Of a DNA stretch of 37,900 bases, positions 1-37,900 are shown piece by piece (position 1 is the stretch's first letter; every line of letters starts with the position of its first letter). The notes under the pieces are model-generated. The model searched no databases, was not told where the DNA came from, and saw nothing but the letters and a program-made list of their open reading frames with translations. Made by a program: the position numbers and the translations under genes. The stretch is taken from assembly GCA_019359355.1 (NCBI GenBank), contig JAHHHM010000038.1:1-37900 (forward strand), read 5' to 3'. This stretch comes from Microcoleus vaginatus WJT46-NPBG5 (GTDB taxonomy: Bacteria > Cyanobacteriota > Cyanobacteriia > Cyanobacteriales > Oscillatoriaceae).

Positions 1-522
1 GCTACAGGCAAACCTAGTCGGATTTTGTTTAAGGTTGAAAAAGAATACGTGTATGGAAGTGGAAAATCGCTCTTTGGCAGCGATTGGATGAGTTAGCAAT
101 TACACCCGGAGTCTGTGTCTACTATCACAGAGTCTATTGAAGCTTATAAAAAAAGAATGGGTATTGAAGAAATGTTCCGCGACTGTAAAAGTGGTGGCTA
201 TAATCTAGAAAGCACTGGATTAAGAGGAGAGCGATTGAACTCAATGATTTTGGTGATGTCTCTGGCTTATTTACAGTCAACCCTGCGAGGGGGTGAAATC
301 AACAGACATCTTGGACAAAAATATGTCTCTCGTCTCAAGGAATCCGGGAGAATCTATGGAAGACGCAGCACCTTTGGCATTGGGTTAGATGGAGAAAACT
401 GGGTGAAAAACTTGGAACAATCTCACCAAGAGGCCACAGAATTAACCAATTTGTCCCCCCATAAACGCCGCTTTTATCAGCGAGGTCTAAGGGCGCAAAC
501 CATTATCGGCTCTACCTTATAG
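1..522 (+). mobile_element. IS4-family transposase remnant (C-terminal part)
   Basis: The open frame after a stop at 94-96 carries the IS4 YREK signature, Y-x2-R-x3-E-x6-K, in YKKRMGIEEMFRDCK. It is followed by the typical tail SGGYNLE...GERL and by RRFYQRGLRAQ near the C-terminus. The glutamate of this motif is the third acid of the DDE catalytic triad; the two aspartates would lie upstream. The same frame is also open from 1 to 93 but is broken by the TAG at 94, so the gene looks decayed, or at least interrupted, besides being cut by the window edge. The terminal inverted repeat downstream of 522 could not be defined. It lies beyond the 3' end of the ribosomal cluster, where an insertion would do little harm. 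Family assignment is confident; functionality is doubtful. Confidence 0.8.
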
Positions 523-791
523 CTCTCTTGTTACCCCTTCAGAAAAAATTCAAGTTAAAAAAGAAGGTACTGTATAGCAGCTATATTGGCGTTTAGATTT
601 ATGAAAATGTTCATACTGTTTAATGTGAAGTCATTCAAATGTTTTACAAAAAAACTATTTTTGAATGGAAAAGCGAAATTTAAGCAATGACTGTTAGGCA
701 AATGCTTGTTTCCAGTCCTCGATAAATTGCTGGTTTGTTCAAAACTATATTCTTTATAGCTGCTGCTGTACTAGCCAAAAGTTGTTCCTTC

Positions 792-947
792 TTAAGCCAA
801 CACCTTCATGCCTTTGTGATTAATTGCTTTACCGATATGCCTTCTGCCGGCGAATGAACTAAATTTGATATTATTAGTGTTCCCAGCAGCATTAATTACT
901 AACCGAATATTTGCTACTTGATCGGGAATTTTTGAACGGGCAAACAT
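792..947 (-). CDS. Small unrecognised ORF, possibly a gene fragment
   Basis: This is an ATG-started frame of 51 residues, beginning MFARSKIPDQVAN and ending GMKVLA before TAA. It contains NAAGNTNN and FAGRRHIGKAI. I do not recognise the family. No clear Shine-Dalgarno sequence precedes it, and it sits in a spacer that already carries transposase debris. It could be the end of a broken gene or chance. It is recorded because its composition is more protein-like than that of neighbouring frames. Confidence is low. Confidence 0.2.
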   Translation of the reverse strand: MFARSKIPDQVANIRLVINAAGNTNNIKFSSFAGRRHIGKAINHKGMKVLA

Positions 948-1293
948 AGCCCTAGTGTTTCTTCAGCAGGGTTTCACGCAGGAGTCGTGGGCAAGACGCC
1001 AAAAGTTTACACGCTAAAGTCGGCAAAGCCTTCACCCAGAGTCCCATCCGGCAAAAACTTGCCCCCTGAATTATTCCGTACCAGGTTCAAGAATTTTAAA
1101 TTCCCTAACTCCATAATTCCGGTATCATCCCCACTTGTATGGACAAGTAGAAAATATTGCTATTTAATCTAATATCTTAATAAAGTATCAGGTGAACCAG
1201 CTTGTTTTCGCTAGCCAGTTCGCTAGGATGCAGAAGTCAAACAGGGGCATCCCAAAAGTGTAGTAATTTTAAATATTATTATGAAAATTTTTG

Positions 1294-1313
1294 CCCCGAC
1301 ACTAATATCGGGG
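1294..1313 (-). terminator. Candidate terminator hairpin at the end of the ribosomal cluster
   Basis: A 6-bp GC-rich stem, CCCCGA (1294-1299) with TCGGGG (1308-1313), has an 8-base loop. It lies about 100 bases past the prfA stop. In the minus-strand transcript the stem is followed by GCAAAAATTTTC, a poor U-tract; in the plus direction it is followed by TGTTTCTT. It is the only strong stem I found between prfA and the IS remnant. Confidence 0.45.
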
Positions 1314-1410
1314 TGTTTCTTGTGAGCGATGATTAACATGAGTTGGGCACAGCATTCACGAAGGCGAACTGCTATGCCGGCACCTCAATAGGAATTATCT
1401 CAAACCGACA

Positions 1411-2520
1411 TTAAACTGAACTCGGCGCAGAAGTGGAAGCGGCGAGTTCTTCCAAGCGTTCCTGCTGATCTTGGCCTATACAGGATTGAATCAGCTGTTC
1501 GATTTCACCTTCCAAAACAGGGGTGAGGGTAAAATTTTGTCCAAGCCGGTGATCCGTGACGCGATTATCTTTGTAATTGTAAGTACGGATCTTTTCCGAA
1601 CGTGCGCCGGTGCCGACTTGGGAACGCCGCATGGATGTGACGGCTTCTTGTTGCTCCCGCAGCTTCAGCTCATAAAGCTTGGCCCGCAAAATTTGCATGG
1701 CTCGCTCTCTGTTTTGTAGCTGGGAACGCTCTTCGGTACAGAAGATCCGGATGCCAGTTGGTTTGTGGAACAAGTCAACGGCTGTTTCCACTTTGTTGAC
1801 GTTTTGGCCACCGGCACCGCCTGAACGAGCCGTAGTGAGTTCAATTTCCTTCGGATCAATGTGGACTTCCACATCATCTACCTCTGGCATGACTGCCACG
1901 GTTGCCGTTGAAGTGTGGACGCGTCCGCCGGCTTCTGTTACCGGCACACGCTGTACCCGATGGACGCCGGCTTCAAATTTCAGCTTGCTATAAACTTGGT
2001 CGCCTTGAATTTCCAGAACAGCCTCTTTAAAGCCGCCCATTTCTGCTAAAGATTCGCTTACCAGTTTTACTCGCCAATTTTGGTTTTCAGCATAGCGGGA
2101 ATACATCCGCAGTAAATCCCCGGCCCAAATACTGGCCTCATCACCACCTGTGCCGGCGCGGATTTCCAGCATGATGTTTTTATCATCATTCGGGTCTCGG
2201 GGCAGCAGCAATATTTTCAGGCGCGTCTCTAAGCTTTCCAGCTTGGCTTCCAGTTCTTCAACTTCCAGCGCTGCCATTTCTTGCAGATCAGGATCGCTGT
2301 TTGATTCCTTAAGCACTTGCCGAGTGCCGATCAATTCCTGCTGAGTTGTTTTCCAAATCTCATAGGTATCGACCACTTCTTCTAGAGAGGAACGAGCCTT
2401 AGCCACCCGCTGGTACTCATTCGGCTCTCTGGCCACATCTGGGTCAGCCAGACGGCGGGTTAACTCGTTGAAGGTTTGCTCAACGGATTTTAGCTTGTCG
2501 AGCAGATAAGTCTCAGCCAT
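1411..2520 (-). CDS. prfA: Peptide chain release factor 1 (RF1)
   Basis: RF1 reads UAA and UAG stop codons in the ribosomal A site and triggers peptidyl-tRNA hydrolysis. The catalytic GGQ lies at residues 237-239 in [10 protein letters not shown]. The stop-codon recognition tripeptide is PVT at about 193-195, the P-x-T type of RF1 rather than the SPF of RF2. The domain 1 coiled coil is visible at 70-105. I start at the ATG at 2520 (MAETYLL), giving 369 residues as usual for cyanobacteria. The longest frame would begin 18 bases earlier at a TTG, and neither start has a strong Shine-Dalgarno sequence. It is the last gene of the minus-strand cluster, about 140 bases after rpmE. Confidence 0.95.
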
Positions 2521-2663
2521 GTCGCGATCACCAGTCAAAATAGGAGGGTTTATCAGCGTTTTTTAGCGCTCAGCGGCTACTGTGTTTAGTGGCCTAGGGC
2601 TGAGTGCTGAGTTTTGAGTTAATTCAAAACTCAATTCCTCAAAACTTCTTGCTGACAGCCCTG

Positions 2664-2909
2664 CTACCTTTTCTTTTTGCCTTGCTCGCCTGCAGGAGCT
2701 TCGCTTCCCATGCCGTACTTACGCAAGAAGCGCTCAACGCGGCCTTCTGTGTCAATAATTTTCTGGGTGCCGGTGTAGTAAGGGTGGTTGCCAGACCAAA
2801 CATCAACGTGCAGTTCGGGCTTTGTGGAACCAATCGTCATGACTAATTCCCCGTTGCAGTAAACCTTGGCGTCGGGATACCACTGAGGATGAATATCAGG
2901 TTTTGCCAT
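2664..2909 (-). CDS. rpmE: 50S ribosomal protein L31, zinc-free form
   Basis: L31 bridges the central protuberance of the 50S subunit and the 30S head. The 81-residue protein has the family core GSTKPELHVDVWSGNHPYYTG and a basic C-terminus ending GKKKR. Zinc-binding L31 carries four cysteines. Here only Cys18 remains, and the second pair is replaced in the VDVWSGNHP segment, so this is the C-minus form expected not to bind zinc. It lies between rpsI and prfA, the normal cyanobacterial position. Confidence 0.95.
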   Translation of the reverse strand: MAKPDIHPQWYPDAKVYCNGELVMTIGSTKPELHVDVWSGNHPYYTGTQKIIDTEGRVERFLRKYGMGSEAPAGEQGKKKR

Positions 2910-3031
2910 CGTTTTCGACTCTTAATCGGTTGACTCTGAAATCATTTTAACGCTCATTGGCCTGTATCGTTTGCCCTGAGTCCTTTGCGTTTAAATAAGG
3001 GGCAAAGGACATAAGACAAAGGACGTTTGAC

Positions 3032-3445
3032 TTAGCGCTTAGAGTATTGAGGTGCCTTACGGGCTTTACGCAGACCGTATTTCTTCCGTTCTTTGGCGCG
3101 GGGATCGCGGGTTAAATACCCTTCGATTTTCAACGGTTGGCGGTTGTCTGGGTCTAGCTGGCAAAGGGCGCGGGCCACGCCTAGGCGAATGGATTCTGCT
3201 TGGCCGGTTAATCCGCCACCTTGAACCTTAACCAGGATGTCATATTCATTTTCCAGACCCAAGGTTTCTAAGGGAGCCTTGGCAGCAGCTTGATAACCGG
3301 CATTAAATTGCAGGTAATCCTCTCCAGTTCGACCGTTGATGAGCAGCTGGCCGGTACCGGGAACGAGGCGCACTCGTGCGACGGATGATTTACGGCGTCC
3401 GGTGCCCCAGTACATGGCGCGACCGCTTTGTTCGGTTGCTTGCAT
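3032..3445 (-). CDS. rpsI: 30S ribosomal protein S9
   Basis: S9 sits in the 30S head, and its C-terminal tail reaches the P-site tRNA. The 137-residue protein has the diagnostic [16 protein letters not shown] block near the N-terminus, [19 protein letters not shown] in the middle, and the conserved RKAPQYSKR tail with the terminal Ser-Lys-Arg that contacts tRNA. Its ATG overlaps the rplM stop by one base (TAATG), indicating translational coupling. The pair L13-S9 is a universal bacterial operon. Confidence 0.97.
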
Positions 3446-3906
3446 TAGTCTTTTCCTCCGGGAATCGTTTGAATATTCAGGGTTTGGGGTTTTTGAGCTT
3501 CGTGGGGATGGTCGGGACCGGCGTAGACTTTCAGATTGGTGAACAGTTGTCTGCCGAGGCTGTTTTTGGGCAGCATCCCCTTCACGGCTTGCTCGACGAT
3601 CCGTTCGGGGATGCGAGCTTGCAATTTGGCGAAGGTTTCTGTTTTCATGCCGCCCGGTCTGCCGGAAGTGCGCCGGTAGAGTTTCTGGGTGCGTTTTTTG
3701 CCGGTGACGTTGATTTTTTCCGCATTCACCACGATCACAAAGTCCCCTGTATCGATGTGAGGGGTATAGATGGGTTTGTTTTTCCCCCGTAAAATCATGG
3801 CGATTGCAGTGGCCAGCCGGCCTAGGCGCTGGTCAGCGGCATCCACAACGTACCAGTTTTTCTCGATAGAAGTTGGATTGGGTAGGAAAGTTTTGTTTTC
3901 GCTCAT
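3445..3906 (-). CDS. rplM: 50S ribosomal protein L13
   Basis: L13 is an early assembly protein binding 23S rRNA. The 153-residue sequence shows the family landmarks [39 protein letters not shown] and [11 protein letters not shown]. The length is typical. It lies 24 bases after truA and overlaps rpsI by one base. The 24-base gap to truA contains only TTTGTC-like short-repeat sequence. Confidence 0.97.
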
Positions 3907-3930
3907 TTGTCATTATGTCCTTTGTCATCT

Positions 3931-4809
3931 TTAAAAAATCTTTTGTTTTTCGTCTTTTGTCATTTGCGCTGGGACAAGAGACGAAGAACCAAAGAAGAAT
4001 TTGGGCATGGTGTCAAACCAGATATCTGGGGGAAACGGGGAGTCGGGATAGCCAACTCGTAGCAGGCAAAGTCCGTGAGCCGGTGCTGCATACTTGACTT
4101 CTTCACGGCGCTCGTTTGTCCACAGTTCTTGGAAATTGGCCAGCGACCGCTGTCCCCTGCCCACTTGAACCAGCAGCCCGACGAGCAGGCGCATCATGCC
4201 ATAGAGGAAGCCATTGGCTTGTACTTCGATATGAAGGAATGGCCCTTGCCGGTAGCACTCAGCGACGTGTACTTCCACCCAAGAATGCTTGCGCTGCGAT
4301 CCAGCTCGGTGAAAAGCAGCCAGATGATGGTAGCCAACCAGCGGTTTTAAGGCTGCTTGGATTAATGATTCATCTAAGGGGGCATGATAATAATGCCAAG
4401 CAAAGGGTTGCACAAACAAGTTGGGTTGCGCTTCTGTATAGAGGCTGTAGCGATAACGACGCCACTCGGCACAGAAGCGAGCGTGCCAGTCTGAAGGCAC
4501 TGAGGCCGAGGCCCGAACCAAAACATCTTTGGGCAACCTGGTATTGAGAACTGCTGCCCACCGATGGCCCGGAATGGTGCCGGTGGCATCAAAGTGAGCG
4601 ACCTGAGCTGCTGCGTGGACGCCGGCATCGGTGCGACCGGCTCCATAAAGAGTCACTGGCCGATTGAGTGCAGATTGCAAGACTTTTTCAATTTCTTCTT
4701 GCACACTTCGATGATGGGGTTGCCGTTGCCAACCATGAAAATGAGTGCCTAGGTATTGAATCACCAGGGCAATTCGCTGTGTGTTGGTTGGGCAATGTGC
4801 GCTATCCAT
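3931..4809 (-). CDS. truA: tRNA pseudouridine synthase A (TruA)
   Basis: TruA isomerises uridines 38-40 in the anticodon stem-loop of many tRNAs. The catalytic motif GAGRTDAGVHA is present, with the nucleophilic aspartate at about residue 61. The N-terminal IQYLGTHFHGWQRQ block and C-terminal FLYGMMRLLVG block fit the family. I choose the ATG at 4809 (MDSAHCPT), giving 292 residues. A TTG nine bases upstream would add three residues with no better ribosome-binding site. The last 15 or so residues, rich in Phe, Ser and Lys, run beyond the usual family end. Its place between rplQ and rplM is conserved in cyanobacteria. Confidence 0.94.
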   Translation of the reverse strand: MDSAHCPTNTQRIALVIQYLGTHFHGWQRQPHHRSVQEEIEKVLQSALNRPVTLYGAGRTDAGVHAAAQVAHFDATGTIPGHRWAAVLNTRLPKDVLVRASASVPSDWHARFCAEWRRYRYSLYTEAQPNLFVQPFAWHYYHAPLDESLIQAALKPLVGYHHLAAFHRAGSQRKHSWVEVHVAECYRQGPFLHIEVQANGFLYGMMRLLVGLLVQVGRGQRSLANFQELWTNERREEVKYAAPAHGLCLLRVGYPDSPFPPDIWFDTMPKFFFGSSSLVPAQMTKDEKQKIF

Positions 4810-4820
4810 CTTTTGCAAAT

Positions 4821-4892
4821 TACTAACAGCTAATTGCTAATTCCCATTAGCCATCAACCATTAGCATTCGCCAATGACCAATGACCCATGAC
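4821..4892. repeat. Degenerate heptamer repeats between rplQ and truA
   Basis: The spacer is made of units about 7 bases long related to CCATTAG and CCAATGA, for example CCATTAG, CCATCAA, CCATTAG, then CCAATGA, CCAATGA, CCCATGA. This looks like a decayed short tandemly repeated repetitive (STRR) array. It fills almost the whole 84-base gap between the two genes. Confidence 0.6.
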
Positions 4893-4893
4893 C

Positions 4894-5244
4894 TCAGACG
4901 AGTTCGATAATCGCCATTTCAGCATTGTCCCCTCGTCTGGGCATGGTTCGCAGAACCCGGGTATAGCCTCCGTTTCGATTGCCATACCGAGTAGCCACTT
5001 GTTCAAACAGCGCATGGACGAGCTGTTTGTCGTAGATATAGCCGAGGGCTTGCCGGCGGGCAGATAGAGAGCCATCTTTGGCCAAAGTAATGATCCGGTC
5101 AGCTTCCGAGCGAACCGCTTTGGCCCGCGTTTTTGTGGTAGTAATCCGACCGTGGCGGAGCAGCTCGGTGGTCAGCGCTCTGAGCAAAGCCCGACGCTGA
5201 TCTGCCGGCTTACCGAGTTGAGGAACACGACAACCGTGACGCAT
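4894..5244 (-). CDS. rplQ: 50S ribosomal protein L17
   Basis: L17 is a 50S protein near the exit tunnel. The 116-residue protein starts [20 protein letters not shown] and carries [18 protein letters not shown], both diagnostic. The C-terminus [23 protein letters not shown] is the normal family end. It follows rpoA by about 105 bases, the standard alpha-operon arrangement. Confidence 0.97.
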
Positions 5245-5349
5245 AAGGAATTCTAAAGTATAATTACAAAGTGAGAAATCAGAATGAAAAAGGGAGAAGG
5301 GAGCAGTAGAAAATTAGTTTTTCCCGCGTGCTTATCCCTTGTCCCTTTT

Positions 5350-6294
5350 TTACGTGGTTTTCGCCGATTTTTCTTGCGGCAGCGTAATGCCTAAACGCTT
5401 CTGCAAAGCTTCAATCACTTCTTCAGCGGACTTTTGACCGAAGTTTTTGATCTCTAAAAGATCTTCTTGGCTGTAATCCAGTAAGTCGGCTACTGAGTTA
5501 ATTTGCGCCCGCTTGAGACAGTTATAGGCTCGCACTGAGAGCTGCAACTCTTCAATTGGAATCTGGCTGGTTGGATCTTCTGGGAATTCGTCTGCTTTAT
5601 CCAGTGTCTCAAGGTTGATATCCTTGAGCGGATTGAACAGATCAACCAAAATATTCGCAGCTTGGCTGAGGGCCTCTTGGGGGCTGAGGCTGCCATTCGT
5701 CCAGATTTCCATAATTAGCCGATCTTTCTCCAGAGAACCCCCAACGCGGGCATCCTCAACGCTGTAGTTGACTTTGCGAACCGGCATAAAGATCGCGTCA
5801 ATCTGGAGAAAGTCTACAGGGGTGTCGTCTCGGCTGCGATCAACCGCTCGATAGCCTCTGCCTTTTTCAATCCGAAATTCCATTTCCAACGTAGCTCCCT
5901 CTGAGAGGGTGGCCACATATTGGTTCTGATCGACCACTTCGACCTCAGAAGGCAGATCGAACTGTGATGCCGTAACAGTTGCTGACCCATTTACGAGCAA
6001 TCGACCAATCTGGGGTTGAGAGGAATAGGTTTTGAGGACAACTTCCTTCATGTTAAGGAGGATTTCCAGCACATCCTCCCGCACCCCTGGAATTGTGGCA
6101 AACTCGTGATTAACCCCCGCAATGCGGACAGCCGTCACCGCCGCACCTTCCAGGTTAGACAGTAGCACCCGCCTCAGCGCATTGCCGACCGTGGTTCCTT
6201 GCCCCCGTTCCAGCGGCTCCAAAATAAATTTGCCGTACTGACCCTGATCTTTCTCAGTGTTGGACTCTACACATTCAATCTGAAACTGCGCCAC
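5350..6294 (-). CDS. rpoA: DNA-directed RNA polymerase subunit alpha
   Basis: Alpha dimerises to seed RNA polymerase assembly; its C-terminal domain binds UP elements and activators. The N-terminal domain (about 1-230) carries ERGQGTTVGNALRRVLL and the dimer interface. The C-terminal domain (about 245-305) carries the helix-hairpin-helix segment YNCLKRAQINSVADLL and EEVIEALQKRLG. I start at GTG 6294 (VAQFQIECVES), 314 residues. It has a strong GGGAGGT ribosome-binding site 6 bases upstream, and cyanobacterial alpha begins with this AQFQIECVES block. The longest frame adds 31 N-terminal residues without family support. Confidence 0.96.
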   Translation of the reverse strand: MAQFQIECVESNTEKDQGQYGKFILEPLERGQGTTVGNALRRVLLSNLEGAAVTAVRIAGVNHEFATIPGVREDVLEILLNMKEVVLKTYSSQPQIGRLLVNGSATVTASQFDLPSEVEVVDQNQYVATLSEGATLEMEFRIEKGRGYRAVDRSRDDTPVDFLQIDAIFMPVRKVNYSVEDARVGGSLEKDRLIMEIWTNGSLSPQEALSQAANILVDLFNPLKDINLETLDKADEFPEDPTSQIPIEELQLSVRAYNCLKRAQINSVADLLDYSQEDLLEIKNFGQKSAEEVIEALQKRLGITLPQEKSAKTT

Positions 6295-6300
6295 GGAGTG

Positions 6301-6307
6301 ACCTCCC
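6301..6307 (-). promoter_or_regulatory. Shine-Dalgarno site fixing the rpoA GTG start
   Basis: On the minus strand this reads GGGAGGT, ending 6 bases before the GTG at 6294. It decides the start in favour of the 314-residue protein over the upstream in-frame start at 6387. Confidence 0.8.
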
Positions 6308-6435
6308 TTCTCCTTGATCCCTGGAAGGCTCACATAGCCTCCCTCTATGAATGCTGACTTGATACCCAGCTGTGTTTCCGCAGGCAAAATCCAAAGAAAT
6401 TCTTTGTTGTGTTTTGCCTGTTGGCTTTCGAGTGC

Positions 6436-6831
6436 CTAAACTCGCCGCCGTTTCGGCGGGCGGCAGCCATTGTGGGGAATTGGGGTAATGTCCCGAATCA
6501 GTGTGATTTCTAGCCCAGCACCTTGTAAGGCACGTATCGCAGTTTCTCGACCCGATCCTGGCCCACTCACCATCACTTCTATCTGGCGCATCCCCTGGTC
6601 GCCGGCTCGTCTAGCCGCGCTCTCAGCTGCTGTTTGAGCGGCAAAGGGGGTGCCTTTTTTAGCTCCCTTGAAGCCGCTAGAGCCGGCTGAAGCCCAGGAA
6701 ATCACCTCACCGTTTTGATCGGTGATCGTGACAATGGTGTTATTAAAGGTAGACTGAATGTAGGCTACCCCATTGGGGACGTTCCGTTTTTGCTTACGCG
6801 CCCCTGTTTTTTTTGGTGTTTGTCGCGCCAT
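6436..6831 (-). CDS. rpsK: 30S ribosomal protein S11
   Basis: S11 lies on the 30S platform near the E site and the Shine-Dalgarno helix. The 131-residue protein has [42 protein letters not shown] and the conserved end [16 protein letters not shown]. The basic N-terminal tail [15 protein letters not shown] is typical. It lies between rpsM (54-base gap) and rpoA. Confidence 0.97.
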
Positions 6832-6885
6832 ATCGGTCTGTTTGAGAGGGTTTTAAGTTGATTGTTGTTGAGTTTTAGAAGGCGC

Positions 6886-7269
6886 TTACTTCTTAGCTGC
6901 TGCCTTCTTCTTACCTGCAACGGTCCGACGGGCACCGCGACGGGTTCGAGCGTTTGTGCGGGTTCTCTGTCCCCGTACCGGCAGTCCCAAGCGATGGCGC
7001 CGACCTCGGTAGGTACCGATATCCATGAGGCGCTTGATGTTCATCCCCTCTAAGCGCCTGAGATCCCCTTCAACTTGATAGTCGCTTTCTACCGCTTCTC
7101 TTAGGGCCGCTACATCCGCGTCACTTAAATCTTTGACGCGGGTGTCAGGATTGACACCCGTGGCGGCTAGAATATCTTTGGACCTCGATAGCCCAATCCC
7201 ATAAATGTAGGTCAGACCGATTTCGACGCGCTTATCGCGAGGAAGGTCTACCCCGGCAATCCGTGCCAC
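6886..7269 (-). CDS. rpsM: 30S ribosomal protein S13
   Basis: S13 in the 30S head forms intersubunit bridges with L5 and contacts P-site tRNA through its C-terminal tail. The 127-residue protein begins [21 protein letters not shown] and contains a helix-two-turn-helix region plus the [20 protein letters not shown] block. It ends with a Lys/Ala-rich tail, GKKKAAAKK. Length and ends are normal. Confidence 0.97.
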
Positions 7270-7355
7270 GATTTTTTCTCCCTATTCTTTACTTTGTTGC
7301 TAAAAATCTCGAATGGACAGATGCCAGATGGACATCTCTGTGAGATTTGGGTAAG

Positions 7356-7469
7356 CTAACCTTGACGTTGCTTGTGTTTCGGGTTAGAACAAATTACCAT
7401 GACCCGACCGCGACGACGAATGACGCGGCATTTCTCGCAAATCTTTTTGACTGATGCTCTAACTTTCAT
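7356..7469 (-). CDS. rpmJ: 50S ribosomal protein L36
   Basis: L36 is the smallest 50S protein and stabilises 23S rRNA junctions. This 37-residue frame starts [14 protein letters not shown] and ends KHKQRQG, then TAG. The zinc-ribbon ligands are complete: Cys11, Cys14, Cys27 and His32 (C-x2-C-x12-C-x4-H), so this is the zinc-binding C-plus form, in contrast to L31 here. It sits between infA and rpsM, its standard place, and is easily lost in automatic calls because of its size. Confidence 0.96.
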
Positions 7470-7578
7470 GCCTTTTTTGGCAGCACTACAAACGTAATAT
7501 TATATCAATTTCTGTTGAGATTACAAAAAACTCAGCAAAATTTTCCTTGTCTGAGTTTTTAAACCGTTTTATCTAAAG

Positions 7579-7803
7579 CTACTTCTTGCGAAGCCGGTAA
7601 GTAATTCTCCCTTTCGTCAAGTCATAAGGCGTTAACTCGACTTTGACGCGATCTCCTGGCAAAATTTTGATGTAATTGCGCCGGATTTTGCCGGAAATAT
7701 GAGCGAGAACGTTAAACCCATTATCTAGGTCAACGCGAAACATCGCATTAGGCAGGGATTCCGTCACCGTGCCTTCCATCTCAATTAAATCTTGCTTAGC
7801 CAA
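7579..7803 (-). CDS. infA: Translation initiation factor IF-1
   Basis: IF-1 occupies the ribosomal A site during initiation and assists IF-2 and IF-3. The 74-residue protein is a single OB fold: [24 protein letters not shown], then [22 protein letters not shown] and a C-terminal [10 protein letters not shown]. The length is canonical. A spacer of 219 bases separates it from adk, longer than most gaps here, and could house an internal promoter, though I see no convincing -10/-35 pair. Confidence 0.97.
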
Positions 7804-8022
7804 TGTGTTTTTTCCTTGACGCGACTGTATCTAGAACTCAACCCAACAGTTTTTTTCTTTCCACTGAGTCTAAAACTGCTTAGGGCACTCTAGCTTTACA
7901 TATCTTAGCAAAGCTTTCACCCAAAGCAGTCTGACACTTATCAGGCAAGCAGTCTTGACTCAGATGAAGAATTTGAGTGAACGGTCAGGCAACGCCCTCA
8001 GCCCCGTGCACTGGCGTGCAGA

Positions 8023-8577
8023 TCAGGACTCTATGAGTTGTTTGAGTGCTGCGGTGACCTCCTGCATCGATTGATTGCCATTAACAGAAACGAGCTGCTG
8101 CTGTCCGCTGTAATAGTCAATCAGCGGTGCTGTTTGTTCTCTATAAACTTCCAGACGCCGGCGAATTGTCTCTTCGTTGTCATCCTTGCGCCCTCGGCTT
8201 AGCATTCGTTCCACCAAGACGGCATCAGGCACGTCCAAGTTGACAACGCGATCCGAATGCTGTTCTAATTCTTGGAGCAGCTTATCCAAAAAGGTAGCCT
8301 GAGTGACGTTACGCGGGAAGCCATCTAAAATCCAGCCGGCTTTAGCATCCGGTTGCCCCAGACGTTCCCGCACCATCTCCAGGATCAGCTCATCAGGCAC
8401 TAACTCGCCGCGATCCATGTATCCTTGGGCTTTTTCACCCAAGGGAGTTTTTTCTGCAACGCAGGCCCGCAAAATATCGCCGGTTGAAATATGGGGAATG
8501 TGGCAAAGCTCAGCAAGTAGATGAGCTTGTGTGCCTTTACCGGCTCCTGGAGGCCCTAAAAAAATCAATCGCGTCAC
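8023..8577 (-). CDS. adk: Adenylate kinase (short form)
   Basis: Adenylate kinase catalyses ATP + AMP to 2 ADP in the cytoplasm. The P-loop [10 protein letters not shown] is at residues 7-16, and the AMP-binding segment [10 protein letters not shown] and the DGFPRN motif are present. At 184 residues it is the short form, in which the large zinc-type LID is replaced by a short loop (around [15 protein letters not shown]). The start is GTG, overlapping the secY stop by one base (TAGTG), so translation is coupled to secY. secY-adk-infA is a conserved arrangement. Confidence 0.97.
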
Positions 8578-9890
8578 TACTGCTTCACCATTCCTTCGTA
8601 TCGCTGGGAAATCACGTAAGTTTGAATTTGTTTCGCCGTATCGATGGCAACCCCCACTAAAATTAGTAGTGAGGTTGCACCAAGCCCCTGAAACGTCTTA
8701 ACACGAGTGGCCGTTTCCACAACCGTTGGCACGATGGCCACCAAACCGAGGAAAATCGCCCCTAAGAAGGTTAGCCGGTTTAAAACGCGCTCGACATACT
8801 CACTCGTCGTCCGACCTGGACGAATACCCGGAATACTAGCTCCCATCTTTTTCAAGTTTTGAGCCATATCCACTGGGTTAACGATTAAGGAAGCATAGAA
8901 ATAGCTAAAGAACAAAATCAAACTCAAGTAGAACGCTTCATAGAGAAATGGGATAGGACCACCAGGACTCAAATATTGAGCGATTTTGATTAACAGATCG
9001 TTGCGAGTGAATTGAGCTAAGGAATAAGGCAAAATCAAGACAGCTGACGCAAAGATGATGGGCATGACACCCCCTTGATTCAAACGCAGTGGCAGATAGC
9101 TTTTTTGCTCTTTATAAAGGCGTTTGCCAACTTGCCGGCGTGCTGAAATGATGGGAATGCGGCGAGTTCCTTCTTGAACAAATACAATCCCCACAATCAT
9201 GATCAAGAAAACGATCAGTAGCATGATGACGCGACCGACGTTTTCCCGGCCCCCTGTTTGGGCGTATTCAATTGTTTGCCCTAAGGAGCGGGGTAGTACC
9301 GCCACAATGTTGAGGAATATTAACAGGGAAGCCCCATTACCAATGCCCCGTTCTGTAATCAGTTCTGACACCCACATGACAAACATAGAGCCGGCAGTGA
9401 GGGCCAGGGCCGTGAAGGCGATGAATAAAGGGCCAGGATTGATCGCGGCTTGGGAGTTAGAGATCCACAGGGCGATGCCAATACTTTGAATAATTGCCCA
9501 TACCAAGGCCACATAGCGAGTAATCTGGGAAATTTTCCGCCGGCCCGCTTCCCCTTCATTTTTTTGCAACTCCTCTAAAGCCGGAATTGCTGCTGTCATC
9601 AGCTGCAAAATGATGGAAGCGTTAATGTATGGCAAAATTCCTAGGGCGAAAATTCCCAAGGTGCGAATGCCGCCTCCAGAGAAAAAGTCCAAAAAACCAA
9701 TTAATGGACTGTTGCTAATGTTGGCTTCAAACGCATTTCGATCAACGCCCGGTACGGGTAAGAATACGCCCAATCGTACCAATATCAGCAGACCGACAGT
9801 GACAAGCAGCCGACCTCGGAGGCCGGCAGCTTGAGCCATCTGCATAAAGGTTTCTTGAGCAGTTGGAGCTTTGTCTCGACTAACGACCAT
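8577..9890 (-). CDS. secY: Protein translocase subunit SecY
   Basis: SecY is the channel of the Sec translocon; in cyanobacteria it serves plasma and thylakoid membranes. The 437-residue protein has about ten membrane segments. Landmarks are the N-terminal [16 protein letters not shown], the plug and helix 2 region [24 protein letters not shown], the ISERG-like loop ([18 protein letters not shown]), and the basic cytosolic loops ARRQVGKR and [20 protein letters not shown] that contact SecA and the ribosome. The C-terminal tail is short. It ends one base into adk. Confidence 0.97.
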
Positions 9891-9955
9891 TCAGGCATCC
9901 CTCTCCTACATAGATTGGCAAGGACGCTGGGCACTCCTAGCAATCGCCAAGGCTG

Positions 9956-10414
9956 CTAATTTCCCCTTGCAGATATAACTTCACAACTGCCACCCGCTGC
10001 TTCAATTTTGGAACGGGCGCTAGCTGTAAAGGCAGAGGCTTTTACATTAAGTGGGACGTTCAAATCCCCATCGCCTAAAATTTTCAGCGAGCCGTCATTT
10101 GATGTGACAATACCGGCCTCCATGAGTGAGGCTAAAGTCACTTCTGTATTGGCGGGGAGTGATGCCAGCGATCTTACATTAATCGTAGTGTACTGTTTAC
10201 GATTAATGACGGTAAAGTGCTTAAGCTTGGGCAAGCGCCTGTAAAGAGGCATTTGACCCCCTTCAAAACCAGGCCGGGTACTGCTACCCGATCTGGCTTT
10301 TTGACCGCGCATTCCTTTGCCTGCGCTAGCACCTTGGCCGGCAGCAATCCCCCGACCTAAGCGGCGTTTGCGCTTTGTAGAGCCCTTTTTGGGCACCGCA
10401 TCTTGTATTCTCAT
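9956..10414 (-). CDS. rplO: 50S ribosomal protein L15
   Basis: L15 is a late-assembly 50S protein. The 152-residue sequence has the Gly/Arg/Lys-rich extension [15 protein letters not shown]...[10 protein letters not shown], the signature [17 protein letters not shown], and a globular C-terminal half ending EVISARGN. The spacer to rpsE (10415-10504) contains GTCTTTTGCC-like repeat units and a GTGACAA direct repeat. Confidence 0.97.
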
Positions 10415-10504
10415 ACTCTTCAGTTGTTTTTTGTCTTTTGCCCTTTATCCTTTGCCCTTCGCCCGTGGTTTTTACACCTTTGACTAGTGACAAGTGACAA
10501 GTGA

Positions 10505-11044
10505 CTAAATGTAGAGATTTTCAATTGGAATTCCGCGCTCTTCGGCCACATCAGAAAAGGTGCGGAGAGCGGATAAGGCATTGACTGCCGCGCGGGCATT
10601 ATTTAAAGGATTGTTCGAGCCAAGTTGCTTGGCTAAAATATTGCGGACACCGGCAAGTTCCAGTACCGTCCGCACAGCTCCCCCAGCAATTACCCCAGTT
10701 CCAGGTGAAGCAGGACGCATCATCACTTTAGCCCCAGTGGCCGCTCCATTTGCGGGATGAGGGATGGAATTGGACTTGGTGAGGGGAACCTCAATCAAGT
10801 GCTTTTTGCCATCAACCACGCCTTTTTTAACAGCACTGATTACGTCGCTTGCTTTGCCAACGCCAACACCTACTTGGCCCCGTTCGTTGCCAACAACGAC
10901 GATCGCGCGGAAGCTGAGTTTTTTACCGCCTTTCACCACTTTGGTAACGCGACGGATCTGAACAACCCGCTCTTGCCACTCGGTTTCTTTTTCGCGATTG
11001 CGACTGCTTTTTTTACGTCGCTGTTGCTGTTGTTGTTCCGCCAT
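10505..11044 (-). CDS. rpsE: 30S ribosomal protein S5
   Basis: S5 shapes the mRNA entry channel and affects decoding accuracy. The 179-residue protein has an N-terminal extension rich in Gln, Arg and Lys ([19 protein letters not shown]), then the S5 double-stranded RNA-binding fold ([21 protein letters not shown]) and the C-terminal domain with [16 protein letters not shown]. The poly-Gln/Lys tail is typical of cyanobacterial S5. Confidence 0.97.
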
Positions 11045-11063
11045 AGTTTTGTCCTTTTAAGTT

Positions 11064-11134
11064 AGTTTTGAATTTTGATTTTTGAGTTTTGAGTCGTGAT
11101 TTCATTCAAAACTTAAAACTCAAAACTCAAAACT
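11064..11134. repeat. Inverted arrays of heptamer repeats between rplR and rpsE
   Basis: At 11064-11091 there are four tandem 7-mers close to AGTTTTG, and at 11107-11134 four tandem 7-mers CAAAACT/TAAAACT, the complementary unit. The two arrays face each other around a 15-base centre, so the transcript could form a long hairpin in the rplR-rpsE gap. This is a short tandemly repeated repetitive element of the kind seen in filamentous cyanobacteria. Confidence 0.8.
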
Positions 11135-11135
11135 C

Positions 11136-11498
11136 TTAAAAATCTAAGCCGGCTTCACGAGCGGCTTCTGCTAGCGCTTTGACACGACCGTGGTACAGGT
11201 TGCCACCGCGATCAAAAACGACTTTCTCAATGCCTTTGGCGAGTAATCGCTGTGCGATCAGCTTTCCAACTTGAGCCGACGCTTCACAGTTAGCTCCAGA
11301 GTTCAGTTCTGATTTTAGCTCTGTGTCTATTGTCGAGGCCGCCACTAAGGTCTGGTGCTGGGTGTCGTCGATCACCTGTGCGTAAATGTGCTGGTGAGAG
11401 CGAAACACTGCCAGTCTGGGACGATCTGGGGTGCCAAAGACCTGGCGTCGAACGCGCCGGTGCCGGCGCTGGATTGATTCTGTACGAGTCAGCTTCAT
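11136..11498 (-). CDS. rplR: 50S ribosomal protein L18
   Basis: L18 binds 5S rRNA in the central protuberance with L5. The 120-residue protein shows [35 protein letters not shown] and the C-terminal [26 protein letters not shown]. Its ATG overlaps the rplF stop by four bases (ATGA), so the two are translationally coupled. Confidence 0.97.
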
Positions 11499-12043
11499 TT
11501 CTTACCCTTACCTCCTGCCTTACCAACCTTACGTCTGACGACTTCACCGGCATAGCGAATGCCTTTGCCTTTATAGACTTCCGGCGGTCGGACAGCGCGA
11601 ATTCTGGCGGCAGTGTTTCCCACGATTTCTTTATCAATGCCGCTGACAACCACATTTGTGTTGTTTTCTACGGCGATTTGGATACCTTCAGGCGGTTGAA
11701 TTTCAACGGGTTTGCTGTAGCCCACGTTGAGAATCAGCGTTCGACCTTGGGTTTGCGCCCGATAACCGACGCCTTGGATTTCCAGGCGTTTTTGAAAGCC
11801 TTGGGAGACGCCATCAACCATGTTAGACACTAAGGTTCGGCATAATCCGTGGCGCTGACGTGCAGGCCGGGACTCATCCCTGCGCTTGACGTGTAATGTG
11901 CCATCTTCCTCTTCGACGGTGACTTCTGCCGGCAAAACTCTAGAAAGTTCACCTTTTGGCCCCTTAACTGCTACCTGCTGCCCCTCAATTGCGACCGTCA
12001 CTTTATTGGGGATAGGAATGGGGCGCTTGCCAATGCGAGACAT
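11495..12043 (-). CDS. rplF: 50S ribosomal protein L6
   Basis: L6 lies at the base of the L7/L12 stalk near the sarcin-ricin loop. The 182-residue protein begins [17 protein letters not shown] and has two tandem L6 folds. The second holds [31 protein letters not shown], the diagnostic tail. Length is normal. It overlaps rplR by four bases. Confidence 0.97.
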
Positions 12044-12140
12044 AACTGGTTTCTCCTTAAGAATTCAGAGTTGGGAATTCAGAATTCACACTTGGGATTG
12101 AAAAAGATTTTTTTCATGCCCCAGTTGTGATTTCTGAGTT

Positions 12141-12542
12141 TTACCAGACATAACAAAGCACTTCCCCACCTACGCCGGTTCGCCGAGCTTCGCGATCGGT
12201 CATAATGCCAGACGAGGTAGAAATGATGGCAATACCAATGCCCCCCAAAACTCGTGGTAATTCTTGTCGGTTTGAGTAAACCCGCAAGCCCGGCTTACTG
12301 ACTCGCTTTAGTGCTGTAATAATCGGTTGCCGGTTCTTTCCTTTGTACTTTAAGGAAATCACCAGATGCCGTGTCACTCCTTCGCCTACTTCTTCATACT
12401 CAGCAATAAAACCTTCATCTTTTAAAACTTTGGCTATATTGCGAGTCATTTTAGTGGCCGGCACCTCTGTTGTTTGATGCCGCGCTAGGCTGGAGTTGCG
12501 AATGCGCGTTAGCATATCTGCAATCGTATCGTTAACCGCCAT
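12141..12542 (-). CDS. rpsH: 30S ribosomal protein S8
   Basis: S8 organises the central domain of 16S rRNA. The 133-residue protein starts [18 protein letters not shown] and ends with the conserved [26 protein letters not shown]. In enteric bacteria S8 is the autoregulator of the spc operon; I did not identify the corresponding site here. The gap to rplF carries GAATTCAGA repeats. Confidence 0.97.
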
Positions 12543-12565
12543 CGTTCCCTCCTTATAAAACTGCT

Positions 12566-13111
12566 TTAGTTAGTCCGGAAGGGCATACCCATTTCTTTGA
12601 GCAAGGCGCGGCCCTCTTCGTCGGTGTTTGCAGTTGTGATGATTGAAATGTCCATACCACGAATTTGATCGATGGTGTCGTATTCGATTTCTGGAAAAAT
12701 TAGCTGCTCTCTGACGCCTAGAGTGTAATTCCCCCGGCCATCAAAACTCTTGGGACTAACGCCTCGAAAATCCCGAATTCGGGGCAGGGACAGGTTAATG
12801 AGTCGCTCTACGAAGTCGTACATCCGCTCAGACCTGAGAGTGACCATAATGCCAACCGGCATTCCTTTGCGGATTTTAAAGCCGGCGATGGCTTTTTTCG
12901 CGCGAGTCACCACCGGCTTTTGACCTGTAATAATCCCAACTTCTTTGATAGACGCTTCCATTGCCTTAGCATTCTGAGCAGCATCCCCTAACCCACGGTT
13001 AACGGTGACTTTCACAAGCTTGGGCACCTGATGAATGTTCGTATAATTGAACTGCTCCATCAGTTTTGGAACAATCGTCTCGATGTACTGAGTTTTGAGT
13101 TTTCCTGGCAT
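12566..13111 (-). CDS. rplE: 50S ribosomal protein L5
   Basis: L5 binds 5S rRNA and bridges to S13 in the 30S head. Diagnostic blocks are [40 protein letters not shown] and the C-terminal [21 protein letters not shown] start at the ATG at 13111 (MPGKLKTQY), 181 residues, matching the family. The longest frame adds 16 residues, [16 protein letters not shown], which are not family-like. Confidence 0.96.
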
Positions 13112-13209
13112 AATTTTGCGATCCTTACTTTCCCTGGGCTTGGTCAGAGAATTCTTCATTTCTCGTTAGTCATTTGTCCAACGCGCTATGCACAAGGGAC
13201 AGAGGACTG

Positions 13210-13560
13210 TTAATCAATGATTTCTCCGGTCTTTTTGAGCATCCGCACTTTACGACCTTCTTCGGTAAAGGTGTAAGAGACGCGGCTGGCAACTTTTTGT
13301 TTGTTGGAGTAAAGCATGACGTTGGAGCTGTGGATCGGGGCTTCATAGTTGATGATTTTTCCCGATTCACCTTCTTGCTGAGGTTTAACGTGCTTGGTCT
13401 TGACGTTAACCCCTTTAATCACCACTTTGCTCTCTCTAGGAAGGGTTTGGAGAATTTCTCCCACCTTACCCTTATCCTTGCCGGCAATCACCTGAACAGT
13501 GTCACCTTTTTTGACGTGCATTTTGTAGCGAACTACAGGGTTTTCACTTTTTTTGGCCAT
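13210..13560 (-). CDS. rplX: 50S ribosomal protein L24
   Basis: L24 initiates 50S assembly at the 5' end of 23S rRNA and lies at the tunnel exit. The 116-residue protein has the KOW motif [20 protein letters not shown]. It starts one base inside the rplN stop (TGATG), so translation is coupled. Confidence 0.97.
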
Positions 13561-13925
13561 CAGAGTACCTCCGGCGCGAGGGAAACAATTTTAGTGAAGT
13601 TCTTGTCACGCAGCTCGCGAGCCACCGGCCCAAAGACGCGGGTTCCTCGCGGGTTGCCATCTTGGTTAATAATCACGGCGGCGTTATCATCAAAGCGAAT
13701 GCTCATGCCACTGTCTCGGCGCAAGCCCTTACGGGTACGGACGATGACAGCACGCACGACATCCGACTTTTTGACGGCTTGATTTGGAGTGGCATCTTTA
13801 ACGACGGCAATAATCACGTCGCCTACATTGGCGTATCGCCGGTTGCCCCCCAGAACGCGGATGCACATCAATTTACGTGCACCGCTGTTATCTGCCACAT
13901 TTAAGTAGGTCTCTTGCTGAATCAC
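13560..13925 (-). CDS. rplN: 50S ribosomal protein L14
   Basis: L14 contributes to an intersubunit bridge and binds 23S rRNA near the elongation-factor site. The 121-residue protein has [21 protein letters not shown] at its N-terminus, VVRTRKG-like [14 protein letters not shown] in the middle, and [20 protein letters not shown] near the end. The last base of its stop is shared with the rplX start. Confidence 0.97.
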
Positions 13926-13949
13926 GGTTCGGTTTCCTTTGTCCTTGTT

Positions 13950-14195
13950 TTAGGAGGCGCTGTTGAGAACTTCGATCACCGTCCAGCGTTTGGTGCGACT
14001 CAGGGGCCGAGTTTCCTGAATTCGGACGCGATCGCCTTCCTTACAGCGGTTTTCTTCGTCGTGAACTTTGTAACGCTGGGTGCGAACCATAATTTTGCCG
14101 TATTTAGGGTGGGGCGAGCGGTTTTCGATAGCCACCACGACGGTTTTTTGCATTTTGGCGCTGACAACCAAGCCAACTCGTTCTTTAACTGCCAT
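13950..14195 (-). CDS. rpsQ: 30S ribosomal protein S17
   Basis: S17 is an early-binding 30S protein. The 81-residue OB-fold protein starts [21 protein letters not shown] and has [20 protein letters not shown] and [11 protein letters not shown]. Length is typical. It follows rpmC with a 6-base gap, so the pair is probably co-translated. Confidence 0.97.
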
Positions 14196-14201
14196 GTTTA
14201 C

Positions 14202-14441
14202 CTACTCCTGGGTTGCCGCCTGTGAGGGGACTTCTTGCGCGGATGAACGCTTGCGCTCGGCTTCTACTGTCATCAGCTGGGCCAACCGATGTCGGGCGTG
14301 CTTGAACTGATGGGATTTTTCTAGCCGGCGAGTCGCTTGTTGCAACCGCAATTCAAACAATTGGCGTTTGACTGCCAAAATTTCCTCACCCAGTTCGTCG
14401 TCACTTAAGCTTCTTACTTCTTCAATCTTGGGAAAAGGCAT
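14202..14441 (-). CDS. rpmC: 50S ribosomal protein L29
   Basis: L29 lies at the peptide tunnel exit next to L23. The 79-residue helical protein has ELGEEILAVKRQLFELRLQQATRRLE and HRLAQLMTVEAERK. The C-terminal tail SSAQEVPSQAATQE is a small extension past the core. Only three bases separate it from rplP. Confidence 0.95.
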   Translation of the reverse strand: MPFPKIEEVRSLSDDELGEEILAVKRQLFELRLQQATRRLEKSHQFKHARHRLAQLMTVEAERKRSSAQEVPSQAATQE

Positions 14442-14444
14442 ATT

Positions 14445-14864
14445 CTATGACTGCTCCTCTTCACGCGAGATGAACTTTGTTTTGATGGGCAGCTTATAGG
14501 CAGCCAAGCGCATTGCTTCACGGGCTATCTCTTCAGTGACGCCCCCAATTTCAAAGAGAATTCGACCGGGTTTGACCACGGCTACCCAGAACTCTGGCGA
14601 ACCTTTACCTGAACCCATCCGGGTTTCGGCAGCCCGCATGGTTACGGGTTTGTCTGGGAAAATGCGAATCCAGATTTTGCCACCCCGGCGAATGTAACGG
14701 GTCATGGCACGACGGCTGGCTTCAATTTGGCGGGAGGTGATCCAGGCCGGTTCTAGCGCTTGTAGGGCAAACTCGCCAAAGTTGAGTGTGTTGCCTTTAG
14801 TTGCCTGACCTGTCATCCGTCCGCGCTGCTGCTTGCGGAATTTTGTTCTTTTAGGACTTAACAT
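14445..14864 (-). CDS. rplP: 50S ribosomal protein L16
   Basis: L16 helps build the A-site crevice next to the peptidyl transferase centre. The 139-residue protein starts [19 protein letters not shown] and has [36 protein letters not shown], the [20 protein letters not shown] block and a final ISREEEQS. All are family hallmarks. Confidence 0.97.
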
Positions 14865-14870
14865 GATTTG

Positions 14871-14977
14871 TCAGTTGTCAGTTGTCAGTTGTAAGAATGC
14901 CGGCTGCCGGCGCTCAGCTGTCAGTCGTCGGCTGTGATCTTTTTGGCGGCTGACTGCTGACCGCTGACCGCTGACAG
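14871..14977. repeat. Heptamer repeat cluster between rpsC and rplP
   Basis: Three TCAGTTG units stand in tandem at 14871-14891, and four units CTGACTG/CTGACCG/CTGACCG/CTGACAG at 14950-14977. The intervening bases contain GCCGGC twice. The second array is a diverged reverse complement of the first (CAACTGA versus CTGACCG in a different phase), so weak pairing across the gap is possible. The array fills most of the 143-base spacer. Confidence 0.75.
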
Positions 14978-15007
14978 TCCCAACAGCTCACTGATGAGGT
15001 TTTACAG

Positions 15008-15739
15008 TTATCCTTCATTTGAGCGGTCTTCAAACTGCTGGCGGCGTCGCTGTTGCCGGCGCTTGGGCTGAGCCACGTTTGTCGGAGCCACTTCTTGCTG
15101 TCCGGGAATAATTTCGCCTTTGAAAACCCAAACTTTGACGCCTAGAATCCCATAAATGGTTTTGGCGGTGCAGTAGGAGTAGTCAATGTCTGCGCGTAAG
15201 GTGTGCAGGGGCACTCTTCCTTCGCGAGTCCACTCGGTACGGGCAATTTCCGCGCCGTTCAGACGACCGCTGACTTGTATTTTGATGCCTTCCACACCGG
15301 CTTTTTGGGCGCGTTGGATGGCTTGGCGCACAACTCGTCGGAAGGAAACCCGCCGCTCTAATTGTCCTGCGATGTATTCGGCAATCAACGCTGCATCGGC
15401 ATCTACTCTAGCCACTTCCACAACATTAATGCGGATTTGGCGGTTGCCGCCACCGAGCATTTCTAGAAGGCCGGTGCGTAAACTTTCGATACCTTGGCCA
15501 CCCCGCCCCACAACGACGCCCGGTCTGGCTGTGCGAACTTCAAGATCGATCTGGTCAGCTTTGCGTTCAATCCGTACCTCAGAAATCCCCGCATTACTGA
15601 GGGTTTTCTGCACGTACTTGCGGATTTTGTAATCCTCTTGCAAAACTTCTGGATAACGATTGGAATCGGCGAACCAGCGCGAGCGGTGTTCTTGGGTGAC
15701 ACCTAAACGAAAACCGACTGGATGTATTTTTTGTCCCAC
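15008..15739 (-). CDS. rpsC: 30S ribosomal protein S3
   Basis: S3 lines the mRNA entry tunnel and takes part in mRNA unwinding. The 243-residue protein begins [23 protein letters not shown], has the KH domain with [12 protein letters not shown], and the C-terminal [30 protein letters not shown]. It ends in a Gln/Arg-rich tail, [19 protein letters not shown]. Confidence 0.97.
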
Positions 15740-15769
15740 GGATGCGTCCTCTAACGACTTTAGATTTCA

Positions 15770-15820
15770 GATTTTGGATTTTGGATTGAATCTAAAATCT
15801 AAAATCCAAAATCCAAAATC
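15770..15820. repeat. Self-complementary heptamer repeats between rplV and rpsC
   Basis: Units run GATTTTG, GATTTTG, GATTGAA, then TCTAAAA, TCTAAAA, TCCAAAA, TCCAAAA. The second group is roughly complementary to the first, so the rplV-rpsC spacer can fold into an A/U-rich hairpin. This is a short tandemly repeated repetitive element. Confidence 0.8.
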
Positions 15821-15835
15821 GCTCCTGCTTTCTAA

Positions 15836-16195
15836 TCAATCTTCTAATGCAGGAGCCACAGCCACGGTAATGTGACAGGTTGGCTTCCGAATTTGGTAAG
15901 CGCGACCTTGGGCGCGAGGCCGGAAGCGCTTGAGTGATGGCCCTTGATCCGCAAATGCCTGACTGACCGTTAGTTTAGCCGGGTCAAGCCCCAGGTTGTG
16001 TTCGGCATTGGCGACAGCTGAGCGTAGCACCGTCAGCACCGGCTCACAGGCTCGGTAAGGCATAAACTCCAGAATAATCAGCGCTTCCCGATAGGAACGC
16101 CCCCGAATCTGGTCAAGCACCCGACGCACCTTATGAGGAGACATCCGAATGTATCGCGCGATCGCTTTGACTTCTTCAGTGGTTTCAATAGCCAT
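15836..16195 (-). CDS. rplV: 50S ribosomal protein L22
   Basis: L22 lines the peptide exit tunnel with its long beta-hairpin. The 119-residue protein has [23 protein letters not shown], the helix with AVANAEHN, and the hairpin plus tail [26 protein letters not shown]. Length is normal for the family. Confidence 0.97.
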
Positions 16196-16200
16196 AATAA

Positions 16201-16249
16201 AATTGAGAATTGAGAATTGAGAATTGAGAATTAAGAATTAAGAATTAAA
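16201..16249. repeat. Seven tandem heptamers between rpsS and rplV
   Basis: Four AATTGAG units, two AATTAAG and one AATTAAA stand in perfect 7-base phase. They start five bases upstream of the rplV start codon, in the region where its ribosome-binding site should lie. A partial complementary stretch (TCTTAATTC, TTCTAAATTC) follows at about 16270-16294, so a hairpin is possible. Confidence 0.85.
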
Positions 16250-16295
16250 AACGATTATCTCTTTCTTCATTCTTAATTCTTTGTTCTAAATTCAT

Positions 16296-16574
16296 CTAAC
16301 GACGTGCCTTTTTATCGCCCTTAGCGTGTCCCCGGAAAGTTCGGGTCGGGGCAAATTCACCTAATTTGTGACCAACCATTTGCTCGGTCACATAGACTGG
16401 TACGTGCTGCCGTCCGTTATGGACGGCGATGGTATGACCAACCATCAGGGGCAAGATTGTTGAGGCGCGTGACCAGGTTTTGATGACCTGTTTTTCGCCT
16501 TTGGCATTCAAGTTTTCTACTTTGGTAAGCAGATGGTCAGCAACGAAAGGACCTTTTTTGAGAGAACGACCCAT
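16296..16574 (-). CDS. rpsS: 30S ribosomal protein S19
   Basis: S19 sits in the 30S head with S13. The 92-residue protein starts [15 protein letters not shown] and has the signature [22 protein letters not shown], then [15 protein letters not shown]. Length is canonical. Confidence 0.97.
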
Positions 16575-16665
16575 AGTTCAATTTTGAATCTTGGATTTTT
16601 GATTGATGCGCGGAGTCTAGATTTGGGAGGTTTTTTTGAAGCTCGAAAATCTAAAATTGAAAATT

Positions 16666-17529
16666 CTAGGACTCTCTACCGCCACGCCCTCGTTTGGAGG
16701 ATTTACGGCGACGGCGCACAATTAAAGCGCTACTTTGTTTCTTGCGCTTACGAGTCTTGGCACCCAAAGCTGGTTTGCCCCAAGGTGTCACTGGGCCAGA
16801 TCTACCGATTGGCGCTTTGCCCTCACCACCACCGTGTGGGTGATCAACAGGGTTCATCACGCTGCCTCGAACAGTGGGCCGGATGCCTTTCCAGCGAGTC
16901 CGCCCTGCTTTGCCAACTTTGATGTTTCTGGCATCAAGGTTACCAACTTGGCCAATGGTGGCATAGCATTCGCGCCGCACCATCCGGACTTCACCAGAAG
17001 GCAGTCTGAGGGTGACATAGTTGCCTTCTTTGGCCATTACCTGAGCGGTTGCACCGGCAGCCCGCACAATTTGGCCACCCCGACCGGGCGTCAGTTCTAC
17101 GTTGTGGACGCCTGTCCCTAACGGGATATTGCCCAAAGGCAAGGCGTTGCCAATTTCGATAGGGGATTCTGGCCCAGAAATGATCTGGGTGCCGACGGTT
17201 AACCCAACGGGATGAAGAATGTAACGCTTTTCTCCATCTTGGTAGTACAGCAGTGCAAGCCGAGCGTTACGGTTCGGATCGTACTCAATAGCTGCAACTT
17301 TCGCAGGGATATTGTGCTTGTTACGGCGAAAGTCAACAATCCGGTAGAGGCGCTTGTGGCCCCCACCCCGGTGCCGGGTTGTAATCACACCACGATTATT
17401 CCGGCCTTTGGGGCGGTGTCTTGAGCGCGTTAACGATTTTTCTGGCTCATCACGCGTCACCTCGGAAAAGTCGGAGACGGTGCGTTGGCGGGTGCTTGGT
17501 GTGTATGGCCGGTAAGAACGGATGCCCAT
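16666..17529 (-). CDS. rplB: 50S ribosomal protein L2
   Basis: L2 is a primary 23S-binding protein required for peptidyl transferase activity and subunit joining. The 287-residue protein begins [21 protein letters not shown] and contains [19 protein letters not shown]. It also has the conserved [19 protein letters not shown], whose histidine in the family lies near the catalytic centre. The C-terminal tail is strongly basic. Confidence 0.98.
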
Positions 17530-17539
17530 AACTTTTTTC

Positions 17540-17574
17540 TCAGTTGTCAGTTGTCTATTGTCTACTGTCCGCTG
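17540..17574. repeat. Five tandem heptamers between rplB and rplW
   Basis: TCAGTTG, TCAGTTG, TCTATTG, TCTACTG and TCCGCTG stand in phase. The unit is the same TCAGTTG as in the rpsC-rplP spacer about 2.7 kb away. The array begins 11 bases upstream of the rplB start codon. Confidence 0.75.
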
Positions 17575-17622
17575 TTAGTGGCCCTTCGCTCGCTTCGGTG
17601 ATGCCACTGACATCTGGCGAAT

Positions 17623-17925
17623 TTAGACTTCTGGGAACAAGGTGATGGTATCACCCGGTGCCAAAGTTACAATTGCGCGTTTGTAGAGCGCTTTGAACCC
17701 AACAAATCGGCCAACCCGTTTCTTTTTACGCGGCGGTCTTTGAGTGTTGACACTCAGGACTTTGACATTAAACAGGTATTCAATTGCAGCTTTAATTTCT
17801 GGTTTGGTCGCTTTGGGAACAACTTCAAATGTGTATTTGTTGAGTTCCATTAACATCGTTGCTTTTTCGCTAACGATGGGGCGATGGATTAAATCGGCTA
17901 GCCCGCGCTGATTGTATTCACTCAC
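17623..17925 (-). CDS. rplW: 50S ribosomal protein L23
   Basis: L23 lies at the tunnel exit and docks trigger factor and SRP. The protein has [29 protein letters not shown] and the extended hairpin with [12 protein letters not shown] start at GTG 17925 ([12 protein letters not shown]), 100 residues, because AGGAGGT lies 5 bases upstream and the family begins here. The longest frame adds 12 unlikely residues. The start lies inside the end of rplD (8-base overlap), so translation is coupled. Confidence 0.95.
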
Positions 17926-18553
17926 TGTACACCTCCTGAATTTTAGCCAGTGCCTCTGCACTCACAACAATTTTGTCTGCATGAAGCAGATCAAAAATAT
18001 TCAAGTTTGCTGCTGAAAGGAGCTTTAATTTCGCGACGTTGCGAGCTGATAAGTAAACGTTTTCTTCCCGCTCTTCCAAGATCAACAGAACCTTGGCGTC
18101 TGGCTCAATTCCCCAACGCGTGAAGGCGGCCAATAATTCTTTGGTTTTTGGGCGCGATAGCTGTTCTTTAAAGTCGCTCACCACGATCATGTCTTCGCCG
18201 GCCCGACTTTGGAGAACGGTCCGAAGCGCCAGACGCCGCTCTTTGCGGTTCATTTTGATGTCATAATCTCTGGGCTTAGGTCCAAAGATTACGCCGCCGC
18301 CCCGCCATAGGGGTGAACGGATAGAACCGGCACGGGCGCGACCTGTTCCTTTCTGCCGCCAAGGTTTGCGTCCGCCACCTCTGACTTCGGCTCTGGTTTT
18401 GGCGCTGGCTGTTCCCTGCCGCCCATTGACCTGTTGCATTCTCAATGCTCTGTGGACAATGTGTGCGGCGTTTTCTTCTTTCGCCACTCTTAAATCTAGC
18501 GTTGCTTCGGAGACTTCTTGTCCTTGCCAGTCTCGCACTACACAAGTAACCAT
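17918..18553 (-). CDS. rplD: 50S ribosomal protein L4
   Basis: L4 lines the exit tunnel; in enteric bacteria it also autoregulates the S10 operon. The 211-residue protein has the tunnel loop [35 protein letters not shown] (positions about 46-80; key residues [18 protein letters not shown]), [19 protein letters not shown], and a C-terminal domain ending KIQEVYSE. It overlaps rplW by eight bases. Confidence 0.97.
17931..17937 (-). promoter_or_regulatory. Shine-Dalgarno site fixing the rplW GTG start
   Basis: It reads AGGAGGT on the minus strand, 5 bases before GTG 17925. It lies within the last codons of rplD and supports the shorter, 100-residue L23. Confidence 0.8.
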
Positions 18554-18556
18554 GTT

Positions 18557-18591
18557 TTTTGTCCTTTGTCTTTTGTCTTTTGTCTTTTGTC
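18557..18591. repeat. Five tandem TTTTGTC heptamers upstream of rplD
   Basis: The units are TTTTGTC, CTTTGTC, TTTTGTC, TTTTGTC, TTTTGTC in perfect 7-base phase, starting three bases upstream of the rplD ATG. In the rplD mRNA they read GACAAAA repeated, so the region lacks a normal GGAGG. Related TTTGTC units also occur before rplM and rplO. Confidence 0.85.
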
Positions 18592-18625
18592 TTTATTTCG
18601 CCTGCAAATGACGCTTGACAAATGA

Positions 18626-19261
18626 CTACCGACCTACTATTGTTGCCGGCTTGATGCTGAGTAAGGCTCCGGGTTTACCGGGAACGGCTCCTTTAATTAG
18701 CAGCAGGTTGCGCTCGGCGTCTACGCGAACGATTTCCAGCTTGCGAATGGTGACTTGTTTGCCACCCAGGCGACCGGCCATCCGCTTGCCAGGGTAAACC
18801 CGACCGGGGGTTGTGCCTGCGCCGGTGGAACCGGGTAGTCTGTGATTTTTGGAACCGTGAGCCATTGGCCCGCGCTTAAAGTTGTGTCGTTTTTGATAGC
18901 CGGCAAAGCCTCGACCGATACTGGTGCCAACGACATCTACAATTTGGCCGGCGGTGAACATATCGGCTTTAAGTTGCTGCCCTAGTTCATACGCCTCGGT
19001 GTTATCCAAGCGATACTCAAGCAGATGACGCACCGGAGTGGTACTGGACTTGGCCAGATGCCCCAGCAGTGGTCTATTAAGAGCTTTCGGTTTTACATCG
19101 CCGTATCCAACTTGGATGGCTGTGTAGCCATCTGTTTGTTTGGTTTTAATCTGTGTAACGGGGCATGGACCGGCTTGTATGACGGTGACAGGAATCGATC
19201 TCCCTTCAGCGTCAAATACTTGGGTCATGCCGAGTTTTGTGCCAATAATACCTACAGCCAC
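18626..19261 (-). CDS. rplC: 50S ribosomal protein L3
   Basis: L3 initiates 50S assembly and reaches toward the peptidyl transferase centre. The protein has [24 protein letters not shown], the extension around [20 protein letters not shown] and [16 protein letters not shown] start at the GTG at 19261 ([10 protein letters not shown]), 211 residues, which matches the family. A longer frame from GTG 19288 adds nine residues. A GGGAG motif stands rather far from 19261, so the start is not certain. It is the first gene of the cluster; rpsJ is not beside it, as in other cyanobacteria. Confidence 0.95.
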
Positions 19262-19366
19262 GGGTTTAAGGGTCTCCCTTTTACGCACTACTATATATTC
19301 GGATTACGGGTGCGACTTATGACCTTTGCTCCCATAAACCTTTGTCAGAACAACCAGCCAACAGCC

Positions 19367-19388
19367 ATCTCCTAAACTTTTAGGAGAT
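19367..19388. promoter_or_regulatory. Perfect 22-bp palindrome upstream of rplC
   Basis: ATCTCCTAAA and its exact complement TTTAGGAGAT are separated by two bases. It lies about 105 bases upstream of the rplC start. It may be an operator for a dimeric regulator or a stem in the mRNA leader. The RNA form would expose or sequester an AGGAGA sequence. Function is inferred from position only. Confidence 0.5.
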
Positions 19389-19486
19389 TAACTGTGAGGG
19401 CGATTTACCAACAATTTAATCAGCCTTTTGAAAGCTGCCATTTGCCGAGCATTTACTTCGGCTTGCGGAGGTTTCCCTTTTGGACT

Positions 19487-19504
19487 TAAGCAGTTTGCTG
19501 CTTA
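19487..19504. promoter_or_regulatory. Hairpin in the rplC upstream region
   Basis: TAAGCAG and CTGCTTA form a 7-bp stem around a TTTG loop. It lies about 225 bases upstream of rplC. With the palindrome at 19367 it suggests a structured leader, possibly for ribosomal protein feedback; no known leader family is recognised. Confidence 0.4.
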
Positions 19505-20197
19505 GTATCCGATTTAGAAGCGACAGCGCTTTGCTGACCCAGTGGGACAACAGTGCCCTCAAGCTTTCTTCCTGCTTTGCCGATCCTTTAGAAGCGCAGT
19601 GTCACATACTTTGGATCTGCTCAGGATAGACTAGGGGGTTCTGTTCCACCTCTGTCAACACTTCCGAGCGTTTGCCTCTCTTGCGAGGAGGTGTTTGCCT
19701 GAATTTTTGCCGACAATCTAAGATACTAAACCATCTTGCGGCACTTGTCTACATAAATCTCAAAATTTATTTAGACGATGGAATGAAACTCTGGCCCAAG
19801 GCGAACATCAACAGGTTCGGCAATGGGCCGGCTGGTTGTGCTACAGAGCATTAACTCTTACGGAGCCAGGAGTCAGCCGTTTCGATTTCAGAGGCTCAAC
19901 TAGAATCTTTCTAATCTAACATTGATTGGCATCTGAGTTGATTAATTTTAAGGGGAAGGTCAAGGATTAATGTGTTTGGTCGTTAAAAAAGCTTGGCCTT
20001 TGATTTAAAAACAGCAAACACAGCCTAATCATGCGATTACTTAAAATCTTTTAAAATATTCCTAATAAGTATTTTGAATTTATAACGTTCCTCAAGTTTA
20101 TTTTATTTCGATACCTTTCTAAATCTGTTAGTTTATGGGGTCATGCCGTTTATGATTTCTCCCCAATCCTCGCACTCAGGCATTGTAAGTGTCGTGC

Positions 20198-20222
20198 TGT
20201 CGGGGCGAAGTTTTCCCCGACA
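20198..20222. promoter_or_regulatory. GC-rich hairpin upstream of ndhN
   Basis: TGTCGGGG (20198-20205) and CCCCGACA (20215-20222) form an 8-bp stem with a 9-base loop, about 110 bases before ndhN. A second GTGTCG at 20189 could compete for the same CGACAC. In the plus direction TTTT lies inside the loop rather than after the stem, so it is not a standard terminator. Confidence 0.4.
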
Positions 20223-20334
20223 CGTATGAACAACTCGGTATCACCGGCTTGCCCTGTGCAACCTCAGCCACCCCAATTCACGGTAAAATTCCAGCAGGCA
20301 TTAACAAAACGATAAAAAGGTAGACGGCACAGTT

Positions 20335-20811
20335 ATGGCACTGATTACTACGGGGGGCGGGTTAATCCGTGATCTGGAAAAGCACGGGGCGCTGGGACTA
20401 TATGTACCTTTAGAAGGGGGATATGAAGGGCGCTATCAACGGCGGGTTAGGGCAGCCGGTTATAACACTTACAACCTTTCTGCGCGGGGTTTAGGGGATT
20501 TAGCAGCTTATTTAACCGGCACTCATGGAGTACGTCCCCCTCACCTCGGTAAAAAAGGCACGGGTAATGAGGGTGCAGTTGGCTATACCTATTATGTGCC
20601 GGCACTGATCAGCACCCAATTAGCCCAGTTACCGCCCAAGTCAAAAGGACTGGTGCTTTGGATGCTGGAAGGACAGATCCTGTCACGCCAGGAAATTGAA
20701 TATTTAACGACTTTGCCTAAGATAGAACCACGAGTGAAGATCGCAATTGAGATGGGTGGCGATCGTGTCTTCCGGTGGATGCCGCTTAAGGATATGTTGG
20801 TTCCCGCTTAA
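20335..20811 (+). CDS. ndhN: NAD(P)H-quinone oxidoreductase subunit N
   Basis: NdhN is a peripheral subunit specific to photosynthetic NDH-1, which drives cyclic electron flow, respiration and CO2 uptake at the thylakoid. The 158-residue soluble protein begins MALITTGGGLIRDLEKHGALG and has EGRYQRRVRAAGYNTYNLSARGLGDL, TYYVPALI and the C-terminal IAIEMGGDRVFRWMPLKDML. All are characteristic of the family and the length is typical. It is divergent from rplC, a common cyanobacterial neighbourhood. A weak AAAAAGGT lies upstream of the ATG. It stands alone, about 105 bases before the first vWA gene. Confidence 0.94.
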   Translation: MALITTGGGLIRDLEKHGALGLYVPLEGGYEGRYQRRVRAAGYNTYNLSARGLGDLAAYLTGTHGVRPPHLGKKGTGNEGAVGYTYYVPALISTQLAQLPPKSKGLVLWMLEGQILSRQEIEYLTTLPKIEPRVKIAIEMGGDRVFRWMPLKDMLVPA

Positions 20812-20819
20812 GGGGAAAG

Positions 20820-20857
20820 AAGGAGAGGGGAAACCCATTTGCTTACCCCTACTCCTT
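20820..20857 (+). terminator. Candidate hairpin after ndhN
   Basis: AAGGAGAGGGG pairs with CCCCTACTCCTT (one mismatch or bulge), right after the ndhN stop. It is followed by AAATTATC rather than a long T-run. It may end or attenuate ndhN transcription before the vWA genes. Confidence 0.4.
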
Positions 20858-20916
20858 AAATTATCTGGCTGATTTTAATACCTTTAAAGAAAACTGAGTC
20901 TCTTGGGGAGATCCTT

Positions 20917-21522
20917 ATGCTGGAAAACCGTGACTATACCTTAATTATTGATAAAAGCGGGAGTATGTCCACGAAAGATCAACAGGGAGGTAAAAGTCGC
21001 TGGGTTGCGATGCAGGAGTCTGCCCTGGCTTTAGCAAGTAAGTGTGAGGAATTTGACCCCGATGGATTGACAGTTTACCTGTTTTCGGGCCGATTTAAAC
21101 GCTACGACAACGTTACATCCAGTAGAGTCTCGCAGATATTTCAAGAAAATGAGCCTTCTGGAAGAACTGATTTAGCCGGCGTCTTGGTTGATGCGCTTAA
21201 CAGTTATTTTCAACGCAAAGCAGCCCGTCAGACTAAATCCAATGGGGAGACTATTTTGGTGGTGACAGACGGGGAACCGGATGATCGCAAAGCCGTGATG
21301 AAAGTCATCATTGAAGCGTCTCGTCGGCTGGATCGCGATGAAGAATTGGCAATTTCGTTCGTGCAAGTCGGTACAGATGCCACTGCGACTCAGTTTCTCA
21401 AAGCGCTGGATGACGATCTGCAAGGTGCCGGCGCGAAGTTTGACATTGTCGATACTATCACAATGGATGATATGGAAGATCTGACCCTGACAGAAGTATT
21501 GCTCAATGCCATTATTGATTAA
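20917..21522 (+). CDS. vWA-domain protein, copy 1
   Basis: A 201-residue protein that is one von Willebrand factor A domain from end to end. The metal-ion-dependent adhesion site is complete: DKSGS (Asp12, Ser14, Ser16), Thr84 in GRTDL and Asp118 in TDGEPDD. It should bind a divalent metal and a partner protein. There is no signal peptide or membrane segment, so it is cytoplasmic. Small soluble vWA proteins of this kind occur near stress genes such as the ter system, but no terD-like gene is visible here, so the role is unknown. ATG start with GGGGAG about 12 bases upstream. Two paralogues follow at 22462 and 23246. It is probably co-transcribed with the Slr1339-like gene 196 bases downstream. 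Confidence 0.88.
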   Translation: MLENRDYTLIIDKSGSMSTKDQQGGKSRWVAMQESALALASKCEEFDPDGLTVYLFSGRFKRYDNVTSSRVSQIFQENEPSGRTDLAGVLVDALNSYFQRKAARQTKSNGETILVVTDGEPDDRKAVMKVIIEASRRLDRDEELAISFVQVGTDATATQFLKALDDDLQGAGAKFDIVDTITMDDMEDLTLTEVLLNAIID

Positions 21523-21718
21523 GGGCATCTACTCAAGGAAGCATTTAGCCGGCAGCCACTGAAAACCGTGCCGGCAGAAGACGTGAAACTGGGGAATGAT
21601 TCTGAAGCGCCAGAAACCCTCGAGTTTTCACCCCTCACTGTTGATTCCTGATAGCTGAATGCTTGCTGCTCAATATCATTGTTGCAACGGTTGTTAAAAA
21701 CCTTTAGGGGTTAAATGT

Positions 21719-22333
21719 ATGGAATCGATAGAGCGCTTATTAGCTGACGTTAGAACAGAATATCAGAGTTCTGTGGAGCCGGCAGAACCAAAAACACTCA
21801 CTGACTTAACTGCACAACCCTCGACAGCTTCGGCTGCAAGCGAAAACGTATTGCTCAGCAATTTCGCTACTTTACCGGAAGATAACTTATTAGCAGAACT
21901 TAAGCGCGAGTATGAAGAGACAAATGCTCTAAGTTCTGTGAAGCCGGCAAAATTAAACGTACTGCCTAACTTAACGGAGGAAATTTTTGTATTCCCGCAA
22001 CTCTCATCACCTACTATACACGAAAACGGGTTGCTAAACAATTTTGTTTCCTTACCAGAAAATAACTTATTAGCGGAACTTAAAGGTGAGTACGAGGAAG
22101 AAGCCAAAGCTGAGGAACAGAAAAGACAGCAACAGCTTAAAGAAGAACAGATCCGCCAACAAAAGCTAAAACAGCAACAGCAGGAAGCCATCAGCAAACA
22201 AGCGCAAGCTTGGTTAAAAACCTTAGATCCTCTGTCAGATGAAGGACTCTGGTTTGAAGAGTTTGCTTATAAATATCCTTCAAAACAAGAGGCGGCGATT
22301 GATTATTTGCAAGCTTTGCAACAAACCCCATAA
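21719..22333 (+). CDS. Slr1339-like hypothetical protein (putative salt-stress family)
   Basis: A 204-residue soluble protein of unknown biochemical function. The C-terminal block at 157-200 (AQAWLKTLDPLSDEGLWFEEFA, then YPSKQEAAIDYL) resembles the cyanobacterial family named after Slr1339, described as salt-stress related; this is recalled, not searched. A coiled coil rich in Gln, Lys and Glu spans about 126-162. The motif LLA-x4-EY occurs three times, at residues 7-15, 57-65 and 117-125. The last two sit in a 60-residue internal repeat (SNFATLPEDNLLAELK and NNFVSLPENNLLAELK). The linkers are rich in Thr, Ser, Pro and Ala and are probably disordered. It lies between vWA copies 1 and 2, suggesting a functional link with them. 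Confidence 0.75.
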   Translation: MESIERLLADVRTEYQSSVEPAEPKTLTDLTAQPSTASAASENVLLSNFATLPEDNLLAELKREYEETNALSSVKPAKLNVLPNLTEEIFVFPQLSSPTIHENGLLNNFVSLPENNLLAELKGEYEEEAKAEEQKRQQQLKEEQIRQQKLKQQQQEAISKQAQAWLKTLDPLSDEGLWFEEFAYKYPSKQEAAIDYLQALQQTP

Positions 22334-22339
22334 AAGCGA

Positions 22340-22370
22340 TTTTAGAAAATTGAAATCTGAAAATCTAAAA
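22340..22370 (+). terminator. AT-rich hairpin after the Slr1339-like gene
   Basis: TTTTAGA (22340-22346) and TCTAAAA (22364-22370) form a 7-bp stem about 7 bases past the stop codon. It is AT-only and may be a weak terminator or a decayed heptamer element. Confidence 0.3.
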
Positions 22371-22447
22371 TTGCTTCGGGATTGTTAGGAAAGTGGGATA
22401 GGCTAGATCCACAAGCCATAATAACACAGGAGGTTTTCTCTTGATAA

Positions 22448-22455
22448 AAGGAGGT
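22448..22455 (+). promoter_or_regulatory. Shine-Dalgarno site fixing the vWA copy 2 TTG start
   Basis: AAGGAGGT lies 6 bases before TTG 22462. A second GGAGG lies about 20 bases further upstream, before TTG 22441, so both starts could be used; alignment with the paralogues favours 22462. Confidence 0.65.
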
Positions 22456-22461
22456 AATACT

Positions 22462-23064
22462 TTGGAAGCTCGTGATTACACATTAATCATCGATAAAAGC
22501 GGCAGTATGTCTACGCCAGAGCAGGCAACTGGCAGAAGTCGTTGGGATACGGCACAAGAATCTACTCTGGCACTCGCACGCAAATGCGAGCAATTTGACC
22601 CGGATGGAATTACAGTGTACTTGTTTTCAGGCAAGTTTAAACGCTATGAAAATGTAACTTCTAGTAAAGTTGCACAGATTTTTCAAGAAAACGATCCATC
22701 AGGTACAACAAATCTGGCTGCTGTTTTACAAGATGCCACCAGTAACTACTTAAAGCGTAAAGCAGGAGGTCAAACAAAAGCCAATGGCGAAACAATTTTA
22801 GTCATAACAGATGGAGAACCCGATGATCGCAGGGCGGTGATGAAGGTAATTATTGATACCTCCCGTCAAATGGAGCGAGATGAAGAATTGGCGATCTCAT
22901 TTATTCAGGTTGGCAATGATCAAACAGCGACTCGGTTTCTTAAAGCTTTGGATGATGAATTGCAAGGTGCCGGCGCGAAATTTGATATTGTCGATACAGT
23001 CACCCTGGATGATATGGAAGGGATGACTTTAACAGAAGTGCTGCTCAATGCTATCGCAGACTAA
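22462..23064 (+). CDS. vWA-domain protein, copy 2
   Basis: A 200-residue single vWA domain, paralogous to copies 1 and 3. The metal site is DKSGS (Asp11, Ser13, Ser15), a Thr in the GTTNLA loop and the Asp of ITDGEPDD. I start at TTG 22462 (MEARDYTL) because AAGGAGGT lies 6 bases upstream and the protein then aligns end to end with its paralogues. An alternative TTG at 22441, behind another AGGAGG, would add seven residues containing the ribosome-binding site itself. It differs from the other copies around SNYLKRKAGG and IDTSRQMERDEE. No signal peptide is seen. Confidence 0.87.
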   Translation: MEARDYTLIIDKSGSMSTPEQATGRSRWDTAQESTLALARKCEQFDPDGITVYLFSGKFKRYENVTSSKVAQIFQENDPSGTTNLAAVLQDATSNYLKRKAGGQTKANGETILVITDGEPDDRRAVMKVIIDTSRQMERDEELAISFIQVGNDQTATRFLKALDDELQGAGAKFDIVDTVTLDDMEGMTLTEVLLNAIAD

Positions 23065-23245
23065 CTCGCCATGAATTCTTTGATTAATTCTCCAAATCAG
23101 TAATTTATACAAGGACGGGTTTTAAGCCAAATGAACTTTCGATAAGAAAGCTAATGTCCTAAACCCGTTCTTACCGGCAGCCAGATCAGGATTTTAGGGA
23201 ATCCCCTTCACTCATTGCTAACAACTAACACTTGAAAGGGCAATT

Positions 23246-23854
23246 ATGGCATTAGAAAATCGGGATTTTACATTAATTATTGATAAAAGCGGCAGTATGT
23301 CTACCCCAGATCAGGCAGGTGGCAGAAGTCGTTGGGAAGCAGCGCAAGAGTCTACTTTGGCACTTGCGCGCAAATGCGAGCAATTTGACCCGGATGGAAT
23401 TACAGTTTACCTATTTTCCAGCCGATTTAAACGCTACGAAAATGTAACTTCTAGTAAAGTTGCACAGATTTTTCAAGAAAACGATCCTGCCGGCACAACA
23501 AACCTCGCCGCTGTGCTGCAAGATGCAACAAATCAATATTTTCAGCGTAAAGCAGCGGGACAGATAAAAGCCGGCGGAGAAACTATTTTAGTGGTGACAG
23601 ATGGGGAACCCGATGATCGTAAAGCCGTGATGAAAGCCATTATTGAAGCATCTCGCCGGATGGATCGCGATGAAGAACTTGGCATTTCTATCATACAAGT
23701 CGGATCGGACGCCACCGCCAGCCGATTTTTAAAGGCATTGGATGATGAATTGCAAGGTGCCGGCGCGAAATTCGATATTTGTGACACGATTACCATCGAT
23801 GATATGGCAGATATCACCCTAGCAGAAGTGCTGCTCAGCGCCATTAATGATTGA
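23246..23854 (+). CDS. vWA-domain protein, copy 3
   Basis: A 202-residue single vWA domain. The metal site is DKSGS (Asp13, Ser15, Ser17), the GTTNLA threonine and VTDGEPDD. The N-terminus MALENRDFTL resembles copy 1. The segment from ESTLALARKCEQ to QENDPAGTTNLAAVLQDAT is nearly copy 2. The stretch QYFQRKAAGQ through VVTDGEPDDRKAVMK and IIEASRRMDRDEEL is closer to copy 1 again, so the gene looks mosaic. A Cys at FDICDT is unique to this copy. It is the last of the set and is followed by a strong hairpin at 23939-23980. Confidence 0.88.
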   Translation: MALENRDFTLIIDKSGSMSTPDQAGGRSRWEAAQESTLALARKCEQFDPDGITVYLFSSRFKRYENVTSSKVAQIFQENDPAGTTNLAAVLQDATNQYFQRKAAGQIKAGGETILVVTDGEPDDRKAVMKAIIEASRRMDRDEELGISIIQVGSDATASRFLKALDDELQGAGAKFDICDTITIDDMADITLAEVLLSAIND

Positions 23855-24526
23855 TAAATCTACAATCAACTTGCATATTTTGTAGGAGAGAACCAGAAAA
23901 ACTGAAAGCAAAAGTTAAAAGCTATTTTCCCTTAAATGGTAAAAAGTGACGAATCAAAATGCAAGCTCGTCACTTTTTACTGTCTTTTACCTTTATCTCC
24001 CCCGCACCCCCAGCACTCCCACACACCACCCAAGTAAATATGCAACATAGATGATTGAAAGCTTAAAGGGCGACTCATCTTGCCGCTAAGCGCTTATCGA
24101 TGACACTGCACTCAACTTTTATCATCCTCCTTTCGACAGAGATGTCTGGGTACATTTTTGCCAGATAATGAGCAGAGAACTCACCGGCATTGTCTTCCTT
24201 AAAGCCAGGGATTTCACCCGCAATCACCGGCAGCCGGTATCCAAAGACGTAAATGCAGGGTTACAAAAAACAGCCGTTCCCTTTCTCTACGCTCAAAGCT
24301 ATATACCAGTAGACACAAGCAGAAAAGGGAAGATGGGGAAAAATCTCTATAACCCATCCACAGGCGACTCGAATCAAGACTAGCTGGCAGGTTAACTGTG
24401 GTTAGTTATTTGCTTAGTTAGCGGAAGGTTATCAAACTTTCCCGTTAAATCGATACTTGTAATAAGTAAATCTAATAATTATTCGTCCAGTCCCGCTCAC
24501 TCATCAACCGGCAAAAGGAATCAGCT
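23855..24526. other. Spacer between the vWA genes and the poly-HAMP kinase
   Basis: About 670 bases with a strong hairpin (listed) and no convincing gene. A 71-codon plus frame at 24168-24383 has no family resemblance and poor composition. The promoter of the kinase is presumably here, but I could not assign its boxes. The last 60 bases before the ATG are AT-rich and have no perfect GGAGG. Confidence 0.5.
23939..23980 (+). terminator. Strong terminator hairpin after vWA copy 3
   Basis: GTAAAAAGTGACGA (23939-23952) pairs perfectly with TCGTCACTTTTTAC (23967-23980), a 14-bp stem with a 14-base loop. It is followed by TGTCTTTTACCTTT. The T-rich 3' arm and the position fit a rho-independent terminator, possibly bidirectional. 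Confidence 0.75.
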
Positions 24527-27500
24527 ATGTCAAGCTCACAAGCAGTCCAAGAACGTACTGACGATTTAGATGAAAAGCAGTTATTAAGAACACTCGCCGC
24601 TGTTAAGAAAGGGGACTTTTCTGTGCGAATGCCCCTCGACCAAACCGGCATGGCGGGTAAAATTGCGGATACGCTCAACGACATTATCGAACTCAATGAA
24701 AGGATGGCCGCCGAATTAGATCGGATCGGCACCGTTGTTGGGAAAGAAGGTAAAATTACCCAGCGGGCATCACTAGGAAACGCCGGCGGTTCTTGGACAG
24801 CAAGCGTTAATTCTGTCAATACCCTGATCACAGATTTAGTCCAACCTACAGCCGAAACTGCTAGAGTAATTCGGGCCGTCGCAAATGGCGATTTATCCCA
24901 AAAGATCGCACCCGAAATAGAAGGCCGGCCCCTAAAAGGAGAATTCCTTCAAACCGCCAAAATTGTTAACACAATGGTGGATCAGCTCAGTTCCTTCGCC
25001 TCAGAAGTGACACGGGTGGCGCGAGAAGTCGGTTCAGAAGGGAAATTAGGCGTGCAAGCCGAAGTTCAAGGCGTGGCCGGCACCTGGAAAGATTTAACCG
25101 ATAGCGTTAACTCAATGGCCGGTAACTTAACCGCCCAAGTCCGAAATATTGCCGAAGTCACGACCGCTGTTGCTAATGGGGATCTGTCTAAGAAAATTAC
25201 GGTAGATGTAAAAGGGGAAATTTTAGAGCTGAAGAACACCGTCAACATCATGGTGGATCAGCTCAACTCGTTTGCCTCGGAAGTAACACGGGTGGCGCGA
25301 GAAGTCGGTTCGGAAGGGAAATTAGGCGTACAAGCAGAAGTTCGAGGCGTTGCCGGCACCTGGAAAGATTTAACAGATAGCGTGAATTTCATGGCCGGCT
25401 CATTAACCGCCCAGGTGCGGAATATTGCCGAGGTGACGACGGCTGTAGCTAACGGGGACCTTTCTAAGAAAATCACCGTAGATGTTAGAGGGGAAATTTT
25501 AGAGCTGAAAAACACGATTAACATCATGGTGGATCAGCTTAACTCCTTTGCCTCGGAAGTGACGCGGGTGGCGCGAGAGGTGGGAACCGAAGGGAAGTTA
25601 GGCGTACAAGCGGAAGTGCGAGGGGTAGCCGGCACCTGGAAAGATTTAACCGATAGCGTTAACTCAATGGCCGGCAATCTCACAGCCCAGGTGCGGAATA
25701 TCGCGGAAGTGACAACGGCTGTAGCTAACGGCGACCTTTCTAAGAAAATTACGGTAGACGTAAAAGGTGAAATTTTAGAGCTGAAAAACACCATAAATAT
25801 CATGGTGGATCAGCTCAACTCCTTCGCCTCGGAAGTGACGCGGGTGGCGCGAGAGGTGGGTTCGGAAGGGAAATTAGGCGGTCAAGCAGATGTTAAGGGG
25901 GTAGCCGGCACCTGGAAAGATTTAACGGATAGCGTTAATTTCATGGCCGGCTCGTTAACTGCCCAAGTCCGAAATATTGCGGAAGTGACGACGGCTGTTG
26001 CTAACGGCGACCTCTCGAAGAAAATTACGGTAGACGTAAAAGGTGAAATTTTAGAGCTAAAAAACACCATAAACATCATGGTGGATCAGCTCAACTCCTT
26101 TGCCTCGGAAGTGACGCGGGTGGCGCGAGAGGTGGGTTCGGAAGGGAAATTAGGTGTACAAGCGGAAGTGCGAGGGGTGGCCGGCACATGGAAAGATTTA
26201 ACGGATAGCGTTAACTCAATGGCCGGTAACTTAACCGCCCAGGTGCGGAATATTGCCGAGGTGACGACGGCTGTCGCGAACGGGGATCTGTCCAAGAAAA
26301 TTACGGTTGACGTAAAAGGTGAAATTTTAGAGCTGAAAAACACCATAAATATCATGGTGGATCAGCTCAGCTCGTTTGCCTCGGAAGTGACGCGGGTGGC
26401 GCGAGAGGTGGGAACTGAAGGGAAGTTAGGGGTACAAGCGGAAGTTCGAGGCGTTGCCGGCACCTGGAAAGACTTAACCGACAACGTGAACTCAATGGCC
26501 GGCAACCTGACAGCCCAGGTGCGGAACATTGCCGAGGTGGCAACCGCAATCGCAAATGGCGACCTCTCCAAGAAAATTACGGTACAGGTGAAAGGTGAAA
26601 TTTTAGAGCTGAAGAACACGATCAACGTCATGGTGGATCAGCTCAGCTCGTTTGCCTCGGAAGTAACACGGGTGGCGCGAGAGGTGGGTTCGGAAGGGAA
26701 ATTAGGCGGCCAAGCGGATGTGCGAGGCGTCGCCGGCACCTGGAAAGACTTAACCGATAGCGTGAATTTCATGGCCGGCTCATTAACCGCCCAAGTGCGA
26801 AACATTGCCGCTGTTACGACGGCTGTTGCAAATGGCGACCTTTCTAAGAAAATTACGGTTGACGTAAAAGGTGAAATTTTAGAGCTGAAAAACACCGTCA
26901 ACGTCATGGTAGACCAGCTCAACTCCTTCGCTTCAGAAGTAACGCGGGTGGCGCGAGAGGTGGGAACCGAAGGGAAATTAGGCGTACAAGCGGAAGTCCG
27001 AGGCGTTGCCGGCACCTGGAAAGACTTAACCGATAGTGTGAACTCAATGGCCGGCAATTTAACCGCCCAAGTTCGCAACATCGCGGAAGTGACGACGGCT
27101 GTCGCTAATGGCGACCTTTCTAAGAAAATTACGGTAGATGTAAAAGGTGAAATTTTAGAGCTGAAAAACACCATAAACATCATGGTGGATCAGCTCAGCT
27201 CGTTTGCCTCGGAAGTGACACGGGTGGCGCGAGAGGTGGGAACCGAAGGGAAATTAGGGGTGCAGGCGTATGTTAAGGGGGTTGCCGGCACCTGGAAAGA
27301 CTTAACCGACAACGTGAACTCAATGGCTGGCAACCTGACAGCCCAGGTGCGGAACATTGCCGAAGTGACGAAAGCGGTTGCAAATGGCGACCTTTCTAAG
27401 AAGATTACCGTTGATGTCAAAGGCGAGATTTTGGAGCTGAAAAACACGATCAACGTCATGGTGGATCAGCTCAGCTCGTTTGCCTCAGAAGTAACGCGGG

Positions 27501-30500
27501 TGGCGCGAGAAGTCGGTTCGGAAGGGAAATTAGGCGGTCAGGCAGATGTTAAGGGCGTCGCCGGCACCTGGAAAGACCTTACCGACAACGTGAACTCAAT
27601 GGCCGGCAATCTGACAGCCCAAGTGCGAGGCATCGCTCGCGTGGTGACGGCAGTTGCGAATGGCGACTTGAAGCGAAAACTGATGCTAGAGGCAAAGGGG
27701 GAAATTGAAACCTTAGCCGACACGATCAACGAGATGATCGACACGCTCGCAACGTTTGCGGATCAAGTTACCACCGTGGCGCGAGAAGTGGGTATTGAAG
27801 GGAAACTAGGCGGTCAGGCCAAAGTGCCGGGTGCTGCGGGAACCTGGAGGGCGCTGACAGACAACGTGAACGAACTGGCCGCGAATTTAACCACCCAGAT
27901 CCGAACGATTGCTGAAATTGCGACCGCCGTGACAAAGGGCGATTTGACCCGAACGATTAACGTCCAAGCCGAAGGTGAGGTGGCCGTCCTTAAAGACAAT
28001 ATCAACCAGATGATTGCCAACCTGCGAGAAACAACGCAGAAAAACACTGAGCAAGACTGGTTGAAGACCAATTTGGCTAAGTTTACGCGGATGCTACAGG
28101 GCCAGCGAGACTTGGAGACGGTTTCCAAACTCATCCTCTCAGAATTGGCTCCTTTGGTTTCCGCCCAACATGGCGTGTTCTACCTGATGGAAGCCGGTGT
28201 CACGCATCAACCCTATTTGAAACTCCTCAGCACTTATGCTTACCGCGAGCGCAAGCATCTGGCGAATCAGTTTCACATGGGTGAAGGGTTAGTCGGACAG
28301 TGTGCCTTGGAGAGGGAACGAATTCTGCTAACTGAGGTGCCGAATGACTATATCAAGATCAGCTCTGGGTTAGGGGAATCAACGCCGCTCAATGCCGTTG
28401 TGCTGCCGGTGTTGTTTGAGGGCCAAGTGACGGCGGTGATTGAATTAGCCTCGTTCCGGCGCTTTAGTGAGATTCATCTGACATTCTTCGATCAGCTCAC
28501 GGAAAGTATTGCCATCGTGCTCAATACAATTGCTGCCAGTATGCGGACTGAGGAATTACTCAAACAGTCCACAGCACTGGCAGAAGAACTGCAAACCCAG
28601 CAGAAAGAATTGACAGAGACGAACAAGCGATTAGAACAGCAAGCTCAATCGCTCAAAGCCTCTGAAGAACTGCTGAAAAACCAGCAGGAACAGCTACAGC
28701 AAACCAACGAAGAACTCGAAGAAAAAGCGCGGCTGCTGTCCGATCAAAACCGGGAAGTTGAACGCAAGAATGGCGAAATTGAACAGGCGAGACAGTCTGT
28801 GGAGGAAAAAGCCGAACAGTTGGCGCTCACTTCTAAATACAAGTCAGAGTTTTTGGCGAATATGTCGCACGAGTTGCGGACGCCGCTCAATAGCTTGTTA
28901 ATTTTAGCCCGACTGCTTTCAGATAACGCCGAGGGCAATCTTAGCCCCAAGCAGGTGGAATACACCCGCACGATTCATTCTGCCGGCACCGATCTGCTGG
29001 GGTTGATTAATGACATCCTCGATTTGGCCAAAATTGAATCAGGAACCATGTCAGTGGAAATTGATCCGCTGCTGTTTACAGATTTGTCAAACCAGATGGA
29101 GCGAACATTCCGTCAAGTCGCCCAGGATAAGGGCTTGAGCTTCAGCCTTGTTTTTGATGAGAAACTGCCGAGGGCAATCTATACCGACTCGAAACGCTTG
29201 CAGCAAGTGCTGAAAAATCTGCTCTCCAACGCCTTTAAATTTACAGACTCTGGAGAGGTGCGGTTGCGAGTAGAGCAGGCCACTCAGGGATGGAGTGCTG
29301 AGCAGGAAACATTAAATCGCGCCCAGACTGTCGTTGGTTTCTCTGTGATGGACACCGGCATCGGCATCGCCCCCGAAAAACAAAAAGTCATTTTTGAAGC
29401 GTTCCAGCAGGCAGATGGCACAACCAGCCGCAAATATGGCGGCACCGGCTTGGGCTTGTCTATCAGCCGCGAAATCGCCCGACTCCTCGGCGGAGAAATT
29501 GTCTTAGTTAGCAGCCTCGGCAACGGCAGTACCTTCACGCTCTACTTGCCCCTGACCTATATGCCGCCGGTGAAACCTCCCAAGCCAGAAGAATTGCACT
29601 ACCTGTCGCTGGATCGGCGGGATTCCGACGGGGGGCGTAGCAGCAATCTTTCACAATTGCGGCCGTGGAATCCAGACAAGCGTAAGGAGGAAGCCCGGTT
29701 GCTTCGCCCCGCGAGTACGGAGAATTCTACCTCCAACGGCTCTCCAGACTCAGAATTCGTGCAAGGGTTCAACAACGATCCTTCCTCCTTAGCGTTCTCG
29801 CAGCAACTAAGTGACGATCGCGATAATATTCAACCCGACGATCACGTGCTGTTGATTGTGGAGGATGACATGAACTTCGCGCGTATCCTCTTAGATCTGG
29901 CACGACAAGTCGGGTTTAAAGGGCTTGTGGCGTTGCGTAGCGAAACCGGCTTGACAATGGCCCAGGAACTTAAACCCCATGCCATCATGCTCGATATCCG
30001 GCTGCCAGGAATGGACGGCTGGACGGTTCTTGATCGCTTAAAGCATAACCCGGCAACCCGTCATATCCCGGTTCATATCCTCACGGTTGAGGCGGCGCGG
30101 CAGCGGGGGTTGAAAATGGGAGCGCTGGCTTATCTACAGAAGCCTGTTAGCAGCGAGGCGCTGCTTGAGGGGTTGGTGAATATCAAACGTTTTGTTGAGC
30201 GTCCGGTGAAGAACTTGCTGGCAGTGGTTGTTAACGAAAATCAGCGTCAAAATATTGTCGAATTGATCGGCAACAGCGATGTCGCCACCACTACAGTGGG
30301 AACGGGTGAGGAGGCGCTCTCAGCTCTAAGGGCAGGGACAACTGATGCTGTAGGCCGGCCCTACGATTGTGTCGTCATCGATTTGGATCTACCTGATATG
30401 AGCGGGTTGGAACTGATTGAGCAGATCACTCAAGAGTTTACCGCCGGCTCAGGCGCTGTTGTCCCTATGCCCATTATCGTTTACACCCAGAAAACCTTAA

Positions 30501-31048
30501 CTGAACAGCAAACATTTGAACTCAAGCGGATTTCTGAAAGCATCATCATTAAAGCCTTGAGTTCGCCAGAAAGCCTGTTTAATGAAACCGCTTTGTTCCT
30601 GCACCGGGTTCAAGAGAATTTGCCCGAACCCAAACGGCAGATGCTGGAAAAGCTGTATCAAATAGACCCGCTTCTGATTGGCAAAAAAGTCTTAATCGTA
30701 GATGACGATGTCCGCAATATCTTCGCGCTAACCAGTATGTTAGAGCGCCATCAAATGCACGTCTTAAATGCCGAAAACGGGTCTGATGGCATTTCTAAGT
30801 TGCAAACAATACCGGACATTGATGTTGTCTTGATGGATGTGATGATGCCAACAATGGATGGGTATGAAACCATGCGCCGTATCCGCAAAATTTCTAAATT
30901 CCGCTCTCTCCCGATCATCGCCCTCACGGCTAAAGCCATGAAAGGTGATCGGGAAAAAAGTTTGGAAGCCGGGGCATCTGACTACATTACCAAGCCGGTT
31001 GATACTGAGCAGTTGCTCTCGCTACTGCGGGTCTGGCTTTATCAGTAA
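24527..31048 (+). CDS. Giant poly-HAMP hybrid histidine kinase with GAF and three receivers
   Basis: A 2173-residue soluble protein without membrane segments. Order: two diverged HAMP-like segments at about 15-149; eleven 92-residue HAMP units at 150-1161 (first ten nearly identical, each with [19 protein letters not shown] and ANGDLSKKI; the eleventh diverged); a GAF domain at about 1190-1340; a coiled coil at about 1345-1440; HisKA with phosphoacceptor His1448 in [10 protein letters not shown]; and the ATPase domain with N, DTGIGIAP and [10 protein letters not shown] boxes. Three receivers follow: Asp1823 ([10 protein letters not shown]), Asp1952 ([10 protein letters not shown]) and Asp2104 ([10 protein letters not shown]). 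Receiver 2 has a weak acidic pocket (VVVNENQ) and may not be phosphorylated. The architecture resembles fungal group III kinases (Nik1/Os-1), which sense osmotic stress through HAMP repeats. The ligand is unknown here. The next gene is a receiver 97 bases downstream. Confidence 0.93.
24974..28009 (+). repeat. Eleven in-phase 276-bp tandem repeats encoding HAMP units
   Basis: The ATG of the ATGGTGGATCAG unit start recurs at 24974, 25250, 25526, 25802, 26078, 26354, 26630, 26906, 27182 and 27458. Diverged ATGATCGAC and ATGATTGCC follow at 27734 and 28010. Every interval is exactly 276 bases, so no indel has been tolerated across eleven units. Units 1-10 are highly similar at DNA level; unit 11 is clearly older. 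The array accounts for nearly half of the kinase gene. Confidence 0.95.
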
Positions 31049-31054
31049 ACCGAA

Positions 31055-31099
31055 AAAATGAAGAATTGAGAGGTTCAAAATTTTTCAATTCTTCATTTT
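31055..31099 (+). terminator. 15-bp perfect hairpin between the giant kinase and the lone receiver
   Basis: AAAATGAAGAATTGA (31055-31069) pairs exactly with TCAATTCTTCATTTT (31085-31099) around a 15-base loop, starting 7 bases after the kinase stop. The T-rich 3' arm could act as a terminator or as partial readthrough control before the receiver gene. A start is not inside it. Confidence 0.6.
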
Positions 31100-31144
31100 A
31101 CAAATTTCAATGCTCAATATTGAAGTGTCAATTTTAAATTTGCC

Positions 31145-31534
31145 ATGTCTCACGTTTTATTAGTTGATGATGAAGAACCACTTCGGGCTAGTCTCACGTT
31201 TTCTTTAGTGCAAGAAGGCTATAAAGTGGTGACAGCAGGAGATGGGCTAAGCGCACTAGAAATGGTAAAACAAAAAGTGCCAGATATTATTATTTTGGAC
31301 TTGATGTTACCGGGAATGGATGGAATGGAACTTTGCTGGCGCATTCGCGCTTTCTCAGATGTTCCTATCCTGATTTTGACTGCCAAAGATCACGATGCAG
31401 ACAAAGTTTGGGGATTAAAAGCCGGCGCAGATGATTATCTCACCAAACCTTTTAACACTCGTGAGCTGATCGCCCGAATTGAAGCTATCTTGCGCCGGTG
31501 TAGCCGCAGCCCACATTCTTCACAAACAAAATAA
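31145..31534 (+). CDS. Stand-alone response-regulator receiver (OmpR-like, no output domain)
   Basis: A 129-residue protein that is one receiver domain. It has the acidic pair in LLVDDEE (Asp8, Asp9), the phosphoacceptor Asp in ILDLMLPGMDG (about residue 52), Thr in ILTAKD and the Lys of YLTKPF. The GADDYLTKPFNTRELIARIEAILRR segment is typical of OmpR-class regulators that continue into a winged helix, but here the frame stops after CSRSPHSSQTK. I looked in all three frames of the next 250 bases and saw no winged-helix remnant. It may be a true single-domain regulator acting by protein contact, or a regulator that lost its DNA-binding domain. Partner kinases lie on both sides. Confidence 0.9.
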   Translation: MSHVLLVDDEEPLRASLTFSLVQEGYKVVTAGDGLSALEMVKQKVPDIIILDLMLPGMDGMELCWRIRAFSDVPILILTAKDHDADKVWGLKAGADDYLTKPFNTRELIARIEAILRRCSRSPHSSQTK

Positions 31535-31776
31535 TAATGTAAACACCGTAAATGGATAAAATCGTGCATAATATTTGACGTTGAGATGCCCGCTGCGAGT
31601 GCAAAACAAAAAGGTAGCTTTCGCCTTGTTAAATAGTTGGTTATGAGGTTTATACTCTGTTTGGCTGCCATAATAAAAAGCCGCAATTAATAAATTTTTG
31701 GCTGGTTTAAATTGGAAGCTGAATGCCGGCAAAAGCTTTACGATTTCATAATAAATCCTCACTGACGAATCGCCTT

Positions 31777-31784
31777 AAGGAGGT
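31777..31784 (+). promoter_or_regulatory. Shine-Dalgarno site pointing to a non-canonical kinase start
   Basis: AAGGAGGT is a near-perfect ribosome-binding site. Eight bases downstream in the kinase frame is ATT (31793); five bases downstream is ACG (31790). No ATG, GTG or TTG exists in the kinase frame between the stop at 31784-31786 and the TTG at 31886. Confidence 0.75.
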
Positions 31785-31792
31785 GAGTTACG

Positions 31793-33199
31793 ATTCGGAT
31801 AAAATGGAATTCCATTCACGCCAAACTTTTAGCCACTTACCTGGGGCTAACTGCACTCGGTACATCGCTCCTAGCCGGCTACCTTTTGTGGGCTTTCCAC
31901 GCCTCTTTCATGAAAACAAAACAGGCAGAATTAGAGACCTGGTCTATCCCTTTGAGCGAAAGCGTAGCGGATGCGCTTGAAGACAACGATTTGAGGCAAG
32001 TAAAATTGCTTGTAAAACGCTACGGTGCACCCGAAACTATCAATCTGCGAATCTTTGGGCCAGAAGGTCGCCTCTTGTCTACCTCGTCTCCACAAATAGA
32101 TTGGCAAATAAAAGATTGGTTAGAGATTCCAGGCGTTAGGCAAGGACTTCAAAACAAGCGGGTGCTAGGCTTTGGCAAAGGTGTTCTTTCAAACGATGAC
32201 AGAGTATTCGCCGTGCAGCCACTAAACCGCAATGGTCGGCTGATCGGTCTTTTGCGGATGTCTCTAACCCTCACTCAGTTCCAACGCCAATTTAGAACGA
32301 TCATTTCTACGGTTCTGGGAACCCTGATCTTAACGTTCTTACTTTGTGCTGCAATTAGCTTATGCCTCGCTCGCAGCATGGCAACGCCGATCCAAGCCAT
32401 GTCCCGATTTGCCGTGCGCCTTGGCAGTGGTCATTTAGGTGAGAAGCTCAACATCTTTGGCAGCGATGAACTAAGGCAATTAGCCATTGAATTGAACCGG
32501 ATGAGCGAACGGCTGGCTTCACTCGATAATGAACGGCGAGCGTTCCTGGCAAATGTATCTCACGAACTCCGCACTCCCGTTAGCAATGTTACAGTGACCC
32601 TGGAAGCCCTAGAAAGAGGAGCTGCTGAACAACCGGAGTTACGCGCCCGGTTTATCCGAACTGCACAGGATGAGACAGTGCGCCTGTCGCGGCTAATCCA
32701 AGATTTGCTGGATTTAGGCCGGCTCGAAGCCGGTGTTGTTCATTTGGAGAAGCAACCTTTGAGCCTTCAATATCTGATCAACCGAGCGGTGGGTGCAATG
32801 GAACTACGGATGCAATCCAAAGGAATGAGTATCCAGCAAGATATGCCCGACGTACAGATACAAGGCGATCCAGAACGCTTACTCCAAGCTTTTTTAAACA
32901 TCCTCGATAATGCATTTAAGTACTCCGTTTCAAACTCTAAAATATTTGTTTCTGCGCGAGTAGAAGGCTCTAAAGTTGCTGTACAAATCCGAGATCAGGG
33001 AGCAGGGATCAGCGAAACCGATCTCCCCCATATTTTTGAAGAGTTTTATACAGCCGATTCCTCTCGCAAGAAAGGTGGAACCGGCTTGGGACTAGCCATT
33101 GCTCGGCGTATTGTTGTAGCCCACGGAGGAAACATTAGCGTTCACAGTAAAGCGCCTGAAGGAGCAGTATTTACGATTTTCCTGCCCCTCACTTCTTAA
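31793..33199 (+). CDS. Membrane sensor histidine kinase with HAMP domain, likely AUU start
   Basis: A two-transmembrane sensor kinase of about 468 residues. From the proposed AUU it reads MRIKWNSIHAKLLATYLG and a first membrane helix (about 12-35). A periplasmic loop (about 36-165), a second helix around STVLGTLILTFLLCAAISLCLA and a HAMP linker follow. HisKA has phosphoacceptor His257 in NVSHELRTPV. The ATPase domain has the N box FLNILDNAFKYS, DQGAGISETD and GGTGLGLAIARRI. The longest frame with a usual start begins at TTG 31886, inside the first helix, and would truncate it. The strong AAGGAGGT at 31777 instead supports ATT 31793. A sequencing error is the alternative. It lies 258 bases after the lone receiver, its most likely partner. 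Confidence 0.85.
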   Translation: MRIKWNSIHAKLLATYLGLTALGTSLLAGYLLWAFHASFMKTKQAELETWSIPLSESVADALEDNDLRQVKLLVKRYGAPETINLRIFGPEGRLLSTSSPQIDWQIKDWLEIPGVRQGLQNKRVLGFGKGVLSNDDRVFAVQPLNRNGRLIGLLRMSLTLTQFQRQFRTIISTVLGTLILTFLLCAAISLCLARSMATPIQAMSRFAVRLGSGHLGEKLNIFGSDELRQLAIELNRMSERLASLDNERRAFLANVSHELRTPVSNVTVTLEALERGAAEQPELRARFIRTAQDETVRLSRLIQDLLDLGRLEAGVVHLEKQPLSLQYLINRAVGAMELRMQSKGMSIQQDMPDVQIQGDPERLLQAFLNILDNAFKYSVSNSKIFVSARVEGSKVAVQIRDQGAGISETDLPHIFEEFYTADSSRKKGGTGLGLAIARRIVVAHGGNISVHSKAPEGAVFTIFLPLTS

Positions 33200-33407
33200 A
33201 AGTTTGAGTGCAGCGTTCTGAATTTTTTATTTTTTTTTATAAACTTTGATTTAGCTTAAATTAAAAACCTAGGCTAATTTCTACTAAATTTATTTATTAA
33301 CAGCTATCTTTTTCACATCTGTTTAATTGATCTAAGGTACAATTTAAAATTGCAAGTTTAACCTTATTGTTCATTTTACCTGTTTAACTATTTATCCGCT
33401 AGACAAT

Positions 33408-35087
33408 ATGCAAGCCGACCCAAAAGTTAACATTCTCCTCGTTGACGACCATCCCAAAAACTTGCTGGCCTTAGAGGCCATCCTGGAAGGACTCGGTCAG
33501 AATTTAGTCAAAGCCCAATCTGGCGAAGAAGCCTTAAGATGTCTGCTGCATCAAGATTTTGCTGTTATTCTGCTTGATGTCCAAATGCCAGGGATAGATG
33601 GATTTGAGACAGCAACGCTGATTAGAGAAAGACAGCGGACGCGGCTCACCCCGATTATTTTTCTAACAGCATTTAGCAAAAGCGATTCATTTGTATTTCA
33701 AGGTTACTCTCTGGGGGCGGTGGATTACCTGTTTAAACCCATTGAACCAGAAATCTTAATCTCTAAAGTTTCAGTATTTGTTGACCTGTTCAAGAAGACA
33801 GCAGAAGTCAAAAGACAAGCCGAAGAAATTTCCAGCTTAAATTCAGACCTAGAACAACGAGTCCTGGAACGAACCGCCCAACTAGAAGCGGCAAACCGGC
33901 TCAAAGATCAATTGTTAAGAAGCGAACAAGCAGCACGGGGGCAAGCTGAATCTGCAGAACAGCGTTTTCGCGATTTAGTCAATGGTTTAGGTCACGCAAT
34001 CTTTTGGGAAGCCGATCCCTTCACTGAAAAATTTACATTTGTCAGCCAAAGTGCTGAGCAAATTCTGGGCTATCCTCTAGACAAATGGACAGAGGAACCA
34101 GATTTCTGGCTGAGCCTTTTCCATCCCGATGATCGCGACTGGGCGCAAGCTTTTGCGCGAACGGAAACCCTTGCCGGCAGAGATCATCAGTTTGAATATA
34201 GATGTGTGGCAGCAGATGGTCAGCTACTGTGGTTGCGAAACAGAGCTTATATTGTGCGCGATCACGAAGGCGCTGTCATGAAGGTGCGAGGGCTGATGAT
34301 TGACATCACTGAAGCCAAACAAGCACAGGAAACACTTTCAGCGCGCGCAGAGGAACTAGCCCGCTTGACGATTGTGCTGACGCAGACGAACACGGCTTTG
34401 GAGAAACGCAACCAGGAACTCGATCAGTTTGCTTATGTGATCTCCCATGATTTGAAAGCGCCACTGCGAGCAATTGCTAACCTCTCACTGTGGCTGGAAG
34501 AAGACTTGGAGGACAAGCTGAGTGAGGATACGCAACACCAAATGAATCTACTGCGAGGGCGCGTGCATCGCATGGAAAATTTAATTAATGGTATCCTCGA
34601 ATACTCCCGGGTGGGGCGCTTGAAGACGGAGTTAGAAACGGTCTCTGTTGAGGCAATCCTTAAAGATGTGATCGATTCTCTCGCCCCGCCACCCGCGTTT
34701 ACGGTTGAAGTTGGCCCTGGAATGCCAACGTTAAAAACCTCGCGGTTGCTTTTAGAGCAAGTCTTTTCTAATTTGCTCAGTAATGCCATCAAGCACCATG
34801 ATCGCCCTGATGGTTGTGTGAAGATTGCGGTTGAAGAGAAAAAAGATTTCTATGAGTTTTCTGTAGCCGATGATGGGCCGGGGATTGCGCCCCAATATCA
34901 CGAGCGAGTGTTTGTCATTTTTCAAACGCTACAATCACGCGATACGACAGAGAACACCGGCATTGGGTTGTCTTTGGTCAAGAAAATTGTTGAAAGTGAA
35001 GGGGGCATGATCTCTATAGACTCTCAAGAAGGTCAAGGGACAGCCATTCGCTTTACGTGGCCAAAGATCGGCAAGAAAACGGAATAA
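33408..35087 (+). CDS. Receiver-PAS-histidine kinase (phytochrome-type kinase core)
   Basis: A 559-residue soluble signalling protein. An N-terminal receiver (about 7-125) has the acidic DD at 13-14, phosphoacceptor Asp57 (LLDVQMPG) and a Lys in FKPIEPE. A coiled coil at about 130-185 contains ERTAQLEAANRLKDQLL. A PAS domain with PAC tail spans about 185-305 (FTFVSQSAEQILGYP, LFHPDDRDWA, RGLMIDITEAKQAQE). A second coiled coil leads to HisKA, with His347 in YVISHDLKAPLRAIANL, the type common in phytochrome-like kinases. The ATPase domain has FSNLLSNAIKHH, DDGPGIAPQYHERVF and GIGLSLVKKIV. An N-terminal receiver suggests control of the kinase by an upstream phosphorelay. No membrane segment. The start ATG 33408 has no clear GGAGG. 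Confidence 0.92.
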   Translation: MQADPKVNILLVDDHPKNLLALEAILEGLGQNLVKAQSGEEALRCLLHQDFAVILLDVQMPGIDGFETATLIRERQRTRLTPIIFLTAFSKSDSFVFQGYSLGAVDYLFKPIEPEILISKVSVFVDLFKKTAEVKRQAEEISSLNSDLEQRVLERTAQLEAANRLKDQLLRSEQAARGQAESAEQRFRDLVNGLGHAIFWEADPFTEKFTFVSQSAEQILGYPLDKWTEEPDFWLSLFHPDDRDWAQAFARTETLAGRDHQFEYRCVAADGQLLWLRNRAYIVRDHEGAVMKVRGLMIDITEAKQAQETLSARAEELARLTIVLTQTNTALEKRNQELDQFAYVISHDLKAPLRAIANLSLWLEEDLEDKLSEDTQHQMNLLRGRVHRMENLINGILEYSRVGRLKTELETVSVEAILKDVIDSLAPPPAFTVEVGPGMPTLKTSRLLLEQVFSNLLSNAIKHHDRPDGCVKIAVEEKKDFYEFSVADDGPGIAPQYHERVFVIFQTLQSRDTTENTGIGLSLVKKIVESEGGMISIDSQEGQGTAIRFTWPKIGKKTE

Positions 35088-35117
35088 GCCGTAAAGGGTG
35101 CTAGCTCAATTGGGATC

Positions 35118-35140
35118 GGCTGATAACCAGCTGATCAGCC
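35118..35140 (+). terminator. Candidate hairpin after the PAS kinase
   Basis: GGCTGAT (35118-35124) and ATCAGCC (35134-35140) form a 7-bp stem with a 9-base loop, about 30 bases past the stop. TTTTT occurs ten bases later (35150-35155), so termination is plausible but not typical. Confidence 0.35.
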
Positions 35141-35727
35141 TAACCGGCGATTTTTGAGGAGTCCAGATGGGCCAACTCAGGATAAATAGTTCAGAATTTG
35201 CCAAGAAAGTTGTTACCTAGACCTACGCCTCTGAAGGGTTTTCATAGATATCTTGAACATTTAAATATTCTTAACAAAAATCTCAAATAAATTGCTCAGC
35301 CCCTAAATCCGGCAGTTTCAATTGACTCGTTGCAAGGAATGTCCCCAAAGAATCGGGCTGGGATCGATAGGGATTACTGAGCCAAAATGCTATCCTCACA
35401 GGCTCTTTGAGGTGAAAATAGCGCACCGGCTCGCTTGATCAGAGCAAGCGGACTAGGGGTTGTTTGTCCTTACTTAGTAAAATTTTTGCTTTTTGTTCGT
35501 ATTTTTATAAAACTTAATACATAAATTATATTTAAAATCTTTAATAAAGCTTAAAAAAGAATAGAAAGAAGATTAAGCGGTATTATGACCTGTAAGAACG
35601 ATAAAAAGAGCTTTTAAGCCCTGATCTATCGATTTAACCCCTTTCTTTTCAGGGGAATATGGACAATAATGCTTTCAACAACAAGAACAGGCGAAAGCAA
35701 CGCTGAACTGAAAGAGCAGCGCCAAAG

Positions 35728-35745
35728 TGCCGGCTCAGGCCGGCA
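35728..35745 (+). promoter_or_regulatory. GC-rich hairpin in the presumed chlL leader
   Basis: TGCCGGC and GCCGGCA form a perfect 7-bp stem around TCAG, 50 bases before the chlL GTG and 35 bases before its AAGGAG site. It is stable for its size and has no following T-run, so it may be an mRNA stability element or regulator target; it may also be an example of the GCCGGC-rich style of this genome. Confidence 0.45.
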
Positions 35746-35795
35746 TTCATAGAGATTAAAGATTTGAGACGCAACTATTTAAGGAGATTACGAGA

Positions 35796-36662
35796 GTGAA
35801 ACTAGCAGTTTACGGAAAAGGCGGAATCGGTAAATCTACAACCAGCTGTAACATCTCCGTGGCTCTAGCACGACGCGGTAAAAAAGTGTTGCAAATCGGC
35901 TGCGATCCGAAACATGACAGCACATTTACCCTCACCGGCTTCCTGATTCCCACGATTATTGACACGCTGCAAGAAAAGGATTATCACTACGAAGACGTTT
36001 GGCCAGAAGACGTCATTTACAAAGGCTACGGCGGCGTTGATTGCGTAGAAGCCGGTGGGCCTCCTGCGGGTGCCGGTTGTGGCGGTTACGTCGTGGGCGA
36101 AACCGTGAAACTGCTCAAAGAACTCAACGCCTTCGACGAATACGACGTCATTTTGTTTGACGTTCTCGGAGACGTAGTTTGCGGTGGATTTGCAGCACCC
36201 CTCAACTATGCCGACTACTGCATAATTGTCACCGACAACGGATTTGACGCCTTGTTTGCTGCTAACCGAATTGCGGCATCCGTGCGGGAAAAAGCCCGAA
36301 CCCACCCCTTGCGCCTCGCCGGCTTAATTGGTAATCGCACCTCCAAGCGCGATTTGATCGAAAAATATATCGAAGCCGTGCCGATGCCGGTGTTAGAAGT
36401 CCTGCCGCTGATTGAAGATATTCGCGTCTCTCGCGTCAAAGGCAAAACTTTGTTTGAAATGGCAGAGACAGACCCTTCCCTCAACTACGTCTGCGACTAC
36501 TACCTCAACATCGCCGACCAAATTCTGGCGCGTCCAGAAGGTGTTGTACCCAACGATGCCCCAGATCGGGAGTTGTTCTCCTTGCTGTCTGACTTCTACC
36601 TCAACCCGACCCAGCCCAAAGCCAGCAGCGAAGAAGAAAAACTAGACCTGATGATGGTATAG
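35796..36662 (+). CDS. chlL: Light-independent protochlorophyllide reductase, ATP-binding iron-sulfur protein ChlL
   Basis: ChlL is the NifH-like reductase of the dark-operative complex that reduces protochlorophyllide to chlorophyllide. Its homodimer passes electrons from ferredoxin to ChlN-ChlB with ATP hydrolysis. The 288-residue protein has the P-loop GKGGIGKST (about 8-16), [10 protein letters not shown], and the two Fe4-S4 ligands, Cys in GAGCGGYVV (about 95) and Cys in VVCGGFAAP (about 129). FDVLGDVV is the switch II region. The start is GTG 35796, with AAGGAG about 10 bases upstream. In cyanobacteria chlL is usually followed by a small gene and chlN, which fits the next frame. The complex is oxygen-sensitive, so the long upstream region probably carries regulation. 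Confidence 0.97.
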
Positions 36663-36722
36663 CTCACAGCAGTAAACACCCAAACAACCGGGATAAGAGG
36701 GAGCGAGGGTAGCTGATTGGCT

Positions 36723-36772
36723 AGTATGATTCAGTACAAGACTGCGGTTCTTGAAACACAAAAAATCATACT
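36723..36772 (+). promoter_or_regulatory. Structured intercistronic element between chlL and the DUF5331-like gene
   Basis: AGTATGATT (36723-36731) pairs with AATCATACT (36764-36772). Inside the loop CAAGA (36737-36741) pairs with TCTTG (36749-36753). The two-tier stem lies in the 139-base gap, ending 29 bases before the next ATG. TTTGTTGC follows the outer stem, not a clear T-run. It could set the ratio of ChlL to downstream proteins by partial termination or RNA processing. Confidence 0.5.
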
Positions 36773-36801
36773 TTGTTGCAGCAAGACGGGGGATAGCAAC
36801 T

Positions 36802-37900
36802 ATGGCTTTTTTCGATGACTTCTCAAGTGCTTTAAAACAAAAGTGGTTGCAATATTACCAAGCCAATCATGACTGGCTGAGCCTGCATATCAAAGTGGCA
36901 GCCGTTAAAACCCCCGATGGTGGCAGACGCCCCACTTCTTACTTCATCCTGGGCGCGATGAATGCGCTAGAACCCAAGCTAGCGCAGTTGATGCTGCCCT
37001 TTTCTAAGCTAAATCCCGATGCAGAAACCCTGATAGAAGTGTTGGGGTTGAACTTCGATCCAGACATCGCACTCGGTAATACCCCAATCGGCGAACCGGC
37101 AGCTTATGAAGAGCAACTGACATCCACATCCATCTCGGCATCGGCACCTATTAGCCCAGCTACCGAAAACTTAGATGAGTTAACGGGTGTAAACATGGGC
37201 GTACCTTTGGCAGCCGTTGCCGGTGTTGGCGTGCTCGGTGTAGCCGCCGCAGTGGCAATGATGGAAGACACCACCGATGACTTTGATGAAGACTTACCCG
37301 ATGATGAATTGGGCGGGATGGGTCTCGGTGGCTTGGCAGAGTCTACCCCTGACTTTGATGAAGAGTCTTCCGACGATGACGATCTGGTGGATATGGGGCT
37401 TGATGCGCTCGATGAAGAATCTTCGGATAACTTCGCGGGGGTGGCTGTTGCTGACTTCGGGGAAGACATATCCGATGATGAGCTAGGTGGCATCGGCCTT
37501 GATGAGCTTGATGAAGACTCTTCTGATGATTTCGACGCAGCGGCTCCCGCCGGCTTTGATGACGATACATCCGATGATGAGCTAGGTGGCATCGATCTTG
37601 ATGAGTTGGGTGAAGAGTCCATTAATAACTTTGGGGCGGCGGCTGTCACTGGCTTTGATGACGATACATCCGACGATCTCGATGATGATATGGGCTTGGG
37701 CGCTCTCGATGACGATTCCACCGATGCGTTTGGAGCAGCCGTTTCCGACGATCTCGATGATGATATGGGCTTGGGCGCTCTCGATGACGATGCCACCGAT
37801 GCGTTTGGAGCAGCCGTTTCCGACGATCTCGATGATGATATGGGCTTGGGCGCTCTCGATGACGATGCCACCGATGCGTTTGGAGCAGCCGTTTCCGACG
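36802..37900 (+). CDS. DUF5331-like protein with acidic repeats (3' end outside window)
   Basis: The frame is open for 366 codons to the window edge, so it is partial at its C-terminus. The N-terminal 95 or so residues (MAFFDDFSSALKQKWLQYYQANHDWL and FILGAMNALEPKLAQLMLPF regions) resemble DUF5331, a cyanobacterial domain I recall beside chlL and chlN. A hydrophobic stretch at about 132-154 (MGVPLAAVAGVGVLGVAAAVAMM region) could be a membrane helix. Beyond it the chain is Asp/Glu-rich, with units around DDELGGIGLDELDEDSSDDF and then exact 25-residue units DDLDDDMGLGALDDDATDAF plus GAAVS. The acidic tail may be disordered or bind cations. Function is unknown; position suggests a link to the protochlorophyllide reductase. 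ATG start with GGGGGA about 10 bases upstream. Confidence 0.8.
   Translation, partial: MAFFDDFSSALKQKWLQYYQANHDWLSLHIKVAAVKTPDGGRRPTSYFILGAMNALEPKLAQLMLPFSKLNPDAETLIEVLGLNFDPDIALGNTPIGEPAAYEEQLTSTSISASAPISPATENLDELTGVNMGVPLAAVAGVGVLGVAAAVAMMEDTTDDFDEDLPDDELGGMGLGGLAESTPDFDEESSDDDDLVDMGLDALDEESSDNFAGVAVADFGEDISDDELGGIGLDELDEDSSDDFDAAAPAGFDDDTSDDELGGIDLDELGEESINNFGAAAVTGFDDDTSDDLDDDMGLGALDDDSTDAFGAAVSDDLDDDMGLGALDDDATDAFGAAVSDDLDDDMGLGALDDDATDAFGAAVSD
37671..37900 (+). repeat. 75-bp tandem repeats encoding an acidic 25-residue unit
   Basis: The CGACGATCTCGATGATGATA unit start recurs at 37671, 37746 and 37821, and begins again at 37896, exactly 75 bases apart. The last two full units appear identical, and the first differs at one visible base (GATTCC versus GATGCC). 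Older, diverged units extend back to about 37260. The array runs off the window. Confidence 0.93.

Follow-up and report, generated by a model that had tools for sequence, protein, structure and literature searches.

An ordered poly-HAMP hybrid histidine kinase of Microcoleus vaginatus and the array lengths of its relatives

Introduction

Fungal group III histidine kinases possess one receiver and are not known to carry a GAF domain. HAMP domains are said to have been surveyed by Dunin-Horkawicz and Lupas in J Mol Biol in 2010. In the fungal group III proteins Nik1, Os-1, Bos1 and CaNik1p, N-terminal repeats of about 90 residues, five to six per array, are described as preceding a kinase and a receiver, and the repeats of CaNik1p as HAMP pairs 92 residues long (PMC3848655). 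Three bacterial proteins, AskA and AskB from Myxococcus xanthus and Amb07 from Sorangium cellulosum, have likewise been described as group III-like poly-HAMP hybrid histidine kinases, with a kinase domain, several receivers (Rec3 is named for AskA) and an N-terminal poly-HAMP stretch that exceeds the one in NIK1 (PMC7643160). Stacked HAMPs are known also from the soluble chemoreceptor Aer2 (3LNR), for which the structure of three concatenated HAMPs has been described (PMC3570549). A literature search, with most subscription journals outside its coverage, found no publication on long HAMP arrays in cyanobacteria.

The kinase described here is encoded in a stretch of 37,900 nucleotides (the window) of contig JAHHHM010000038.1 from Microcoleus vaginatus WJT46-NPBG5. 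As far as the published descriptions allow comparison, it resembles AskA, AskB and Amb07 in its poly-HAMP N-terminus, kinase domain and several receivers; as a difference, these proteins are described as acting in development and as mediating a response to ambruticin (PMC7643160). A GAF domain is present in the window kinase and is not mentioned in the main text on the three proteins (PMC7643160). Long arrays occur outside this genome too, the poly-HAMP region of AskB being reported to exceed that of NIK1. Compared with the fungal members, the window kinase possesses twelve repeats rather than five to six (PMC3848655) and carries a GAF domain and three receivers; the likeness drawn here is one of layout. 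It shares with Aer2 the stacking of HAMPs in a soluble protein, whereas Aer2 is a chemoreceptor, described with no histidine kinase core (PMC3570549).

Results and discussion

Domain structure of the kinase

The following features of the kinase gene were identified.

24527..31048, forward strand: poly-HAMP hybrid histidine kinase, a single intact ORF with an ATG start, 2173 aa
24563..24943, forward strand: divergent N-terminal HAMP segments (GDF at residue 29, GSW at 88, GDL at 121), limits approximate
24944..27979, forward strand: eleven 92-residue (276-bp) HAMP units, residues 140-1151, by motif spacing and a unit HMM
27884..28024, forward strand: last A-type HAMP, running into GAF, limits from the unit register
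28103..28522, forward strand: GAF, residues 1193-1332 (PF13185, GAF_2, 1.6e-17)
28841..29044, forward strand: HisKA, with the H-box SHELRTP at residue 1447, by Pfam and motifs
29186..29557, forward strand: HATPase_c with N, G1 and F/G2 boxes, by Pfam and motifs
29843..30184, forward strand: receiver 1, with acidic pair, Asp and Lys motifs, by Pfam and motifs, limits approximate
30215..30586, forward strand: receiver 2, without the usual N-terminal acidic pair (VVNEN), by Pfam and motifs, limits approximate
30689..31027, forward strand: receiver 3, canonical, by Pfam and motifs

Pfam identifies HAMP in 11 stretches and HAMP_2 in 12, together with GAF_2, HisKA, HATPase_c and three Response_reg domains, and finds no other domain ahead of the N-terminal HAMP segments. 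The protein possesses the consecutive HAMP domains by which poly-HAMP proteins are defined. With group III (Nik1-type) kinases it shares the roughly 92-residue repeats at the N-terminus, the HisKA and HATPase domains, a receiver at the C-terminus and the absence of a transmembrane segment. No membrane helix could be discerned in the 2173 residues, because the highest mean Kyte-Doolittle hydropathy of any 19-mer is only 1.68 and falls inside GAF. Its sequence places the protein among the group III-like (poly-HAMP) hybrid histidine kinases of bacteria, a kind already known. A preliminary description of this DNA had read in it eleven units at exact 276-bp spacing, a GAF domain, a kinase core and three receivers, in a soluble Nik1-like layout without a membrane anchor and with an array longer than the fungal ones; motif spacing, Pfam, hydropathy and the published fungal repeat numbers agree with all of this, and what it left uncounted is the divergent front unit.

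The tandem array extends over 24974-27627 with a period of 276, 9.6 copies and 0% indels. Thirteen GDL/GDF motifs, characteristic of A-type HAMP, alternate with 12 GTW/GSW motifs of the B half, and the latter occur at residues 88, 185, 277 and so on to 1105, spaced by 97 residues once and then by 92 ten times. The array is therefore counted as 12 units, eleven of 92 residues and the front unit of 97. This front unit is only 30-33% identical to the others. Units 1-9 are 85-99% identical among themselves in protein and 77-90% in DNA, unit 10 shares 76-85% protein identity with them, and unit 11 shows 57-62%; the earlier wording of nearly identical units is thus apt for the protein of most units but not for the DNA. 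None of the 11 B segments matches a Pfam HAMP model at E <= 1, the hhalign profile comparison of the A half with the B half returned a probability of 4.6, and the best stretch of the NCBIfam Aer2 model on the kinase is residues 998-1086. By analogy with the pairing published for CaNik1p, the B half may be a second HAMP (PMC3848655).

As the longest exact in-register repeat within the array is 61 bp, reads of at least 100 bases should resolve the copy number, and collapse of the array during assembly is unlikely. Two PDB entries, both of a histidine kinase fused to Gcn4p, match the N-terminus of the kinase: 9trk over residues 8-294 (E 2.4e-128) and 9trj over residues 8-202 (8e-79). Their chain contains N-terminal HAMPs only and provides a solved structure of a close N-terminal relative. 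An AlphaFold model of residues 1-295 made without an alignment had a pLDDT of 41, and the Foldseek list derived from it is meaningless. The Pfam SpoIIID model scores 34.2 bits over the whole kinase with no single stretch passing, which is a sum across the repeats on the HAMP units. AskB has been described with 11 SpoIIID-like matches overlapping its HAMPs, and partial SpoIIID/HTH matches are reported on the HAMPs of AskA, AskB and Amb07 alike (PMC7643160); these may arise through the same summing.

Distribution of related kinases

A fragment of the array matches 33 of 386 genomes of the phylum at E <= 1e-20, its own genome included. The last unit together with GAF matches 101 of 388 genomes of the order at E <= 1e-80, the weakest of these matches being frames near 1200 aa that represent paralogs without an array, and the last unit with GAF matches 136 of the 217 genomes of one family (f33) at E <= 1e-120. 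Cyanobacterial carriers include Nostoc, Fischerella, Calothrix, Microcoleus and Trichocoleus, and the nearest named sequence to the window kinase in the tree is from Trichocoleus sp. FACHB-40. Across phyla, relatives were taken from the best 80 of at least 516 confirmed stretches. Among the matches listed, they belong to Cyanobacteriota, Myxococcota, Planctomycetota and a Chloroflexota MAG, the further carriers being Polyangium, Myxococcaceae MAGs, Paludisphaera, a Melainabacteria MAG and the Chloroflexota MAG, and cut-off pieces of arrays are found in an Armatimonadota MAG and others.

Age and order of the array

Both congeners examined (G001 and G002) carry the array with 13 units, against 12 in the window. 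Unit-by-unit DNA identity of 87-95% traces the window array onto the congener arrays, with one position absent.

25219..25220, forward strand: site of the missing position 2 (numbered 0-12) relative to both congeners, by comparison with 13-unit arrays

By this alignment, the window copy corresponds to the common 13-unit form with position 2 lost. Its array differs from that of G002 with dS 0.35 and dN 0.003, while the inner units of the window array differ among themselves with dS 0.73 and dN 0.041; the array is older than the split from G002, because the dS between inner units exceeds that between orthologs. Its units are moreover tied to their positions. Several columns (counted from 0) hold position-specific residues in 44 thirteen-unit arrays. 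Column 39 in unit 10, for instance, is Tyr in 42 of 44, and column 70 in unit 8 is Ala in 38 of 44. A residue profile, from which arrays above 90% kinase identity were excluded, placed 425 of the 484 inner units at their own position, where 1 in 11 would be expected. These 44 arrays are largely from Nostoc and its kin, and the depth of conservation beyond them rests on fewer arrays. Position-profile scores are 248-367 for arrays of other phyla and 642-1023 for cyanobacterial ones.

The preliminary description had proposed a recent local expansion of a short array, a reading that draws on the 85-99% protein identity of units 1-9. It is at odds with the excess of paralog over ortholog dS, with the 13 units of both congeners and with the conserved order of the units, and is rejected here as highly improbable, provided that the arrays of the congeners are themselves correctly assembled. 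The sequence comparisons show an array that is both old and ordered and on which purifying selection acts strongly, rather than one freshly duplicated; the ordered array appears older than the genera that carry it.

Two other readings were considered and dropped. Concerted evolution was the first interpretation of the DNA matrices; it was abandoned because amino acid profiles gave positional identity. Between families the DNA signal is saturated, with a pS of 0.75 in the single pair compared. A strict three-unit repeat in the DNA was weak: a period-3 excess at p<0.05 occurs in 6 of the 44 arrays with thirteen units and 2 of the 27 with ten, and in none of the 13 with twelve.

Array length and three-unit steps

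The new part of the finding is the pattern of array lengths. Among 189 distinct arrays, 85 possess 13 units and 52 possess 10, followed by 12 units in 21 and 11 in 10, and the rarer lengths are 7 (6 arrays), 8 (5), 6 (4), 9 (3) and 5 (3). The set was obtained from 262 ORFs by setting aside 23 and merging 50 near-identical ones, a merge based on the first 520 residues with no count mismatch reported. In smaller sets, 14 ORFs were set aside and 3 merged, and 20 of 182 were set aside (truncated, frameshifted or irregular in unit step) and 24 merged; in this 182-ORF set the counts of a near-identical pair disagreed once (L167/L168). Because the 80 loci fetched from family f33 were mostly those with non-13 frame lengths first, non-13 arrays of this family are over-represented among the 189. 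On contigs of at least 1 Mb, picked by hand from tables (n=50), the lengths are 13 in 27 arrays, 10 in 14, 12, 7 and 5 in two each, and 6, 8 and 11 in one each. The clustering of lengths at 13 and 10 is solid.

The suggestion in the preliminary description that the path is length-tuned finds partial support in the dominance of these two lengths. It had also looked for a unit number that varies among close strains with kinase and receivers constant, and the number does vary among close relatives (12 in the window, 13 in the congeners), whose kinase and receivers are unchanged; the recurrence of 13 in many distant cyanobacteria is what it had named as the sign of an old fixed architecture.

The changes in length were placed by parsimony on a tree of the region behind the array, which requires 48 changes, 18-20 of them by three units, 12-13 by one and 4-7 by two; the trees are quick searches, and that of 189 rows was built without a mixture model. 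In 45 independent sister contrasts the difference is three units in 18, one in 13, two in 6, six in 4, four in 2 and five in 2. Multiples of three make up 22 of the 45 against an expected 22-28% (P 0.00006 to 0.0024). The null of 0.22-0.28 supposes that deletions follow the exact DNA tracts common to two units, and is the share of such tracts found at lags 3 and 6 in arrays of 13 units. The idea of steps of three was formed on the first 96 arrays, so these P values are not independent of it. The earlier loci alone give 13 of 21 (P 0.0001-0.0012), and contigs of at least 1 Mb give 8 of 12 contrasts by three or six. The window array's own change is of one unit, not three.

These steps might mean that the rod is length-quantised, being built of unit triads with 3k+1 units (13, 10, 7) and with CheR/CheB methylation in about one third of relatives. 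Units would then not be interchangeable, three of them would restore the phase of the rod, and exact three-unit blocks would be lost repeatedly; linked CheR and CheB would methylate, and so further tune, the rod in about a third of relatives. This full picture is doubtful. Recombination between units spaced by three could produce the excess as a mere side effect, or the excess could be chance in a pattern noticed in these very data; this reading stands only a little short of an even chance. A three-unit alternation of residue types does exist, and at lags 3 and 6 the exact-tract shares are 0.17-0.21 and 0.05-0.07, respectively. The excess falls to 11 of 25 (P 0.012-0.064) in loci added after the idea was formed and to 10 of 22 (P 0.012-0.061) in closer pairs, and 3 of the 18 differences by three do not map to a single contiguous stretch. 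On the other side, exact-tract shares at lags 1 and 2 are larger than at lag 3, yet two-unit steps number 6 of 45 against 18 of 45 for three, and the missing blocks of the other 15 differences lie at varied places between sister pairs (positions 2-4, 4-6, 6-8). A rule of triads is suggestive, the excess being moderate and weaker in the genomes added later.

Neighbouring genes

Three further signaling genes follow the kinase in the window.

31145..31534, forward strand: stand-alone receiver between the kinases, by Pfam and motifs
31886..33199, forward strand: HAMP histidine kinase, 437 aa, TTG start as listed, by ORF list and Pfam
33408..35087, forward strand: REC-PAS-histidine kinase, by Pfam and motifs

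The stand-alone receiver is followed by two stop codons, and there is no long frame in the three frames until the next gene. The arrangement recalls that of askB, where a second kinase gene, askC, is described directly downstream; AskA, AskB and AskC are reported to bind one another in vitro (PMC7643160). Of the 117 array genes for which 4 kb of sequence beyond the gene was available, 71, the window included, are followed by a receiver similar to that of the REC-PAS kinase (at least 58% identity), and in 46 none was found within the scanned 6.5 kb or less downstream.

CheR lies directly 3' of the array kinase in 46 of 132 loci and CheR with CheB in 43 of 129 (query locus included), the Chloroflexota MAG being among the loci with CheR downstream. 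Pfam identified both genes in two loci (L089:13756-15345 and L155:6434-7896). CheR is absent downstream of the window kinase, the rest of the genome holds nothing closer to the CheR query than matches of 31-33%, and the window contains no linked CheR/CheB pair of the chemosensory adaptation type. Seven of the 117 array genes have a CHASE3-HAMP region encoded downstream. Its kinase in Fischerella muscicola PCC 7414 also possesses GAF and three receivers; a CHASE3-HAMP-GAF kinase of this build, with three receivers and next to the array kinase, lies at L153:13599-17237. Judged from domain content, the CHASE3 neighbour is a kinase with a similar transmitter and an exchanged input.

Upstream of the window kinase are three TerF-like vWA genes (20917-23854); of 124 array genes (3 kb flank), a TerF-like match occurs upstream solely in the window, the two congeners and a further genome (G003). 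Other genes in the window, NdhN and a NifH/frxC-family neighbour, fit a cyanobacterial origin. Short arrays of seven-base tandem repeats are found at 11106, 14868, 15789, 16201 and 18553, and the contig ends inside a 75-bp tandem repeat (37669-37900, 99% matches), probably an assembly break.

Possible mode of action

The explanation that best covers these results, and which is probably correct, is an old, ordered poly-HAMP kinase in which the rod serves as input and lengths of 13 or 10 units are preferred. Two chains would pair in parallel, with the stacked HAMPs making up a single long rod. Each of them could adopt either of two packings, coupled to its neighbours through shared helices, and the state of the rod would set kinase versus phosphatase output through GAF and a coiled coil, as deletions in fungal Nik1 suggest. 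Candida CaNik1p without its HAMPs, when present in baker's yeast, is described to activate Hog1p and inhibit growth (PMC3848655). By analogy, the array may hold the kinase in one state, and a partner or cell conditions that alter the packing may switch it. Because no other N-terminal domain is present, the input role would fall to the rod, together with anything that binds to it. The likeliest candidate for a partner or relay is the REC-PAS kinase, 2.4 kb downstream. Selection would keep the order of units and hold the length near 13 or 10.

An unlikely alternative is that GAF is the real sensor, with the HAMP stack acting as a spacer or assembly scaffold whose length matters little. GAF does sit between array and kinase, arrays down to 5 units occur with the same kinase, and the paralog with CHASE3 and a single HAMP retains GAF, kinase and three receivers. 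A plain spacer would, on the other hand, need neither the very low dN of the array nor its position-specific residues, and lengths cluster at 13 and 10.

The wider meaning lies in the family. Kinases built like Nik1, which is targeted by fungicides, occur across several phyla of bacteria. The natural length series, from 5 to 13 units on the same kinase and with conserved unit identities, offers a direct test of phase and coupling models, and the passage of a signal through stacked HAMP domains is a question that this family of arrays can address.
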